Part shown: piece by piece, positions 1 to 64,000 of the stretch | Numbering within the stretch: position 1 is the stretch's first letter | Layout: every line of letters begins with the position of its first letter | DNA from: Sandaracinus amylolyticus | Lineage (GTDB): Bacteria; Myxococcota_A; Polyangia; Polyangiales; Sandaracinaceae | Direction: 5' to 3' | Assembly (NCBI RefSeq): GCF_000737325.1 | Contig: NZ_CP011125.1 | Span: 2,790,001 to 2,854,000, forward strand | DNA: 64,000 nucleotides | Notes under the pieces: generated by a model | The model's input: the letters and a program-made list of their open reading frames with translations, nothing else | The model's database searches: none | Told to the model about the DNA's origin: nothing | Position numbers and translations under genes: made by a program

Positions 1-783
1 CTCTTCCCGACCTACCTCGCGCGCTACCGCTGGGTCGAGCGCACGCTCGCGAGCCGCACCGGCGGCACATCGGTGCGCCGGCTCCTGCACCTCGGCACGG
101 GGGAGGGCGACTACGATCCGATGCTCGCGCGCTTCGCCGAGGAAGTGCACGCGATCGACATCAATCCCGACGACGTCGCGTTCGCGCGCAGCCGCAACGC
201 GATGGTCGAGGGCCTGCGCTACTCCGTGCAGGACGGTCACGCGCTCGAGTTCGACGACGCGACGTTCGACGCCGTCGTCTCGGTCGACGTGCTCGAGCAC
301 GTCGCCGATCCGCCGCGCATGCTGCGAGAGCTCGCGCGCGTGCTGCGCCCCGGCGGGTTCGCGGTGATCACGGTGCCGAACGTCGACTTCCCGTGGACGT
401 ACGATCCGCTGCACCGCGCGCTCTCGCCCGACAAGCGCCTCGCCGGCGTCGGCGCGTACGCGTACGGGCACGACAAGCTGATCGGTGAGCGCCAGATGCG
501 CGCTTGGCTCGCGAGCGCGGGGCTCGAGGTCGAGCCAGCCGCTCGCATCACCTTCGCCTTGGCCGCGAGCCTCGAGTGCTATTGGCCAGGGATCCTCCAG
601 CGGGTGCTCAAGGCCAACGCGACGAACGACGGCCGCGCACCGGCGCGCCGCGTCGCGATCAAGCCGCGCTCGCATCGCGTCCCCGCGCTCGCGCGCGTCA
701 CCGAGGCGCTCAACGAGCTCGACGCGCGCATCGCGGGCCCGCACGCGCCTTCGGTCGGCATCGCATTCGTCGCGCGCCGCTGA
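1..783 (+). CDS. Class I SAM-dependent methyltransferase (5' truncated)
   Basis: The reading frame is open from the first base, so the true start lies outside the window; 260 residues are visible. A glycine-rich SAM-binding motif (LLHLGTGEGDYD) is followed by an acidic residue at the end of strand 2 (AIDIN) and the motif VVSVDVLEHVADP, the standard order of a Methyltransf_11 fold. The C-terminal part mentions no recognisable substrate domain. Substrate is unknown; small-molecule, lipid or sugar methylation are all possible. It reads toward the DUF4386 gene but is separated from it by an operator-rich gap of 88 bases, so the two are probably separate units. Confidence 0.8.
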   Translation, partial: LFPTYLARYRWVERTLASRTGGTSVRRLLHLGTGEGDYDPMLARFAEEVHAIDINPDDVAFARSRNAMVEGLRYSVQDGHALEFDDATFDAVVSVDVLEHVADPPRMLRELARVLRPGGFAVITVPNVDFPWTYDPLHRALSPDKRLAGVGAYAYGHDKLIGERQMRAWLASAGLEVEPAARITFALAASLECYWPGILQRVLKANATNDGRAPARRVAIKPRSHRVPALARVTEALNELDARIAGPHAPSVGIAFVARR

Positions 784-790
784 AGCGCGA

Positions 791-855
791 TGTCAAAGAT
801 GTTTGACGTGATGTCAAAGCGCCGTTACATCCAGCGGTGTCAAATATTCTTGACA
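791..855. promoter_or_regulatory. Three 18-bp operator-like dyads upstream of the DUF4386 gene
   Basis: Three related 18-base sites begin with TGTCAAA: 791-808 (TGTCAAAGATGTTTGACG), 812-829 (TGTCAAAGCGCCGTTACA) and 838-855 (TGTCAAATATTCTTGACA). Half-site agreement is 7/9, 6/9 and 7/9. Start-to-start spacings are 21 and 26 bases. A possible sigma-70 promoter (TTGACG at 803, TTACAT at 825, spacer 16) lies inside the cluster. The arrangement resembles cooperative binding sites of a dimeric repressor such as a TetR-family protein. No regulator gene sits next to it in the window. Confidence 0.6.
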
Positions 856-871
856 CGCAGGAGGTGCGAGG

Positions 872-1519
872 ATGACGGACGAGGCCACATCGCTGCGGAC
901 GCGCGCTCGGATCGCGGGGTTGCTCTACCTCGTCCCCACGTTCTGCGGCCCGTTCAGCATGATGTTCGTCCCCTCCGCGATCGTCGTGCCCGGCGACGCC
1001 GAGGCGACGACCGCGCAGCTGATCGCGTCGGAGGCGCTGCTGCGCGCCGGGCTGCTCGGTCACGTCGCGATCGTGCTCTCCGAGATCGCGCTCACCGCCG
1101 TGCTCTTCACGCTGTTCCGGCGCGTGAGCCTCGACATCGCGGTGACCGCCACGTTCGCGCGCCTCGCGATGACGGTCGTGCAGGCGGTCAACCTGCTCCC
1201 GCTGCTCGCGGCGCTGCAGCGACCGGGCGACGCGCTCGCGCTCTTCGAGCTCCACGCGTCGGGCGTGCACGTCTGGGAGCCGCTCTTCGGGCTCCACTGC
1301 CTCGCGCTCGGCGTGCTCGTGATGCGTGCGGGATGGGCGCCGAAGGTGCTCGGCGCGCTCTTGGTGATCGCGTCGTTCGGCTACTCGCTGAACGGGATCG
1401 GTCATCTCGTCGCGCCGAGCGGCGCGCCGGTGTACGCGGTGATCGTCGGCGTCGCGGCGCTGATCGGCGAAGTGCCGTTCGTGCTCTGGCTCGTCTTCGC
1501 GCGACCTAGGGCGCAGTGA
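872..1519 (+). CDS. DUF4386 family integral membrane protein
   Basis: A 215-residue polytopic membrane protein of the DUF4386 type. The start is fixed by AGGAGG at 859-864, eight bases before the ATG. The family pattern is clear: an N-terminal ARIAGLLYLVPTFCGPFSM segment, a second helix around LLRAGLLGHVAIVLSEIAL, and the conserved tail helix with SFGYSLNGIGHL. Biochemical function of this family is not known. The gene is preceded by three repressor-like dyads, so it is probably tightly regulated. Its last 14 bases overlap the end of the convergent membrane protein gene. Confidence 0.85.
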   Translation: MTDEATSLRTRARIAGLLYLVPTFCGPFSMMFVPSAIVVPGDAEATTAQLIASEALLRAGLLGHVAIVLSEIALTAVLFTLFRRVSLDIAVTATFARLAMTVVQAVNLLPLLAALQRPGDALALFELHASGVHVWEPLFGLHCLALGVLVMRAGWAPKVLGALLVIASFGYSLNGIGHLVAPSGAPVYAVIVGVAALIGEVPFVLWLVFARPRAQ

Positions 1520-2915
1520 ACAGCATCGCGCGCGTGATGGCGATCGAGAGGAGCATCGTCAGCGCGTAGAGCACGGCACGGCTCGAGCGTCTCCAGCGCG
1601 CGATCTCGATCCCCGCGGGCACGAGCACGAACGGCATCATGAGGATCCACGTGCGCGCGGTCTCGGTCGGCATGATCCCGATCGCGGCGACGATCAGGGG
1701 CTGCGCGAAGCACGTCATCGCGAGCACGAACGTCCGGCGTCGATCCCGCCACGCATCGCACGCGCCGACGATCGCGGGCACGACCGGCAGCCACGCCATC
1801 CCGAGCGCGTAGTCGGTGAGGTCGTAGACGATCGTGCGCTCCCACGGTCGGTCCAGGCCGGTCGCGAGGTGATCCTGGATGCCGATCGCGGTGCGGAACG
1901 TCGCGATCGCGTCGAACCCCGTCAGCGCGCGCAGCCCGGCGTAGAAGAGCACGATCGTCGCGACGACGATCGCGGCGAGCAGCGCGGGACGCGCGAGCGC
2001 ACGCAGGTAGGGCAGCGCGACGCGGCGATCGCGACGGCGCCAGCTCTCGACGAGCGCGTGCAGCAAGAGGAACGCGCCGAGGATCAGGAAGTTGTAGGCG
2101 ACGAACCACGCGATCGCGACGAGCAGCCCGAACGCGATCGCCCATCGCGCGTGACCGGTGACGAGCGCGCGGTGCCACGTGATCACCTGCGCGCACGTCA
2201 TCACCGCGTACACCGCGTCGAACGAAGGCCAGAACGCGCCGAGCGCGGGCACGAGCGAGAAGAGGCTCGCCGCCGCGAACGCCGCCGCGGGTCGCTGTCG
2301 CAGCGTGCGCGCGAGCGCGTAGATCATCGGCACCGCGCACGACGCGAGCAGCGCGAGCGCGAGCGCGACGAAGCGCGCGGTCTGCGCCGAGGGCGACGAC
2401 GCGCGGAACAGCCACGTGTAGAGCAGCAGGATCGCCGGTGGCTTCGTCGGCGCGTGGCAGCGCAGGCGCGGCATCAGCTCGGGGAAGCGCGCGAGCCACT
2501 CGGGCTCCTGCGCCACGACCTGCGCCTCGTCGTAGTAGCTGTGCGCGCCGAGGCTGTCGACGATCTGTCCGCCGCGCTCGAGCCACGTCGCGTCCGGCGT
2601 CACGACCTCCTGCGCCGCGAACATGAGCAGCGTCGCGCACGCCATCAGCGCGCCGAGCGCGAGCGCGCGGTGCTTGCGCGCGAGCTGCTGCGCGACGACG
2701 AAGCACACGATCGGCGGCGCGTACAGCGCGAGCGCCTCGCGCGCGTCGAACGGCGTCTCGGGCAGCCACGGCCACTGCCAGTAGCTCGGCCCGTTCAGCC
2801 CCTGCGCGTGCCCCGACAGCAACACGAAGAAGAACGCGCCCGCGACGACGACCGCGCCGAGCGAGATCGCCTCCGAGCTCCGCAGCGGGCGACGTACACG
2901 CAACGCGCGAGTCAT
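1506..2915 (-). CDS. Polytopic membrane protein, probable GT-C-type glycosyltransferase
   Basis: 469 residues with about ten hydrophobic segments. The ATG at 2915 was chosen because the extension upstream is arginine-rich and antisense to the glycogen phosphorylase start. After the first helix comes a large loop with WLARFPELMPRLRCHAPTKPP, followed by a run of helices; the layout (first extracytoplasmic loop, then an HxPxKPP-like motif) resembles GT39/ArnT-type lipid-linked sugar transferases. No catalytic residue can be proven by eye, so the activity is an inference. It is convergent with the DUF4386 gene and divergent from glgP. Confidence 0.6.
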   Translation of the reverse strand: MTRALRVRRPLRSSEAISLGAVVVAGAFFFVLLSGHAQGLNGPSYWQWPWLPETPFDAREALALYAPPIVCFVVAQQLARKHRALALGALMACATLLMFAAQEVVTPDATWLERGGQIVDSLGAHSYYDEAQVVAQEPEWLARFPELMPRLRCHAPTKPPAILLLYTWLFRASSPSAQTARFVALALALLASCAVPMIYALARTLRQRPAAAFAAASLFSLVPALGAFWPSFDAVYAVMTCAQVITWHRALVTGHARWAIAFGLLVAIAWFVAYNFLILGAFLLLHALVESWRRRDRRVALPYLRALARPALLAAIVVATIVLFYAGLRALTGFDAIATFRTAIGIQDHLATGLDRPWERTIVYDLTDYALGMAWLPVVPAIVGACDAWRDRRRTFVLAMTCFAQPLIVAAIGIMPTETARTWILMMPFVLVPAGIEIARWRRSSRAVLYALTMLLSIAITRAMLFTAP

Positions 2916-3039
2916 TGCAGAAACGAGGCGTCCGCGCGACCTCGACGCGAGGATCCAATCGGGGCGGCGATCCCCCGAATGACCTGAACGGATGCGCGAC
3001 GCTTGCCTGCGTGACGCATCGATCCGACACTGCGCCGGC

Positions 3040-5487
3040 ATGAAGATCCGCGAGCCGATCCCGGGAGCGCCGCTCCCCGTCGACCAGCCCTCGATCAAGC
3101 AGTCGATCGTCCACCACCTCGCGCACACGCGCATGCGCGACCAGTACCGCGCGAGCGCGTCGGACGTCTTCCACGCGGTCGCGCGCGCGGTGCGCGATCG
3201 CATCGCGGATCGGTGGCTCGGCAGCACGAAGTCGCAGTGGGACGACGGCAAGAAGCGCGTCTACTACCTGTCGATGGAGTACCTGCCGGGGCGCCTCCTG
3301 CGCGACGCGGTGCTCAACCTCGGCATCGAGAGCGAAGTGCGCGGCGCGCTCACGGAGCTCGGCCTCTCGTACGACGACGTGCTCGAGACCGAAGCGGATC
3401 CCGGCCTCGGCAACGGCGGTCTCGGTCGCCTCGCGTCGTGCTTCCTCGACTCGATGGCGACGCTCGGCATCGCGGGCACGGGCTACGGCATCCGCTACGA
3501 CTACGGCATGTTCCGCCAGGCGATCGTCGGCGGCGCGCAGGTCGAGGAGCCCGACACCTGGCTGCTGCACGGATCGCCGTGGGAGACGTCGCGCACCGAG
3601 ACGACGTACACGGTGCGTTACGAAGGCCGCGTCGAGCCGCGCGTCGACCCCACCGGCCGCACGTTCTACGCGTGGGTCGACACCCAGGACGTGATCGCCG
3701 AGGCGCACGACATCCCGGTGCCCGGTTATCGAAACGGCGTGGTCAATACGCTCCGTCTATGGTCGCCGCGCCCGGTGCAGGAGTTCGATCTCGCGCTCTT
3801 CAACGCCGGCGATCACTTCGGCTCGGTGCACAAGCGCAACGTCGCCGAGAACATCTCGCGCGTGCTCTACCCGAACGACTCGGGCCCGCCGGGAAAGGAG
3901 CTGCGCCTCCGCCAGGAGTACTTCTTCGTGAGCGCGTCGCTGCAGGACGCGGTCACGCGCCACCTCGCGCGCTGGGGCTCGCTCGACGACCTGCCCGAGA
4001 AGTGCGTGTTCCAGCTGAACGACACGCACCCGGCGCTCGCCGTCGCCGAGATGATGCGGCTGCTCATGGACGAGCACCTCTTCACGTGGGAGCGCGCGTG
4101 GTCGATCACGAAGCGCGCGTTCGCGTACACGAACCACACGCTGATGCCCGAGGCGCTCGAGACGTGGCCGGTCCACATGCTCGATCGGCTGCTGCCGCGT
4201 CAGCTCGACATCATCCGCGAGATCGATCGCCGCCTCGGCATCGAGATCGCGCAGGGCCACGACGAGCAGGCCCAGGCGCGCATGGCGATCATCGAGCGCG
4301 GCCCGCAGCCCAACGTGCGCATGGCGAACCTGTCGATCGTCGGCAGCTTCAGCGTCAACGGCGTGAGCGCGCTCCACACGCAGCTGCTGCGCGAGCGCAT
4401 GTTCCCCGAGCTCGACAAGTTCTTCCCCGGCAAGTTCAAGAACGAGACGAACGGCGTCACGCCGCGCCGGTGGATCCAGCAGTGCAACCCCGAGCTCGCG
4501 AAGCTGATCACCGAGGTGGTCGGGAGCGACGCGTGGGTGACCGACCTCGAGAAGCTGCGCGAGCTCGAGAAGCACGCGGGTGACTCGGCGTTCCTCGAGC
4601 GCTTCCGCGCGATCAAGCGCGACAACAAGGCGAAGCTCGCCGCGTTCCTCGAGAAGGAGCACGGCTTCCGCTGCGATCCGAGCTCGATCTTCGACATCCA
4701 GATCAAGCGCATCCACGAGTACAAGCGGCAGCTCCTCAACGTGCTGCACGTCATCCACCGCTACCAGCGCATCAAGGCGGGCGAGAAGCCCGAGGCGCCG
4801 CGCACGGTGATCTTCGGTGGCAAGGCCGCGAGCGCCTACGACATGGCGAAGCGGATCATCCACCTGATCAACCACGTCGCGAAGACGATCAACGAGGACC
4901 CCGAGGCGCGCGAGCACCTGCGCGTGTTCTTCGTGCCGAACTACCGCGTCTCGTACGCGGAGCGGCTCATCCCCGCGGCCGATCTGAGCGAGCAGATCTC
5001 GACCGCCGGATGGGAGGCGTCGGGCACCGGCAACATGAAGTTCGCGATGAACGGCGCGGTCACGATCGGCACGCTCGACGGCGCGAACATCGAGATCGCC
5101 GACGCGGTCGGCGAGGACAACATCCTGATCTTCGGCATGACCGCGGAGCAGGTGATCCAGCGCGTGCGTGCCGGCTACCAGCCGTGGCAGCTCTACGAGA
5201 GCGACACGCGCCTTCGCGCGGTGATCGACGGCATCTCGCACGGCGCGTTCTCGCGCGACGAGCCCGGCCGCTTCCGGCCGGTCGCGCAGTCGCTGCTCGA
5301 CAACGATCGCTTCCTGCTGCTCGGCGACTTCGCGTCGTACGTCGAGACGCAGCAGCGCGCGGAGCAGCTCTTCCGCGACGTGCCGCGTTGGACGCGCATG
5401 TCGCTGCTCAACGTCGCGCGCATGGGCCGCTTCTCGAGCGACAACACGATCCGCGGGTACGCCAAGGACATCTGGGGCGTCCTTTAG
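3040..5487 (+). CDS. glgP: Glycogen phosphorylase
   Basis: 815 residues, the usual length for GlgP. It releases glucose-1-phosphate from alpha-1,4-glucan ends using PLP. Family blocks in order: KKRVYYLSMEYLPGRLL near the N terminus, ETEADPGLGNGGLGRLASCF, the 280s-region equivalent QLNDTHPALAVAEMMR, NGVTPRRWI, IKRIHEYKRQLLN, and the PLP site EASGTGNMKFAMNG with Lys667. An upstream in-frame start at 2992 exists, but the ATG at 3040 begins the conserved protein. It stands alone, not in a glycogen operon; no glgA, glgB or glgC is near. Confidence 0.97.
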   Translation: MKIREPIPGAPLPVDQPSIKQSIVHHLAHTRMRDQYRASASDVFHAVARAVRDRIADRWLGSTKSQWDDGKKRVYYLSMEYLPGRLLRDAVLNLGIESEVRGALTELGLSYDDVLETEADPGLGNGGLGRLASCFLDSMATLGIAGTGYGIRYDYGMFRQAIVGGAQVEEPDTWLLHGSPWETSRTETTYTVRYEGRVEPRVDPTGRTFYAWVDTQDVIAEAHDIPVPGYRNGVVNTLRLWSPRPVQEFDLALFNAGDHFGSVHKRNVAENISRVLYPNDSGPPGKELRLRQEYFFVSASLQDAVTRHLARWGSLDDLPEKCVFQLNDTHPALAVAEMMRLLMDEHLFTWERAWSITKRAFAYTNHTLMPEALETWPVHMLDRLLPRQLDIIREIDRRLGIEIAQGHDEQAQARMAIIERGPQPNVRMANLSIVGSFSVNGVSALHTQLLRERMFPELDKFFPGKFKNETNGVTPRRWIQQCNPELAKLITEVVGSDAWVTDLEKLRELEKHAGDSAFLERFRAIKRDNKAKLAAFLEKEHGFRCDPSSIFDIQIKRIHEYKRQLLNVLHVIHRYQRIKAGEKPEAPRTVIFGGKAASAYDMAKRIIHLINHVAKTINEDPEAREHLRVFFVPNYRVSYAERLIPAADLSEQISTAGWEASGTGNMKFAMNGAVTIGTLDGANIEIADAVGEDNILIFGMTAEQVIQRVRAGYQPWQLYESDTRLRAVIDGISHGAFSRDEPGRFRPVAQSLLDNDRFLLLGDFASYVETQQRAEQLFRDVPRWTRMSLLNVARMGRFSSDNTIRGYAKDIWGVL

Positions 5488-5539
5488 GACGGGTCGCCTG
5501 GACTTGGAATCCGCGTCGTCGGGGCTCACACACTGAGCT

Positions 5540-6808
5540 GTGGAGGAGCCGGCGACGCACGCGGGGCCGGAGACGACCAGCGAAGCTTCGCGCCGTCTCG
5601 ACGAGGCGCGGCTGCGGCTCGTGCACCTCGACGCCGAGGGCGCGAGCTCCCTCGCCGCGAAGCTCGCGCGCATCGCGCGCATCGCGGCGCGTTGCCTCGC
5701 CGTCGAGCGGGTGAGCATCTGGATGTTCTCGAGCGAGCACGGAGGCGGGCTCCGCGCGCTCGAGATCTTCGACCCGCGCGCGCCCGAGGACGACATCCGC
5801 TGGATCTCCGCGCAGAGCCTCGGCGCGTACGCGCGCATGCTGTGCGATCGACGGGTGATCGCCGCGCATCGCGTGCGCGAGGACGACGCGACCCATCACC
5901 TCGTCGACGGCTACTTCGCGCCGCTCGAGATCTCGGCGACCGTCGAGGCGCCCATCTACCGCGACGGGGTCGTGGTCGGCGTGGTCTGTCACGAGCACCG
6001 CGGGCCGGCGCGCACGTGGACCGCGGAGGAAGCGGACTTCGCGGTGTCGGTCGCGGAGGTCGTCGCGCTCGAGCTCGCGACCGCCGATCTGCGCGAGGCG
6101 CACGAGGCGCTGCGCCGGCAGGAAGTCGCGATGCACGACGCGATGCGCGACGAGGCGATCGCACGGCTCGCGCGCGGCGTCGCGCACGACGTGAACAACC
6201 TGCTCGCGGTGGTCGTGTCGGCGGCGGCGCTGCTGCGCCGCAACGCGCGCGGGGACGCGCCGCCTGCGGAAGCAGAGGTGATCGAGGAGGCCGCGAACAG
6301 CGCCGCGCGTCTGGTTCGTGATCTGCTCGAGGTCGGCCGCGCCGCGTCCACCGATCGCGGAGACTGCGAGCTCGACGAGGCGCTCCACGACGCGGTGCCG
6401 TCGTTGCGCGGGATCGCGAGCGAGCGGCGGCTCGCGATCATCCCCGACGCGCCCGGATGGATCGTGCCGCTCTCGATGGTGCGCCTCGAGCAAGTGCTGC
6501 TGAACCTCGTCGCGAACGCGTGCGACGCGACGCGCGCCGGCGGACGCATCGAGGTGCGCACGCTCGTGGTCGCGCCCGGTCGTGTCGCGATCGAGATCGA
6601 GGACGACGGCACCGGCATCGGTCCCGGGGTGATGCCGCACCTGTTCGAGCCGTACTTCTCGACGAAGAGCGCAGGCCGCGGGCTCGGCTTGCCCACCGTG
6701 CTCGCGATCGTCCGCGGCGCGCGCGGCGCGATCGACATCGCGCCCGCGCCCGGTGGGCGCGGCACCATCGCGCGCGTCGAGCTTCCGGCGAAAGCGCCGA
6801 CGCGCTGA
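5540..6808 (+). CDS. GAF-domain sensor histidine kinase
   Basis: 422 residues with a GTG start. Residues about 25-175 form a GAF-like sensor (VERVSIWMFSS, then EAPIYRDGVVVGVVCHEH). The dimerisation/phosphoacceptor helix has GVAHDVNNLLAVV with His216 as the likely phosphorylation site. The ATPase part shows the N box (LLNLVANACDA), the G1 box (EDDGTGIG), the F box (LFEPYFSTK) and the G2 box (GRGLGLPTV). There is no membrane segment and no receiver, so it is probably cytoplasmic and works with a response regulator encoded elsewhere. The Asn-Asn after the phosphoacceptor is typical of myxobacterial HATPase proteins of this class. Confidence 0.92.
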   Translation: MEEPATHAGPETTSEASRRLDEARLRLVHLDAEGASSLAAKLARIARIAARCLAVERVSIWMFSSEHGGGLRALEIFDPRAPEDDIRWISAQSLGAYARMLCDRRVIAAHRVREDDATHHLVDGYFAPLEISATVEAPIYRDGVVVGVVCHEHRGPARTWTAEEADFAVSVAEVVALELATADLREAHEALRRQEVAMHDAMRDEAIARLARGVAHDVNNLLAVVVSAAALLRRNARGDAPPAEAEVIEEAANSAARLVRDLLEVGRAASTDRGDCELDEALHDAVPSLRGIASERRLAIIPDAPGWIVPLSMVRLEQVLLNLVANACDATRAGGRIEVRTLVVAPGRVAIEIEDDGTGIGPGVMPHLFEPYFSTKSAGRGLGLPTVLAIVRGARGAIDIAPAPGGRGTIARVELPAKAPTR

Positions 6809-6843
6809 GCGGATCCGCGCTCGCGCCGCTCGATGCGTCGCGT

Positions 6844-8277
<1,434 letters not shown>

Positions 8278-8290
8278 GCCCACGAGCACG

Positions 8291-8974
8291 ATGACCACTC
8301 ACCTCGTTCCGTTCGCCGACGGCATCTGGACCGTCTCGAGCCCGCTGACGTTCCTCGGCTTGCACCTCGGCACGCGCATGACCGTCGTGCGACTGCGCAG
8401 CGGCGGCCTGCTCGTGCACTCGCCGATCGCGCTCTCGCCCGCGCTGCGCGCCGAGATCGATCGGCTCGGGCGCGTCGAGCACATCGTCGCGCCGAACCTC
8501 TACCACCACCTCTACGCGGCCGAGCACCAGAAGGCGTGGCCCGAGGCGATCCTCCACGCGCCCGCGCGTCTCGCGTCGAAGCGCTCGGATCTGCGCATCG
8601 ACGCGCCGCTCGGATCCGCGCCGCACGCCGACTGGGAGGGCACGCTCGAGCCGGTCGTGATGAAGGGCTCGATGCTCGAGGAGACGGTGCTCGTGCACCC
8701 GAGCACGGGCACGCTCGTGAGCTGCGATCTCGTCGAGCAGTTCTCGAAGGCTGACCACCTGCCCTCGCGCATCTACTTCCAGACGATGGGCATCTGGAAG
8801 AAGCCCGGCCTCGCGTACGCGCTGCGCCTGCTCTACCGCGATCGACGCGCGGCGCGGCGCAGCTTCGACGAGCTGCTCGAGCGCGACTTCGATCGCATCG
8901 TGCTCTCGCACGGCGACCTCATCGAGGCGAGCGGCCGCGAGATCCTGCGCGACGCATATCGCTGGCTGAAGTAG
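8291..8974 (+). CDS. DUF4336 family protein (metallo-beta-lactamase-like)
   Basis: 227 residues matching the DUF4336 pattern: a beta-rich start (ADGIWTVSSPLTFLGLHLGTRM), a strand giving VEHIVAPNLYHHLY where metallo-hydrolases have their His cluster, then EETVLVHPSTGTLVSCDLV and a C-terminal VLSHGDLIEA. The fold is related to metallo-beta-lactamases but the HxHxDH signature is incomplete, so metal binding and substrate are uncertain. It begins 13 bases after the kinase gene and could be cotranscribed with it. Confidence 0.8.
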   Translation: MTTHLVPFADGIWTVSSPLTFLGLHLGTRMTVVRLRSGGLLVHSPIALSPALRAEIDRLGRVEHIVAPNLYHHLYAAEHQKAWPEAILHAPARLASKRSDLRIDAPLGSAPHADWEGTLEPVVMKGSMLEETVLVHPSTGTLVSCDLVEQFSKADHLPSRIYFQTMGIWKKPGLAYALRLLYRDRRAARRSFDELLERDFDRIVLSHGDLIEASGREILRDAYRWLK

Positions 8975-9009
8975 CGCGAGATGGCACGCGCGCTGCGTCG
9001 TGTGGGCGC

Positions 9010-9600
9010 ATGGCCACGCACGATCTCAGCGGGAAGAAGGTCGCGATCCTCGCGACGGACGGGTTCGAGCGATCCGAGCTCCACGAGCCGAAGAAGGCGC
9101 TCGAGGAGGCAGGCGCGAAGGTGCGCATCATCGCGCCGCACGAGGGCGCGATCCGCGCGATGGAGCATCACGACTGGGCCGACGACGTCGCGGTCGACGC
9201 GACGACCAGCGAGACCATCGTCGACGACTTCGACGCGCTGGTGTTGCCGGGCGGCGTGATGAATCCCGACAAGCTGCGCATGGACCCCGACGCGGTGCGC
9301 TTGGTGCGCGAGGCGAACGCGGTGGGCAAGCCCATCGCGGCGATCTGCCACGGTCCGTGGACGCTGATCGAGGCGGACGTCGTCGAGGGCCGGCGCGTCA
9401 CGTCGTATCCGAGCCTGCGCACCGACCTGATGAACGCCGGCGCGAAGTGGGTCGACGAGCAGGTCGTCGTCGATCGCGGCCTCGTGACGAGCCGCAAGCC
9501 GGACGACCTCGCCGCGTTCTGCGCGAAGCTGATCGAAGAGATCGCGGAAGGCCCGCACCGCCGCGCGAAGGACGAGCGCCGCGAGCAGCCGCGCGCCTGA
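9010..9600 (+). CDS. DJ-1/PfpI family protein (type 1 glutamine amidotransferase-like)
   Basis: 196 residues. The DJ-1/PfpI fold is shown by KKVAILATDGFERSEL at the start, VLPGGVMNPDKLR, and the nucleophile elbow AAICHGPWTL with Cys113. The glutamate before the elbow that supports this Cys (GFERSEL region) is present. Members act as stress proteases, glyoxalases or protein deglycases; which applies here cannot be told. The stop codon overlaps the start of the next gene by one base (TGATG), so it is probably translated together with the AraC regulator. Confidence 0.92.
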   Translation: MATHDLSGKKVAILATDGFERSELHEPKKALEEAGAKVRIIAPHEGAIRAMEHHDWADDVAVDATTSETIVDDFDALVLPGGVMNPDKLRMDPDAVRLVREANAVGKPIAAICHGPWTLIEADVVEGRRVTSYPSLRTDLMNAGAKWVDEQVVVDRGLVTSRKPDDLAAFCAKLIEEIAEGPHRRAKDERREQPRA

Positions 9601-10430
9601 TGCGGCAAGCTCGCGGGGTGCGCTTCGTCGCCCGCAAGCCCTCGCCCGCGCTCGCGCCCTACGTCGCTCGGCTCTGGTGCTACGAGTCCGGCGCGCTCAC
9701 GCACACGCGCGAGCGCATCGTGCCCACCGGCGGGATGCAGCTCCTCGTGAACCTCCACGAGGACGAGCTGCGCTGGTGGGACGGCGCAGGGCTCGATCGC
9801 GCGCACCGGATGCACGGCGCGGGGATGCAGGGCATCTACGATCGCCCGTTCGCGATCGACACGATCGAGCAGCGCGCGATCGCCGGCGTGAGCTTCGCGC
9901 CCGGCGGCGCGTGGGCGTTCTGCGGCGTGCCCGCGAGCGCGCTGGCGCGCGATCACGTGCCGCTCGACGCGCTGTGGGCACGGGACGGCGCGACGTTGCG
10001 CGAGCGCTTGCTCGAGGCGTACGCGCGCGGCGAGGTGCTGCGCGAGCTCGAGCGCGTGCTCCTCGCGCGGCTCTCGATCGATCGTCTCGGGCGCGACCTC
10101 GACGTGCACGGCGCCGTGCGCGCGCTGCACGACGGCATGACGGTGCGCGCGCTCACCGACGCGCTCGGCAGCAGCGAGAAGCGCTTCGTGCGGGCGTTCG
10201 TGGCGCGCGTCGGCGTGACCCCGAAGCGCTACGCGCGCGTGCTCCGGTTCCAGCGCGTGCTCGCGCGCGTGGCCGAGCTCGAGCGCGTGGAGTGGGCGCG
10301 CATCGCGGCGGAGTGCGGGTACTACGATCAATCGCACCTGGTGCACGAGTTCCGCGAGCTCTCGGGGCTCACGCCGTCGGCGTACGTGCCGCGCCTCCCG
10401 GAAGAGCCGAACCACGTCGTCCTCGGGTGA
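9600..10430 (+). CDS. AraC family transcriptional regulator
   Basis: 276 residues. The N-terminal part (ALAPYVARLWCYES, then VPTGGMQLLVNLHEDE and SFAPGGAWAFCGVP) is the DUF6597-type sensing domain. The C-terminal part has two helix-turn-helix units: LTDALGSSEKRFVRAFVARVG followed by WARIAAECGYYDQSHLVHEF and SGLTPSAY, the AraC hallmark. The start ATG at 9600 overlaps the DJ-1 gene stop. It is a paralogue of the AraC gene at 44497-45360, sharing the same domain order and the PGGAW motif. Target genes may include the DJ-1 and VOC genes beside it; that is inference. Confidence 0.9.
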   Translation: MRQARGVRFVARKPSPALAPYVARLWCYESGALTHTRERIVPTGGMQLLVNLHEDELRWWDGAGLDRAHRMHGAGMQGIYDRPFAIDTIEQRAIAGVSFAPGGAWAFCGVPASALARDHVPLDALWARDGATLRERLLEAYARGEVLRELERVLLARLSIDRLGRDLDVHGAVRALHDGMTVRALTDALGSSEKRFVRAFVARVGVTPKRYARVLRFQRVLARVAELERVEWARIAAECGYYDQSHLVHEFRELSGLTPSAYVPRLPEEPNHVVLG

Positions 10431-10484
10431 TCGCGCGGCGTTTTCTTCCAATCGCGAGCGCGCCGCGCGCGCCACGATCCCTGC

Positions 10485-10928
10485 ATGACGACGAACCACT
10501 CCCTGGTCCCGCACCTCATCGTCGAGGGCGCGCCCGCGGCGATCGACTTCTACGTGGGCGCGCTCGGCGCGCGCGAGATCGAGCGCTTCGCCACCCCGAG
10601 CGGCCGCGTGATCCACGCCGCGCTCGAGATCGCCGGTGCGCGCTTCACGCTCGCCGAGGAGCACCGCGAGTGGCGCAACGTCGCGCCGCGCGCGCTCGGC
10701 GGCTCGTCGGTGGTGCTGCGTCTCCGCGTCGACGATCCCGATGCGGTCGCCGAGCGCGCGCTCGGTCGCGGTGCGCGCGTGATCTTCCCGATCGCCGATC
10801 AGCCCTACGGCGCGCGCGAGGGCCGCGTCGAGGATCCCTTCGGGCACCTGTGGATCCTGAGCAAGCCGTTGCGCGACGTGCCGCGCGCCGAGATGGATCG
10901 CCTGCTCGCGAGCTACGACGAAGGGTGA
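10485..10928 (+). CDS. VOC family protein (glyoxalase/bleomycin-resistance fold)
   Basis: 147 residues with the two beta-alpha-beta-beta-beta modules of the VOC family, closest in pattern to PhnB/YdcJ-like members: LIVEGAPAAIDFYVGALGA at the start and GAREGRVEDPFGHLWIL near the end, where the last acidic residue normally binds metal. Role may be small-molecule resistance or isomerisation; the substrate is unknown. It ends one base short of the convergent DUF2452 gene. Confidence 0.88.
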   Translation: MTTNHSLVPHLIVEGAPAAIDFYVGALGAREIERFATPSGRVIHAALEIAGARFTLAEEHREWRNVAPRALGGSSVVLRLRVDDPDAVAERALGRGARVIFPIADQPYGAREGRVEDPFGHLWILSKPLRDVPRAEMDRLLASYDEG

Positions 10929-10929
10929 G

Positions 10930-11424
10930 CTACTGGCCGAGCAGACGGCGCACGAGCTCCTGCGGGGCGGGCGCTCCAGTGTCTTTCGTGTCGTCGCCCT
11001 GATCGACGCGCGTCCACGACTGATCGAGCTCGAGCCGGTAGCTCCCGACGAACTCGCTCGCGTTGCGTCCCGCCCACTCCACGGGGCCGATCATCGAGAA
11101 CCAGAGCTCGCCGTCGGCGCGCCGATAGAGGTGATAGATCTGCCCGGGCCGCCGCACGAAGTTGCAGCGCGCCCGGTGCAGGTCGAGATCCTTCCGCGTG
11201 TCCTCGAGGATGCGCCGCGCTTCTTCCTGGAGCGCCTGGATCTGATCGGCGATGACGCGCAGCTTCGCGCTCGCGGTCGCGCCGATCATCGCGTCGGCGT
11301 CGGCGATGCGCTTCGCCACGTCGACGAGATCGTGGGTCGGCGCGAGACGCGACATCGGGTAGGGCGACGTGGACGCGGGGCCGAGGTGCTTGCCGCCCTC
11401 GTCTCTCTTGGTGTCGTCGGACAT
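10930..11424 (-). CDS. DUF2452 domain-containing protein
   Basis: 164 residues. The DUF2452 core is clear: an amphipathic helix (KLRVIADQIQALQEEARRIL) leads into LHRARCNFVRRPGQIYHLYRR, the family signature, then FSMIGPVEWAG and SYRLELDQSWT. Function of this family is unknown; it is soluble and probably cytoplasmic. It is packed tail to tail against the VOC gene with a one-base gap, and 40 bases downstream of the DSD1-type gene, with which it may form a leftward unit. Confidence 0.85.
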   Translation of the reverse strand: MSDDTKRDEGGKHLGPASTSPYPMSRLAPTHDLVDVAKRIADADAMIGATASAKLRVIADQIQALQEEARRILEDTRKDLDLHRARCNFVRRPGQIYHLYRRADGELWFSMIGPVEWAGRNASEFVGSYRLELDQSWTRVDQGDDTKDTGAPAPQELVRRLLGQ

Positions 11425-11464
11425 CGGGGCCGGGAAACCTGGGTGCCTCGGGGCGCGGGGTCAA

Positions 11465-12553
11465 TCACCAGCCGTTCACGCGATCCCAGCGCGCGATGAC
11501 GCGCTCGTCGCCCGCGACCACGGCGTACTCCGCGTGCATCGCGGCGGTGATGCACGCGTGGTTCGGCCGGATGCGCACGCGATCCCCGATGCGCAGCGAC
11601 GAGGGCGCGCCCGCGATCATCCCGTGCTCCTGGTTGACCGACGTCACGCGCGCGCCGAGGGGCGCATCGCGGAGATCGCGCACCTCGCCGTAGCCGCCGC
11701 CGAAGCGCTCCATGCTCCGGTCCGCCGAGAGCGCGAGCGAGCCTGCGTCGATCAGCACCACGCCCTCGCCACGCCGAACCCCGATCACCGACGCGAGCAC
11801 GGTCAGCGCGAGATCGTCCTCGCCGCACGAGCCGATCGCGTGCTGGAACCGATCGAAGAACGTGTACACGCCCGCGCGCAGCTCGGTCACGCCCCCGAGG
11901 TGCGCCGCGTGCACCGCGGTCGGCGTGGACCCGACGCTCACCGTCTCGACGTCGTGCCCCGCCTCGCGCAGCCGCGTCGCCGCGCGCACCGTGCGCGCTC
12001 GCTCGTCCTCGGCGATCGACGTGATCTCCGCGATGCTCGCGGCGCCGTACGAGTGACCCGCGTGCGCGAGCACGCCCGCGAGCCGCATGCGGCGGCCTCG
12101 CGCGAGCACGCCGGCGATCGCGAGCAGCTCGTCGCTCTCCGCGTCGATCCCGCCGCGGTGCTGTCCGACGTCGATCTCGATCAGCACGCGCACCGCGGGA
12201 TCACGCTCCGCGAGCGCGCGCGCGACGTCGACGTCGTCGGTGATCACCGTCAGCCTCGCGCCGCGCGCGACGAGCGCCTCGCACGCGTCGATCTTCGCCG
12301 GATCGAGCCCGACCGCGTACGTCAGATCGCGCACGCCGTGCTCGAGGAAGTACGACGCCTCGCGCAGCGTCGACACCGTGATCGCGCCGTCCGCCGCGCG
12401 CCGCGCGACCTCGATCGACTTCGCCGTCTTGAGGTGCGGCCGCAGCGACACCCCGAGCGCCGCCGCGCGCGCCTTCATCCGCGCACAGCTCCGCTCCAGC
12501 ACGTCGCGCTCGAGCACGAGGCACGGCGTCGGGAGTTCTCGCAACGTCGTCAT
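11465..12553 (-). CDS. DSD1-type PLP enzyme (D-threonine aldolase / D-serine dehydratase-like)
   Basis: 362 residues of the fold-type III PLP family. The N-terminal alanine-racemase-like barrel starts with TPCLVLERDVLERSC and carries the PLP lysine in RPHLKTAKS. Further barrel motifs are VLIEIDVGQHRGG and VSVGSTPTA. The C-terminal domain ends with RPNHACITAAMHAEY, the His and Cys ligand pair for the metal ion in D-serine dehydratases and D-threonine aldolases. The exact amino-acid substrate is not decidable by eye. It is divergent from the L-asparaginase gene with only 30 bases between the two start codons. Confidence 0.88.
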   Translation of the reverse strand: MTTLRELPTPCLVLERDVLERSCARMKARAAALGVSLRPHLKTAKSIEVARRAADGAITVSTLREASYFLEHGVRDLTYAVGLDPAKIDACEALVARGARLTVITDDVDVARALAERDPAVRVLIEIDVGQHRGGIDAESDELLAIAGVLARGRRMRLAGVLAHAGHSYGAASIAEITSIAEDERARTVRAATRLREAGHDVETVSVGSTPTAVHAAHLGGVTELRAGVYTFFDRFQHAIGSCGEDDLALTVLASVIGVRRGEGVVLIDAGSLALSADRSMERFGGGYGEVRDLRDAPLGARVTSVNQEHGMIAGAPSSLRIGDRVRIRPNHACITAAMHAEYAVVAGDERVIARWDRVNGW

Positions 12554-12583
12554 CGAGACCCCTTGCTACCATGCGCGCCTCTC

Positions 12584-13645
12584 ATGCACGACGTCGCGCG
12601 GGTCCTGGTCCTGCACACGGGCGGCACGATCGGCATGCGCGAAGGCCCGCGTGGCTTCGCGCCGGTGCCGGGCGCCCTCGAAGAAGAGGTCGCGCGCCGA
12701 CCGATGCTCTGTGATCCCAGCGAGCCGCGCTTCACCACCGCGCGCTTCGAGGACGGGACGCGCGTCCGCTACGACGTCGTCGACTACGACCCGCTGCTCG
12801 ACTCCGCGAACCTCGATCTCTCGCACTGGGCGCGCTTCGCCGCCGACATCGGCGCGCGCTACGACGACTACGACGGCTTCGTCGTGCTCCACGGCACCGA
12901 CACGATGGCCTACACCGCGAGCGCGCTCTCGTTCCTGCTCGACGGGCTCGGCAAGCCGGTCGTGCTCACGGGCTCGCAGATCCCGCTCTCGCGCGTGCGC
13001 AGCGACGGCATGGACAACCTGCTGACGGCGCTGTGGATCGCGGCGCGCTCGCGCCTGCCCGAGGTGATGCTCGCGTTCCACCACAAGGTGTTCCGCGGCA
13101 ACCGCGCGACGAAGGTCGACGCGACCGAGCTCGCCGCGTTCGCCTCGCCCAACCTCGCGCCGCTCGCCGAGGCGGGCATCGCGCTGCGCGTCCACCGCGA
13201 GCTCGCGCTCCCGATGCCCACCACGCCGTTCCACGTCGACGCGTCGCTCTCGCCGCACGTCGCCGCGCTGCGGCTCTATCCCGGCATCACCGAGAGCATC
13301 CTCGAGAACTTCCTGCGCCCGCCGCTCGAGGGCCTGGTGCTCGAGACCTACGGCACCGGCAACGCGCCCGAGCGGCGCTCGTTGCTCGACGTGATCGAGG
13401 CCGCGACGCGCCGCGGCGTCATCGTGCTCAACGTCACCCAGTGCCTGCACGGCACCGTGAGCGCGTCGTACCAGGCGGGTCGCGCGCTCGCCGAGGCCGG
13501 CGTGCTGCCCGGCGGCGATCTCACGCCCGAGGCTGCGCTCACCAAGCTCTGCTGGCTGCTCGGCAAGCGCGACCTCTCGCGCGACGAAGTGCGCCGTCGC
13601 CTGGTCACGCCGCTGCGCGGCGAGATGACCGACGAGCGCGGCTGA
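12584..13645 (+). CDS. ansA: L-asparaginase, type I (cytosolic)
   Basis: 353 residues, no signal peptide. It hydrolyses asparagine to aspartate and ammonia. The two threonine motifs are present: VLHTGGTIGM at the N terminus and VVLHGTDTMAYTASAL in the middle, followed by GLGKPVVLTGSQIPLSRVRSDG with the conserved lysine region and a C-terminal domain containing LVLETYGTGNAP. The chosen ATG begins four residues before the first strand. A TACCAT at 12567-12572 could be a -10 box for a nearly leaderless message. Partner gene across the divergent gap is the DSD1-type PLP enzyme. Confidence 0.93.
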   Translation: MHDVARVLVLHTGGTIGMREGPRGFAPVPGALEEEVARRPMLCDPSEPRFTTARFEDGTRVRYDVVDYDPLLDSANLDLSHWARFAADIGARYDDYDGFVVLHGTDTMAYTASALSFLLDGLGKPVVLTGSQIPLSRVRSDGMDNLLTALWIAARSRLPEVMLAFHHKVFRGNRATKVDATELAAFASPNLAPLAEAGIALRVHRELALPMPTTPFHVDASLSPHVAALRLYPGITESILENFLRPPLEGLVLETYGTGNAPERRSLLDVIEAATRRGVIVLNVTQCLHGTVSASYQAGRALAEAGVLPGGDLTPEAALTKLCWLLGKRDLSRDEVRRRLVTPLRGEMTDERG

Positions 13646-13672
13646 GCTCCGCGCCCGTCGCTCACGACGACG

Positions 13673-14809
13673 TCAGCGACGCCGGCCCCAGCGACCCTCG
13701 ACGCGGAAGCCGGGCACCTGCACGTGCACGCCGCCGCGATAGACCGGCGCGTAGGGCGCGATCACGGTGCCGGGCGGCGGCGTGACGATCACGCGGCGAC
13801 GCGGCGGGGGCGGGTAGTAGATGCGCGGCGGCGGCGGGGGCGGGTAGTACACGCGCGGCGCGTAGACCGGCGGCGGCGCGTAGACCGGCGGCGGCGCGTA
13901 GACCGGCGGCGGCGTGTAGACCGGCGGCGGCGGCGCGACGATCTGCGGCTGCACCGGCTGCACGGTCGTGCCCGCGACGCAGCCCGTCGCGTCGTACCCC
14001 GCGGGCGCGCCGGTCACCGAGAGATCCGGCGCGAGCTGCTGCCCCGGCTGCGCCCCCGCCGGCATCGGGTAGTACCACCAGCGGCTCTGCGAGCAGACCC
14101 AGTAGCCCGACACCGCGCGCCCGGTCGGCCCCGGCACCACCACGGTCGGCCGCGTGCCCTGCGGCACCTGCGTGACGAACCCGCTCGCCTGCGGCGCGAC
14201 GATCTGCGGCTCGACCACCTGCGGCGCGACCACCTGCGGCGCTGCGATCTCCGGCTCGACCACCGTGACCGTCGCCTCGCCCGGCGCGGCCTCGACCACC
14301 TGCGGCTCGCTCGCGTCGACCACCGCCGGCGCCTCGCCCGCGGGCTCGATGCGCCCGAACACCTGCGTCACGTAGAGCCCGCGATCGTCGTGCACCGACG
14401 CGATGCCCACGTGCGTGAACCGCGGGTTCAGCATGTTCGCGAGGTGCGGCTCGCTCGCCTCGAGCGACTGCTGCGCGTCCGACGACGTGTGGTGCATCGC
14501 GACGTTCTCGGCGAGCTCGTCGATGCCCAGCCCCGCCGCGTGCACACGATCGGCTGGGGTCCCGCTCTGCTCGCTCACGTGCTCGAGCACGTCGCGATCG
14601 GACATCTCGACGCTGTGCACCAGCGCCGCCGCCTCCAGGTGCGCGTCCCGCGCGAGCGGCGCCAGGCCGGCGGCGGTGCGGCGCGCGTTGATCGCGTCCA
14701 GCATCGCCTGCTCGCCCGCGGCGTCGCGCGTCTGCGCGGCGACCGGCGCGGTGATCGTCGCCAGCGCGACGAGGGTGAACAGGGCCAGACCGGACTGCGC
14801 TCGATGCAT
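13673..14809 (-). CDS. Secreted CAP (SCP/PR1) domain protein with proline-rich repeat tail
   Basis: 378 residues. A signal peptide (FTLVALATITAPVAAQ) sets the start at 14809. Residues about 30-150 are a CAP domain: MLDAINARRTAAGLAPLARD, LAENVAMHHTS, then FTHVGIASV and a strand YVTQVFG. The middle is rich in QVV/APQ motifs, and the C-terminal part has PPPVYA hexapeptide repeats and further polyproline ending in a basic tail. CAP proteins are extracellular; some bind lipids or cell wall. Role here is unknown. A small hairpin (14818-14832) covers the ribosome-binding site. Confidence 0.85.
   Translation of the reverse strand: MHRAQSGLALFTLVALATITAPVAAQTRDAAGEQAMLDAINARRTAAGLAPLARDAHLEAAALVHSVEMSDRDVLEHVSEQSGTPADRVHAAGLGIDELAENVAMHHTSSDAQQSLEASEPHLANMLNPRFTHVGIASVHDDRGLYVTQVFGRIEPAGEAPAVVDASEPQVVEAAPGEATVTVVEPEIAAPQVVAPQVVEPQIVAPQASGFVTQVPQGTRPTVVVPGPTGRAVSGYWVCSQSRWWYYPMPAGAQPGQQLAPDLSVTGAPAGYDATGCVAGTTVQPVQPQIVAPPPPVYTPPPVYAPPPVYAPPPVYAPRVYYPPPPPPRIYYPPPPRRRVIVTPPPGTVIAPYAPVYRGGVHVQVPGFRVEGRWGRRR
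13862..13933 (-). repeat. 18-bp tandem repeat coding for PPPVYA
   Basis: Four in-frame 18-base units begin at 13862, 13880, 13898 and 13916 (unit start GTAGACCGGCGGCGG on the plus strand). They encode PPPVYA/T hexapeptides in the CAP protein tail. Copy number is likely to vary between strains. Confidence 0.8.
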
Positions 14810-14817
14810 GGCGTTTC

Positions 14818-14832
14818 TCTCCAGTGTGGAGA
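14818..14832 (-). promoter_or_regulatory. Hairpin over the ribosome-binding site of the CAP gene
   Basis: TCTCCA-GTG-TGGAGA is a perfect 6-bp stem with a 3-base loop. On the minus strand the GGAGAG ribosome-binding sequence before the ATG lies in one arm, so the fold could limit translation. The remaining gap to 15023 holds no other feature I can support. Confidence 0.4.
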
Positions 14833-15023
14833 CGTGCACCGGCCCGAGCAATCCCCACGCCACGTGACGCCGTGCCTCTGGAGGGGGCGATTGCCTCGGA
14901 AAAGCAGACACATGCCCGCCCTCGGAGCGCGCCACGACGCCGATCGTGCCAGGGGATCGCGTGGACGCCCGTTCACGCACCACGCCCTTGCGGCTGCACC
15001 ATCAGCGCTGCACAGCTGCCCGC

Positions 15024-15947
15024 ATGACGAGCGACGCGCAGGTGCGAGAGGCGGGCTGGCTGGAGTCGACGGCGGGCGTGCGCGCCCTCGAGGATCGCGT
15101 GCTCGTGTCGGTGCGTGGCGACGACGCGCGCACCTGGCTGAACGGGCAGATCACCAACGACGTCCGCACCACGCGCGCCGGCGACGCGGTGTACGCGCTC
15201 GCGATCCACGTCAAAGGTCGCGTGCTCGCCGACCTGTTCGTGCTCGATCGCGGCGAGCGCGGCCTCGCGATGACGCTCCCGCGGCGCAACCTCGCGGCGC
15301 TGCTCGAGCACTTCGAGCGCTACGTCATCATGGAGGACGTCGAGCTCGTCACCGACGAGAGCGTCGCGCTCGTCACGGTGCAGGGCCCGCGCGCGAAGGA
15401 CGTCGAGACCGACGGCCTCGAGACCTACGCGTGCGATCGCCTCGGGCGCGGCGGCGTCGACGTGCTCGCGCCGAGCGCGCAGCGCGACGAGGTGCTCGCC
15501 GCGCTCACCCAGCGCGCCGCGGCGATCGGCGGCGGCGCGATCTCGGAGGAGGGCTGGGAGCTCGCGCGCCTGCGCGCGGCGCGTCCCGCGCTCTTCGCCG
15601 ACTTCGGCGAGCACACGTACCCGCAGGAGGCCGGCCTCGAGCAGGGCGCCGTCTCGTTCCAGAAGGGCTGCTACCTCGGCCAGGAGGTCGTGTGCATGCT
15701 CGAGAACCGCGGGCAGCTCAACCGCCGCCTCGTCGCCCTCGAGAGCGACGCCGAGCTCGCGCCCGGCGTCGGCATCACCGACGCGAGCGGCGCCAAGCTC
15801 GGCGAGATCACCAGCGCGGTGCGCGATCCCGAGCGCGCGCGCACCCTCGCGCTCGGCTTCGTGAAGCGCGCGCACGCGAGCGCGGGCACCGAGCTCACGA
15901 GCGACAAGGGCGCGCTGCGCGTCACCGCGGTCGTCGCGAGCGCCTGA
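15024..15947 (+). CDS. ygfZ: Folate-binding protein YgfZ (GcvT-like)
   Basis: 307 residues of the GcvT/YgfZ family. It supports repair or assembly of iron-sulfur enzymes using folate. The family signature KGCYLGQEVVCMLENRG is present with Cys216, which separates YgfZ from the glycine cleavage T protein. The N-terminal ARTWLNGQITNDV block and the C-terminal GEITSAVRDPERART strand are also typical. The ATG at 15024 was chosen over an upstream in-frame start because the added residues are not conserved in type. No glycine cleavage genes are near. Confidence 0.92.
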   Translation: MTSDAQVREAGWLESTAGVRALEDRVLVSVRGDDARTWLNGQITNDVRTTRAGDAVYALAIHVKGRVLADLFVLDRGERGLAMTLPRRNLAALLEHFERYVIMEDVELVTDESVALVTVQGPRAKDVETDGLETYACDRLGRGGVDVLAPSAQRDEVLAALTQRAAAIGGGAISEEGWELARLRAARPALFADFGEHTYPQEAGLEQGAVSFQKGCYLGQEVVCMLENRGQLNRRLVALESDAELAPGVGITDASGAKLGEITSAVRDPERARTLALGFVKRAHASAGTELTSDKGALRVTAVVASA

Positions 15948-15950
15948 CGC

Positions 15951-16211
15951 TCACTCGCGCGTCACGACGCGCTCGACGCGCAGCTCGAGGCGCTCCGACT
16001 CGCTCTCGCCGCGCGTCGTCGGCGTCACCTTCCAGCCCGGATCGCGCATCAGCGCTTCGATCACCGCGCGCGCGATCCGCGGGCGCACCACGCGATCGAA
16101 GCGCGCGTGCCACTCGTATCCGTCCTCCTCGCCCTCGTAGTCGTCGGGGAACGAGGCCGAGAGCCGGAGCTCGATCGTGTACGTGCGCTCCTCGCGGTAG
16201 TCGTCGCTCAT
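15951..16211 (-). CDS. Small hypothetical acidic/basic protein
   Basis: 86 residues, not recognised. The sequence is polar with alternating strands (RTYTIELRLSASFPDDYEG, then LELRVERVVTRE) and a helix-like middle (VRPRIARAVIEALMRDPG), suggesting a small alpha/beta fold. No signal peptide, metal motif or membrane segment. Codon use is like its neighbours, supporting a real gene. It is packed 3 bases from the convergent ygfZ stop and lies downstream of the GT2 gene across 46 bases. Confidence 0.55.
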   Translation of the reverse strand: MSDDYREERTYTIELRLSASFPDDYEGEEDGYEWHARFDRVVRPRIARAVIEALMRDPGWKVTPTTRGESESERLELRVERVVTRE

Positions 16212-16257
16212 GCGCGCTGTCTTTGCGCCGCGCACGGCCCCCGTCGAGCGCTTCCGA

Positions 16258-17187
16258 TCACGCCGCGGGGCGCTTGTAGCGGTTCATCAGGAACGGCTCC
16301 ATCCAGAGCACCTTCCCCAGCCCCGCCGCCGCCGCCGCGAGCCGCGCGTTCGTGCCGCCGCGCCCGAGCAGCACTCCGCTCGCCGGCGCGAGCGCCGTGT
16401 TGCCGACCGCCTGCATCGCGCCCGCGAGCATCCACGCCGCCGCCTCGGCGAGCGACGGGTTCTCGCGCGCGATGCACGAGTACGTGCGCATCTGGCCGCA
16501 CGAGAAGCGGTACTTCAGCGTCGTCGTCAGCTCGAGGCGCTGCGGCGGAACGTGCTCGAGCACGCGCGCCTCGCGGCACCACACCAGGCGATCGCCGCGC
16601 TCGTGCATCGCGCGGATCAGCTTCGTGTCCTCGCCGCCCACGAGCCCGAGCGCGATCTCGAACGGCGCGTCGCTGCCCAGCGCCTCGCGCAGGAACATCG
16701 AGTTGCCGGTGCCCACGTACGCGACGCGACGCGGATCGAGCGCGCCGGTCACGTCGTCGAAGTCGCGCGTCAGCCACTCGAGCGCCCACTCCATGCCGTC
16801 GGGGATCTCGCCCTCGCACACGAAGATCACCGCGCCGAACACCGCGGCCGCGCGGTGACGCTCCTGCGCGTGCTCGAGCTCCTCGAGCCAACCGGGCTCC
16901 GCTTGCTCGTCGTCGTCGAGGAACGCGATGCGCTCGCCGCGCGACGCCGCGACGCCGCGGTTGCGCGCGTAGGAGATCCCGGCGCGCGGCTCGTGCTCGT
17001 AGCGCAGCGGCACCGGTGACTCGTCCATGAGCGCGCGCACCGTGTCGTGCGCGCCGGCGTCCGGCGAGTTGTCGACCACGACGATCTCGTGCCGCGCTCG
17101 CGCGTGTGGATGCTCGAAGCAGCTGCGCACCGCGCGCTGGAGGGATCGATTGCGGCGGAACGTCGGGATGACGACCGAGGTGTCCAT
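16258..17187 (-). CDS. Family 2 glycosyltransferase
   Basis: 309 residues. The GT-A nucleotide-sugar fold is shown by SVVIPTFRRNRSLQRAV at the start, EIVVVDNSPDAG, ISYARNRGVAAS and the metal-binding AFLDDDEQAEPGWLEEL. The acceptor side includes GLVGGEDTKLIRAM, the usual catalytic-base region (GED). A hydrophobic stretch near the C terminus may touch the membrane. The sugar and acceptor are unknown. The start ATG at 17187 directly follows a 10-bp hairpin that includes its GGAG sequence. Confidence 0.9.
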   Translation of the reverse strand: MDTSVVIPTFRRNRSLQRAVRSCFEHPHARARHEIVVVDNSPDAGAHDTVRALMDESPVPLRYEHEPRAGISYARNRGVAASRGERIAFLDDDEQAEPGWLEELEHAQERHRAAAVFGAVIFVCEGEIPDGMEWALEWLTRDFDDVTGALDPRRVAYVGTGNSMFLREALGSDAPFEIALGLVGGEDTKLIRAMHERGDRLVWCREARVLEHVPPQRLELTTTLKYRFSCGQMRTYSCIARENPSLAEAAAWMLAGAMQAVGNTALAPASGVLLGRGGTNARLAAAAAGLGKVLWMEPFLMNRYKRPAA

Positions 17188-17189
17188 GC

Positions 17190-17214
17190 GCGCTCCGCAG
17201 TGCATGCGGAGCGC
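17190..17214 (-). promoter_or_regulatory. Hairpin between the FG-GAP gene and the GT2 gene
   Basis: GCGCTCCGCA, a 5-base loop, then TGCGGAGCGC: a perfect 10-bp stem. It lies in the 69-base gap after the FG-GAP lipoprotein gene and ends two bases before the GT2 start codon. It could terminate the upstream transcript or hide the GT2 ribosome-binding site. No T-tract follows. Confidence 0.5.
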
Positions 17215-17256
17215 CACCTCGCGATGCGCGCGACCACGCGGAGCCGGGCGCCGCGC

Positions 17257-19284
17257 TCAGCGGGTGACCAGCGTGGCGCCCGCGCCTCGCTGCACCACGA
17301 AGCGGTGCCCTGCCGTCACGCGGAACGTCTCCCTGGTGCCCGCGGAGTCGGGCCATCGCACGTCGACTTCCGCCTCGCATGCGGCGCCGAGGCCGAACGT
17401 CAGCGCGAGATCGCCCTGATCGCCGTAGTGGCCGTGGCCCCCCTCGATCTCGCGCGTCTGCGCCACGCCGGGCGTGCGCACCGTGACGCGCGCGCCGATC
17501 GCCGAGCGGTTGACGGTCCCGCCGCCCTCGAGGCGCAGCTGCACCCAGCTCGCCTCGCCGCCGTCGCTCGCGAGGCTCTCGAACAGGCGCACCTGCGCCG
17601 TCGGATAACACTCGTCGGGCGGGCCGCAGCGCATGCGCGAGTGCCCGAGCACCACGTCGAGGTCGCCGTCGCGATCGAAGTCGGCGACCGCCACGCCCTG
17701 CGCGCGGTGGTGATCGATCCCGTCGGCGATCGGCACCTCGCGGAAGTGCCCCGGTGTGTCTTGTTGGTAGAGGAGCCCGTGGTTGCCCGGGTACTCGCTG
17801 CCGCCGAGCCACACGTCCATCCACCCGTCGAGATCGAAGTCGAAGAACGCCGCGGTGATGATCCCCTCGTCCCACGACGCAGGGTCTGCGTGCGGGATCA
17901 CGAGCCCCGTCGCATCGCGCCCCGGTCGCTCGAACCGCACCGCCGGGTCGCCGGTGTTGAGCAGCAGCTCCGCCCCATCGGCGCCGGCGCCCGCCCACCA
18001 GTGGCGGATCTCGGTCGTCAGCAGATCGACGTCGCCGTCGTTGTCGACGTCGCCGCAGATCGTCGCGCCGCTGTTGCCGCCGAGCCGGAACGGGCGGCGG
18101 TCGCTGTCGTGGCTCCAATTGTCGGCGCACGAGACCGCCGGCGCGGGCACCTCCGCGCATCCCTCGGCGGCGCGGTTCGCCTGGCAGAAGCAGCGCGCGA
18201 ACTGGTTGTCCTCCCACGACCGATCGTCGTCGAACGCGTAGCCCGACTCGATCGACGCGTTGTCGTAGACGACGCCGTTCTCGTCGCGTCGCGCGCGCCA
18301 CAGGTGGTTCGGCGCGCGGCCGTACGAGGCGACGAGCAGCTCGGACAGACCGTCGTCGTTCAGATCGCACGCCGCGGTCGACCACGCGCGGCTGTGGGCG
18401 CGCGCCGCGTCGAGATCGTCGAGGGAGACCCAGTCGCGCGTCTCGAGCCCCGCCGCGCTCGTCGCGTCCTCGAAGCGCCCGGCGCCGTCGTTGCGCCACA
18501 GCACGTCCTGCAGGAACACGAGCTGACCGGTCGCGGGCGACGTGACGTTGTGGTGCCCGACGAAGAGATCGAGATCGCCGTCGAGATCGTGATCGACGAA
18601 CGACGCGCCCGCGGGCGCGTCGAGGCCGACGTCGAAGCGCACCGCGGCGCCGACCGTGAACACGCCGCCCTGCTGCACGAGGATGTCGCTCTGGTCCTCG
18701 CGGGGCGCGCCCTCGCCGTCGAGCGAGCTCACGCCGAGGTACGCATCGAGATCCCCGTCGCCGTCGACGTCGCCCCACGCGATCACGTCGACCGCGCGAC
18801 CGCCGCTGCCCGCGCGCCGCGTGAGGAAGCCCGAGCGCTCGGTCACGTCCTCGAAGCGCCCGTCGCGCGTGTTGCGCAGCAGCCACGTGTGGCGCGCGCC
18901 GCCGGGCGCGAAGTCGTCGACGCCTGCGGGGATCCGCCGCACCACGAGGTCGGTCCACTCGTCGCCGTCGTAGTCGATCGCCTCGATGCGCACGCCCTCG
19001 ACCCCGTCGAGGCCCCACTCGCTCGTCGCCTCGCGGAACGCGGGCTCACCGGGCTCCCAGCGGTTCCCCGCGCCGCAGATCGGCGGCGGCAGATCGGTGC
19101 ACGCCTCGGCGTCGCAGAACTGATCCGCACCACACAGCTCGCCGCTCGGCGCGCCGCAGTGACAGAGCCCGTCGTCCGGTGAGCACACCGCGCCCGCGAC
19201 CGCGCACTCGACGTTCGCACATCGATCCTCGCAGCCCGCGAGCGAGACCCACACCACGAACGCCACCACGACACGCCGCTGCAT
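17257..19284 (-). CDS. FG-GAP/VCBS repeat lipoprotein with ASPIC/UnbV domain (CRTAC1-like)
   Basis: 675 residues. A lipoprotein signal (VVWVSLAGC) gives export and lipid attachment. A short cysteine-rich EGF-like stretch (CANVECAVAGAVC, CHCGAPSGELCG) follows. The body is a beta-propeller of calcium-binding FG-GAP repeats with many DxDxDG loops (DYDGDEW, DVDGDGDLDA, DHDLDGDLDLF, DVDNDGDVDLL, DFDRDGDLDVV). The last ~90 residues form an ASPIC/UnbV domain (NRSAIGARVTVR, GHGHYGDQGDLALTFGLG). Such proteins are surface or periplasmic; the ligand is unknown. Divergent from the S10 peptidase gene with 68 bases between starts. Confidence 0.9.
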   Translation of the reverse strand: MQRRVVVAFVVWVSLAGCEDRCANVECAVAGAVCSPDDGLCHCGAPSGELCGADQFCDAEACTDLPPPICGAGNRWEPGEPAFREATSEWGLDGVEGVRIEAIDYDGDEWTDLVVRRIPAGVDDFAPGGARHTWLLRNTRDGRFEDVTERSGFLTRRAGSGGRAVDVIAWGDVDGDGDLDAYLGVSSLDGEGAPREDQSDILVQQGGVFTVGAAVRFDVGLDAPAGASFVDHDLDGDLDLFVGHHNVTSPATGQLVFLQDVLWRNDGAGRFEDATSAAGLETRDWVSLDDLDAARAHSRAWSTAACDLNDDGLSELLVASYGRAPNHLWRARRDENGVVYDNASIESGYAFDDDRSWEDNQFARCFCQANRAAEGCAEVPAPAVSCADNWSHDSDRRPFRLGGNSGATICGDVDNDGDVDLLTTEIRHWWAGAGADGAELLLNTGDPAVRFERPGRDATGLVIPHADPASWDEGIITAAFFDFDLDGWMDVWLGGSEYPGNHGLLYQQDTPGHFREVPIADGIDHHRAQGVAVADFDRDGDLDVVLGHSRMRCGPPDECYPTAQVRLFESLASDGGEASWVQLRLEGGGTVNRSAIGARVTVRTPGVAQTREIEGGHGHYGDQGDLALTFGLGAACEAEVDVRWPDSAGTRETFRVTAGHRFVVQRGAGATLVTR

Positions 19285-19352
19285 CGCCGCGCATCGTCGC
19301 AGGGCAGGGCGCTTCACGTCGATGGAGGGCCCGTGCGAAGGTCCACAGCGTC

Positions 19353-20834
19353 ATGAGCGAGACCAAGCAAGACGACGCGAAGAAGAGCGTCGACGCGCTG
19401 CGACCGGTGCACGCCGAGCCCACCGAGATCGCGTCGATCACCAAGCACGAGACGACGCTCGCGGGGCGGCGCCTCGCGTACACCGCGACGACCGGCACCA
19501 TCGTGCTGCGCGGCCCGAAGGACGAAGCCCGCGCGAGCATCTTCCACGTCGCGTACACGCTCGACGACGCCTCGCCCGAGCAGCGCCCCGTCACGTTCTG
19601 CTTCAACGGCGGGCCGGGCTCGTCGTCGGTGTGGCTGCACCTCGGCGCGTTCGGCCCGAAGCGCGCGGCGTTCCCCGATCCCCAGCATCCGCCGCCGCCG
19701 CCCTATCGCCTCGAGGACAACGACGCGTCGATCCTCGATCTCACCGACCTCGTGTTCGTCGATCCGGTGGGGACCGGGTTCTCGCGCATCGAGGGCGAGG
19801 CGAAGCCCGAGGAGTTCTACGGACCGACGCCCGACGTCGAGTCGGTCAGCGAGTTCGTGCGCGCCTGGGTGACGCGCAATCGCCGGTGGAACTCGCCGAA
19901 GCTGCTCGCGGGCGAGAGCTACGGCGGCACGCGCGTCGCCGCGATGGCGAGCCACCTCCAGGAGCGCGGCATGTTCCTCAACGGCGTGCTGCTGATCTCG
20001 CCGGCGCTCGATCTCGCGGCGCTCGAGTTCGGGCCCGAGAACGATCTGCCGAGCGTGCTCTACCTGCCGAGCTACGCGATCACCGCGCTCTATCACGGCG
20101 CGCTCGCGGACGTTCCGGTCGATCGCGAGGGCTGGCTCGGCGACGTGCGCGACTTCGCGATGCGCGAGTACGCGCCCGCGCTGCTCATGGGCTCGCGGGT
20201 GCGCAGCGACGAGCGCGCGCGCATCGTCGATCGGCTCGCGCGCTTCACCGGGCTCGCGCCGGCGTGGATCGAGCGCAACGATCTGCGCATCGACATCGCG
20301 CGCTTCTGCAAGGAGCTCCTGCGTGATCGCGGGCTGCTGGTGGGACGGCTCGACAGCCGGTTCACCGGCCACGACGCGGACCGCGGCACCGAGAGCATGG
20401 GGCGCGACCCGAGCTACAGCGCGCCGCACGGCCCCTACGCCGCGCTGATGAACGACTACGTGCGCCGCGTGCTCGGGGTCGAGCAGGAGCGCGCGTACGA
20501 GATCCTCAGCCTCAAGGTGAACGAGAGCTGGAAGTGGGAGATCCCGAAGGGCAGGAGCGGCGGGTACCTCAACGTCGTGGGCCCGCTGCGCGGCGCGATG
20601 CTCGACAACCCGCACCTCAAGGTGTTCTTCGCGAACGGCTACTACGACCTCGCGACGCCGTTCTTCGCGGCGGAGCACGCGGCGAGTCATCTCGGCGGTG
20701 AAGCGCACGTGCGCGCGAACGTGACCGAGGCGTTCTACGAAGCGGGGCACATGATGTACCTGCACGCGGCGTCGCGAGCGCGGATGCGGAGCGATCTGGT
20801 GCGGTTCTACGCGTCGGCGATCGGGGCGCAGTAG
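19353..20834 (+). CDS. S10 family serine carboxypeptidase-like protein
   Basis: 493 residues. The alpha/beta-hydrolase fold of peptidase family S10 is shown by TFCFNGGPGSSSVWLHLGAF, VFVDPVGTGFSRI, the nucleophile motif LLAGESYGGTRV with Ser189, a late aspartate in FANGYYDLATP and the catalytic histidine in YEAGHMMYLH. The three catalytic residues are all present. No signal peptide is visible at the chosen ATG, which is unusual for S10 enzymes; the protein may be cytoplasmic. It removes C-terminal residues from peptides. A long repeat array follows immediately downstream. Confidence 0.9.
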   Translation: MSETKQDDAKKSVDALRPVHAEPTEIASITKHETTLAGRRLAYTATTGTIVLRGPKDEARASIFHVAYTLDDASPEQRPVTFCFNGGPGSSSVWLHLGAFGPKRAAFPDPQHPPPPPYRLEDNDASILDLTDLVFVDPVGTGFSRIEGEAKPEEFYGPTPDVESVSEFVRAWVTRNRRWNSPKLLAGESYGGTRVAAMASHLQERGMFLNGVLLISPALDLAALEFGPENDLPSVLYLPSYAITALYHGALADVPVDREGWLGDVRDFAMREYAPALLMGSRVRSDERARIVDRLARFTGLAPAWIERNDLRIDIARFCKELLRDRGLLVGRLDSRFTGHDADRGTESMGRDPSYSAPHGPYAALMNDYVRRVLGVEQERAYEILSLKVNESWKWEIPKGRSGGYLNVVGPLRGAMLDNPHLKVFFANGYYDLATPFFAAEHAASHLGGEAHVRANVTEAFYEAGHMMYLHAASRARMRSDLVRFYASAIGAQ

Positions 20835-20902
20835 GCCGAGCACGCGCAGGTGGCACGTGGACGAGCACGCGGGACGAGCACGTGCACGGGGCGCGCGGTG
20901 TG

Positions 20903-20930
20903 TCGCGACGGTCGCGGCGAGCCGTCGCGA
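20903..20930 (+). terminator. Possible terminator hairpin after the S10 peptidase gene
   Basis: TCGCGACGG and CCGTCGCGA form a 9-bp perfect stem around a 10-base loop, 69 bases after the stop. No T-tract follows, so intrinsic termination is uncertain. The stretch 20840-20890 before it is rich in CACGTG-type motifs. Confidence 0.35.
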
Positions 20931-20954
20931 ATCGCGCGACACGCGTGCGGCGCG

Positions 20955-21298
20955 GTCGCGCGATTCGCGCGGAGCGGGCCGGACAGTGTCCCTACGGTCG
21001 CGCGGTTCGCACGCAGCGGGCCGGACACGTGGCGGGGGCGTTCCTGCGCATCGCAGGGAGTGGGCGGACACGCGTCCGGTGGGTTCCTGCGAATCGCAGG
21101 ACCGGTGCGGACACGTGTCTTGCGGGCCACTGGGCGCCGCAGGAAGCGCCCGGACGCGTGTCCGGTGGGCTCCTGCAGATCGCAGGAAGTGGGCGGACAC
21201 ACGTCGGGTGCGGTCCTGCGCATCGCAGGGTGCGCGCCGACACGCGTCGTGGGGCTTCCTGCGAATCGCAGGGAGCGTGCGGACACGCGTCGGGGCAC
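20955..21298. repeat. Tandem 43-bp array, each unit with two palindromes
   Basis: Six units of exactly 43 bases start at 21041, 21084, 21127, 21170, 21213 and 21256, preceded by two more diverged units of 42 and 44 bases from 20955 and 20997, and a fragment near 20923. Each unit carries a stem CCTGCGnATCGCAGG and, about eight bases later, a palindrome GGACACGCGTCC. Unit 3 is the most diverged in the first stem. The period is not a multiple of three, so the array is not coding. It fills most of the 559-base gap between the S10 peptidase gene and the next gene. Confidence 0.9.
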
Positions 21299-21393
21299 GC
21301 CCGCACGATCGGGACGGGCTCGCGACGCGGGGAGTTGACGGCGCGCGCGTCGTGGTGCGCGATCACGCCGGGCCGAACAGGAGGGCCCGCACG

Positions 21394-22077
21394 ATGCAGC
21401 TCCCGAGCAGAGACACACCCATCGCGCGCTGCGTGACGCTCAGCGCGTTCGCGCAGGCCGCGCTCCGCCGATACGCGACGTTGTTCGACGCGACGCCCGA
21501 CGTCCGGGCGCGCCTCGAGTCGCTGGCCGTCAGCCTCGCCGATGCCACCACCACGCTCACGACGCAGCGCGCCGCGTACGAAGCCGCGGCGCTCGCGATG
21601 ATCGGACCGCGCGTCGAGGTGAAGCTCGTCGACCTGCACGCCGACACGGTGGTGCGCAGCGTCAAGCGCGCCGCCGACGAGGCCGGCGTGGGCACGCTCG
21701 TGTTCCCGGCGGGCATGCAGCCGATCGTGAAGCCGGTCGGGGCGACCGAGGTCGCGGCGCTGCGCACGCTCGAGGGGCGCATCGCGTCGGCGAGCGAGTG
21801 GGCGGATCGCGAGGCCCAGCGGGCACGGATCGCGGCGGTGCGCGCGGAGTACGACGCGGCGTTGCTGCGGCGGCGCGACGCGGGCGCGGCGGCCGCGGAT
21901 GCGCGCGCGCTGCGCGACGACGCGAAGGAGTCGTTCCTCGACGCGTACGCGGCGGTCGCCGCGGCGATCAAGGAGCTCTTCCCGCGCGATCGGCCGCGCC
22001 AGGACGTGTTCTTCGACGAGGCCCGCGCCGCGCGCGGCGAGGCCGCCGACGACGACGATCCGGCGCCGGCGACGTGA
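21394..22077 (+). CDS. Hypothetical helical protein
   Basis: 227 residues, not recognised. The start is set by AGGAGGG at 21379-21385, eight bases before the ATG. The protein is mostly alpha-helical with alanine-rich heptad-like stretches (RRRDAGAAAADARALRDD) and a highly acidic C terminus (EAADDDDPAPAT). Two central strands (VEVKLVDLHADTVVRSV, GTLVFPAGMQPIV) interrupt the helices. No signal peptide. It could be a coiled-coil structural protein. It lies directly downstream of the 43-bp array. Confidence 0.65.
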   Translation: MQLPSRDTPIARCVTLSAFAQAALRRYATLFDATPDVRARLESLAVSLADATTTLTTQRAAYEAAALAMIGPRVEVKLVDLHADTVVRSVKRAADEAGVGTLVFPAGMQPIVKPVGATEVAALRTLEGRIASASEWADREAQRARIAAVRAEYDAALLRRRDAGAAAADARALRDDAKESFLDAYAAVAAAIKELFPRDRPRQDVFFDEARAARGEAADDDDPAPAT

Positions 22078-22100
22078 GGTGACGGCGACGTGAGGTGACG

Positions 22101-22132
22101 GCGCGCTCCGCACCACGGGGTGCGGAGCGCGC
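22101..22132. terminator. Bidirectional terminator-like hairpin between convergent genes
   Basis: GCGCGCTCCGCACC, loop ACGG, GGTGCGGAGCGCGC: a perfect 14-bp stem in the 87-base gap between two convergent genes. There is no T-tract. Just before it a 16-base unit (GACGTGAGGTGACGGC) is duplicated in tandem at 22071 and 22087, the first copy including the upstream stop codon. Confidence 0.65.
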
Positions 22133-22164
22133 GTCGCACCGGCCGAGCACGAGCGCGGGGCTCT

Positions 22165-23169
22165 TCAGAAGATCGCGATCTCGAACATGCGCTCGAGGCC
22201 CTCTCCGCCGTTCGCGTTCGAGTAGGTGACGATCAAGCGGCACGTGCCGCGATCGAAGCCCTCGACCCGCACGATGCTCGCGGGGTCGACCTCGCTGCGC
22301 GCGCCGACCTCCGCGTCGTCGACGACGCGGCACACGCCGGGCGTCGCGACCTCGATCGCGCGGTCGGGGCGGCCCTGGCAGAGCGGGCGCCCCTCGACGA
22401 CCGGCACGATGCGCACGGTGCCGACGGTGCGCGCGGGCAGCATCGACGCGCCGGTGCCGCCGACGAGGATCGCGTCGTCGATCGCGCCCTCGGGGACCAG
22501 CTCGACCTCGAGCGTGTCGGCGTCGTCGAGCAGGCTCGTGATGGTCGCGACGCCAGGGCTCTGGCCTGCGCGCAGCGGGAGGCTCGAGGTGGCGCCCGCC
22601 TCGGTGTCGAGCCGCAGCGTGTTCTCGGGCTCGACGACGAACGGATAGCTGCCCCAGCCGGTGAGCGCGACGCCGTCGGCCGCGGTGAGCTCGAGCGGGA
22701 GCGAGATGCGCGAGCTGCCCGCGAGGTACGACCCTTCGTCCTCGGTGGCGCACGCGTTCGAGACGACGGCGCGCGCGACGTCGTCGGACTCGACGATCAC
22801 GGTGTCGAAGACCTCGTCGTCGGGGTCGTCGCCGGTCGAGACGCGCACGTCGATGCGCGCAGCACCGCGACCGTTCGCGAGGAGCTCGACGAAGCGGGGA
22901 TCGACCATCGCGACGTCGACCGCGGTCGGCGTGTCGCTGCGCGCTTCGACGATCGAGCCGAAGGCGAAGCCCGGGCGCGGATCGAGCACGAGCGTCGCGC
23001 GGGATCCCACCGCGATGGGCGTGGCGACGTCGACCGGGCCCTCGTGGGTCGAGTAGGCGAACGCGAGGCTGCCCGCCTCTCCGTCGCCGTCGTCGCAGGC
23101 GGGGAGCGCGCAGAGCGCGAGCGTCGCGAGAGATCTCGCGACGCCGGAAGGGCGGGCGAAACGCAGCAT
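22165..23169 (-). CDS. Hypothetical lipoprotein with beta-rich (Ig-like) repeats
   Basis: 334 residues, family not recognised. The N terminus is a lipoprotein signal ending at LCALPACDDG, so it is probably exported and acylated. The body is beta-strand rich with motifs such as DVATPIAVGSRATLVLDP and VATITSLLDDADTLEVELVP, resembling bacterial Ig-like or invasin-type modules that sense or support surface structures. Two cysteines near the C terminus (GRPLC, GVCRV, RGTCRLIV) may form disulfides. A large inverted repeat lies upstream of its start. Confidence 0.7.
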   Translation of the reverse strand: MLRFARPSGVARSLATLALCALPACDDGDGEAGSLAFAYSTHEGPVDVATPIAVGSRATLVLDPRPGFAFGSIVEARSDTPTAVDVAMVDPRFVELLANGRGAARIDVRVSTGDDPDDEVFDTVIVESDDVARAVVSNACATEDEGSYLAGSSRISLPLELTAADGVALTGWGSYPFVVEPENTLRLDTEAGATSSLPLRAGQSPGVATITSLLDDADTLEVELVPEGAIDDAILVGGTGASMLPARTVGTVRIVPVVEGRPLCQGRPDRAIEVATPGVCRVVDDAEVGARSEVDPASIVRVEGFDRGTCRLIVTYSNANGGEGLERMFEIAIF

Positions 23170-23254
23170 GGCGATGTCCTCCGTCGTGAGCAGAGGACGT
23201 TCATCGCGAGGGGTGTGCCGGTCCGAGCTGATGAGGGAACGGGCACGAGCACCA

Positions 23255-23369
23255 CCACGTGAGCGTGAGCGTGGTCGTGGTCGTGGTCGTGGTCGGTCGT
23301 TCGCGCGGGGGGAAACGGCCGACCACGACCACGACCACGTCTACGACCACGTCCACGTGAGCGTGAGCG
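23255..23369. repeat. Perfect 21-bp inverted repeat flanked by 17-bp direct repeats
   Basis: The arms at 23276-23296 and 23319-23339 are perfect complements built from a GTGGTC hexamer repeat, around a 22-base loop. They are flanked by identical 17-base direct repeats (CCACGTGAGCGTGAGCG) at 23255-23271 and 23353-23369. The element sits after the stop of the P5C dehydrogenase gene (leftward) and before the lipoprotein gene, so it may end transcription of the former. Confidence 0.85.
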
Positions 23370-23389
23370 GCGTGCTCGGTCGCGTGGGC

Positions 23390-25006
<1,617 letters not shown>

Positions 25007-25074
25007 TCGATCCTCCAGGAACCTAGAGACTTGAGCTCGGTAACTGAGATCGCACCTGCGCCGTATCGGTGGGT

Positions 25075-25614
25075 ATGAGACGCCGCACGATGATCCAGAT
25101 CCTGCTCGCGACGCCGATCGGGCTCGCGTGCTCGGGCTCGTCGATCGCGCAGACGACGCAGGGCGATTGGCCGGGGCCGGTGCAGCCGGTGTCGTACGTG
25201 GGCGCGGTGCCCGCGGTGGGCGATCGGCTGATGCTGAGCGACGAGGAGTGGAGGCGCAGGCTGACGCGCGCGCAGTACGAGGTGCTGCGGCGCCAGGGCA
25301 CCGAGCCGGCGTTCACGGGCGCGCTGTGGGAGGAGCACCGCGCGGGCACGTTCTTCTGCGCGGGGTGCGGGAACCCGCTGTTCCGCTCGAGCGACAAGTT
25401 CGACTCGGGAACGGGATGGCCGAGCTTCACGCGACCGCTCGAGCCGGGGCGCGTGGAGGAGCAGCGCGACGCGTCGCACGGGATGGTGCGCACCGAGGTG
25501 CACTGCGCGCGCTGCGGCGGGCACCAGGGCCACGTGTTCGACGACGGGCCGGCGCCTACGGGACTTCGGTACTGCATCAACTCGGCTTCGCTGGAGTTTC
25601 GAGAGTCGAGCTGA
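25075..25614 (+). CDS. msrB: Exported peptide-methionine (R)-S-oxide reductase
   Basis: 179 residues. A positively charged start ([10 protein letters not shown]) and a lipobox-like LACSG suggest export, perhaps by the Tat route, with lipid attachment. The MsrB domain follows: [22 protein letters not shown] with the first zinc Cxx[27 protein letters not shown] with the second zinc CxxC, and the catalytic [11 protein letters not shown] with Cys167. It reduces methionine-R-sulfoxide in envelope proteins. An in-frame GTG two codons upstream is also possible. Codon use is normal. Confidence 0.93.
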
Positions 25615-25630
25615 GGAGGCGCCGGTGTGA

Positions 25631-25815
25631 GGCGGGGGGTGGTGCCTCCGCCGCCCGGGTGCTCGCGGGCTGCTGTGCGGAAGGGCGTGAGCGTCGGGAC
25701 GCGGTGGTCGCATCGCGGCGCGCGCGTTGCGCTCTGCCGCGATGCTTCGATCAGTCCGTGGTCGGCCTCTGCGAGCCCCCGTCGCACGAGGGCGGCGGAG
25801 GCACCACCCCCCGCC
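25631..25815. mobile_element. 185-bp MITE-like element with perfect 26-bp terminal inverted repeats
   Basis: The ends 25631-25656 and 25790-25815 are exact reverse complements over 26 bases (left end starts GGCGGGGGGTGGTGCC). The 133-base interior has no gene. Target-site duplications are not obvious. A miniature inverted-repeat element mobilised by a transposase elsewhere is the simplest reading; a giant transcription-terminating hairpin after msrB is the alternative. Confidence 0.6.
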
Positions 25816-26083
25816 CGGTACCGCGGTTCTGCCGTCTCGCTTGGTTCGGGTGGGGAGGCTCGCGACCGATCCGCGCTTCGCCGCGGCTCGGACGCTCGCG
25901 TGTAGCACCGCGCTGCGCGCGTGTGCGCGCTCGCGCGCGGTATTGGGTGAGATGGACGTGAGGAGCGCGCAGCGCGCGTCAGCGCGATGCGTGCGGTGGC
26001 GTTTGACCCATTGCGCGTCGTTCGCTCGAGCCCACCTCGGTCGAGCGCTCGGCGCGAATCGCGTCACGCGACGGGTACAGCAC
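25816..26083. other. Gene-free stretch
   Basis: Between the MITE-like element and the dispersed repeat I see no credible gene, RNA or clear promoter. Open frames here have poor start context and no codon pattern typical of the neighbouring genes. Confidence 0.5.
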
Positions 26084-26123
26084 GGTGGCCTTCCTAAGCC
26101 TCCTGCTCTCCTCAGAAATTCTC
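26084..26123 (-). repeat. Dispersed repeat, copy A (core TGAGGAGAGCAGGAGG)
   Basis: On the minus strand this 40-base copy carries the core TGAGGAGAGCAGGAGG followed by CTTAGGAAGGCCACC. The 25 bases 26099-26123 are an exact reverse complement of 37972-37996. Related copies lie at 38084-38121 and 41098-41440. It stands about 60 bases upstream of the DUF3224 gene. Confidence 0.85.
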
Positions 26124-26185
26124 TCCTGCGCTCCGTGTCGCAAAAATCCGATACGCGATCGCTCCGCGCGAATAGGTTCTCGGGC

Positions 26186-26602
26186 ATGACGGAGCTGCCG
26201 AAGAAGACGACCGTCGCGACGTTCGCGATCACGCAGTGGGACGAGACGGTCACGCACGAGCCGAAGGCCGGCGAGGGCGGGGCGAAGATGGCGCGCGTGG
26301 TGGTGCGCAAGACGTTCTCCGGGCCGCTCGAGGCCACGAGCGTCGCGGACGTGCTCACCGCGCGCGGCGAGGGCGGCGCGGGGTATCTCGCGTCGGAGCT
26401 GGTCGACGGAACGCTCGACGGGCGGCGCGGGACGTTCGTGCTGCAGCATGGCGGGATCGACGACGGCGGGACGCAGCGCGCGTTCGGGTGCGTCGTCGCG
26501 GGGAGCGGGACCGGTCAGCTGCGCGGGCTGCGCGGCGACGTGGTGTACGCGCACGACGAGAGCGGCGCGCGCATCACGCTGACGTACTCGCTCGAGAGCT
26601 GA
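26186..26602 (+). CDS. DUF3224 domain-containing protein
   Basis: 138 residues that match the DUF3224 beta-barrel-like family: TFAITQWDET at the start, KTFSGPLEATSVADVLT, GYLASELVDGTLDGRRGTFVLQHGG and a final GDVVYAHDESGARITLTYSL. Members are small, soluble and of unknown function; some are annotated as allene-oxide-cyclase-like. A TAGGTT at 26173-26178 could be the -10 box of an almost leaderless message. It is convergent with the NIDO/DUF4215 gene across a strong terminator. Confidence 0.88.
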   Translation: MTELPKKTTVATFAITQWDETVTHEPKAGEGGAKMARVVVRKTFSGPLEATSVADVLTARGEGGAGYLASELVDGTLDGRRGTFVLQHGGIDDGGTQRAFGCVVAGSGTGQLRGLRGDVVYAHDESGARITLTYSLES

Positions 26603-26613
26603 CGGAACGAAAA

Positions 26614-26641
26614 AGAGGGCCCGTCTCGCGCCGGGCCCTCT
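26614..26641. terminator. Bidirectional intrinsic terminator
   Basis: AGAGGGCCCG, an 8-base loop, then CGGGCCCTCT: a perfect 10-bp stem between convergent genes. An A-run (AAAAA) precedes it and a T-containing tract (TCGTTCT) follows, so it can work in both directions. Confidence 0.9.
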
Positions 26642-26658
26642 CGTTCTCTGCGCTTCGC

Positions 26659-28920
26659 TCAGCGACGACGGCGCGCGAGCACGAAGCCCAGCGCGATCAG
26701 CATCGCGAACGCGCCCGTGCTCGACGTGCGGCCACCGGTGCGGCAGCTGCAGCCGCCGCCCGACGCGCCGCCCTCCGAGCCCCCGTCGCGCGCGCTGCCG
26801 CCGTCACGACCGCTCATCGCCGCGTCGTCGGGCACGCCTGCGTCGGCGCCGATGCTCGCATCGCTGCCCACGCCCGCGTCGCTCTCGGTGCCGGCGTCCG
26901 GCACGACCTCGACGGTGCACGTCGCCGAGCAGCCGTCGCCGTCGGACGTGTTGCCGTCGTCGCAGGCCTCGCTCGCCGCGTCATTCAGCGCGCCATCGCC
27001 GCACACGACCGCGGTGCAGTCGGCGTCGCACGTCGTGGTCGCGGCTCCGTCGTCGCACGTCTCGCCCGCGGTGACGTTCAGGATCGCGTCGCCGCACGAC
27101 GCCGTCGTGCAGTCGGCGTTGCACGTCGCGGTCTCCGCGCCGTCGTCGCAGCGCTCACCCGCGTCGATCACGGAGTTGCCGCACGCCTCGATCGCGCACG
27201 CGTCGGAGCAGCCGTCGCCCGCCGTCGTGTTGCCGTCGTCGCACGCCTCGCTCGCGGTCGCGTTGCGCGTGCCGTCGCCGCACGCGACCGCGGTGCAGTC
27301 CGCGTCGCACGTCGCGCTCTCCGCGCCGTCGTCGCAGTCCTCACCGAAGTCGACGACCGAGTTGCCGCACGCCTCGAGCTGACACGTGGGCGAGCAGCCG
27401 TCGCCCGCGTCGGTGTCGCCGTCGTCGCAGCCTTCGCCCGCCACCGTGTTGCGGGTGCCGTCGCCGCACGTCGCGGCGCTGCAGTCGGCGTCGCACGTCG
27501 CGGTGTCGATGCCGCCGCTGTCGCAGTCCTCGCCGAAGTCGACGATCGTGTTGCCGCAGACCTCGACGCCGCAGATCGGGCTGCAACCGTCGCCTGCGGT
27601 GGTGTTGCCGTCGTCGCACCCCTCGCCAGCGGTGGCGTTGGTGTGGCCGTCGCCGCACGCGACCGCGGTGCAGTTCGCGTCGCACGTCGCGGTCTCGGTG
27701 CCGGGATCGCAGGTCTCGCCCGCGACCGTGTTGAGCTCACCGTCGCCGCACACGACGGCGGTGCAGTCGTCGTCGCACGTCGCGGTGGTCGCGCCGGCGT
27801 CGCAGGTCTCGCCCGCGTCGACGACCGAGTTGCCGCACTCCTCGAGCTGACACAGCGGCGAGCATCCGTCGCCGCCGGTGGTGTTGCCGTCGTCGCAGCC
27901 CTCGCCGGCCGCGGTGTTGAGCCGGCCGTCGCCGCACGCGACCGCGGTGCAGTCGGCGTCGCACGTCGGCGTCGCGCCACCCGTATCGCACGCCTCGCCG
28001 GCGGCCGCGTTGCGCACGCCGTCGCCGCACGCCGCGAGCGTGCAGTCGACGTCGCACGTCGCGCTCTCGCCGGAGGCGTCGCACTGCTCGCAGCCGCCCT
28101 CGACGCGGCCGTTTCCGCAGCTCGGGATCACGGTCGGGTTCGCGCGGATGCGCCACACGCCGGGCGTGCCGACGTTGCTCTGGGTGAGCAGCGTCTCGGT
28201 GACCGCGAGCGTGAGCGAGCCGGGGAGCTGCGCGGCGGTGCGCGTGTCGCCGTAGTCGATGCCGGCGACCGCGGGGCGGCAGGTGCCGCTCATGACGGTC
28301 GCCGCGGTGCAGCGGCCGTCGGCGGCGGCGCCGCTCGCGGTGCCGGCGTGCCACGAGAGCGCCGCGTAACGGAACTCGACGATGATGCCCGCCTCGCCGC
28401 AGACCTCGGCCGGGCTGAGCACGAGCTGGAACGTGTTGACGCGCGCGTAGCTCGTCGCGGCGTTGACCGCGTCGTAGTGGACGGTGTTGGCCCACGTGAC
28501 CGTCACGCGGTTCGCCGCGGGATCGACGCAGTAGCGCACGTCGCCGGGGTTCGCCTCGCCGCTGCGGCCGCGCAGGTCGACGTCGGCGAAGAACGGCGCG
28601 AGCGTGAGGCGCGTGAGGCCGGGCACCGCGGTCGGCGTGTACGTGCTGAGCGCGCCGCCGAACGTGACGTTGCCGTTCACGTTGACGAACATGCTCGTGT
28701 ACGAGCTACCGGCGATCGTGACCGGCCGCGCGGCCGTGAAGACCGGCGCGAGATCGACCTGGCGGCTGCCGTCGTCGAGCTCCGAGAACAGCGGGTCGAG
28801 GAGGGTCTCGGTGCCGCCGCACGGCAGGATCGACGCCTGCGCACCGGCGACGGAAGGCGCGCCGAGCACGGCGAGCGCGAGCAGAACGGTTGGGAGCAGG
28901 AACCGGGAACGATCGGACAA
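26659..28920 (-). CDS. Surface protein: NIDO-like domain, DUF4215 cysteine-rich repeats, MYXO-CTERM tail
   Basis: 753 residues. A signal peptide ([17 protein letters not shown]) is followed by a nidogen-like domain ([27 protein letters not shown]). From about residue 275 come roughly a dozen cysteine-rich DUF4215 repeats of the form CGDGxxNxxAGExCDDGNTTxGDGC. A Asp/Ala/Gly-rich linker leads to [15 protein letters not shown], a hydrophobic helix and RRRR, the MYXO-CTERM sorting pattern for cell-surface anchoring. The start is TTG, supported by GAGGTGG on the minus strand about six bases upstream. It is likely a calcium-dependent or adhesive outer-surface protein; ligand unknown. Confidence 0.9.
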
Positions 28921-28944
28921 CGCGCCACCTCGCGAAATACGGTG

Positions 28945-28964
28945 TTCGTGTAGTGGTACACGAA
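28945..28964. promoter_or_regulatory. Operator-like palindrome upstream of the NIDO/DUF4215 gene
   Basis: TTCGTGTA-GTGG-TACACGAA has perfect 8-bp arms and lies 25-44 bases upstream of the TTG start, in promoter position. The surrounding bases are more AT-rich than usual here. A dimeric regulator binding site is likely; a small terminator of the upstream gene is the alternative. Confidence 0.6.
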
Positions 28965-29032
28965 TGGCGGATTCCGGTAAATGGCGAACGAGAGCGCCGG
29001 AGCGCCCGGTTCGCGGTCCGACTGGGCAGTGC

Positions 29033-30115
29033 TCAGCGGGAAGCGCGGGCGATCGCGCCGAGGATGCGGACGAGCGAGCGCACCTCGTCGATCGCGGCGC
29101 GCGCCTCTCGCGCGAGCTCGCCGATCCCCTTGCCCTTGGCGGTGTGCCCGTAGAGGCCCGTGAGGTGCCGGCGCGCGCGCACGTGCGAGGGCATCGCGGC
29201 GAGCAGCGCCGCGCTCTCGTCGTGCGGGATCACGTCGTCGCCGGTGCCGTGCACGAGCTCGACGTCGCAGCGCAGCCCGTGCAAGTGCGGACGCGGATCG
29301 ATCCAGTCGAACGCGCCGCGTGATCGCTCGAGCGCGGCGAGCCCGATCGAGTCGGTGCCCGGCGCGGTGCGCGCGCCGACGAGGAAGAGCTCGCGCAGAT
29401 GCGCGGGCAGCTCGCGCGCGAGCTCGCGCGCGACGCCCTGGTAGACCTCGGGGCGCTTGCTCTCGTCCTTGCCCCAGGTGCGCTCGCACTGACGGCGCCA
29501 CGCCGCGCACAGCCGCGCGCGATCCTCGGGCGCGACGCCCAGGTGCTCGACGAGGTTGATGAACACGACGGGCGCGTTGAGCGGATCGTTCGCGCGCGTT
29601 CCGTCACCCGCGAGCGCGAAGTGGACCGTGCGACGGAAGTCGGCGAACCCGCCGAACACGATGAGCGAGCCCACCTCGTCGCCGCGCGCGCTCGCGAGAC
29701 GCAGCGCGGGCATCGAGCCGAACGAGATGCTGAACACGCCGGGCTTGCCGCGAGGTCGATCGGGCAGCGCGAGCAACGCGTCCCACGCGCGCTCGGTGTC
29801 GCGCACGAGATCGCGACCGACGACGAGCTGCGTGAAGTCCGGCAGGTGCGGCGCGAGCACGACGAGCCCCGAGCGCGCGAGCACGCGCGCGAAGCGATCG
29901 AAGCGCGGGTCGCGCGGCCCGAGGAAGTGCAGCCCCGGCACGAGCAGCAGCGAGCCCGTCGGAGGCTCGTCCTCGGGGCGCCACACCGTGGCGGCGAACG
30001 CGCGCGCACCGTCGCGCACCGTGAGCTCGCGACGCGCGATCGCGTGCGGGACCTGCGCGCCGTCGGTCCACGGTCCGAGCCAGCGCAAGAGGTGCATGCC
30101 GCGGCGCGCGCTCAT
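29033..30115 (-). CDS. Alpha/beta hydrolase
   Basis: 360 residues. The alpha/beta-hydrolase core shows [19 protein letters not shown] (oxyanion-side loop), VLAPHLPDF, the nucleophile elbow [11 protein letters not shown] (G-x-S-F-G-S form), then [19 protein letters not shown] with the acid and [11 protein letters not shown] with the histidine. The elbow deviates from plain GxSxG (SISFGS), so the nucleophile is Ser in SFGS or the pattern is relaxed. Substrate unknown. The ATG overlaps the stop of the zinc-ribbon gene by four bases (ATGA), implying coupled translation. Confidence 0.82.
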
Positions 30116-31446
30116 CGCCTCGCTCCTCGCGCACGCGGCGCGTCGTCGTCGTCGTCGTCGAAGGGCTCGTCGTGCGGTGCGGCGTCCTCGTCGTCGTGAG
30201 TGAGCTCGGCGTCCTCGAGCGCCTCTTCCGCGGCGAGCCGCTCGCTCGCGCTCCCGATCTCTCCCGCGATCGATCCGCCGCACTTCGCGCAGGTCGTCGC
30301 GTCCCCCGGCAGACGGCCGCCGCACTCGGGATCGGAGCAGAAGTCGTCGCGCTCTCGTCCGCCGAGGATCCATCCGACGAGCGCCGCGATCGGCAGCGCC
30401 AGCACCGGCCACGCGTGACCCGTCGCGGCGGTCCCCGCGGCGAGCGCGACGATGCCGATGCCGACGCCGCGGCCCATCCACGGGGCCGCTTTCGTCTCGC
30501 GCACCCGGAACGTGCGGCGTCCTTCGTTGCGTCGCTGCCCGTCGCGTCGCTGGAGCTCGGAGGGTCGGACGATCCGCGCGGACCCGGCGTCGGTCTCGCG
30601 CAACGGCGCGACGTCGGGAGCCCACGGCGCGGGCCACGCGCGCGGCGCAGGAACCCCGAGCCGCTCGCGGAGCGCGTCGGCGTCTCCCGCGAGCTCGTCG
30701 ATCCACGCGACCACGTCCGACGACTGGTTCGCGCCGAGCTGCGCGCGCACGCGATCGATCGTCGTCTCGTCGGCGCCGCGCACCACGAGCTGTACCGCGA
30801 GCAGGAAGCACACGTCGACCACGTCGAGCCCGCCGAGCTGGTCGTGGACCCACTCGGTGCGAGCGTCGCGACCGATCTGCTCGCTCCTCGCGCGATACCG
30901 AAGCGCGCCGTTCGCCGCGACGATCCCGAGCCCGAGATACAGCGCGGCGACGCTCGCGAGCGCCGCATCGTGGTCGGCGTGGATCTCCTCCTCGGGCGCG
31001 CCTCCGCGGTACGGGTGCGCGGCGCCGCGATCGATGCGTCGATGCGCGCGGAACACGCGCGCGATCTCGTGCGCGAGGGCGGGCACGACGTCGACGTCGT
31101 CGCCGAGCTCGTGCAGCTCGAGGTCGACGGTCGGCGCCGCGTGGGTGTCGATCTCCACGAACGACACCGACGTGAGCGGCGTCAGCAGCCCGCCGTGCCC
31201 GCGCTCGGCGGGGCGCACGTCGATCACGCGCACGTCGAGGTCGTCGATGCCGGCGTGTCGCAAGAGCCGCCGCGCGACGGTGCGCACGCCCTCGGGCGCG
31301 TGCACGTAGCGGTCGGGGAAGAACGTGTCGTTCGGCTCGACGAGCGGCGCGAGCACGAAGCGCTCCCACCCGGCGCGCGCGACGAGCGTCGCGGTCTCGT
31401 CGAGGAGCCACTCGCGCGCGTCGTCGCTCGGCAGCCTGGGGGTCAC
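30112..31446 (-). CDS. Membrane protein with zinc-ribbon and acidic tail, function unknown
   Basis: 444 residues, family not recognised; GTG start. The N-terminal 260 residues are soluble, with a conserved-looking HEIARVFRAHRR and repeated acidic patches. A hydrophobic region of two short helices (GIGIVALAAGTAATGHAWPVLALPIAALVGWILGG is one continuous apolar stretch) is followed by a zinc ribbon CSDPECGGR...CAKCGG and a very acidic C-terminal tail (DDDDDD). The gene sits 13 bases after the giant kinase gene and four bases overlapped with the hydrolase gene, so it is an operon member and possibly a kinase substrate or partner. Confidence 0.65.
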   Translation of the reverse strand: MTPRLPSDDAREWLLDETATLVARAGWERFVLAPLVEPNDTFFPDRYVHAPEGVRTVARRLLRHAGIDDLDVRVIDVRPAERGHGGLLTPLTSVSFVEIDTHAAPTVDLELHELGDDVDVVPALAHEIARVFRAHRRIDRGAAHPYRGGAPEEEIHADHDAALASVAALYLGLGIVAANGALRYRARSEQIGRDARTEWVHDQLGGLDVVDVCFLLAVQLVVRGADETTIDRVRAQLGANQSSDVVAWIDELAGDADALRERLGVPAPRAWPAPWAPDVAPLRETDAGSARIVRPSELQRRDGQRRNEGRRTFRVRETKAAPWMGRGVGIGIVALAAGTAATGHAWPVLALPIAALVGWILGGRERDDFCSDPECGGRLPGDATTCAKCGGSIAGEIGSASERLAAEEALEDAELTHDDEDAAPHDEPFDDDDDDAPRARGARR

Positions 31447-31459
31447 GCCGCGGTTCGTA

Positions 31460-34400
31460 TCACGCCGCGAGGATCGCGGGCGCGGGCAGCGGCCAGCGCA
31501 TGCGCGAGAGCATCGGCGCGCACGTCTCGATCGCGCGGCAGATGTCGTCGATCGTCGCGCGCTGGCGCGGATCCTGGCGCAGCGCGTGGCGGATCGCGTC
31601 GACGAGCGGGAGCAGGTCGTGCTCGAGCTCGACGAGCGCGTCGAGCGCGCGGAGGTCGCCGTCGTGCTGCAGGTGCGCGGTGACGATCGAGAGATCCGTC
31701 GGACCCGTGAAGAGCGTCTGGCCGGTGAGGATCTCGTACATCACGCAGCCGAGCGCGTAGACGTCGGCCGGCATCGGCCGCGGCGAATGCCCCTTCGGCA
31801 TGAGGCCCCAGACCTCGGGCGCGCCGTAGCTCGCGGTCGCGCAGCCCGGGCGGAGCTTGCGCCCCGCGAGCCCGAAGTCGACGAGCACCGAGGTCTCGAG
31901 CTCGGGGCCGGGGCCGTCGGGGTCCCGGAGGATCACGTTGGATGGTTTGAGGTCCAAGTGTCCGACGCCGACCTCGTGCATCGCGCCGAGGCCCGACGCG
32001 ATCCCCCACATGACGCGCAGCGCGCGCTCCATGTCGAGCGCGCCGGTCTCGATGATGCGCTCGAGCGTCGGGCCCTCGACCAGCTCCATCACGAGGATCG
32101 GCTTGGGGCGCGCCCCGGCGTCGAACGTGACGAGCTTCGCGAGGTTCGGGTGGGGCGGCACGGCGAGGAGCGCGCCCGCTTCCTCGCGGAAGAGCTGGAG
32201 GAACTCGCCCTCCGAGAGCGTGCGGGCCGCGCTGCCCGCGTACTCCGGGACCTTCAGCGCGAAGCGCGGAGCGGTCTCGTTGCTGCGCTCCTCGGCGCGG
32301 CGCGCGACGAACACCGAGCCCACCGCGCCCGAGCCGAGCGCGCGCAGGACGTAGAAGCCGCCGATCGTGCGGCTCGGCGGGAGCCACGGCGGCAGCGCGG
32401 CCTCGCGGGCGCGCGACGTGGCGCGGGGCGGGCGCGAGCGGCGCTGCGCGTACGCGGGCAGCGTGACGATGCGCGCGAGCACGTTCGCGGCGACCTCCGC
32501 GAGGTGCAGCGGGAGGTCGACCCGCAGCGTGTCGATGCCGGCGGCGATCGCATCGGCGAGCGAGCCGAGATCGAACGGCTCCTCGGCGTCGCCCACGGCG
32601 CTCGCGTCCTGGCCCGCGCGCGCCGCCTGCAACACGGCGACGTCCACCGCGCGCAGCGCGGCGCCCACGTTCGGCACGTCGCCCGACATCGACTCGCCGA
32701 GCCGACGGCGCGCGCCGACCACGAGCCGCGCGAGCGCGCTCGATGCCTCGCCCAGCGCGGCGATCGCGGAGCTCGTCCCCTCGAGCAGGCCGGCGAGCTC
32801 GGCGAGCGAGCCCGCGTCCGAGATCGACTCGATCGCCTCGGCGTATGCGAGCAGCGCGACGCGCAGCGCTTCGACGCGCGGCGAGCCCGCGCCCGGCAGG
32901 TGACGGATCAGCGCCTTGAGCCCGTCGAGGCTCGTCAGCGCGCGCGCCTCGGTCACCCGCGCGCTCCGCTCGGTGCGCTCGATCAGCGACGCGTACGCGC
33001 GGAACGCGTCGGCGGCCTCGGGCACCATCGTCGCTTCCGCGACGATCCCGAGGTCGTGCTCGCTGTGCAGGTGGCTCGCGGCCGCGATCAGCACGTCGGA
33101 GAGCTCGCCGAGCTCCTCGCGCAGGATCGCGTCGCACGCGCGTGCCAGCGATGCGCCCACGATGCGGCGTAGCGGCGAGGGCTCGTCCTCGCGCGCGCGC
33201 TTCACGAGCAAGCGCCCGGTGCGCAGGCGGCGATCGCGCAGCTCCGCGGTGCGCTCGTCGAGGTGACCACCGTCGGCGTCGACGACGTGCAGCAGCGTGC
33301 GCATGCGCCGCAGACGGAGCGTGATGTGCTCGACCTCGCCGCGCACGGGCTCGCTCTCGCGCGAGCCGAGGTACGTCGTGAGCCGCTCGAAGACGTTGTC
33401 GAGCACGCGGTGCGCGGCGCCCGCGCCCTTGTCGCCGAGCTGCAGGAGATCGGCGAGCGAGCTGCTCTCGAGGAGCGCGCTGTCGAGCTCGCGCAGCCGC
33501 AGGAACGACTCGATGCGCGCGTCGCGATCCTCGTCGCGGCTCTCCTCGAGCAAGCGCAGGATGCCCTCGACGTTGCGCAGCACGCCGAACGCCTTGCCGT
33601 ACGCCGTGCGCGCGTCGGCCTCGACGAACGCGGCCTTCGCGTCGTCGAGCTGATCGCGCAGCGTCGGGAGCGAGCCGTCGCGCTCGTCGCGGCTGCGCAG
33701 CTCGAAGTCGATCGCGCGGAGCAGCGCGGCGCGGCCGTCGTCACCCTCGTCGCGCGCGATCGCGTCCTCGCGCAGGCGTGCGAGCGCGAGGCGCGCGGCC
33801 CACTCGCCGAGCTCGCCTCCGACGCGCTCGGCGCGGATCTCGATCAGCGCTTCGATCGCGTCGAGACCGCCCGCGCGCACCAGCTGGTTGAGGAGCTCTT
33901 CGGCCGCGTCGGGCTCGGCCTCCGCGGCGCGCGCGAGGCCGAGGATCATCGCGCTCGCGAGTCCGGGATCGCGGCGCGCGAGATCGCTCTGCAGGAGATC
34001 GGCGCAGCGACGGCGCGCGCGCTCGGCGTCGATCGCCATCGTCGACGCGAGTGAGGCCGCTGCGCGGCGCCACTCGGTCGGGGTGAGCGACGCGTGCAGC
34101 GAGTCGTCGATCTCGACGCCGAAGCGCGGGATCGCCTGCGCGAGCAGGCCGCGCGCGGTCGCGACGTGGCGCCACACGAGCGGCTCGCGATCGGAGAGCA
34201 GTCGCTGCGTCGCGCTCTGCACCGAGGGCCGATCGAAGATCGCGAGCGCGCCCGCGTCACCGGCCTTCGCGCGCCGTGCAGCCTCGCGCGCCGCGCGCTC
34301 GAGCAGGCGCGCCGCGAGCCGCCGCGAGGGCAACGAGCCCGTCGACGGCGTGATCAGCCAGTCCTCGGCGAGATCGCGCCGCGCGATCAGCGCGAGCGCC

Positions 34401-34864
34401 AGCGGATCGGCGCGGATGCCGCTGCCGATCGGCATGTCGAGCGCGAGCGCGACGCGCGCACGGATCGCGCTGCCGCTCAGACCGCGCCGTGAGCCGGTCG
34501 CGAGCAGCGTCGCGAGCAGCGTGAACGTCGCCGCGTTGCCCTCGTGCAGCGCGCGCAGCACGCGGCGGCCGAGCTCGCGCTTCTCGTCGCCCGCGGGCAG
34601 CGCCGCGCCGAGCTCGTAGAGCGCGCCGGCCGCGGCGGCGGGCTTGAGCCATCCGAGGTCCTCGAACAGACCGCTCGCGAGCGCCATGCGCGTCCCGTCG
34701 CGCAGCGCGATCGGATCGAGCCCTTCGAGCGGCACGGGGCGCAGGTCCGACGCAGCCGCCGCGAGCGTCGCGATCGACTGTCGGAACACCGCACGTCGCT
34801 CCTCGGCGTCGGCGATCCGATGGAGGCGCGCCAGGCCGTCGAGATGCTCGCGGGATGCCCGCAT
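31460..34864 (-). CDS. Giant protein with C-terminal Ser/Thr kinase domain (HLD variant)
   Basis: 1134 residues. The kinase core lies at the C terminus, about residues 835-1115: glycine loop LGSGAVGSV (from 844), FALKVPEYAG, catalytic HLDLKPSNVIL with Asp971 (HLD instead of HRD), VDFGLAG and SYGAPEVWG. The first 830 residues are almost all alpha-helical, arginine/alanine/leucine rich, with repeated 30-40-residue helical pairs that resemble HEAT/TPR-like solenoids; no named domain is clear. No membrane segment. The N-terminal solenoid probably senses or scaffolds. It is the central gene of a leftward cluster with the zinc-ribbon and hydrolase genes. Confidence 0.88.
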   Translation of the reverse strand: MRASREHLDGLARLHRIADAEERRAVFRQSIATLAAAASDLRPVPLEGLDPIALRDGTRMALASGLFEDLGWLKPAAAAGALYELGAALPAGDEKRELGRRVLRALHEGNAATFTLLATLLATGSRRGLSGSAIRARVALALDMPIGSGIRADPLALALIARRDLAEDWLITPSTGSLPSRRLAARLLERAAREAARRAKAGDAGALAIFDRPSVQSATQRLLSDREPLVWRHVATARGLLAQAIPRFGVEIDDSLHASLTPTEWRRAAASLASTMAIDAERARRRCADLLQSDLARRDPGLASAMILGLARAAEAEPDAAEELLNQLVRAGGLDAIEALIEIRAERVGGELGEWAARLALARLREDAIARDEGDDGRAALLRAIDFELRSRDERDGSLPTLRDQLDDAKAAFVEADARTAYGKAFGVLRNVEGILRLLEESRDEDRDARIESFLRLRELDSALLESSSLADLLQLGDKGAGAAHRVLDNVFERLTTYLGSRESEPVRGEVEHITLRLRRMRTLLHVVDADGGHLDERTAELRDRRLRTGRLLVKRAREDEPSPLRRIVGASLARACDAILREELGELSDVLIAAASHLHSEHDLGIVAEATMVPEAADAFRAYASLIERTERSARVTEARALTSLDGLKALIRHLPGAGSPRVEALRVALLAYAEAIESISDAGSLAELAGLLEGTSSAIAALGEASSALARLVVGARRRLGESMSGDVPNVGAALRAVDVAVLQAARAGQDASAVGDAEEPFDLGSLADAIAAGIDTLRVDLPLHLAEVAANVLARIVTLPAYAQRRSRPPRATSRAREAALPPWLPPSRTIGGFYVLRALGSGAVGSVFVARRAEERSNETAPRFALKVPEYAGSAARTLSEGEFLQLFREEAGALLAVPPHPNLAKLVTFDAGARPKPILVMELVEGPTLERIIETGALDMERALRVMWGIASGLGAMHEVGVGHLDLKPSNVILRDPDGPGPELETSVLVDFGLAGRKLRPGCATASYGAPEVWGLMPKGHSPRPMPADVYALGCVMYEILTGQTLFTGPTDLSIVTAHLQHDGDLRALDALVELEHDLLPLVDAIRHALRQDPRQRATIDDICRAIETCAPMLSRMRWPLPAPAILAA

Positions 34865-34993
34865 CGAGCGGCGAGGATAGCGTGCGCGCGCGCGGAAGTG
34901 TCTCTGATTCGCGGCGCTACGAGCGATGCCGCGACGTGGTCACGCGCGCACGCACGCGCATCGTTCCGCACAGCGGATCGACGACGCAGCGGA

Positions 34994-36823
34994 TCAACGG
35001 AGCGCGGTGGCCTCGTCGGTGAGCGCGTCGTCCGCCTCGACCTCGATGCCCGCCTGCTGCAGCAGACGCAGCGCGTTGCTCGTCTTCACCACGCCCGGCC
35101 GCAGCCGATAGTCGAACGTCATCTCGCCGCCGTCGAACACGTCGGTGAAGTGCACGTTCTTCACGCACCCCATCTCCTGCTCGAGCTCGGAGAGCGCGAC
35201 GTCGTGCGTCGCGACGAGCCCCATCGCGCCGCGCGCGAGCAGGTGCTTCACCACCGCGCGTGCCCCGCGGTGACGCGCCCGCGCGTTCGTCCCGCGCAGC
35301 AGCTCGTCGAGCAGGAAGAGGAGAGGCGGCGGCTGGTCCGCCTCCGCGATCACCGTGCGCAAGCGGATGAGCTCCGCCTGGAAGTAGCTCGCGCCCGACT
35401 GCACCGAGTCCGAGATGCGCATGCTCGCGCGCAGCCGCACCGGAGGCGTCGAGAAGCGCGTCGCGCAGACCGGCCCGCCCGCGAGCGCGAGCGCGACGTC
35501 GACGCCGATCGCGCGCAGCAGCGTGCTCTTGCCCGCCATGTTCGAGCCGGTGACGACGAGCGCGCAGCCCGCGCCGTCGATGCGCAGGTCGTTCCGCACC
35601 CGACGCTCCTCGGGGATCAGCGGGTGCCCGAGCCCTTCGGCGATCAGCGGCGCGCCGCCCTCGGCGATCTCGGGCATCACGACGCCGGGGTCCTGCGAGA
35701 GCATCGTCGCGAGCGACGCCAGCGCCTCGATCTCCCCGAGCACCTCGAACCACGTCGCGCTGCGTCCGCCCGCGCGCTTCATCCAGCGCTCGACGCCCGC
35801 GAGGCAGTGCAGATCCCAGAGCAGGAAGAGATCGATGAAGACGTGCGCGATGCCCTGGGTGCGCAGATCGAAGAGCGAGGTCCAGCGCTCGAGGTCGCGC
35901 AGCTGCGCCGACGGAGTCTTGCCCTCGATGCGCAGCTTCTCCTGGAGCGCGCGGAGCAGAGGCGCCTCCCACTTCGCGTCCTCGACGACGCGGAGCAGCT
36001 GCGCGAACGACTCCACGAACCGGCGCCGCGCCGAGAGCAGCCCGTAGCGCACGCCAACCTCGTGCTGCGTGCGCCACAGCAGGATCGCTTGGGCCGCGAG
36101 CGGGAGCACCCACGAGTGCCGCGGCAGGACGTTGCCCGAGAGCAGCACGCTCGCGACGAACGCGATGGGCATCGCGTACGTCAGCGCGACGAGCCACGGC
36201 TTGTCGATCACGAAGGGCGGCTTGCTCGTGAGCTCGAGGAAGGGCCGCGCGTCGAGCGAGTCGTTGCCGGTGTCGAGCACCGCGGCCTCGAGCTCCTGGC
36301 GCAGGTCGACGTCCTTCGCGAGCTCGCGCACCGCCGCTTGTCGCGCGAGCACGGTCTCGCGATCCGCGGGGGCGCCGAGCCACGACGCGAGCGTCTCCGC
36401 GCCCCGCCGCGTGTGTGTGACCGAGATGCGCTCGTAGACCGAGCCCGGCCCGACCACGTCGAGATCCGACGCGTACGGATGATCGCCGGCGAGCAGATCA
36501 CCGCCGTGCGGGAAGCCCTGGGTGCGCCCTTCGATGCGCTTCAGGTGCCGCTCGTGGATGTGCTGGCGCGTCTGCGCGCGATCGCGTTTGCGGATCACCA
36601 CCGCGTGCGCGATCACCGCGAGGCCGAACGCGAGGAACGTCAGCGCGCCGCCGATCAGCCACGCCTGCGATCCCCGCGAGAGCCCGATGCCCGTCTCGAG
36701 CACCGCCGCGCCGAAGAGCGCGAGGCGCACGAACGAGATGCGAACGCCGATCGCGTCCTGGATGCCCGCTTCGCGCGCGAACGAGTCGCGGCGTCGGGCG
36801 TGCTCGTCGCGCGCCGCGGTCAT
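34994..36823 (-). CDS. Membrane-associated MutS-family ATPase
   Basis: 609 residues. The C-terminal half is a MutS-type ATPase: VTGSNMAGKSTLLRAIG (Walker A, Lys432), SGASYFQAEL, LLFLLDELLRGTN (Walker B) and LVATHDVALSELE. The N-terminal part contains hydrophobic segments at about 30-75 (VRLALFGAAVLETGIG, GALTFLAFGLAVIAHAVVI) and again near 210-245, and lacks the mismatch-recognition domain. Such short membrane-linked MutS relatives are known from Bacteroidetes and myxobacteria; their role is not mismatch repair by default. It is 30 bases downstream of yggX. Confidence 0.87.
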   Translation of the reverse strand: MTAARDEHARRRDSFAREAGIQDAIGVRISFVRLALFGAAVLETGIGLSRGSQAWLIGGALTFLAFGLAVIAHAVVIRKRDRAQTRQHIHERHLKRIEGRTQGFPHGGDLLAGDHPYASDLDVVGPGSVYERISVTHTRRGAETLASWLGAPADRETVLARQAAVRELAKDVDLRQELEAAVLDTGNDSLDARPFLELTSKPPFVIDKPWLVALTYAMPIAFVASVLLSGNVLPRHSWVLPLAAQAILLWRTQHEVGVRYGLLSARRRFVESFAQLLRVVEDAKWEAPLLRALQEKLRIEGKTPSAQLRDLERWTSLFDLRTQGIAHVFIDLFLLWDLHCLAGVERWMKRAGGRSATWFEVLGEIEALASLATMLSQDPGVVMPEIAEGGAPLIAEGLGHPLIPEERRVRNDLRIDGAGCALVVTGSNMAGKSTLLRAIGVDVALALAGGPVCATRFSTPPVRLRASMRISDSVQSGASYFQAELIRLRTVIAEADQPPPLLFLLDELLRGTNARARHRGARAVVKHLLARGAMGLVATHDVALSELEQEMGCVKNVHFTDVFDGGEMTFDYRLRPGVVKTSNALRLLQQAGIEVEADDALTDEATALR

Positions 36824-36853
36824 CGTCGTCCGATCAGCGAAGGTGAGCCGGGC

Positions 36854-37132
36854 TCACTTCTTCTCGCCGCTCTCGGAGGGAGGGACGTAGCCCTCGGGCT
36901 TCGCTCCGCCGGCGCCGAAGAAGAACTCCTCGCACTGCTTGAGCAGGAACTCGGTCGCCTGCTTCGAGGAGAGCTCGAGGCGATACTCGTTGATGAGCAT
37001 CGTCGAGTGGGCGATCCACTGCTTCCACGCCTCTTTCGAGACGTTCTCGTAGACGCGCTTCCCGAGCTCGTTCGGGAACGGAGGGCGATCGAGCCCCTCT
37101 GCCTCGCGCCCGAGCTTCACGCACTGGACCAT
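36854..37132 (-). CDS. yggX: Probable Fe(2+)-trafficking protein YggX
   Basis: 92 residues. The family signature is plain: MVQCVKLGREAEGL, PFPNELGKRVYENVSKEAWKQW, STMLINEYRLEL and a C-terminal EGYVPP. YggX proteins protect iron-sulfur clusters and move ferrous iron. The internal Met at 37132 is used; an ATG two codons upstream is possible. First gene of the leftward run that includes the MutS-like ATPase; divergent from a hypothetical gene by 71 bases. Confidence 0.95.
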   Translation of the reverse strand: MVQCVKLGREAEGLDRPPFPNELGKRVYENVSKEAWKQWIAHSTMLINEYRLELSSKQATEFLLKQCEEFFFGAGGAKPEGYVPPSESGEKK

Positions 37133-37203
37133 CCGCATGAGGCGGAGTCGTAGTGAAGCGCGACCCCGAGCGCAACCGTGCGCGCTCGTGCAGGATCGCC
37201 GCG

Positions 37204-37983
37204 ATGTCGAGGATCGGAGGAACGCAGCCCGGGACGCCGCGCCTCGCGCTGCCCGCGCTCGAGCTGTTGCGTCGCACGGCGGGCTCGCCGCGCGATCTCG
37301 CGACGAAGATCGCGCGCCTGGCGCGGACGCTGCGCGCGCTCGCGGATCACGACGCGCTCGACGCGCGCTTGTCGCGCCTGGTGGCGCTGGGCCACGTCGA
37401 GCGCGCGCCGACGCGCCTCCAGCTGGTCGTGGGCTCGATCGACATGCTGCGCTTCTGGATCGAGCCCGCGGCGCGCGACTACTACGCGCGGCGGGGCATC
37501 GGGTTCGGCCTGCACCAGGTGCTGCGCGTGCTCGACGATCCGGCGTCGATGGTCGATCCCACCGGGTTCCTCGTCGATCGCGACGTTATCATCGGGCACC
37601 TGATGCAGGTCGTGCACGCGAACCCGGCGTACGATCTGCAGCTGCTCGAGAGCCACGAGGACGGGCTCGAGGCGCTCGAGCGACAGGTCCGCGCGATGCT
37701 CGACGGCACGCACCCGAGGGCGCGCTCGATCGGCGCGATCGTCGAGGAGCCCGACTACCACGCGCGCCTGCTCGAGTACGTGCGCGCGTTCCGCGACGAC
37801 CCGCGCGCGGCGCACGCGCCGGTGCGCGAGAACGTCGTCGCGAGCGATCACTTCCGCCGCATCGAGCAGACGTTCGGCACGCTCCCGGGCGCGATGCGCT
37901 ACTTCGCGCGCCTCCCCACCACGGCGCTCGGCGCAGCCAGACACCTGCTCACCGTGCGCGAATTCCCGAAGGAGAATTTCTGA
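37204..37983 (+). CDS. Hypothetical protein, function unknown
   Basis: 259 residues, not recognised by family. It is soluble and helix-rich with clear internal motifs: ARDYYARRGIGFGLHQVLRVLDDPASMVDPTGFLVDRD is the most conserved-looking block, and RRIEQTFGTLPGAMRYFAR another. The Met at 37204 was chosen over an upstream in-frame start because the earlier residues overlap the divergent promoter side. The last four codons and the stop (KENF*) lie inside copy B1 of the dispersed repeat, so the C terminus is partly formed by that element. Confidence 0.7.
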   Translation: MSRIGGTQPGTPRLALPALELLRRTAGSPRDLATKIARLARTLRALADHDALDARLSRLVALGHVERAPTRLQLVVGSIDMLRFWIEPAARDYYARRGIGFGLHQVLRVLDDPASMVDPTGFLVDRDVIIGHLMQVVHANPAYDLQLLESHEDGLEALERQVRAMLDGTHPRARSIGAIVEEPDYHARLLEYVRAFRDDPRAAHAPVRENVVASDHFRRIEQTFGTLPGAMRYFARLPTTALGAARHLLTVREFPKENF

Positions 37984-38121
37984 GGAGAGCAGGAGGAGAA
38001 GGAGGGACCACGTCGCTTGCGCCCTCCGTCATCCCGCCTGTGCTCGCAGTCGCCCGATAGAGCAGGGTCCGAGTCGCGACCACCGACGTGGTCTTCCTAA
38101 CCCTCCTGCTTTCCTCAAAAA
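37972..38121. repeat. Inverted pair of the dispersed repeat (copies B1 and B2) between convergent genes
   Basis: B1 (37972-38015, plus strand) carries TGAGGAGAGCAGGAGG then GGGACCACGTCG; B2 (38084-38121, minus strand) carries TTTTTGAGGAAAGCAGGAGG then GTTAGGAAGACCACG. The two face each other across 68 bases, and so could form a long hairpin that ends transcription of both convergent genes. B2 matches copy C2 (41155-41192) in 37 of 38 bases. Confidence 0.85.
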
Positions 38122-38164
38122 AAGCCGTTCGCGCGCCGCGCGCCTCAGAGGGTCGGCGGCAGGC

Positions 38165-38788
38165 TCAGCGCGGCTTCCGGCTCTCGAACACCCACGCGGG
38201 CGGGAAGTTCAGCGGCACCGGCGTGCGCTGCACGCGCTCGAAGCGCGACTCGAGGTACCCGAGGTAGTCGAACGGCACGAAGCCGCGCTCCGTGCTGATC
38301 ACGAGATAGCGCGTGTGGATGTAGCCGAACTGCACGTACACCCCGCCCGGCGCGAGGCTGTCGATGATCGACTCGACGATCCGATCGCGCACCGCCGGCG
38401 GGATCAGGCTCATCCCGAGCGACGACACCACCGCGTCGACCTTCTCGTTGCAGCCCTTCTCCGCGAGCAGATCGCGGATGTGCTCCGCCGATCCGCAGAT
38501 CGGATGCAGCCGCGGATCGACCACCGCGCGCACCAGCTGCTCGTGGATCGGCGGATCGATCTCGATCGTGTAGAGCTCCGCGTCGGCGCGCATGCGCGAG
38601 AGCAGCGGCTTCGTCATCACGCCGACACCCGGCCCGAGCTCGACGATCCGCCGCGCGCGCTCCGGCTCCGCGCCGTTCACCATCGCGTCCACCAGGAAGC
38701 GCTGGCTCGGGACGAAGCTCGCGGTCTGATCCCACTTCGCGAAACCCTGCCGGAAGAACGTCCAGAACGCGCGCGGGTCGGGCTTCAT
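38165..38788 (-). CDS. SAM-dependent methyltransferase, phospholipid N-methyltransferase-like
   Basis: 207 residues. Class I methyltransferase motif I VELGPGVGVMTKPLLSRM and motif II YTIEIDPPIHEQLV are followed by VDAVVSSLGMSLIPP in the motif IV position and GGVYVQFGYIHTRYLV. This layout is that of PmtA-type phosphatidylethanolamine N-methyltransferases, and is also close to the KsgA fold. The start helix FWTFFRQGFAKWDQTASFVPS is typical of the former. Lipid head-group methylation is the best guess, unproven. Confidence 0.78.
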   Translation of the reverse strand: MKPDPRAFWTFFRQGFAKWDQTASFVPSQRFLVDAMVNGAEPERARRIVELGPGVGVMTKPLLSRMRADAELYTIEIDPPIHEQLVRAVVDPRLHPICGSAEHIRDLLAEKGCNEKVDAVVSSLGMSLIPPAVRDRIVESIIDSLAPGGVYVQFGYIHTRYLVISTERGFVPFDYLGYLESRFERVQRTPVPLNFPPAWVFESRKPR

Positions 38789-38965
38789 GCGAGAGGTGCT
38801 GCCTTCACGAGAGAGGTGGGCTCGCGGCGATCCGTCCGCGAGCGGGCGAGTGGCGCGCGACTTTAGCCGAAATGTGTGTAGCGCCAAGCACCTCGGCCCA
38901 AGCCGAGCGGCAGGACGCGTTGTCCGAAGAGGGCTCCCGCCCGTACGCTCAGGAGCCCCCGAGCC

Positions 38966-40057
38966 GTGCGATCCTCGATGTCCGTGATCCCTGCCGCGAC
39001 CGCGACGACGAGGTCCCCCGCCCATTCGGTCGGGTCGCTCGTCGCGCTGCCGATCGCGTTGCTCGATCGTGGGCGCCTCGCGTGGCTGCGGGCGCTCGGT
39101 CCGCTCGCGCCGGCGCTGATGCGCTCGCGCGAGCTGCGCGTCGCGCTCGCGGCGTCGATCGGCATCGCGCTCGCGCTGGCGCTCACCGCGGTCGCGCCGC
39201 TGTGGATGCTCGCGCTCGGGCCGGTGCTGCTCGGCGTGCCCCACGCGGCGAGCGACGTTCGGTATCTCGTCACGCGCCCGGGGCTGCATCGCTCGCCGCG
39301 CTTCTGGCTCATGGTCGCGCTGCCGCTCGTCGCGCTCACCGCGACGGTCGACGTCCGCTGGGGCCTCGCCGCGATCGTCGGAGGCGCGCTCGCCGGGCGC
39401 GGCGCGTGGACGCGACGCCTCGCGGTCGCGTCGATCGGCGCGCTGCTGCTCGCGCTCGCGTGGGACCACACGTACGGCGCCGCGCTCTTCGCCGCGCACG
39501 CGCACAACTTCGTCGCGCTCGCGATGTGGCTCGCGTGGCGTCGCCGCGCGACGTGGCTCCACCTGATCCCGCTCGCGGCGCTCGCGCTCGGGTGCGCGCT
39601 GATCGCGAGCGGCGCGCTCGACGCGATCGTGATGGCGAGCGAAGGCTGGGCCGCGACGCCTGGCGGCACCGGCGCCTGGTACCACCTCGCGTCGATCGCG
39701 CCCGGGCTCGACGATCCCTGGGGCCCGCGGCTCGTGCTGCTCTTCGCGTTCGCGCAGTCGGTCCACTACACGATCTGGATCCGCCTCGTGCCCGAGGAGG
39801 ATCGCGCGCGCGAGACGCCGCGCACCTTCGCCGCGAGCCTCCGCGCGTGGCGTCAGGACTCGGGCACGCTCGTCGTGGCGCTCGCGATGCTGCTCTCGGT
39901 CGCGGTCGCGCTGTGGGCGCTCGTCGATCTCGCGGGCGCGCGCGAGGGCTACCTGCGCGGCGTGATCTCGCACGGCTATCTCGAGCTCGCGATCGCGTCG
40001 TGGTGGCTCGTGGAAGGGCGCGCGCTGCGCACAGACCCCAGAGCTCGCCTCCGTTGA
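38966..40057 (+). CDS. Polytopic membrane protein, Brp/Blh-like
   Basis: 363 residues with about nine membrane segments. Start GTG is supported by AGGAG at 38951-38955; an ATG four codons later is possible. Histidine-bearing motifs lie in or next to helices: LGVPHAASDVRYL, AAHAHNFVALAMWLAW, QSVHYTIWIRLVPEED and GVISHGYLELAIASWW. Such membrane histidines recall the beta-carotene cleaving Brp/Blh family, but similarity by eye is partial. The stop codon (40055-40057) lies inside a palindromic element, so the last residues RTDPRARLR come from that element. Confidence 0.6.
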   Translation: MRSSMSVIPAATATTRSPAHSVGSLVALPIALLDRGRLAWLRALGPLAPALMRSRELRVALAASIGIALALALTAVAPLWMLALGPVLLGVPHAASDVRYLVTRPGLHRSPRFWLMVALPLVALTATVDVRWGLAAIVGGALAGRGAWTRRLAVASIGALLLALAWDHTYGAALFAAHAHNFVALAMWLAWRRRATWLHLIPLAALALGCALIASGALDAIVMASEGWAATPGGTGAWYHLASIAPGLDDPWGPRLVLLFAFAQSVHYTIWIRLVPEEDRARETPRTFAASLRAWRQDSGTLVVALAMLLSVAVALWALVDLAGAREGYLRGVISHGYLELAIASWWLVEGRALRTDPRARLR

Positions 40058-40192
40058 CCCGTCTCGCTCGTTCTCGCCGCCGCATGCTGCGTTGCTCCTC
40101 CTCGAAATGCTTCGAGCATTCCTCGTCGTCGCGCCTTGCCTGCGACGACGATTCCGTCGCGATCCGGGTCAACTCCGGCGAGCTCTGGGGTC
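40034..40192. repeat. 159-bp palindromic element bridging two genes
   Basis: Arms 40034-40060 and 40166-40192 pair over 27 bases with three mismatches (outer sequence GACCCCAGAGCTCGCC). Further imperfect pairing continues inward to a small hairpin (AATGCT-TCG-AGCATT) near the centre. The left arm contains the stop of the upstream gene; the right arm ends one base before the ATG at 40194 and covers its likely ribosome-binding sequence. Confidence 0.85.
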
Positions 40193-40193
40193 G

Positions 40194-40547
40194 ATGACCT
40201 GGATCCTGCGCTGGCTCGCGGCGTTCGCGCTCACGCAGTGCGTCGAGATGGGCGTCTACGTGCAGGCGCACGACGCGCCTCGTCCACTGCGCGAGCGCGT
40301 CGCGATCGCGTTCGCGTGCAGCGGGATCACGCACCCGCTCGTGTGGTTCGTGGTGCTCGACGTGCTCGGCGAGCTCGGAGTGCGCGCGTACTGGGGCCAG
40401 GTCGCGATCACCGAGGGGCTCGTGGTGCTCGTGGAGGCTGCGTTCCTCGCGTGCTTCGGCGTGCGCCGCGCGTTGCTCTGGGCGCTCGCCGCGAACGCGC
40501 TGAGCGTGCTGTTCGGCTTCTTCTGTTACACGCGCCTCTCCTGGTGA
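40194..40547 (+). CDS. Small integral membrane protein, function unknown
   Basis: 117 residues, not recognised. Four probable membrane helices (WLAAFALTQCVEMGVYVQA, VAIAFACSGITHPLVWFVV, VAITEGLVVLVEAAFLACFG, ALLWALAANALSVLFGFF). Positive residues lie mainly in the loop after helix one and after helix three. The start ATG sits one base after the palindromic element, whose arm would mask the ribosome-binding sequence. No family clear; the layout with a conserved-looking GITHPLVWF motif recalls small carotenoid- or copper-related membrane proteins, but this is a guess. Confidence 0.65.
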   Translation: MTWILRWLAAFALTQCVEMGVYVQAHDAPRPLRERVAIAFACSGITHPLVWFVVLDVLGELGVRAYWGQVAITEGLVVLVEAAFLACFGVRRALLWALAANALSVLFGFFCYTRLSW

Positions 40548-40602
40548 TGCCGCGTGGTGATGGTCCGCGCGATGCACGCCGCGTCCGCGCGGAGGTGTGC
40601 GG

Positions 40603-41091
40603 ATGCGGGTCGAAGAGGTGATGAGCACGCCGGTGCGGACCGTCGCGCCGGGCGACACCCTGCACGACGCGACGCGCGAGATGTGGAGGCATGGCTGCGG
40701 CGCGCTCGCCGTGATCGATGGAAACCGCGTCGTCGGCATGCTGACCGACCGCGACGTGTGTCTCGCGGCGTTCATCCAGGAGGAGCGGCTCGACGCGCTG
40801 CGCGTCGAGAGCGCGATGACGCCGGTCGTCTTCTGCTGCCGCACCAGCGAGTCGCTGCGCCACGCGGAAGCAGCGATGCGTGACCACCACGTGCGCCGCC
40901 TTCCGGTGCTCGACGACCAGGACCGTCTGGTCGGGATGCTCAGCATCGACGACCTCGCGGTCGCCGCGGCGCTGCGCCAATGGGGAGGCGACGACGCGCT
41001 CTCGTCGACGGAGATCGCGGGCACGTTCGCGTCGGTCGCGGCGCCGCGCGCGATGGACCTGCAAGCGCGGGCGCTCGCCGAGGAGGAGTGA
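40603..41091 (+). CDS. Two-CBS-domain protein
   Basis: 162 residues. Two CBS motifs fill the protein: VEEVMSTPVRTVAPGDTL with GNRVVGMLTDRDV, then VESAMTPVVFCCRTSESL with DRLVGMLSIDDLA. The pair forms a Bateman module that binds adenosine nucleotides. ATG at 40603 follows GGAGG at 40591-40595. A short C-terminal helix (ALRQWGGDDALSSTEIAG) follows. No catalytic domain is fused; it may act as an energy or stress sensor. It is convergent with the DUF2231 gene across the repeat-rich gap. Confidence 0.9.
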   Translation: MRVEEVMSTPVRTVAPGDTLHDATREMWRHGCGALAVIDGNRVVGMLTDRDVCLAAFIQEERLDALRVESAMTPVVFCCRTSESLRHAEAAMRDHHVRRLPVLDDQDRLVGMLSIDDLAVAAALRQWGGDDALSSTEIAGTFASVAAPRAMDLQARALAEEE

Positions 41092-41097
41092 GGGAGC

Positions 41098-41440
41098 CTC
41101 TCAGGAGAGCAGGAGGGACTACGTCGCGTTGCGCGATGCGCCTCCGAGGGAGAGTTTTTGAGGAGAGCAGGAGGGTTAGGAAGACCACGTCGCAGCGCGA
41201 TCAGCGTCACTCGATGCGCTCGATGCGCCTCTCGGGAGACAGACGAGAGAGCAAAGCAGGTCGAGGTCGAGTGGAGAGAAGGGCGGCGCGGCAAGCGCGT
41301 CGATTTCTTCGCTCTCTCCTCTCCTGTCCTTCCTGCTCTCCTCAGAGGCACAAACTCCTGCTCTCCTCAGAGGCACAAACTCCTGCTCTCCTCGGCGGAG
41401 CTCCTGCTCTCCTCAGAGGGTCGGCTCCTGCTCTCTCCTC
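41098..41440. repeat. Cluster of the dispersed repeat: two forward and five reversed copies
   Basis: Forward cores: C1 (41098-41128, CAGGAGAGCAGGAGGGACTA) and C2 (41155-41192, TTTTTGAGGAGAGCAGGAGG then GTTAGGAAGACCACG). Reversed cores (CTCCTGCTCTCCTC) start near 41330, 41355, 41380, 41400 and 41425, as units of 20-25 bases with the linker AGAGGCACAAA in two of them. The cluster fills the 350-base gap between the convergent CBS and DUF2231 genes; the stop codon of the latter abuts it. Confidence 0.9.
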
Positions 41441-41441
41441 G

Positions 41442-42029
41442 TCAGGCGCGCGTCGGGCTGCCGTACGGCGGGGTGTCGGTGCGGACCGACTGGCGCGTCA
41501 CCACTTCCTCGCCCTCCACGACCGGCTCGCGGCGAACGCGCGCGACGTGCCTCCGGCGACCGAACAGCGAGCTCGGCGCGTCGGGATGCGCGTCCGGATC
41601 GACGCCGATCGCGAGCCGATCGACGAGCTCACCGCCCAGCCATCCGGTGATGCCCGCGAGCGCGAGGCCGCCGATCTCGAGCCACAGCGGGAGGCCCTCG
41701 ACGCCGAAGCGGTACTCGTCGGCGCGCAGGTAGAGCGCCGCCGTGAACAGTCCGAGCACGATCACGTTGCCGACGCCGTGCACGAGCCCGACGCGCTTGG
41801 CGCGCGTGCCGCGCGGGATCTTCGTGTAGTCCATCAGCCCGAACACCGCCGCGAGCAGCCCGGTGACGACGCCGATCGCGATGTTCCAGAACGAGACGAC
41901 CGTGATCGCGCGGTCGTCGAAGAACTGCGCGACGATGTCGAGCACGGCACCCGTCGCGAGCAGCCCGAACGGGATCGGGATCAGCATCTGGTGGATCGGG
42001 TGCCCGAAGAGCTTCGCTCTCGCTTCCAT
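41442..42029 (-). CDS. DUF2231 family membrane protein
   Basis: 195 residues with four membrane helices. The family start is clear: FGHPIHQMLIPIPFGLLATGAV, then VSFWNIAIGVVTGLLAAVFGLMDY, GNVIVLGLFTAALYLRAD and LEIGGLALAGITGWLGGELV. The histidine in GHPIH is the family mark; function unknown. A soluble C-terminal tail of about 45 residues is basic/acidic mixed. Terminates at the repeat cluster. Next gene upstream on the same strand is lgt. Confidence 0.88.
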   Translation of the reverse strand: MEARAKLFGHPIHQMLIPIPFGLLATGAVLDIVAQFFDDRAITVVSFWNIAIGVVTGLLAAVFGLMDYTKIPRGTRAKRVGLVHGVGNVIVLGLFTAALYLRADEYRFGVEGLPLWLEIGGLALAGITGWLGGELVDRLAIGVDPDAHPDAPSSLFGRRRHVARVRREPVVEGEEVVTRQSVRTDTPPYGSPTRA

Positions 42030-42089
42030 CGCTTCGTCCTCCGCGACGGAGCCGAAGCACGCACAGTGCCGGCTGTGTGCCCGATCTCT

Positions 42090-42974
42090 TCAGGGCGCGC
42101 GCGGAGGTGCGTCGTCGACGACCTCCGGCCCGGGCTCGGGCCATCGCGCCCAACGCGGGATCTCCGGCCAGGGGCGACGCGCCACGGAGATCGCCGTGAG
42201 CGTCCCGATCACCAAGAGCACGATCGCGGCGTAGTGCCCCGGCGTCAGACCGAAGTAGCGCGTGTCCGCCATCGCGAAGTCGGTGGCGCGCAGGAAGTCG
42301 AGCGAGAAGCGCACCGGCGCGTAGAGCAGCGCGAGCAGCGCGAGGTAGATCCCGCGCGGCTTCTGCTTGCGCGCGAGGAAGAAGAACAGCCCGACGACGA
42401 GCGCGCTCCAGATCACCTCGTAGAGCCCGAGATCGTGGCGCACCTGATAGGGCGGGTACCCGACCTCGTAGTCCGCGACGCCGAGGAAGAACGTCGTCAC
42501 GCGACCCGGGTGATCGTGCACCACGAAGCAGCCGGTCCGACCGAAGAGCCACCCGAGCGGGAACGCGAACGCGATCGGATCCGCGAACGCGAGGCCCGGC
42601 AGCTTGCGACGACGCGACCACACGAACGCGCCCGCGACCGCGCCGAAGAACCCGCCGAAGCTCGAGATGCCGTCCCAGATGAACAGCAGGTGCCAGGGCT
42701 GCTCGGCGACGAGCTGCGGTCGGTACGCGAGATCGTCGAACACGTGCGCGCTGATGAAGCCGGGGATCAGCACCCAGCCCGCGAGGTTCATGACGGTCTC
42801 GGGGTGCAGCCCGTCGCGCTGCGCCTTCCATCGCGCGACCCACGCGCCGAGCACGACGCCGGTCGCGACGAGCAGGCCGAACGGATGGATCGCGATCGGC
42901 GTCCCCCACGGGGTCGGGATCATCCACGGCTCGGCGCGGAACCACGGGATGTAGAGCAGCAGGTCGAGGGGCAC
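42090..42974 (-). CDS. lgt: Prolipoprotein diacylglyceryl transferase
   Basis: 294 residues with about seven membrane helices. Lgt transfers diacylglycerol to the lipobox cysteine of prolipoproteins in the inner membrane. The Lgt signature has the right spacing: GWLFGRTGCFVVHDHPGRV, with the essential Arg and the final Gly, and Cys where E. coli has Asn. The first conserved helix, IHPFGLLVATGVVLGA, and the late arginine in PVRFSLDFLRATDF are present. The window encodes many lipoproteins that would need it. Function is likely, but the divergent sequence lowers certainty slightly. Confidence 0.87.
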   Translation of the reverse strand: MPLDLLLYIPWFRAEPWMIPTPWGTPIAIHPFGLLVATGVVLGAWVARWKAQRDGLHPETVMNLAGWVLIPGFISAHVFDDLAYRPQLVAEQPWHLLFIWDGISSFGGFFGAVAGAFVWSRRRKLPGLAFADPIAFAFPLGWLFGRTGCFVVHDHPGRVTTFFLGVADYEVGYPPYQVRHDLGLYEVIWSALVVGLFFFLARKQKPRGIYLALLALLYAPVRFSLDFLRATDFAMADTRYFGLTPGHYAAIVLLVIGTLTAISVARRPWPEIPRWARWPEPGPEVVDDAPPRAP

Positions 42975-43050
42975 GTCGAGCGCGGTGTAACGCCGTGCGA
43001 GATCGACGTCGAGGATCGTGCCCGTGCGCGCAGCAGCGCGGGCGTCTCCC

Positions 43051-43554
43051 TCAGCCGGGCGGCTCGGCGCAGACCTGGGTGCCCCACGCGATCCGCACGC
43101 GCCGCTCGGCCTCCGCTTCGACGCCGTCGCGGTCCTCGATGCGTCCGCGCAGCACGAGCTCGTCGTCGAGGGCGCTCTCGGGATCGGGGACCTGCAGCGT
43201 CAGCCCGGTGAGCTGCGCGTGCGTGCCGCTCGCGTCGGGCGTGAACGAGAGCCGCAGCCGGAGCTCGCCGCTCACGCGCTCGCGGCTGTCTTCGCGCAGC
43301 AGGTCGAGCTCCACGACCATGCCGCGCGGATCCATGTCCTCGCTGCGCAGCGTGACGAACACGTGCTGGCTTCCCTGACAGCCGCGCGCGAGGAGCAGCG
43401 TGTCGCCGTCCTCGAGCGCGCGGAACGCGAGCTCGCCCTCGCCGAGCAGCAGCGTGCCCGTCGCGCGCCCCGCGTCGGGTGAGCCGTCCGGCGGCGCGCT
43501 GCACGCGGCGAGCAGGATCGCGAGGGAGAGCAGGGCGCGCACCGCGCCCATCAT
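43051..43554 (-). CDS. Hypothetical lipoprotein
   Basis: 167 residues, family not recognised. Lipobox-like signal LAILLAACSAPP places it in the envelope. The body is beta-strand rich (ELRLRLSFTPDASGTHAQLTG) with a Cys pair (RGCQ and TQVCAEP) that could form a disulfide. Two adjacent Met codons at 43554 and 43551 are both usable. The gene is 76 bases upstream of lgt on the same strand; no further functional clue. Confidence 0.7.
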   Translation of the reverse strand: MMGAVRALLSLAILLAACSAPPDGSPDAGRATGTLLLGEGELAFRALEDGDTLLLARGCQGSQHVFVTLRSEDMDPRGMVVELDLLREDSRERVSGELRLRLSFTPDASGTHAQLTGLTLQVPDPESALDDELVLRGRIEDRDGVEAEAERRVRIAWGTQVCAEPPG

Positions 43555-43684
43555 CGCACGCGGCCGTGCCGAGCTGTGCAAGCGAGCCATCGCGCAGCGC
43601 GCGAGCGAAAACCGTGCGAGCGACCGATGAGTCCCGCCGCGCGCTGGCGTCTACCTCCATCGCTCGAGGAAAGGACGCCCGCAG

Positions 43685-44485
43685 ATGACCACGACCCACA
43701 CGCTCTCCGTGCCCGGCGGCCGCATCCACTACGAGGTGCGCGGCCAGGGCCCGCTGCTGCTCGTCATGGGCGCGCCGATGGACGCGGCCGCGTTCGCGCC
43801 GCTCGCCGATGCGCTCGCGCGCGATCACACCGTCGTCACCCACGACCCGCGCGGCATCTCGCGCAGCACGCTCGACGATCCCGAGCAGGACTCGACGCCC
43901 GAGCTGCGCGCCGACGACGTCGCGGCGCTGATCGAGGCCGTCGGCGCGAAGAGCGCGGACCTGTTCGGCAGCAGCGGCGGCGCCGTCACCGGCCTCGCGC
44001 TGATCGCGCGCCATCCCGGTCGCGTGCGCACGCTGATCGCGCACGAGCCTCCGAGCATCGAGCTGCTCCCCGACGCGTCGGCGCTGCGCGCGATGACCGA
44101 GGAGAACATCGCGATCTACCAGCGCGACGGCGTGGGCGCGGCGTGGATGCAGTTCATGAAGAACGCGGGCTTCGACGTCTCGGAGCACGCGGGCCCGCCC
44201 GGCGAGCCGACCGAGCAGGACTTCCGCAACAGCGCGCGCTTCTTCCTGCACGAGCTGCGCGGCACGACGCGCTTCGTCCCCGACGTCGCCGCGCTGCGCG
44301 CGTCGGAGGCGCGCATCGTCGTCGGCATCGGCGAGACGTCGCGCCACCTGCTGACGTACCGAACGTCCGTCGCGCTCGCGGAGCGCCTCGGCGTGCAGCC
44401 CGTCGAGTTCCCCGGCGATCACGGCGGCTTCATGGGCGAGCCGGGGAAGTTCGCGGACGCGATCCGCAACGTGCTCGCCGGCTGA
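43685..44485 (+). CDS. Alpha/beta hydrolase
   Basis: 266 residues. The alpha/beta-hydrolase fold: LLLVMGAPMDAAAFAPLAD, VVTHDPRGISRST, nucleophile elbow DLFGSSGGAVTGLALI with Ser in G-S-S-G-G, acid region VVGIGETSRHLL, and the catalytic histidine in FPGDHGGFMGEP. Start preceded by AGGAAAGGA. Likely a small esterase or dehalogenase-like enzyme; substrate unknown. It ends 11 bases short of the convergent AraC gene, suggesting the regulator and hydrolase share a locus though they are on opposite strands. Confidence 0.88.
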   Translation: MTTTHTLSVPGGRIHYEVRGQGPLLLVMGAPMDAAAFAPLADALARDHTVVTHDPRGISRSTLDDPEQDSTPELRADDVAALIEAVGAKSADLFGSSGGAVTGLALIARHPGRVRTLIAHEPPSIELLPDASALRAMTEENIAIYQRDGVGAAWMQFMKNAGFDVSEHAGPPGEPTEQDFRNSARFFLHELRGTTRFVPDVAALRASEARIVVGIGETSRHLLTYRTSVALAERLGVQPVEFPGDHGGFMGEPGKFADAIRNVLAG

Positions 44486-44496
44486 GACCGGCGAGC

Positions 44497-45360
44497 TCAC
44501 ACGCTCGATCGCGCGCTCCGCGGGCTCTCCCACTCGGGCAGCCGCACGTGATGGTTCGTGGCGTCGAGGTCGCGCACCCGCGCGAACTCGCTCGGGGAGA
44601 GCCCGCAGAACTCCACGAAGTCCCGGATGAGGTGCGCCTGATCGAAGTAGCCCGACGCGACCGCCACGCGCGACCAGCTCGGCGCGTGCGCGCGTCGCGT
44701 CGCGTCGAGCACGCGCTGGAACCGACGCAGCCGCGCGAACTTCTTGGGCGTGACGCCGACCTGCGCGGTGAACACCTCGATCAGTCGGCGCCGGCTCAAG
44801 CCGACCTGCGCGGAGAGCGCGCCGATGTTCGCGTCGCCGCGCTCGAGCGCGCGGAGCGCCACCGCGACCGCGCCGTGGCCCGGCCGCGCGCGCTCGAGCC
44901 GCTGTACCAGCGCGGCTTCGAGGATGCGGAACCGATCGCGCACGGTCCTCGCGCCGCACAGCCGCTCGCGCAGCTCGATCGCCGACGCGCCCCACAGCGC
45001 GTCGAGATCGACGTGTCGGTCGGCGAGCTCCCCGAGCGCGGCCCCGAAGAAGGGCCACGCGCCGCCGGGCCGGAAGTGGATCCCGACCGCCGACGTGTGC
45101 TCGCGCCCTTCGGCGAGGAACGGGCGACCGTGCGCGCCCGAGACCACCGCGCCCGAGAAGCGACGGCACACGTCGGAGCCGGCGTCGTAGATGCGGCGCT
45201 CGTCCTCGTCGAGATGGATGACGAGCGAGAGCGTGCCGCTCGGCAGGATGCTCCCGCGCCCCGAGGACGGCGCGTCGGGGAGCGCCCAGAAGTACTCCAC
45301 GAGCGGCGCGAGCGGCCCCACCGGCGTGTGGATCTCGTACGGCTTGGGCGCGCCGCGCAT
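44497..45360 (-). CDS. AraC family transcriptional regulator
   Basis: 287 residues. The N-terminal sensing part (PLAPLVEYFWALPD, LPSGTLSLVIHLDEDE, HFRPGGAWPFFGAA) is of the same DUF6597 kind as the AraC gene at 9600. Two HTH units follow: IGALSAQVGLSRRRLIEVF, then WSRVAVASGYFDQAHLIRDF and CGLSPSEFARV. The two regulators are clear paralogues. It may control the neighbouring hydrolase or the DUF6223-like gene, inferred from position only. Confidence 0.9.
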   Translation of the reverse strand: MRGAPKPYEIHTPVGPLAPLVEYFWALPDAPSSGRGSILPSGTLSLVIHLDEDERRIYDAGSDVCRRFSGAVVSGAHGRPFLAEGREHTSAVGIHFRPGGAWPFFGAALGELADRHVDLDALWGASAIELRERLCGARTVRDRFRILEAALVQRLERARPGHGAVAVALRALERGDANIGALSAQVGLSRRRLIEVFTAQVGVTPKKFARLRRFQRVLDATRRAHAPSWSRVAVASGYFDQAHLIRDFVEFCGLSPSEFARVRDLDATNHHVRLPEWESPRSARSSV

Positions 45361-45456
45361 CGCACCGAGCCATTGGGCCCGCTCGCCCGAGGCCGCAACG
45401 CGCGGGGTTCAAATCCATCCAATCCGCGCGCCGCTGCGGGCGGTACGTCGGTGCGC

Positions 45457-45894
45457 ATGCAGACCCTCCACCGTCCGGCTCCGACGAGCCGGGTTTTGGT
45501 CCTCGTGCGCGCCGCGCTCGTCTCCGCCGCGCTCCTCGCGTGGCATGCGGCGCCTGCCGCGGCACAGGCTGCCGCGGGCGTGATCGCGACCGGCTCCGGG
45601 CGCGCCGGCGCGACGGTCGCCGCGCTGATCGCGCTCGCGTCGGTGATCACCGGCGGGTGGGCGACGGCGCGCGCCCACGGGCGGCTCGCGCGCGGCCACG
45701 CACGCGACGGAGCGATCGTCGCGCTCGTGCTCGCGGTGATCGGGATGGCGCTCGCGGCGCTGCACCTGGCCACCTCGACGGGCGCGGTCGGCACCGGCAA
45801 TGGGCGTGGCGGCGCGATCGTCGGCGTGGTGCTCGGGGTGATCGGCCTCGCGCTCGGGCAGCGCGCGCTCGCCCGCTCTGTCCGCACCGGGTGA
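45457..45894 (+). CDS. Small membrane protein, DUF6223-like
   Basis: 145 residues: a signal-like N terminus (VRAALVSAALLAWHAAPAAAQ), then three hydrophobic segments with glycine-rich loops (TVAALIALASVITGGWATARA, AIVALVLAVIGMALAALHLA, GAIVGVVLGVIGLALGQRALA). The pattern TGNGRGGAIVGVVLG and RGHARDGAIVALVLAVIG resembles the DUF6223 family, based on memory and so held with caution. Function unknown. It ends 19 bases before the 41-bp array. Confidence 0.65.
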   Translation: MQTLHRPAPTSRVLVLVRAALVSAALLAWHAAPAAAQAAAGVIATGSGRAGATVAALIALASVITGGWATARAHGRLARGHARDGAIVALVLAVIGMALAALHLATSTGAVGTGNGRGGAIVGVVLGVIGLALGQRALARSVRTG

Positions 45895-45912
45895 CCCTGA
45901 GCTGGGGGCGCG

Positions 45913-46150
45913 CCGCCAGACGAAATCGTCAGAAAGGTCGGTGTCGGCACCCTCCGCCAGACGAAATCGTCAGAAAGGTCGGTGTCGACACCCTCCGCCA
46001 GACGAAATCGTCAGAAAGGTCGGTGTCGACACCCTCCGCCAGACGAAATCGTCAGAAAGGTCGGTGTCGACACCCTCCGCCAGACGAAATCGTCAGAAAG
46101 GTCGGTGTCGACACCCTCCGCCAGACGAACTCGTCAGAAAGGTCGGTGTC
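45913..46150. repeat. Six-copy 41-bp tandem array, each unit with two palindromes
   Basis: Six nearly identical units; the mark GACGAAATCGTC begins at 45919, 45960, 46001, 46042, 46083 and 46124, an exact 41-base period. Each unit has this GACGA-AA-TCGTC stem and a perfect 12-base palindrome GGTGTCGACACC (GGTGTCGGCACC in the first unit). The sixth is truncated at GGTGTC and has GACGAACTCGTC. The period is not a multiple of three and there are no unique spacers, so it is neither coding nor CRISPR. It fills the gap between two convergent genes; the leftward gene's stop lies on its edge. Confidence 0.95.
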
Positions 46151-46943
46151 AGCCGCTCGGCTGCTCTCCGCCGCTCGGCGCGCGCCGCTGCGGGGCGGCG
46201 CGCACGCTGAAGAGCGAGGGGAAGAGCTCGTCGGGCTTGCTGTTCCGGTACATCGCGATGCCGAAGAGCCGGATCGGCTCGTAGGTCGTCGCCAGCACCC
46301 CGTACGAGCGGTTCACCGCGTCGGCCCAGGTGTGGTCGGTCGAAACGCCGAGCGCCGAGACGACGCGCGCCGCGAGCGAGCGGGCGCGGTCGACGTCGCC
46401 GGCGCGGTAGCGCAGCGTGTCGGCGGCGAGCGCGTCGGCGTGGGCGTCGTAGAGGGTCGCGAGCCGGCCGAGGTCGCTCGCGAGGTCGAGGTAGCCGACC
46501 CCGCTCACGATCGCGGCGAGCTCGCGCATCGCGGTCTCGTCGTCGGCGAGCACGTAGGTGACGACGCGGATCATCGTGGTCTTCAGCGCGGTGGCGTCGG
46601 CGACGAGCGCGGTGGGCAGCATCGCGTCGGGCGTGGTCGCGTCCTTGGTCTCGCGCTGCACCGCCGCGTGCCAGAGCGCCCAGGCCGCGGGCCCGAGGCG
46701 GTCGACGAGCTCGGCGGGCAGCTCCTTCTCGACGTGGCGGAAGCGCTGGCGCATCGGCGGCTCGGCGATGCGGCGCGCGATGCCGAGGGCGAGCACCGCG
46801 ACCTCGCGGAGGTCGAGGCGCGGCGCGACGTCGACGGTCTCGCCAAGCGCGCGCCGGGCTGATGCGAGCGAAGCGAACGCGCCTTCGCCGAGCTTCGCGT
46901 CGTACTGGATGGAGTCGTCAGGGGTCTTCTTGCGGGTGGCCAT
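46149..46943 (-). CDS. Hypothetical helical protein
   Basis: 264 residues, not recognised. The protein is mostly helical with ordered motifs (MRQRFRHVEKELPAELVDRLG, AAWALWHAAVQ, RVVTYVLADDETAMRELAAI). No signal or membrane segment. Codon use fits the neighbours, so it is a real gene. Its stop codon lies at the junction with the 41-bp array: the TGA spans the last array base. The C-terminal residues (APQRRAPSGGEQPSG) are low-complexity. Confidence 0.65.
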   Translation of the reverse strand: MATRKKTPDDSIQYDAKLGEGAFASLASARRALGETVDVAPRLDLREVAVLALGIARRIAEPPMRQRFRHVEKELPAELVDRLGPAAWALWHAAVQRETKDATTPDAMLPTALVADATALKTTMIRVVTYVLADDETAMRELAAIVSGVGYLDLASDLGRLATLYDAHADALAADTLRYRAGDVDRARSLAARVVSALGVSTDHTWADAVNRSYGVLATTYEPIRLFGIAMYRNSKPDELFPSLFSVRAAPQRRAPSGGEQPSG

Positions 46944-46981
46944 GCGCGGACGCTCTCACCGCCGGTCGCGTGCGCGCTAGC

Positions 46982-47018
46982 CCCGCACGAGGATGTCGCG
47001 CGCAGCGGCTCGTGCGGG
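46982..47018 (-). terminator. Terminator-like hairpin after the AAA ATPase gene
   Basis: CCCGCACGAG and CTCGTGCGGG make a perfect 10-bp stem around a 17-base loop, 22 bases beyond the stop of the leftward ATPase gene. No T-tract. It likely ends the DsbD-like/ATPase operon. Confidence 0.6.
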
Positions 47019-47039
47019 CAGCCGCAGGTGATCTGGCCG

Positions 47040-47801
47040 TCACGAGCGGTCGCGGAGGTGCTTCCAGTAGCGTTCGGGCGACGAGAGCACGCCGCTCGTG
47101 ATCTCGTAGTGCGACGTGTCCTCGAGCCGGACGTCGCGCAGCGAGCCACCGTCGAAGCTCACGATCTGCGCGCCGGGGAACGTCATCAGGATCGGCGAGT
47201 GCGTCGCGATCAGGAGCTGCGTCGAGCCGTCTTCGACGAGGTCCCACATGCGCGCGAGCAGCGCGAGCTGCCGCTGCGGCGAGAGCGCCGACTCGGGCTC
47301 GTCCATCAGGTAGAGCCCGCCTCCGAGGCGGCTCGTCAGCATCGCGAGGAACGCCTCGCCGTGCGAGCGTCGCAGCAGCGTCTTGCCGCCGTAGCTCGCG
47401 TACGGATCGCCCCGGAAGTCGGGATCGTCCTCGCGCGCTTCGAGCAGCTCGGCGAAGTGCGCGACGTGCTCGGCGCGGAAGAAATAGAGATCGCGCGGCG
47501 AGCGCGTCATCGAAGGGACGAGCGCGGTCGCGAGCAGCGCACCGTCGTCGGGCGCGTGCTCGTCGGCGAGCTCGGTGCGACCGCCCCCCGCCACCGGCAG
47601 TCGCAGGAGCGCCGCGATCGCTTCGAGCAGCGTGCTCTTGCCCGAGCCGTTCTCTCCGACGAAGAACGTCACAGGCGCGCGCAGCTCGAGGTCGAGCGCT
47701 GGCACGAAGGGGAGGTCGAAGGGAAACGCGTCCCAGCCGGGAACGCGATCCGGTCGGATGCGAACGCGTCGGAGATACGGCGCGAACGCGGCGCCGCTCA
47801 C
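47040..47801 (-). CDS. AAA family ATPase (ABC/RecF-like, predicted ATP-binding)
   Basis: 253 residues. P-loop: VTFFVGENGSGKSTLLEAIAAL (Walker A); GGGLYLMDEPESALSPQRQLALL (Walker B with signature-like SALS) and an ATHSPILM switch motif. The set GENGSGKST plus DEPES plus THSP is typical of the overcoming-lysogenization/DUF2813-like ATPases of unknown role. The GTG start overlaps the stop of the DsbD-like gene by four bases (GTGA), so it is translated from the same message. Confidence 0.87.
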   Translation of the reverse strand: MSGAAFAPYLRRVRIRPDRVPGWDAFPFDLPFVPALDLELRAPVTFFVGENGSGKSTLLEAIAALLRLPVAGGGRTELADEHAPDDGALLATALVPSMTRSPRDLYFFRAEHVAHFAELLEAREDDPDFRGDPYASYGGKTLLRRSHGEAFLAMLTSRLGGGLYLMDEPESALSPQRQLALLARMWDLVEDGSTQLLIATHSPILMTFPGAQIVSFDGGSLRDVRLEDTSHYEITSGVLSSPERYWKHLRDRS

Positions 47802-49054
47802 TGCACCTGCTGCATCAGCGACAGGAACTCCTCGGCCTCGACGAACTGCGTCACGCGGTGCACCTCGCGGCCGTCGCTCGCGTGCAGCACGACGAGCGGC
47901 AGACCGCGCTGCGCGTACTGGCGCAGCAGCGCGCGCTTCTCGGGCGTGTCCTGGCCGGGCGAGAGGTCGACGTGCACCGCGACGAAGCGCGAGCCCTCCT
48001 CGACGACGCGCGGATCGGTGAACGTGTTGCGCTCGAGCTCGCCGCACGCCTGGCACCACGACGCGCCGAAGTCGACGATGTACGGGCGACCCTGATCGCG
48101 CGCTTCCGCGACCGCCGCCTGGAAGTCCTCGCGCCACGTCAGGCCCTCGCCGCCGGTGCCGCTCAGCGTCGGCGTCAGCACCCACGCGAGCGTCGCGAAC
48201 GAGCCCACCGTCGTCAGCACGATGCCGAGCGCCTTGCGCCCGCGCACCGCGTTGCTCGGCTCGTGGAAGTCGAGGTGCACCGCGCCCACCGCCAGCCCGA
48301 TCGCCGCCACGCCGAGCGCGATCGCCAGCACCAGCCACGAGCGCTCGAACGCGTCCATCAGCCCGGGGATCAGGTCCTTGATCCAGTAGAGCGCCATCAC
48401 GCAGAGCACGATGCCGAAGACGCTCTTGACCATCTCCATCCACCGGCCGCTCTTCGGGAGCGACACCGCGAAGGTGCCGACCACCCAGAACAGCGTGCCG
48501 AGGCCGAGCGCGTAGACGAACATCGCGCCCGCGCCGATCCCGACGTTTCCGGTGTTGCCGATCCACGCGAGCAGCGCGAGCAGCGCGGGACCGGTGCACG
48601 GCGTCGCGATCAGCGCCATCGCGAAGCCGAGCGCGAACGCGCCCTTCATGCCGATGCCGCCGACACCCGCGAGCCTGTTCTGCAGCGCGGGCGGCAGGTT
48701 GAGCTCGTAGAGGCCAAACATCGCGAGCGCGAGCGCCACGAAGAGCACCGCGAACCCGATCAGCACGACGGGGTAGTTCAGCCACTCGCCGAAGAAGCCG
48801 CCCGAGACCGCGCTGAACACGCCGAGCGGCGTCATCAGCGCGCACATGCCGAGCACGTACGACGTCGAGAGCATCGCGCCCTCGACCTTCGTCTTCGCTT
48901 GGCGGGCGCCGAACACCGAGACGGTGATCGCGATCATCGGGTACACGCACGGCGTGAGCGCCGTGCCGAGGCCGACCACGTAGATGAGGGGAAGGGCGAC
49001 GAGCCAGTTCCCCGAGCTCAGCGCGGCCTCGAACTCCGCGGCGACGTCGAACAT
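47798..49054 (-). CDS. dsbD: DsbD-like thiol:disulfide interchange protein (CcdA-type domain plus thioredoxin)
   Basis: 418 residues. The first 270 residues hold eight hydrophobic helices of the DsbD-beta/CcdA type, with the conserved cysteines in LGTALTPCVYPMIAI and ALIATPCTGPALLAL. The C-terminal domain is thioredoxin-like, with GASWCQACGELERNTF as the CxxC site. It moves electrons from cytoplasmic thioredoxin to the periplasm. The N-terminal alpha domain of the classic DsbD is absent. Such proteins support cytochrome c assembly; the divergent neighbours encode heme-binding lipoproteins. Confidence 0.9.
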   Translation of the reverse strand: MFDVAAEFEAALSSGNWLVALPLIYVVGLGTALTPCVYPMIAITVSVFGARQAKTKVEGAMLSTSYVLGMCALMTPLGVFSAVSGGFFGEWLNYPVVLIGFAVLFVALALAMFGLYELNLPPALQNRLAGVGGIGMKGAFALGFAMALIATPCTGPALLALLAWIGNTGNVGIGAGAMFVYALGLGTLFWVVGTFAVSLPKSGRWMEMVKSVFGIVLCVMALYWIKDLIPGLMDAFERSWLVLAIALGVAAIGLAVGAVHLDFHEPSNAVRGRKALGIVLTTVGSFATLAWVLTPTLSGTGGEGLTWREDFQAAVAEARDQGRPYIVDFGASWCQACGELERNTFTDPRVVEEGSRFVAVHVDLSPGQDTPEKRALLRQYAQRGLPLVVLHASDGREVHRVTQFVEAEEFLSLMQQVQ

Positions 49055-49246
49055 CGCGCCGAGTATAGGGAACCCGGTCGTCCTCACCAGGACGTGATGC
49101 GAGACCACACGGGGGCTCGCGACCCCGACCTCCGCCCCCGCGGGGTCGCCGCCCCACGTGTCGCCCACTCTCCGTCGAGGTCGGGATCACGAGCGAGCAT
49201 CGGTACTTACGCGATGCGTGGCGCCGTGGATCGAGCGTTGCACATT

Positions 49247-49280
49247 GCCCCGCCCGACGACGGCCGACCCCGGGCGGGGC
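49247..49280 (+). promoter_or_regulatory. Leader hairpin of the heme-lipoprotein operon
   Basis: GCCCCGCCCG, a 14-base loop, then CGGGCGGGGC: a perfect 10-bp stem about 40 bases before the start of the operon. It may be a 5'-leader structure or an attenuator. The rest of the 264-base divergent gap (49055-49318) holds other GC-rich partial dyads (for example GCGACCCC/GGGGTCGC) but no certain promoter. Confidence 0.45.
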
Positions 49281-49318
49281 GGCGCTCCCAGAAGGACCGG
49301 CGGCACATGGAGGCGGGC

Positions 49319-51598
49319 ATGCGGAACGGGTGGTGGTCGCGCGCGGGGACGCTCTGCAGCGCGATGGTGCTCAGCGGCGTGCTCGTCGCGCTGACGGGCT
49401 GCGGCGGGGGCGGCGGCGACAGCGCGCTCCCCGGCGTCCAAGCCCTGGTCTTCGTGCAGCGCGCGTACGAGCGCGACGACCTCTCGCACGACGTCGCGAG
49501 CGGCTCGGGCCAGGTCATCGACTACCAGCGCTACACGCCGGGCGGCGCGGTGATGGTGCTCGAGCCTCCGACGCCCGACGGCACGCTGCGCAACCTGACC
49601 GAGGGCTTCGAGGGCGTCGACGTCAACGGCCTCGACCTGTCGTTCGACGCGCGTCGCGTGGTCTTCTCGATGCGCCACGCGGACGACGACCACTACCACG
49701 TGTACGTGACGAACGTGGACGGCACCGGCGAGGTGCGTCAGCTGACGTTCGGCGACTGGGACGACATCCGCCCGATCTTCGTGCCCGGCGATCGCATCGC
49801 GTTCGTGACGAACGAGCCGTACACGGTGATGGGGACGCGCGCCGACGAGTACAACCACGGCCGCGCCGTCACGCAGATCGCGACGGTGTCGATCGACGGC
49901 GGCGACGCGGATCGCCGGCTCTGCGCGCACAACCTGTCGCACAGCGCGGATCCGTTCCTCGTCACCGACGGCGAGAACGCGGGGCAGATCGGGTTCTCGC
50001 GCTGGGAGCACCTCGGCCCCGTCAACGACGTGAAGCTGTTCCGCATGAACCCCGACTGCTCCGGCATGGAGGCGATCGCGGGCCAGTTCAACCGCGGCGC
50101 GGGGGACAACGCGGACTTCAACTCGCTGGTGCAGGCGACCGAGATCGCGCCCGGTCAGTACCTCGCGATCGGCACGAGCCGCAGCCGCACCATCCAGTCG
50201 GGCGCGGTGATCCGCATCGACGCGCGCGCTCGCGAGGGCCGCGACCCGCTGCGCATCGACGTGCAGCAGGCGACGTTCGAGAACCTCACGCCGCTGGTCC
50301 CGACCGAGAGCGAGAGCCCGCCGAGCGGTGTCGGTCGTTACCGCCACCCGCGCGCGATCGCGGGCTTCGAGGGCCAGGTGCTGGTGTCGTGGTCGGACGG
50401 CGACGTCAACGATCGCAACGAGCTCGCGGGCACCGCGCCGCAGTTCGGCATCTACCTCTACGACGTCGAGAGCGGCCGCCGCACGCTCGTGTACGACGAC
50501 CCGGAGCTCTGGGACGTGTACGCGATGCCGGTGATGCCGCGCGAAGAGCCGGCCGTGATCCCGTCGACGGTGAGCGGTGCGTTCGAGCCCGCGCGTCCGG
50601 CGGTGATCGGCTCGATCGACGTCGCGGAGACCTCGCTCGGCGAGACCGTGCGCGGCGCGCAGTTCGGCGAGGGCGTGTCGCTCCACGACGCGCTGCTCGA
50701 GGCGACGCACGTGCGCATCATCGAGGGCTTCAGCTCGGAGATCGGCGCGGTCGGTCAGTTCGGCCTGACGATGCACGAGGGCGCGGCGATCCTCGGTGAG
50801 ACGCCGGTCTACGAGGACGGCAGCTGGAGCGCCCAGGTGCCCGCGTACCTGCCGTACCACCTGCAGCCGATCGATCGCTTCGGCCTGGCGATCCGCAACC
50901 AGATGCTGTGGATCCAGGCGATGCCCGGCGAGTCGCGCCAGTGCGGTGGCTGCCACAGCTCGCGCGCCGGTGAGGTCATCCCGCGCATGGGCGCGACGAC
51001 GGTCGCGCAGTCGGTCGGCCCGGATACGTCGACGTTCCGCCCGATCCCCGATCGCGTCGAGCTGCCCTGGGCGGGCGCGGCGAGCGTGCAGAACGTGCAG
51101 GACGTGCTCGATCGCAACTGCGTCGGCTGCCACGACGGCGGCGCGAGCGATCCCTTCGCCGGTCAGACGTACACGGTGAACGTCACGACGATGGAGGGCG
51201 AGATGATGACGTTCGAGATCCCGTATCTCGATCTGTCGAGCCGCCCGATCAGCACGTACTACGAGCGCGAGGTCGTGACCTATCCGGCGTCGTACGTGTC
51301 GCTGCTCTACCCGAGCGCGATGATGGGCGACTCGGTGGCGACGGGCATGGTCGCGCCCGAGTGGATCGTCCCCGGCGACGCGCGCGGCAGCCGCCTCGTC
51401 GAGGTGATGAACGCGGTGGACGAGGCCGGCGCGCGCGCGTGGAACGACGACGCGCACCCGCTGCACCCGGAGGACCAGGGCGTGACGGTGTCGCGCGAGG
51501 ATCGCCTCGTGCTGATCCGCGCGGCGGACCTCGGCGGTCAGTACTACTCGCGCTGGAACGTGGACGGCGCGGGCAGCTGGGCGGGCACCGAGTACTGA
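49319..51598 (+). CDS. HzsA-related lipoprotein: beta-propeller-like region plus two c-type heme sites
   Basis: 759 residues. Lipobox MVLSGVLVALTGCGGG; GGAGG ends five bases before the ATG. The middle (about 90-470) is a PD40/WD40-like beta-propeller (NLTEGFEGVDVNGLDLSFDARRVVFSM, GEVRQLTFGDWDDIRPIF). The C-terminal part carries two standard heme-c motifs, CGGCH at 542-546 and CVGCH at 601-605. This order resembles proteins related to the hydrazine synthase alpha subunit, in which the propeller also precedes c-type heme domains. Whether it makes or breaks N-N bonds is not implied; it is likely a periplasmic redox protein. Confidence 0.8.
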   Translation: MRNGWWSRAGTLCSAMVLSGVLVALTGCGGGGGDSALPGVQALVFVQRAYERDDLSHDVASGSGQVIDYQRYTPGGAVMVLEPPTPDGTLRNLTEGFEGVDVNGLDLSFDARRVVFSMRHADDDHYHVYVTNVDGTGEVRQLTFGDWDDIRPIFVPGDRIAFVTNEPYTVMGTRADEYNHGRAVTQIATVSIDGGDADRRLCAHNLSHSADPFLVTDGENAGQIGFSRWEHLGPVNDVKLFRMNPDCSGMEAIAGQFNRGAGDNADFNSLVQATEIAPGQYLAIGTSRSRTIQSGAVIRIDARAREGRDPLRIDVQQATFENLTPLVPTESESPPSGVGRYRHPRAIAGFEGQVLVSWSDGDVNDRNELAGTAPQFGIYLYDVESGRRTLVYDDPELWDVYAMPVMPREEPAVIPSTVSGAFEPARPAVIGSIDVAETSLGETVRGAQFGEGVSLHDALLEATHVRIIEGFSSEIGAVGQFGLTMHEGAAILGETPVYEDGSWSAQVPAYLPYHLQPIDRFGLAIRNQMLWIQAMPGESRQCGGCHSSRAGEVIPRMGATTVAQSVGPDTSTFRPIPDRVELPWAGAASVQNVQDVLDRNCVGCHDGGASDPFAGQTYTVNVTTMEGEMMTFEIPYLDLSSRPISTYYEREVVTYPASYVSLLYPSAMMGDSVATGMVAPEWIVPGDARGSRLVEVMNAVDEAGARAWNDDAHPLHPEDQGVTVSREDRLVLIRAADLGGQYYSRWNVDGAGSWAGTEY

Positions 51599-51625
51599 GC
51601 TCGAAGCAGGAAGAAGAGGCACATC

Positions 51626-52534
51626 ATGAAGACGATCATCAAGCTCTTCGTCCTCGCCGCGATGCTGGTGGGCCCCGTCGCGAGCGCCTCGGCGCAGGCG
51701 ACCGGCTCGCCGGACTTCAGGCCGTACTCGCGTGAGGGCGAGATCAGCCCGCACACCCAGGCGCCGACGCGCGAGCAGCTCATGAACGCGATCGACGTCG
51801 CGCGCAGGAGCTCGCCGGTCGCGCTGCAGACGCTGCTCGAGTACGGCGAGCGCGTCGAGTGCCACGAGTGCGTGCCGCTGCTCGAGCAGCGCATGCTCGA
51901 TCCGCGCGAGGACGCGCGGGTGCGCGAGATGGCCGCGTGGTGGCTGCGCCGTCGCCCGTTCGGGTTCGGCGCGATCATGGCGGAGACGCGCGCGGTGCTC
52001 GAGAGCGATCCCGATCCCGCGCGCCGCGCGGTGGCGGCGGACGCGATCGGCGAGTTCATGGATCCGCACGGCGTCGCGCACCTCGGTCGCGCGCTGACGA
52101 ACGACGCGGACGTGCGGGTGCGCGTCGCGGCGGTGCGTGGCCTCGCGCGCATCAACTCGTCCGCGTCGCTGCCGTTCCTCTCGCAGGCCCTCGCGGACGC
52201 GAACGTCGAGGTGCAGGACGCGGCGCTGCGCGTGGTGCTGCACGTGAACTTCTTCCGCGACCACGAGGCGCTGCTGCCGCTGCTCGCGAGCGAGGAAGGA
52301 TCGATCCGTCGTCGCGCGGCGCTCGTGATCGGCACGATGGACGTCGAGGCCGCGGTGCCCGCGCTCGCCGCGATGGTGAGCGGCGACACCGACGAGATGG
52401 TGCGTCAGTCGGCGGCATGGGCGCTCGGTCGCATCGGCACCGCGGACGCGCGCGCGGCGCTGCGCGAGGCGCAGGGCACCGAGCGCTCGACGCGGGTGCT
52501 CGACGCGATCGAAGTCGCCATCCGCATGCGCTGA
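51626..52534 (+). CDS. Exported HEAT-repeat protein
   Basis: 302 residues with a signal peptide (LFVLAAMLVGPVASASAQA). Five or six HEAT-like repeats follow: ARVREMAAWWLRRRP, PARRAVAADAIGEFM, VRVRVAAVRGLARIN, VEVQDAALRVVLHV, SIRRRAALVIGTMD and EMVRQSAAWALGRIG. It is an alpha-solenoid that binds partner proteins. A CHEC site (residues about 76-79) lies outside heme-motif spacing and may be a disulfide. It sits 27 bases after the first heme lipoprotein gene and about 117 before the second, so it is probably their partner. Confidence 0.88.
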   Translation: MKTIIKLFVLAAMLVGPVASASAQATGSPDFRPYSREGEISPHTQAPTREQLMNAIDVARRSSPVALQTLLEYGERVECHECVPLLEQRMLDPREDARVREMAAWWLRRRPFGFGAIMAETRAVLESDPDPARRAVAADAIGEFMDPHGVAHLGRALTNDADVRVRVAAVRGLARINSSASLPFLSQALADANVEVQDAALRVVLHVNFFRDHEALLPLLASEEGSIRRRAALVIGTMDVEAAVPALAAMVSGDTDEMVRQSAAWALGRIGTADARAALREAQGTERSTRVLDAIEVAIRMR

Positions 52535-52650
52535 TCGTGTAGGCTCGGAGCGTGCGCGAGAGCGCAAGACGACGAACGAAGGGCTCGCCGCGCGACGCGC
52601 TGCGGGCCCTTCGTGCTCCGGGCGAGATCGACGAAGCCAAGAGAGGTTCG

Positions 52651-55600
52651 ATGAGGACGAAGAACGCAGCCGTGTGCGTCGTCGCCCTGGCGCTCGTGTC
52701 GACGATCGGCTGTGGCCCGCCGGATCTGCCCGAGAGCTCGTACTACGACGAGCGCGTCCAGCCGCTCTTGTCGACGAGCTGCGTGCGACAGAACACCGGC
52801 TGCCACCTCGGCACGCCCGAGGGCCTCAGCGCGGGCAGCCTCGATCTCACGTCGTACGACGCGGCGATGCGGCGCGACGATCTCTTCGCGGCGTACGGGC
52901 CGTACCCGCTGCCGCTGCTGCTGATGAAGCCGGGCGACCCGGTGCAGGTCTCGGTCGAGACGTTCGATCCGCCGGACCCCGCGCGCCCCGACGAGCGCTT
53001 CGTGCGCGTCGAGACCGACATCCGTCACGCGGGCGGCTCGACCGTCGATCTCGGCACGACCGGCTTCGCGCTGCTGCAGCAGTGGACGTCGTCGGGCCAT
53101 CAGCGCAGCGGCGTGCCCGACGAGACGCTCCGCGAGAGCATCGGCCCGTGCCGCCACGGCGCCGGAGAGATGGTCGGCTACGACCGCGCGGCAGCGGACG
53201 TCGATCCCGCGCTGTTCGCTCGCTTCCGCGACGAGGTGCAGCCGGTGCTGCGCGAGGCGTGCGCCGGCTCGAGCTGCCACGGCACGACGGTCGCGGATCT
53301 CTATCTCTCGTGCGGCGAGGACGACGAAGAGCTGCGCTGGAACTACTGGGTCGCGCTCCAGTTCGTGACGACGCCGGTGTCGACGTCGGAGCTCTTGCGG
53401 CGTCCGCTCTCGACGCTGCGCGGCGGCACGTTCCACGAGGGCGGCAACGTCTTCGGGTCGGTCGAAGATCCGCGCTACGAGGCGCTGCGCGCGTGGGCCG
53501 AGGAGGTCGCGACGCGACAGCCCGCGCTGCTCCAGCCGTGGATCCCCGAGGACGCCGACGAGGCGGGCTTCCGCTTCTTCGCGAACCGCGTGCAGCCGGT
53601 GCTCGTGCGCAAGGGCTGCATGTTCCTCAATTGCCACTCGCCCTCGATGTTCCACGACCTGCGGCTGCGCGGCGGCGCGGGCGGGCACTTCGGTCGGCTC
53701 GCGACGGTGCGCAACTACCGCATGGCGCGCGAGATGCTCGCGCCCGAGGCGAGCACGCCGAACGAGAGCCGCATCGTCGCGAAGAACCTGTTCCCCGAGG
53801 AGCAGGTGTCGGGCGCGTCGGGCCTCTTCCATCGCGGCGGATCGCTCTTCGAGGACTTCGGTCGCGACGGAGCCGCGCCGAACCCCGCGGACCCGAGCGA
53901 CTGCGCGGGCGTCGACGCGGACGCCGGTGATCTGAACGAGATCCCCGCGTACTGCGTGATGGCGCGGTGGTGGGAGCTCGAGCGCGAGGGCGGCATCACG
54001 CGCGGCGAGATCGTGCCCGACGGCGCGAGCGCGGTGGTGTGGGTCTCGCGGCCGACCGACGTGGGGCGCGTCGACGACTTCGACACGTACCGGCCGGGCG
54101 CGGATCTCGTGGCGGCCGACGCGACGTTCGCGGCCGACGGCGCGGTGTCGCTCGGCGCGGAGCGATCGCTGCTCGGCTCGTGCAGCGGGATCACGGTCGC
54201 GAGCGCCGACGTGCGCGGGCCCGCGGTGACGTGGGACGGAACGCGCGTGGCGTTCGCGGTGCGCACGAGCGCGAGCACGCCGCTGCGCCTGTGGTGGGTG
54301 AACGTCGACGGCAGCGGATGCGAGCTGATCCCGGGCGTCGCGGCGAGCGTCGAGACGGCGAACGGGATCCTCGTGCACGACTTCGATCCCGCGTTCGCGG
54401 CCGACGGTCGGCTGATCTTCGCGTCGACGCGAGGCAACCTCGATCCGAGCGCGACGGGCCGCACCGGACCGACGCGCGCGCCCGCGACGATGCGACCCAA
54501 CGCGAACCTCTACATCGTCGACGGGGGCGGCGCGGTCCGTCAGCTCACGTTCTTGCTGAACCAGGAGCTGCAGCCCGCGCTGATGACCGACGGTCGTCTC
54601 GTCTTCTCGACCGAGAAGCGCGAGGTCGAGTTCCACCAGTTCGCGGGGCGACGCCAGAACCTCGACGGCGGCGACTACCACCCGCTCTTCGCGCAGCGCG
54701 AGAGCGTCGGGTTCCGCAGCGCGACGGAGATCGTCGAGCTGCTCGATCGCAACCTCGCGATGGTCGCGGCGCCGATCGACGCGGCAGACGGCGCGGGCAC
54801 GATCGTGATCGTGAACCGCTCGATCGGTCCCGATCAGGACGACCGCGACGGGAACGATCGCGCGTACATCCACTCGATGCGCTTCCCCGCGCCGGGCGCG
54901 TTCGACGGTGGAAGCGGCGCGTACCGCTCGCCGGCGCCGCTGCCGAGCGGGCGCGTGCTCGTGTCGTGTGATCTCGACGCGACCGACCTGCGCGCGGGCG
55001 GCTTCGACTTCGAGCTCTGCGAGCTCGATCCCGACTCGGGCGCGGTGCGCGCGATCGGTGGGCGCGCCGGCGCGGCGGACGTCGAGGCGGTCGCGGTGTA
55101 CTCGCGCCTGGCGCGCGAGATCTTCCACTCGCGGCTCGACGAGGTGAACGGCGCGACCGGCATCGTGCCCGGCGCGACCGACGCCGAGATCACGGTGATG
55201 GACTTCCCGATGCTCGCGACGCTGCTCTTCGCGAACCGTCGGACGTCACGCCCGATCCCCGGCGAGATCGGCGGCTTCGACGTGCTCGAGGCGCTCGCGC
55301 CGCCCGACGGAGCCGACGCGTTCGGCGACGTCATGGGCGAGGTCGTCAGCGACGACTTCGGCATGTTCTACCGCTCGATGCGCGAGCTCGGTCACGTCGA
55401 TCTCGCGCCGGACGGCTCGGCGAATTTCCGCGTGCGCGGCGGTGCGTCGATCGAGCTGCGCGTGACGTCGCGCGACGGCGCGCCCCTGGTGTTCGGCGAG
55501 GACGCGATCTTCACCGGCGAGATGCACCAGCGCGAGCACATGCAGTTCTATCCGGGCGAGCGCATCCGCCAGTCGATCCCGCGCGCGCGCTTCAACGAGC

Positions 55601-55731
55601 TGTGCGGCGGATGCCACGGGAGCATCAGCGGTCGCGAGCTGGACATCGCGGCGGACATCGACGTGCTGACCGAGGCGTCGCGCCACGTGAGCGCGGTGGG
55701 CGAGGACCCGGTCGATCTGTCGGGGCTGTGA
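52651..55731 (+). CDS. Large multi-heme lipoprotein with unusual CX4CH and CX6CH motifs
   Basis: 1026 residues. Lipobox VSTIGC at Cys21; start preceded by AGAGAGG. Four heme-c-like sites: C44-X6-CH (CVRQNTGCH), CAGSSCH at 204-210, CMFLNCH at 323-329 (both CX4CH) and the standard CGGCH at 985-989. The first three follow a repeated VQPLL/VQPVL phrase, so they are a repeated cytochrome-like module. Between 520 and 900 lies a PD40-like propeller (VRQLTFLLNQELQPALMTDGRLVFST). CX4CH and longer spacings are known but rare heme-c motifs. Paralogue in design of the first lipoprotein of this operon. Confidence 0.82.
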   Translation: MRTKNAAVCVVALALVSTIGCGPPDLPESSYYDERVQPLLSTSCVRQNTGCHLGTPEGLSAGSLDLTSYDAAMRRDDLFAAYGPYPLPLLLMKPGDPVQVSVETFDPPDPARPDERFVRVETDIRHAGGSTVDLGTTGFALLQQWTSSGHQRSGVPDETLRESIGPCRHGAGEMVGYDRAAADVDPALFARFRDEVQPVLREACAGSSCHGTTVADLYLSCGEDDEELRWNYWVALQFVTTPVSTSELLRRPLSTLRGGTFHEGGNVFGSVEDPRYEALRAWAEEVATRQPALLQPWIPEDADEAGFRFFANRVQPVLVRKGCMFLNCHSPSMFHDLRLRGGAGGHFGRLATVRNYRMAREMLAPEASTPNESRIVAKNLFPEEQVSGASGLFHRGGSLFEDFGRDGAAPNPADPSDCAGVDADAGDLNEIPAYCVMARWWELEREGGITRGEIVPDGASAVVWVSRPTDVGRVDDFDTYRPGADLVAADATFAADGAVSLGAERSLLGSCSGITVASADVRGPAVTWDGTRVAFAVRTSASTPLRLWWVNVDGSGCELIPGVAASVETANGILVHDFDPAFAADGRLIFASTRGNLDPSATGRTGPTRAPATMRPNANLYIVDGGGAVRQLTFLLNQELQPALMTDGRLVFSTEKREVEFHQFAGRRQNLDGGDYHPLFAQRESVGFRSATEIVELLDRNLAMVAAPIDAADGAGTIVIVNRSIGPDQDDRDGNDRAYIHSMRFPAPGAFDGGSGAYRSPAPLPSGRVLVSCDLDATDLRAGGFDFELCELDPDSGAVRAIGGRAGAADVEAVAVYSRLAREIFHSRLDEVNGATGIVPGATDAEITVMDFPMLATLLFANRRTSRPIPGEIGGFDVLEALAPPDGADAFGDVMGEVVSDDFGMFYRSMRELGHVDLAPDGSANFRVRGGASIELRVTSRDGAPLVFGEDAIFTGEMHQREHMQFYPGERIRQSIPRARFNELCGGCHGSISGRELDIAADIDVLTEASRHVSAVGEDPVDLSGL

Positions 55732-55785
55732 GCTCCCTTCGTATCGATCGGCGAGGGCGTTGCCTATCTGAGAGCGGTGGAACAG

Positions 55786-55944
55786 CCGTGCACGAGCACG
55801 TGACACGTGCACGTGCACGTCGAACGACGCGGCGTGGCGGCGGATGAGGCGCGATCTCCGCGGAGGCACTCGACGCGGAGCGCGGGGGTCGCGACTCTCC
55901 TCACCACGTCGTGACTCGTACACGTGCCACGTGCTCGTGCACGG
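55786..55944. repeat. Long CACGTG-rich inverted repeat
   Basis: Arms 55786-55809 and 55921-55944 pair over 24 bases with one mismatch (outer part CCGTGCACGAGCACGTG), and four further bases of six pair inward. The 111-base interior is gene-free. It lies in the 284-base gap after the multi-heme gene and before a membrane protein gene. Similar CACGTG/CGAGCACG words occur at 20840-20890 and 23255-23369. Confidence 0.85.
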
Positions 55945-55980
55945 TCGTTCTCTCCCCACCGAGCCCCCTCACGTTCGTCT

Positions 55981-56009
55981 TTGACCCTCCGACGGGTTCT
56001 CCGTACTCT
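55981..56009 (+). promoter_or_regulatory. Likely sigma-70 promoter of a leaderless gene
   Basis: TTGACC at 55981-55986 and TACTCT at 56004-56009, spacer 17. Transcription would start at about 56016, the first base of the GTG start codon, so the message would have no leader. Confidence 0.5.
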
Positions 56010-56015
56010 CGGCGC

Positions 56016-56570
56016 GTGCCGCTGCCGACGGTGCTGTTCCTCGCGTTCGCGACCGGGATCGCGGCCGCGCTGGCGGGACGCACGGAGCTCAAGATCAGTC
56101 CTCGCCCCGCGCTGCTCACGCGCAGCTCGCTGGCGTTCCTGATCTTCGACTTCCTCGTGCTGGTCCCCGCGTCGGCGTACTTCTACGCGTTCCACGGCGA
56201 CTGGTTCCTCCTCTACGTGCTCGACGTGCAGCGCATCCCGTCCGCGGTCGCGCTCGTCGGCTTCGTGCTCGAGGGGCTGCTCGCCGCGGGCGGGTTCGCG
56301 CTCGGCGCCGGCCTGGTCCGCACCCAGCGCGAGACGATCGCGGGCGTGACGATCGGCCTCTCGCTGCTCTTCGGGATCGGCGCCGCGCTCGCCGCGAGCG
56401 ATCGCCTCGCGGTCGTCGGCAGCTACGCGCAGTACCGCGGCAGCTTCGGGCTCGTGCCGTTCACCGAGGGGCCGCTCTTCCTCGGCACGATCGCGATGTG
56501 CTCGATCGTCGCGATCGGTCTCGCGTTCCTCCTCGCGCGCGTCTGGCTCGGCGCGCGCCGTCAGGGCTGA
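56016..56570 (+). CDS. Small polytopic membrane protein, function unknown
   Basis: 184 residues, family not recognised, five probable helices (VLFLAFATGIAAALAG, LAFLIFDFLVLVPASAYFYAF, AVALVGFVLEGLLAAGGFALG, VTIGLSLLFGIGAALAAS and a last TIAMCSIVAIGLAFLLARVWL). A short loop with LLYVLDVQRIPSA is conserved-looking. GTG start; no ribosome-binding sequence, in line with the leaderless promoter just upstream. No functional clue; not cotranscribed with the DUF4398 gene, which has its own promoter-like sequence. Confidence 0.7.
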   Translation: MPLPTVLFLAFATGIAAALAGRTELKISPRPALLTRSSLAFLIFDFLVLVPASAYFYAFHGDWFLLYVLDVQRIPSAVALVGFVLEGLLAAGGFALGAGLVRTQRETIAGVTIGLSLLFGIGAALAASDRLAVVGSYAQYRGSFGLVPFTEGPLFLGTIAMCSIVAIGLAFLLARVWLGARRQG

Positions 56571-56591
56571 CGCGTCTCGTTCGCGGCGCTG

Positions 56592-56621
56592 TTGACGCGT
56601 CGTCGCCGCGCTTGGTAGCGT
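56592..56621 (+). promoter_or_regulatory. Possible promoter of the DUF4398-OmpA operon
   Basis: TTGACG at 56592-56597 and TAGCGT at 56616-56621, spacer 18, in the 89-base gap before the DUF4398 gene. Fit to consensus is only fair. Confidence 0.35.
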
Positions 56622-56659
56622 CGCGCCGAATTCTCCTGGGATTCGGGGGTTCTGCCGCT

Positions 56660-57025
56660 TTGACTGCTTCCGCGCCGCGCACAGTCGACGATCGTCCACG
56701 CGCACTCGTTCCACGCGCATCCGGCACACTCGTCGTCGCGCTCGCGTGCGCGCTGCTGCCTGCGTGCGGGCCGTCGCTCTACACGTTCCAGATCCTGCCG
56801 GCGTCGTCGGCCGTGCATCAGGCCGAGCAATCGGGCGCGCCCGAGCACGCGCCGTACGAGTACTGGACCGCGCACGAGTACCTCGAGAAGGCCGCGGAAG
56901 AGGCGAACGAGGGCAACTACCAGGACGCGATCCGGTTCGCGGAGCGAGCCCGCGAGATGGGCGAGCTCGCACAGCAGGAGACGTCGCGCCGCATGCGCGC
57001 GTCGCGAGAGGAAGCGTCTCGGTGA
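56660..57025 (+). CDS. DUF4398 domain-containing lipoprotein
   Basis: 121 residues from a TTG start. Lipobox LACALLPACGPSL. The DUF4398 helical-hairpin follows: PYEYWTAHEYLEKAAEEANE and NYQDAIRFAERAREMGELAQQ, with a basic C-terminal tail. Members of this family are outer-membrane-associated lipoproteins that accompany OmpA/Pal-type proteins. The stop codon overlaps the next gene by four bases (GTGA), so it is translated together with the OmpA/TSP3 gene. Confidence 0.85.
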   Translation: MTASAPRTVDDRPRALVPRASGTLVVALACALLPACGPSLYTFQILPASSAVHQAEQSGAPEHAPYEYWTAHEYLEKAAEEANEGNYQDAIRFAERAREMGELAQQETSRRMRASREEASR

Positions 57026-58140
57026 TCCGCTCGCGTCGTCTCGCCTCGCTCGTGCTCGTCGTCGCGCTGCCCGCGCTCACCGCGTGTCAGGCGACCGCCG
57101 CGCTGCGCGGCCGCATCCGCGGCGCGCGCGACATCACCGATCAAGCCGAGCAACGGGGCGCGCGCAACTGCGCTCCGCGCGAGCTCGCGACCGCGCAGGC
57201 GCACCTCGAGTTCGCCGAGGTCGAGCTCGATCAGGGCAACCTCGGTCGCGCGCAGGAGCACTTCGCGCTCGCCGAGCCGAACGCGCGCGCCGCGCTGCGG
57301 ATGAGCCCGCCCGAGCGCTGCCTGCCGCACGAGGAAGAAGCGCCGCCGCCCGCGCCCGGCGATCGCGACGGCGACGGCATCCTCGACCCCGACGATCAGT
57401 GTCCCGACGACCCCGAGGATCGCGACGGCGTCGAGGACGCCGACGGCTGCCCCGAGGATCAGGACACCGACGGCGACACGATCACCGACACGAACGATCT
57501 CTGCCCGTTCGAGGCCGAGGATCGCGATGGCACGCTCGACGACGACGGCTGCCCCGAGCCCGACGACGATCTCGACGGCATCCTCGACGACGCCGATCGC
57601 TGCCGCACCGAGCCCGAGGATCACGACGGCTTCGAAGACGCCGACGGCTGCCCCGATCTCGACAACGACGCCGATCGCTTCCCCGACGCGACCGACCGCT
57701 GCCCCAACGAGCCCGGCATCGAGGCCGAGCAGGGCTGTCCGCGCGTCTACCAGGACGTCGAGGTCACGAGCGAAGGCATCGTCATCCACCAGCAGGTCTT
57801 CTTCGAGACCAACCGCGCGGTGATCCGCTCGGTCTCGTTCCCGCTGCTCGACACGGTCGCGCAGGTGCTCCGTGACTTCCCTGACATCACCGTCGAGGTG
57901 CAGGGCCACACCGACTCGCGCGGTCGCGACGCGCACAACCTGCGGCTCTCGCAGCAGCGCGCGGACTCGGTCCGCGAGTACCTGATCCGCGCGGGAATCG
58001 CGGCGGAGCGGCTCACGGCGCGCGGCTACGGCGAGACCCAGCCCATCGAGACGAACGCGACGCCCGACGGTCGCGCGGCGAACCGACGCGTCGAATTCCG
58101 ACGCACCGACGCGGGGGCCCGGCCGCGTTCGGCACCTTGA
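57022..58140 (+). CDS. OmpA family lipoprotein with DUF4398-like start and TSP3 repeats
   Basis: 372 residues. Lipobox VVALPALTACQAT; then a DUF4398-like helix pair (ELATAQAHLEFAEVELDQGN). Residues about 110-235 hold thrombospondin type 3 calcium-binding repeats (DRDGDGILDPDDQCPDDPED, DTDGDTITDTNDLCP and others). The C-terminal OmpA domain binds peptidoglycan: VFFETNRAVIRSVSFPLL, VEVQGHTDSRGRDAHNLRLS, RADSVREYL and ARGYGETQPI. It links outer membrane and wall. GTG start overlaps the DUF4398 stop; third gene of the set is the TPR/beta-barrel gene. Confidence 0.92.
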   Translation: MIRSRRLASLVLVVALPALTACQATAALRGRIRGARDITDQAEQRGARNCAPRELATAQAHLEFAEVELDQGNLGRAQEHFALAEPNARAALRMSPPERCLPHEEEAPPPAPGDRDGDGILDPDDQCPDDPEDRDGVEDADGCPEDQDTDGDTITDTNDLCPFEAEDRDGTLDDDGCPEPDDDLDGILDDADRCRTEPEDHDGFEDADGCPDLDNDADRFPDATDRCPNEPGIEAEQGCPRVYQDVEVTSEGIVIHQQVFFETNRAVIRSVSFPLLDTVAQVLRDFPDITVEVQGHTDSRGRDAHNLRLSQQRADSVREYLIRAGIAAERLTARGYGETQPIETNATPDGRAANRRVEFRRTDAGARPRSAP

Positions 58141-58208
58141 CTTTCCTGTATGCTCCCCGCGCGCGTCGGGGGTAGGGCCGACCGCTGCGCGATCATCACT
58201 GCGCCTCG

Positions 58209-60005
58209 ATGGACCACGCCATGAAGCACGAGCGAGCTTTTCGTCTTCCTTCACCCCTGATCGCGTTCGCGATCGCGCTCGCGAGCGTCTTCGCGATCAG
58301 CGCTCCAGCCCACGCGCAGCGCGCGCTGCAGCAGGTCCTCGACCTGAACCGGCAGGCGATGGAGGCGTACAACAACCTGGAGATCGAGCAGGCGAACACG
58401 CTGCTCAACCAGGCGCTCCAGGCCGCGCAGCGGGGGCGCGTCACCGGCGCACCGCTCGCGCGCACGTACATGAACCTCGGCGTCGTCGCGATCGGCGGGC
58501 TCGGCGACAACGGCGCGGGCCTCAACTACTTCACGCAGGCGCTGCAGGCGGATCCCAACGTCCAGCTCGATCCGCTCACGAGCACGCCGGACATCCAGAC
58601 GACGTTCGCCCTCGCGCGGCAGCGCGCCGGCGCGGGCGGCGGTGGTGGTGGCGGACAGGTCGAGGTCCCGCCGCCCGATCCGAGCGGCGGCGAAGGCGGT
58701 GGCGGAGGCGGCGGAGGCGCGCCCGGCAACCTCACGCATGCGCCGGTGCCCGAGCAGCTCGCGCAGACCGCGGTGCCCGTCTACATCGAGGTCCCGGGGC
58801 GCCCCGCGCACGTCTACCTCTACTACCGCGCGCACGGCATGCGCGAGTTCCAGCGCGTCGATATGCAGCGCGTCGCCGGCGGCTACGGCTACGAGATCCC
58901 GTGCACCGACGTGTTCGAGCCGGAGATCGCGTACTACGTCGTCGCGTTCGGCACCGACGGCAGCCCGGTGGGCTTCGCGGGCGCGCAGGCGACGCCGATC
59001 ACGGTGCCGATCGTCGCGTCGCGCTCGCAGCCCGCGCCCGCGCTGCCCGGTCGCGCGCCGCCGACGCAGTGTCAGGAGAGCGAGTGCCCGCCCGGCATGG
59101 CGGGCTGCGACAGCGGTGGTCGCGCGCTCGGTGACTCGTGCACCAGCGACTCGCAGTGCACGAGCGGCAATTGCGAGGACGATCTCTGCGCGCCTTCGGA
59201 CGGCGGCGGTGGCGGCGGTGGTGGTGGCGGAGGCAGCGGCGCGCCGCGCTTCTTCGCGCGCATCGGCGGTGGCCTCGGCATGTCGTACGTGCAGCAGGGC
59301 ATGCGCGCGGATCGCGTGCCGTGCGCGCCGGGCGACGCGGACTGCATCGAGTTCGCGCGCGGGCCGGTCCAGGAGATCGAGAACTGGCCGAGCTACGGCG
59401 ACGCGAACTACTCGTACGACGCCGGGTTCTGGGGCGGCAACGGCTACGTGCCGGTCTCGGGATCGTTCGAGTCGTCGACGCCCGACTCGCGCCCCGACGT
59501 GGCCGCGGGCACCGGCGGCACCGAGACCGTGTGCGGCGGCTCGCGCGACGATCAGGGGTTCGGCAACGAGGCGTGCCTGTTCGTGCGCGACCCCGGGCTC
59601 GTCGCGAACCTGCAGCTGCGCCTCGAGGTCGGCTACTACTTCCTCGACTGGCTCGGCGTGTCGGCGTTCGCGCGGTTCCAGCCGATCTCCGGGCTCGGCA
59701 CGCTGTCGTTCATGCTCGTCGGCGCGCGCGTCCACTTCCGCGTGTTCGACGAAGGGCAGGACTCGGGGCCGAGCGTCTCGGTGCACCTCGGCGGCAGCGC
59801 GGGTCAGATCCAGGTCGCGGTGCCGAACAACGGGCCGAGCGCGCCGTACGGGCAGTCGGGCCTCGGCGGCTTCCACGTCGGCACGAACATCGGGTATCGA
59901 TTCACGCGGAACGTCGGGATCTTCGTGAACCCCGACTTCATGTTCCAGGTGCCCGAGTTCCTGTTCAACATCGACCTGACGCTCGGGCTCGAAGTCGGCT
60001 TCTGA
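58209..60005 (+). CDS. Outer-membrane protein: TPR-like repeats, glycine-rich linkers, beta-barrel
   Basis: 598 residues. Signal peptide (FAIALASVFAISAPAHAQ). Residues about 40-135 are a TPR-like helical repeat (DLNRQAMEAYNNLEIEQAN, YMNLGVVAIGGLGDNGAGLNYF). Two polyglycine linkers flank a middle domain with paired cysteines. The last 200 residues end in aromatic strands (LEVGYYFLDWLGVSAFARF, VHFRVFDEGQ, IGYRFTRNVGIFVNPDFMF, LGLEVGF with terminal Phe), an outer-membrane beta-barrel. An in-frame ATG at 58221 is also plausible. A strong terminator follows. Confidence 0.85.
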   Translation: MDHAMKHERAFRLPSPLIAFAIALASVFAISAPAHAQRALQQVLDLNRQAMEAYNNLEIEQANTLLNQALQAAQRGRVTGAPLARTYMNLGVVAIGGLGDNGAGLNYFTQALQADPNVQLDPLTSTPDIQTTFALARQRAGAGGGGGGGQVEVPPPDPSGGEGGGGGGGGAPGNLTHAPVPEQLAQTAVPVYIEVPGRPAHVYLYYRAHGMREFQRVDMQRVAGGYGYEIPCTDVFEPEIAYYVVAFGTDGSPVGFAGAQATPITVPIVASRSQPAPALPGRAPPTQCQESECPPGMAGCDSGGRALGDSCTSDSQCTSGNCEDDLCAPSDGGGGGGGGGGGSGAPRFFARIGGGLGMSYVQQGMRADRVPCAPGDADCIEFARGPVQEIENWPSYGDANYSYDAGFWGGNGYVPVSGSFESSTPDSRPDVAAGTGGTETVCGGSRDDQGFGNEACLFVRDPGLVANLQLRLEVGYYFLDWLGVSAFARFQPISGLGTLSFMLVGARVHFRVFDEGQDSGPSVSVHLGGSAGQIQVAVPNNGPSAPYGQSGLGGFHVGTNIGYRFTRNVGIFVNPDFMFQVPEFLFNIDLTLGLEVGF

Positions 60006-60014
60006 TCCTGGGCG

Positions 60015-60067
60015 AGGGCGCAGCGAGCCCCGACCGAACGTCGGGGGCTCGTTGCGCCCTTCGTCTT
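60015..60067 (+). terminator. Strong intrinsic terminator of the envelope cluster
   Basis: Arms 60015-60034 and 60040-60060 form a 19-bp-class stem with one mismatch and one bulge around a 5-base loop, followed by TTCGTCTTTT. It separates the envelope cluster from gpmI. Confidence 0.9.
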
Positions 60068-60120
60068 TTCGCGCGACCGGCGGTTTTGCTCGCCGCACGG
60101 AGGCGCTAGATCTCGCGCCC

Positions 60121-61791
60121 ATGTCTCCGGCACCCAAGTCCCTCCAGCTCGCGCGTCATCCCCACTTCCCCGGTGTGAAGGGCCCGGTCGTCGTCGCCGT
60201 GATGGACGGCGTCGGCATCGGCGCGCGCGACGACGGCGACGCGGTGCACCTCGCGCGCACGCCGAGCCTCGACTGGCTCATCGCCGAGGCCCCGTTCCGT
60301 TTGCTGCGCGCGCACGGCACCGCGGTCGGGCTGCCGAGCGACGACGACATGGGCAACAGCGAGGTCGGGCACAACGCGCTCGGCGCGGGGCGCGTGTTCG
60401 ATCAGGGCGCGAAGCTCGTCAACGCCGCGATCGAGAGCGGCAAGCTGTTCGAGGGCGACGCGTGGCGCAGCGCGATCGCGCGCGTGAAGCAGACGGGACA
60501 GCCGCTGCACTTCCTGGGTCTGCTGAGCGACGGCAACGTCCACTCGCACATCGAGCATCTCTTCGCGCTGATCCGTCGCGCCGCGCAGGAGGGCGTGCAG
60601 AACGTCCGCGTGCACGCGCTGCTCGACGGGCGCGACGTGCCCGAGACGAGCGCGCTCACGTACGTCGAGATGCTCGAGAAGGTGCTCGCGGAGATCCGCA
60701 CGAGCGGCAAGGACTATCGCGTCGCGTCCGGCGGTGGCCGCATGAAGGTCACGATGGATCGCTACGAGGCCGACTGGCCGATGGTCGAGCGCGGCTGGAA
60801 GCACCACGTGCGCGGCGAGGGCCGCGGCTTCCGCTCGCTCGGCGACGCCGTCGAGACACTGCGCGCCGAGACGCCCGGCGTGATCGATCAAAACCTGCCC
60901 GGCTTCGTGATCGTCGGCGACGACGGCGAGCCCGTGGGTCGCATCGAGGACGGCGCGGCGGTGATCCTCTTCAACTTCCGCGGCGATCGCGCGGTCGAGA
61001 TCTCGCGCGCGTTCGAGGAAGCGACGTTCACGAAATTCGATCGCGGCGCGAAGCCCGACGTCTTCTTCGCCGGGATGATGCAGTACGACGGCGACCTGAA
61101 GCTGCCCGCGCACTTCCTCGTCCCGCCGCCGGAGATCGAGCGCACGCTCTCCGAGCACCTCGCGGCGAACGGCGTCACGCAGCTCGCGATCAGCGAGACC
61201 CAGAAGTTCGGCCACGTGACGTACTTCTGGAACGGCAACCGCAGCGAGGCGCTCGCGGGCGAGACGTGGATCGAGGTGCCGAGCGACACGCGCCCGTTCG
61301 AGGAGCGGCCGTGGATGAAGGCCGCCGAGATCACCGACCAGCTCATCGATCAGCTGCGCACCGGCAAGCATCGCCACGCGCGCCTGAACTGGGCGAACGG
61401 CGACATGGTCGGTCACACCGGCGTGCGCGAGCCCGCGATCGTCGCGGTCGAGTCGGTCGATCTGCAGATCGGTCGATTGCTCCCGGTCATCAAGGAGCTG
61501 CAGGGCGCGCTGCTGATCACCGCGGATCACGGCAACGCCGACGAGATGTACGAGCGCGACAAGAAGACGGGCGCGATCCAGCGCGACGAGCACGGCCGCC
61601 CGAAGGCGAAGACGAGCCACACGCTCAACCCGGTGCCGTGCTGTCTCTACGCGCCGAGCGCGCCGGAGCTGCGCTTCGACGAGACGATGAAGAACGCCGG
61701 CCTCGCGAACGTCGCGGCGACCGTGCTGCACCTGCTCGGCTTCGCCGCGCCCGCCGATTACCTCCCGAGCCTCCTCACCACGAGCGAGTGA
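60121..61791 (+). CDS. gpmI: Phosphoglycerate mutase, 2,3-bisphosphoglycerate-independent
   Basis: 556 residues, usual length for iPGM. It interconverts 3- and 2-phosphoglycerate in glycolysis. The alkaline-phosphatase-like catalytic serine is in DDDMGNSEVGHNALGAG (Ser80). Other blocks: HFLGLLSDGNVHSHIEH, HALLDGRDVPETSA, RYEADWPMVERGW, FNFRGDRAVEISR and the metal site ITADHGNADEM, with SHTLNPVPC at the end. ATG at 60121 begins the conserved protein. Followed after four bases by the first M16 peptidase gene, which may share its message. Confidence 0.96.
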   Translation: MSPAPKSLQLARHPHFPGVKGPVVVAVMDGVGIGARDDGDAVHLARTPSLDWLIAEAPFRLLRAHGTAVGLPSDDDMGNSEVGHNALGAGRVFDQGAKLVNAAIESGKLFEGDAWRSAIARVKQTGQPLHFLGLLSDGNVHSHIEHLFALIRRAAQEGVQNVRVHALLDGRDVPETSALTYVEMLEKVLAEIRTSGKDYRVASGGGRMKVTMDRYEADWPMVERGWKHHVRGEGRGFRSLGDAVETLRAETPGVIDQNLPGFVIVGDDGEPVGRIEDGAAVILFNFRGDRAVEISRAFEEATFTKFDRGAKPDVFFAGMMQYDGDLKLPAHFLVPPPEIERTLSEHLAANGVTQLAISETQKFGHVTYFWNGNRSEALAGETWIEVPSDTRPFEERPWMKAAEITDQLIDQLRTGKHRHARLNWANGDMVGHTGVREPAIVAVESVDLQIGRLLPVIKELQGALLITADHGNADEMYERDKKTGAIQRDEHGRPKAKTSHTLNPVPCCLYAPSAPELRFDETMKNAGLANVAATVLHLLGFAAPADYLPSLLTTSE

Positions 61792-61795
61792 ACCG

Positions 61796-63255
<1,460 letters not shown>

Positions 63256-63259
<4 letters not shown>

Positions 63260-64000
63260 AGAGGACGATCTCGATGCTGTGCATCGCCGCGCTCGCGGGA
63301 TGCGGCGGCAGCGCCGGCCCGGCGCCGGAATATCCGCCGATGCCCGAGCCCGAGACGGCCGAGGGCGTGACAGTCGCCGAGCTCCCGACCGAGCCGCTGC
63401 GCGACGCGCCGGTGCTGCTGGAGCAGCGCAGCGAGTCCCCGATCGTCACGGTGCGCGTGGTGTTCGAGGCCGGCTCGGGCGCCGATCCGACGGGCCGCGA
63501 GGGCGTGACCGCGCTCGCCGCGACGCTGATGAGCGAGGGCGGCGCGGGCGATCGCAGCTACGCGCAGATCGTCGACGCGCTCTACCCGATGGCCGCGCAG
63601 CTCGGCGCGCAGGTCGATCGCGAGCAGACCGTGTTCGTCGGTCGCGTGCACCGCGATCACCTCGACGCGTTCTACGAGATCTTCCGCGACGTGCTCCTGC
63701 GCCCGCAGATGAGCGCGGAGGACTTCGAGCGCGTGAAGCAGCAGATGCTCTCCGCGCTCACGCTCGAGCTGCGCGGCAACGACGACGAGGCGCTCGGCAA
63801 GGAGACGCTGCAGGCGATGCTCTACGAGGGCCATCCCTTCGGGCACCCCGAGCTCGGCACCGAGCGCGCGCTCGGCCGCCTCACGCTCGACGACGTGCGC
63901 GCGCAGCGCGCGCGCGTGCTCTGCGGCGGTCGCGCGACGATCGGCGTCGCGGGTGGATACCCCGACGGCTTCGCGGCGCGTCTGGCGCGCGACGTCGGTC
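63256..64000 (+). CDS. M16 family lipoprotein, likely inactive partner (3' truncated)
   Basis: The frame runs from GTG at 63256 to the end of the window (248 codons, no stop). Lipobox IAALAGCGGS. The M16 fold is visible (VLLEQRSESPIVTVRVVF, GREGVTALAATLMSEGG, QVDREQTVFVGRV), but at the zinc position it reads GREGVTALAATLM, without HXXEH, so it is probably non-catalytic. A paired active/inactive M16 arrangement is common in proteobacterial-type peptidases. Confidence 0.88.

Follow-up and report, generated by a model that had tools for sequence, protein, structure and literature searches.

Integron attC sites are imperfect palindromes of variable sequence whose active form is a fold of one of the two strands, and their terminal R boxes follow the consensus RYYYAAC/GTTRRRY. 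A MITE family and its partner insertion sequence usually have the same ends; to our knowledge, it is by the ends that MITEs of prokaryotes are normally defined, and they are limited to narrow groups. In the accessible portions of two reports, bacterial MITEs are described as short elements without a transposase that are bounded by terminal inverted repeats, lie between genes or at gene ends, and give transcripts predicted to form long stem-loops (PMC10969869, PMC2229807). REPs, according to the accessible text, are dispersed palindromes found in several phyla and include a CGTC-tagged type without a dedicated transposase (PMC3733652), while REP and REPIN palindromes go together with RAYT transposases (for REPINs, PMC3116915).

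The locus analyzed here is a junction between two membrane-type genes of Sandaracinus amylolyticus, located in a window of 64,000 nt (the whole stretch of DNA under analysis, to which all coordinates refer unless another source is named). It very probably carries a non-autonomous, MITE-like palindrome of about 160 nt with a conserved structured core, inserted where the stop codon of one gene meets the start codon of the next. Like the MITEs QMITE2, Correia/NEMIS and RUP, as far as the available descriptions go, the element is short, without a transposase of its own, bounded by terminal inverted repeats, located between genes or at gene ends and predicted to form a long stem-loop. Unlike MITEs, it shares its core across phyla while its ends differ, a partner was not found in three genomes, and its target-site duplications are inconsistent. 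The available text of the MITE papers PMC10969869 and PMC2229807 mentions no core that is kept from phylum to phylum while the ends change. Like REPs and REPINs in their available descriptions, the element is a dispersed palindrome present in several phyla; however, REPs measure 20–40 bp and carry an unpaired tag at one end, whereas the present element spans about 160 nt with its constant part in the centre (PMC3733652, accessible text). In contrast to the REP/RAYT system, no association with PF01797 was observed. In attC sites the terminal R boxes are constant, whereas here the internal loop region is, according to a by-eye reading against the general consensus. Among the papers listed in a literature search by core letters and by topic, mostly outside the subscription journals (for one query the first 30 of 426), no description of the element family could be recognised; the family is apparently undescribed.

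A Palindrome with a Conserved Core at the Gene Junction

An earlier note, made from the sequence alone, had described a palindrome that holds the stop of the upstream gene in its left arm and ends one base before the next ATG. This geometry was confirmed. The two 34-nt arms (40034–40067 and 40159–40192, annotated on the plus strand) are 85% complementary and separated by 91 nt. The upstream ORF takes its new C-terminal residues and its stop codon TGA (40055–40057) from the left arm; the right arm ends at 40192 and is followed by the single base G40193 and the ATG at 40194. Alignment with the empty site of a relative delimited the whole inserted element to 40033–40192 (160 nt), to which no strand was assigned.

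The upstream ORF (38966–40057, plus strand) encodes a membrane-type protein of 363 aa and the downstream ORF (40194–40547, plus strand) one of 117 aa; the two adjoin each other in 11 relatives, too. The label "Brp/Blh-like" given to the upstream gene in the earlier note found no support: the protein has no Pfam or NCBIfam match, and four orthologues have no supporting Pfam match. The downstream protein is likewise not recognised by Pfam or NCBIfam. Since both databases fail to recognise the flanking proteins, the Brp/Blh-like assignment stays unconfirmed.

Folding of positions 40000–40230 as plus-strand RNA gave a z-score of −4.1, better than 200 of 200 dinucleotide shuffles. With DNA energies, positions 40033–40193 reached z-scores of −9.5 on the minus and −8.7 on the plus strand, again better than 200 of 200 dinucleotide shuffles. 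Between the arms lies a core (40091–40139, minus strand) that reads GTTGCTC..CGCCTTGC on the plus strand and GCAAGGCGCGACGA..GAGGAGCAAC on the minus strand. It includes an inner stem, AATGCT/AGCATT (40106–40120, minus strand), of which the pairing is kept among copies and the letters vary. When the window was shuffled 100 times, the core pattern was matched 0.00 times on average. The covariance model R1 matched 40067–40157 on the minus strand with 73 bits and an E-value of 6e-18, this copy being one of the 85 training loci; the next best match in the window had an E-value of 0.016.

The palindrome as such is not unique in the window, since other long palindromes are present at 25631–25815, 23256–23359 and 55786–55944. 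It is the core that sets the junction palindrome apart within the window. The palindrome at about 25620–25826 lacks the core, has perfect 26-nt arms in a total of about 185–207 nt and is possibly a different element; its plus-strand RNA fold amounts to −155 kcal/mol. The strong palindromes at about 23250–23365 and 55780–55950, also without the core, are rich in CACGTG/GTGGTC repeats. In addition, short repeats such as CTCCTGCTCTCCTC(AGAGG) follow one another at 41092–41440, on both strands, between a CBS-domain gene and the next gene.

Empty Sites in Relatives

In G002, the closest relative and a genome of the same genus, the counterparts of the two flanking proteins have identities of 91% and 96%. 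The junction of G002 reads GCGCAC-CACCG-GATGAGC, without a palindrome, and TGA, the stop of the upstream gene, shares bases with the ATG of the downstream gene (ATGA). The window has the same flanks, but the 160 nt from 40033 to 40192 replace CACCG. Because of this insertion, the upstream protein ends in RALRTDPRARLR directly before its stop codon instead of RALRTTG as in G002.

The earlier note had left open whether the palindrome was inserted or a designed translational switch. Orthologue comparison favoured insertion: the element is absent between the genes in 11 of 11 relatives that have both genes (28 genomes searched; L196–L206), i.e., in G002 and 10 others, and copies with the same core were found at unrelated loci. 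G002 likewise lacks a further copy of the own genome, L008, which lies at 7.37 Mb: in G002, GGTGA and ATGAGC enclose CGA instead of 159 nt. The comparison with G002 covered these two copies, the third own copy being L007, and neither of the two empty sites revealed a target-site duplication. G002 carries one copy elsewhere (L268), with GTAA on both flanks. In having inserted where a relative has an empty site, as at the two in G002, the element resembles MITEs. On these comparisons, the junction palindrome is best taken as a copy of a small mobile element that was inserted into the DNA here and not as a gene-specific switch, and the ATGA overlap of G002 would represent the older state of the junction.

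Distribution and Copy Number of the Element Family

A loose pattern of the core had four matches in the own genome. Three of them span 49 nt, have matching inner letters and each lie inside complementary arms, the three arm pairs differing in sequence; the inner letters of the fourth (L005) are unrelated. As a loose pattern run across genomes matched 47 of 56 and its reversed control also matched many, it is not specific, and prevalence was therefore taken from a strict pattern only. The latter was found in 17 of 282 Myxococcota genomes, compared with 0 of 282 for the reversed control. The core was abundant in some relatives, with counts of 25 for G043, 20 for G023, 13 for G126, 9 for G007 and 7 for G291, and most genomes had none. 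The 11 copies read in G126, of about 159 nt, are mostly near-identical, and one of the nine read in G007 is of another type.

Among GTDB contigs, at least 113 stretches with the core were found. The record titles among the matches listed span more than ten phyla, although these carrier labels largely denote metagenome bins. They include Beta-, Gamma- and Deltaproteobacteria, Sphingomonas, Acidobacteria, Gemmatimonadota, Verrucomicrobia and Planctomycetota as well as Elusimicrobia, Omnitrophota, Nitrospirae, Nitrospinota, Actinomycetota, Chitinophagales and Eisenbacteria. One Longimicrobiales chromosome (G309) holds 61 core copies. Viral contigs contributed three stretches with the core, one of which (L192) lacks flanking arms as judged by eye; among plasmid records, one query had no match and another had two partial matches.

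R1 was built on an alignment (A1) of 85 of 89 non-redundant sites, four being left out. When applied to 21 sources outside training, it detected the element in all 17 of the 17 core-bearing sources and in none of the four in which a core was not expected (L262, L197, L198 and L203); this test is only partly independent, because L255 is the training site L126, and L223 and L060 are close to L150 and L153, which were used for training. Over 400 kb of G309, R1 had one match, L272, a copy that was also seen in the stretches read but that the strict pattern had missed.

Three side observations were made. Head-to-tail tandem arrays of up to five copies, with a spacing of 171–172 nt or 249 nt, occur in G309 (C1:207202–207749 and 3738542–3739275) and at L097 and L118. 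In an Elusimicrobia bin (L123, 4109–4180, minus strand), a 2dG-II riboswitch scored above the Rfam gathering threshold about 95 nt from the element core. Four Gemmatimonadota loci (L172, L093, L087 and L170) have a left arm that is longer by a segment of about 78 nt, left of the core, with promoter-like sequence (L172: GTTTACATGATGTCACGTTTACTATACT).

Ends, Flanks and Target Sites

Within a genome, most copies have the same ends: CTAGTGGTCTGACC.. in G023, AGGACCCGCCACA.. in G018, AGGGCCCGCGAAAGAACAAC.. in G126, TAGTGCGAGATCC.. in G007 and CTGAGAGGCTGTGAA.. in G213. Terminal inverted repeats, as expected for MITEs, are shared among the copies of G018, G023, G043, G126, G007, G213 and G291, some copies being truncated. 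Single copies deviate from the majority of their own genome (L237 in G007, L245 in G211 and L260 in G291). Between genomes, the ends differ yet stay self-complementary: the median arm-pairing score was 38, compared with 4 when arms were shuffled among loci, and 127 of 153 sites scored above the 95% point of this control.

Both ends could be read for 10 G018 copies, and 6 of these had identical 3-nt flanks, of which five were identified by script and one, L046, by eye; the same held for 3 of 11 G126 copies (by eye). A search of G018, G023 and G126 with 2–3 mismatches allowed gave no element that has these ends and the length of an insertion sequence; the genomes are drafts, and divergent ends would be missed. 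As a candidate, a partner insertion sequence with similar ends was thus rejected for these three genomes, and the stretches of G309 that were read contained no clear one.

Four Gemmatimonadota loci contain versions of about 60 nt that have similar ends and lack the core (L279, 7148–7206; L280, 6103–6161; L284, 10717–10776; L186, 4287–4347). Such remnants would be expected from deletion across the hairpin. Among 120 GTDB sites, an open frame of at least 150 codons ends in the left arm only at 18 sites, in the right arm only (on the other strand) at 43, in both arms at 13 and in neither at 46. Targeting of stop codons is not proven by these numbers, because the element ends often read TAG themselves.

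Structure and Strand of the Core

The core was analyzed in 165 sites (120 from GTDB, 40 from relatives, three own and two viral, with one identical pair). They were chosen from the fetched loci by core letters, a gap of 25–40 nt and a loose motif, and 153 remained for the comparisons of arm pairing, arm mismatches and folding energy after 12 sites with short flanks had been dropped. The invariance of the core letters is partly a product of the fixed letters of the pattern. Positions 8/−12 were left free as C or G (S) in the search, so their complementarity is not made by the pattern. They were complementary in 159 of 165 sites, namely as C-G in 102, as G-C in 56 and as T-A in one, and positions 8/−12 and 11/−15 swap between C-G and G-C together. 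This joint exchange is not required of a double-stranded site, which makes it highly improbable that the structure is incidental, i.e., that pairing of the terminal inverted repeats by itself explains the fold and the core is kept as a double-stranded protein-binding site, even though its fixed letters are well conserved, in part by construction of the search pattern. The helix covariation score for 85 diverse loci was 0.491, compared with 0.168 after shuffling and at most 0.224 when the helix was slid. For the count of pairs changed on both sides, the shuffle control does not discriminate, as 496 of 500 shuffles reached it.

The arms and the core pointed to one strand. In 110 GTDB sites scored symmetrically, arm mismatches on the plus strand comprised 329 A·C and 134 G·T, and 72 sites had more A·C compared with 12 that had more G·T; sign tests on such counts overstate independence, because loci share ancestry. 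An A·C mismatch of the plus strand equals G·T(U) on the minus strand. Two genome families did not show this signal or showed the opposite, namely G035 (5 A·C and 7 G·T) and G043 (30 and 40). Folding energy was lower for the minus strand in 136 of 153 sites, compared with 49 of 122 control segments. Moreover, the unpaired TC/TC of the plus-strand core reads GA/GA on the minus strand, i.e., tandem G·A pairs.

With RNA energies, 285 of 425 core pairs were present in the MFE structure of the minus strand and 6 of 425 in that of the plus strand. With DNA energies the corresponding values were 7/425 and 4/425, i.e., the fold was recovered on neither strand, and the junction copy formed a different inner hairpin. 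DNA parameters may undervalue tandem G·A pairs. In these predictions, MFE recovery favours RNA over DNA as the folded form, and the better-folding strand is mostly the minus strand, antisense to both genes at the junction, in most genome families. No promoter-like site was found at 39900–40400. Rfam 15 gave no match for the element at gathering score in the window stretch and in 17 + 12 loci, and a known RNA family was rejected on this ground.

Mobilization and Replication Strand

For the MITE-like insertion, the ends of the element would be recognised by transposases acting in trans, most simply DDE enzymes. The core would be a helix in which tandem G·A pairs surround single covarying G-C pairs, and it may have been kept because folding of a single strand is needed. 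The folded core would probably be RNA of the minus strand and less likely single-stranded DNA. At the junction, insertion has broken the 4-nt overlap and given the upstream protein its new C-terminus.

A competing explanation, which we consider unlikely, is a transposon mobilized as a single-strand hairpin by an enzyme that reads the folded core of one DNA strand, comparable to integrases at attC sites or RAYTs at REPs. If the folded core is what is recognised, the arms may drift while they continue to pair, and arms that vary but remain complementary, the lack of a same-ended partner in G018, G023 and G126 and the inconsistent target duplication are consistent with it. However, the 3-nt repeats flanking 6 of 10 G018 copies suit a DDE enzyme better, and the core fold is not favoured by DNA energies. 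The Y1 transposase domain PF01797 was present in 5 of 14 carriers compared with 10 of 16 non-carriers (15 of the latter defined by the strict scan and G022 by the loose pattern), which makes a Y1 enzyme unlikely. No match to PF01797 was obtained in the carriers G018, G023, G043, G126, G213, G291 and G309, and a Y1/RAYT mobiliser was rejected since the domain is not associated with carriers.

Orientation of the G309 copies also speaks for this explanation in that it tracks the sign of the GC skew. Between 0.48 and 3.58 Mb, where the sampled skew is mostly positive, 23 of 27 merged loci lie on the plus strand, whereas 15 of 21 elsewhere lie on the minus strand (48 merged loci; Fisher p = 1e-4). 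The skew values come from just 20 stretches, each of 20 kb, and the boundaries were set after viewing the data; a version based on the nearest window gave 35 of 48 (p = 0.002). By the usual convention, positive GC skew marks the leading strand. If this applies to G309, the lagging-strand template would expose the plus strand and not the folding minus strand, which argues against hairpin transposition. The bias may stem from the insertion mechanism, from selection against the minus-strand hairpin on one template or from gene orientation.

Possible Effect on the Downstream Gene

According to the earlier note, pairing of the arms in the mRNA would hide the ribosome-binding sequence of the downstream gene. 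Physically, the arms could plausibly pair over the bases that precede ATG 40194, as they do in the plus-strand RNA fold with its z-score of −4.1, and L008 likewise ends directly before an ATG. By eye, the only Shine-Dalgarno-like letters before ATG 40194 are GGGG, 3 nt from the ATG. Nevertheless, it is very improbable that the hairpin serves as a translational switch that hides the start region until it is opened. The element is not kept with the gene pair, and conservation upstream of the orthologue, as expected for a cis-regulatory RNA, was found in 0 of the 11 relatives with both genes; on these empty sites, a switch made for this gene pair was rejected. Copies at unrelated loci, the folding constraint of the family, which acts mainly on the minus and not on the mRNA strand, and the lack of an Rfam match also speak against it. 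Masking of the ribosome-binding site on the mRNA may occur and would then be a side effect of the landing site. Since a ribosome that terminates at 40057 would sit in the left arm and open it, the two genes may stay translationally coupled.

Implications

With the MITE-like insertion as the preferred explanation, the local effect is that a 4-nt overlap was turned into a 160-nt hairpin and that the upstream protein received a new tail. A broader idea, which we put forward tentatively and regard as rather doubtful at present, is that one structured RNA of the minus strand (GCAAGGCG..GAGCAAC, with tandem G·A pairs framing a covarying single G-C) rides in palindromic mobile elements whose terminal repeats have been exchanged repeatedly and which are moved by different transposases in more than ten phyla; it would constitute an RNA family and a kind of mobile element that are both undescribed. 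In the present family the centre is conserved across phyla under genome-specific ends, and the compensatory changes indicate that selection acts on one folded strand. If the structured-core element is as proposed, R1 would provide a searchable handle on a large, apparently undescribed family, and it would become testable whether a hairpin of structured RNA or of DNA serves a function within a MITE.

Follow-up and report, generated by a model that had tools for sequence, protein, structure and literature searches.

The array-associated proteins of Sandaracinus amylolyticus and the tandem arrays that adjoin their genes probably form an undescribed kind of protein-plus-array system. The pairing is present at every paralogue in the organism's own genome and at many homologues across Myxococcota. 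Through it, intergenic arrays of constant period and changing sequence are linked to a protein family that lacks annotation and occurs in about one in four of the Polyangia genomes sampled, so that protein and arrays each gain a partner against which they can be tested. The question that arises is why the period stays at 41-43 bp when the sequence does not stay the same.

The window array and its setting

The window is the whole 64,000-nucleotide stretch of DNA that was analysed, part of a single 10,327,335-base contig; the genome of S. amylolyticus DSM 53668 is 10.33 Mb (PMC5010890). The features discussed are the following.

21007-21295, no strand assigned: another array of the class, with 6.7 copies of a 43-bp unit and dyads CTGCGNATCGCAG and CGGACACGCGTCCG
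45457-45894, plus strand: convergent neighbour, 145 aa, DUF6223 (PF19733), ending 19 bases before the window array
45913-46150, no strand assigned: family A tandem array (the window array), 5.8 units of 41 bp, consensus CCGCCAGACGAAATCGTCAGAAAGGTCGGTGTCGACACCCT
46149-46943, minus strand: gene of the array-associated protein (264 aa, predicted to be all-helical, of no known family), one of ten paralogues in the genome

TRF places the window array at 45913-46150 with a period of 41, 5.8 copies, 98% matches and zero indels, and the identity at lag 41 is 99% across the 238 bp. The near-identical units and exact period given in a preliminary description of this DNA are borne out, as are its statements that the array is non-coding and lies in a convergent gap, with the stop codon (46149-46151) of the leftward gene 46149-46943 overlapping the array edge. 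The units run head-to-tail without unique spacers, so the array is not a CRISPR, also as described earlier. No array of lag 40-43 was found in 400 kb of locally shuffled DNA. The window array is real, beyond chance, and belongs to an undescribed class. The DUF6223 gene is, as far as the evidence goes, a bystander. Elsewhere in the window, a 25-bp repeat, TCCTGCTCTCCTCAGAGGCACAAAC, occurs in 3.7 copies at 41331-41419, just downstream of a minus-strand gene ending at 41442.

Each unit had been credited with two palindromes. Direct reading of the units finds them in most, but not all: GACGAAATCGTC is present in units 1-5, with unit 6 reading GACGAACTCGTC, and GGTGTCGACACC is exact in units 2-5, with unit 1 reading GGTGTCGGCACC and unit 6 truncated. 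Allowing 0-1 mismatch, GGTGTCGACACC has five matches in the window against 0.34 expected. Their strength is modest; the pair scores equal or exceed those of 96 of 100 unit shuffles, and a single unit as single-stranded DNA folds no better than shuffles (z -1.0).

A class of arrays with a constant period

The class was surveyed in 100 blocks of 20 kb (2 Mb) spread across the organism's own genome, with the window counted in. Among the 32 intergenic tandem repeats of period 30-60 bp in this sample, 27 have a period of 41 bp (14 arrays), 42 bp (6) or 43 bp (7), and doubled periods of 82-86 bp are also present. The sequences of the arrays of period 41-43 are mostly unrelated to one another, and the number of units tends to about six. 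Arrays occupy 29% of convergent, 16% of co-directional and 6% of divergent gaps of at least 200 bp, and the comparison of convergent gaps with the rest (29% versus 12%) gives p 0.013, these gap classes being approximate since the genes were called by a simple codon-usage gene finder. The surroundings of mreB in other myxobacteria (0.33 Mb) and 0.93 Mb from other Desulfobacterota showed no such arrays. Not every array of the class has strong palindromes. A rule by which the whole unit is its own reverse complement was rejected, because it is significant against shuffled units and not against real intergenic chunks.

The array at 21007-21295 differs in sequence from the window family; it has relatives at 4723029, 5518545 and 7325999 and at three places in the congener, and no homologue of the array-associated protein lies beside it. 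Most arrays in the genome likewise adjoin no such homologue, and many of these gene-less arrays also have no sister array beside one in the 2-Mb sample. The neighbours of the other arrays in the sample are ordinary genes, with no second common family among them. A separate three-copy repeat family has a variable period of 82-101 bp and a long GC hairpin (CCGTCCGCGCGC..GCGCGCTCCCGTCCGG..GAGCACTCC). It occupies about ten places in the sample, including L158:13392-13821, L198:2073-2410, L200:2442-2815, L213:16105-16350 and L201:4545-4833, and one of its places is near the paralogue at 7702712.

Sister arrays and concerted evolution

A unit confined to this one place, which the preliminary description had said would count against it, is not what was found. 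In a DNA search, the family A unit forms three further arrays in the same genome, at 1536234, 4339214 and 9161360, and two arrays in the congener G002. One of the G002 arrays shares its flanks with the window array, of which it is the ortholog; the other is orthologous to the array at 1536234. Each family A array has about six units, which are alike inside a locus and different between loci, and the G002 ortholog differs from the window array by changes common to several of its own units. Judged from the sequences, this likeness within and difference between loci is the mark of concerted evolution, and the recent homogenisation proposed earlier is supported. Since one palindrome or both are disrupted in the sister arrays (GACGAAATGGTC at 1536234, GACCATTTCGTC at 4339214), the family A palindromes are not strictly kept.

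With the unit profile and the core pattern, no isolated family A units were found in the organism's own genome, and nothing beyond chance was found outside the genus. The exact core was not found in 85k other genomes. DNA and protein searches of plasmids and phages gave no match to the window system, nor did a search of viral contigs.

The array-associated protein family

The 264-aa product of 46149-46943 has no match in Pfam, NCBIfam, PHROGs, PADLOC or the PDB. A whole-genome search identifies ten paralogues in the organism's own genome at E <= 2.7e-11. Members of the family are about 250-300 aa long and are predicted, with low confidence, to be helical, with ends that are flexible, charged or proline-rich. 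They are near-neutral to acidic (median pI 5.9) and share a conserved core around IRxGxGYxDLAxDLxRLAxxYR. No conserved catalytic histidines and no DNA-binding fold were recognised in the family, and none of 24 members has a transposase match; a single-sequence structure model, with a pLDDT of 38, was useless.

The family is present in 45 of 193 sampled genomes of the class (Polyangia) and in 34 of 284 of the phylum, with at most 14 copies in one genome. Its distribution within Sandaracinaceae is uneven: genome G004 has 13-14 homologues, three of them in a row on one contig (C101:34238-37100), and G003, G005 and G007 have none. Downstream of the S. amylolyticus paralogue at 8905187 lies about 5 kb (L213:1-5132) in which the simple gene finder calls no genes, and which may hold atypical or decayed ones.

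In six loci, three of them in the organism's own genome, the next gene downstream, on the same strand, encodes a P-loop ATPase that matches HerA_C and DUF87; the window locus lacks such a HerA-like gene. Short HerA/FtsK-like ATPase genes of this kind follow one protein subfamily (L330:2515-3840, L331:1-1380, L332:2529-3788, L358, L362 and L364).

Adjacency of genes and arrays

All ten paralogues in the S. amylolyticus genome have an array of period 41-43 or 82-83 in an adjacent gap. The background among other genes is 72 of 1637 (4.4%), rising to 70 of 408 (17%) for genes with a flanking gap of at least 250 bp; even on this strict background, the adjacency of 10/10 has a probability of about 2e-8. 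The window pair is one of the ten and led to the family, and dropping it changes little. In the 2-Mb sample, which had been taken blind to the family, its profile matched four genes, all of which adjoin arrays.

Homologue loci in other Polyangia carry 41-43-bp arrays at eight times the background density. Arrays were called at 16 of 44 loci outside the organism's own genome, or 15 after removal of L347, whose call was a CCGTTG hexamer artefact; the 44 include contig-end fragments and near-duplicates and are not all independent. The median distance to the nearest array is about 66 bp, and all distances are below 370 bp. At homologue loci with no called array the commonest best lag is 42 (8 of 19), and therefore some of the arrays there have probably decayed. 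The side of the array varies, lying 3' of the gene, as in the window, about as often as 5'.

Matching of paralogues to array families

Arrays beside different paralogues are mostly unlike in sequence, and several have sister arrays of their own in the sample. The array of paralogue 7702712 is matched by L194, that of 8905187 by L160 and L150, that of 1046539 by L177 and L148, that of 8148527 by L182 and, weakly, that of 8058072 by L164. The related paralogues 8905187 and 1306900 have arrays with an exact 19-bp stretch in common, which contains one dyad. Within the genome, protein similarity and array similarity are correlated (rho 0.34, p 0.014); across genomes the correlation is absent. The matching is suggestive of cognate recognition, short of proof.

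Proposed explanation

The preferred reading, to which we give an even chance, is that the window array and the gene 46149-46943 are a single unit, a putative DNA-binding protein with its phased binding array. The helical protein would recognise, in duplex DNA, the sequence of the units that make up its own array family. A period of 41-43 bp is close to four helical turns, so that successive units would present the same face, and the protein, or a complex containing it, may load cooperatively along the array. Gene-less sister arrays would offer that protein additional sites to bind. One subfamily has a HerA-like DNA-pumping ATPase encoded just downstream, which the loaded complex may recruit or orient. 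Recombination or slippage would homogenise the units and so keep them alike, and each family would drift in sequence while period and copy number stay.

A duplex-DNA target is favoured because the period equals four helical turns, fold potential is similar on the two strands (z -1.09 and -1.21, difference p 0.64), arrays lie on either side of the gene, and gene-less sisters exist. The mild acidity of the proteins counts against this reading, as do the failure to recognise a DNA-binding fold in them and a whole-unit palindromy that is not above that of real intergenic DNA. Also against it are the weakness of the protein-array correlation and its loss across genomes, the many arrays that adjoin no homologue, and the lack of a HerA-like gene at the window locus. 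Of the three roles proposed in the preliminary description, that of an array bound by a dimeric DNA protein is the best candidate and has indirect support from the neighbouring protein family. The earlier interpretation is supported in part, having missed the key role of the neighbouring gene and the fact that strong palindromes are not universal.

More tentatively, and with somewhat less than even confidence, the reading may be extended to the whole genome. About ten paralogous helical proteins per genome would each recognise their own scattered family of four-helical-turn arrays, some with a dedicated HerA-like translocase, and the role could be in chromosome organisation, DNA processing or defence. 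If binding holds, the paralogues and their arrays would constitute, inside a single genome, a new and natural collection of protein-DNA specificity pairs, and perhaps, with the HerA-like motors, a new DNA-handling system. No description of such arrays was found within open-access literature, a scope that makes an earlier description possible, and in the paper on the S. amylolyticus genome the only repeats mentioned are CRISPR.

Alternative explanations

The arrays could instead be REP/BIME-like selfish or domesticated repeats, with the protein or a recruited host enzyme driving their amplification and dispersal, as is thought for RAYT. The layout is the same, namely a gene beside repeats, dispersed sister arrays and several gene-repeat families per genome, and roughly one RAYT gene in three is directly associated with BIMEs (PMC2817692). 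However, the HUH Y1 transposase (PF01797), present in five of 14 control genomes, is absent from the S. amylolyticus genome, and the protein family itself has neither a transposase match nor conserved catalytic histidines. The sister arrays are few (3-4 per family) and have diverged by 15-23%, which argues against a recent burst. Single units were not found, only arrays, four in the organism's own genome and two in the congener. An origin of this type is considered less likely than the preferred reading, and the protein may yet have a part in array mobility.

A second alternative places the action in RNA, with the transcribed array binding or inhibiting the protein as in type III toxin-antitoxin systems (ToxIN). 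The published anatomy of ToxIN, in which a gene has an adjacent array of near-constant-length repeats whose sequence varies between homologues (PMC8860590), resembles the present loci, with about 3-6 repeats beside a gene. In ToxIN-type loci the array is directly upstream of the toxin gene on the same transcript, whereas here arrays lie either 5' or 3' of the gene. Pseudoknot-free folding shows no strand bias; the window array has no Rfam match at E up to 1; and the structured RNA suggested in the preliminary description is not supported. Sister arrays adjoin unrelated genes, and sequence profiles reveal no relation of the protein to ToxN/AbiQ-type endoribonucleases in PADLOC, Pfam, NCBIfam or the PDB. 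Because the predicted strand and side preference is not seen, action through RNA is disfavoured and appears quite improbable. Least probable of all are passive satellites, arising by slippage in long promoter-less gaps and acting at most as transcript ends: although the enrichment of arrays in convergent gaps and their depletion in divergent ones agree with this and lend weak support to the bidirectional terminator proposed earlier, no terminator-like site (GC stem and T run) was found on either strand in 45400-46700, and both the fixed 41-43-bp period and the 10/10 adjacency to one protein family are left unexplained.

Comparison with known systems

The preferred reading of a DNA-binding protein with its phased array has partial likenesses among known systems. 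RAYT/REP-BIME systems also have intergenic repeat families that are dispersed, and BIME-2 elements are tandem arrays of palindromic units. In the present case the protein is not an HUH Y1 transposase, and the repeats are confined to arrays with a constant period of 41-43 bp, of which each family has few; two defining features of the group, a flanking Y1 gene and a palindromic unit dispersed in many copies, singly or clustered, were not found. Type III toxin-antitoxin systems (ToxIN, AbiQ, TenpIN, CptIN) likewise have a gene that adjoins a small number of tandem repeats, each about 35-45 bp long, whose sequence varies by homologue. They differ from the system described here, which has array-only sister loci and a protein that is predicted to be all-helical and shows no relation to theirs in sequence searches. 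Bacterial minisatellites (VNTR, MIRU) are likewise homogenised intergenic tandem units, whereas the arrays of S. amylolyticus keep a constant period over many unrelated sequences and are tied to one protein family.
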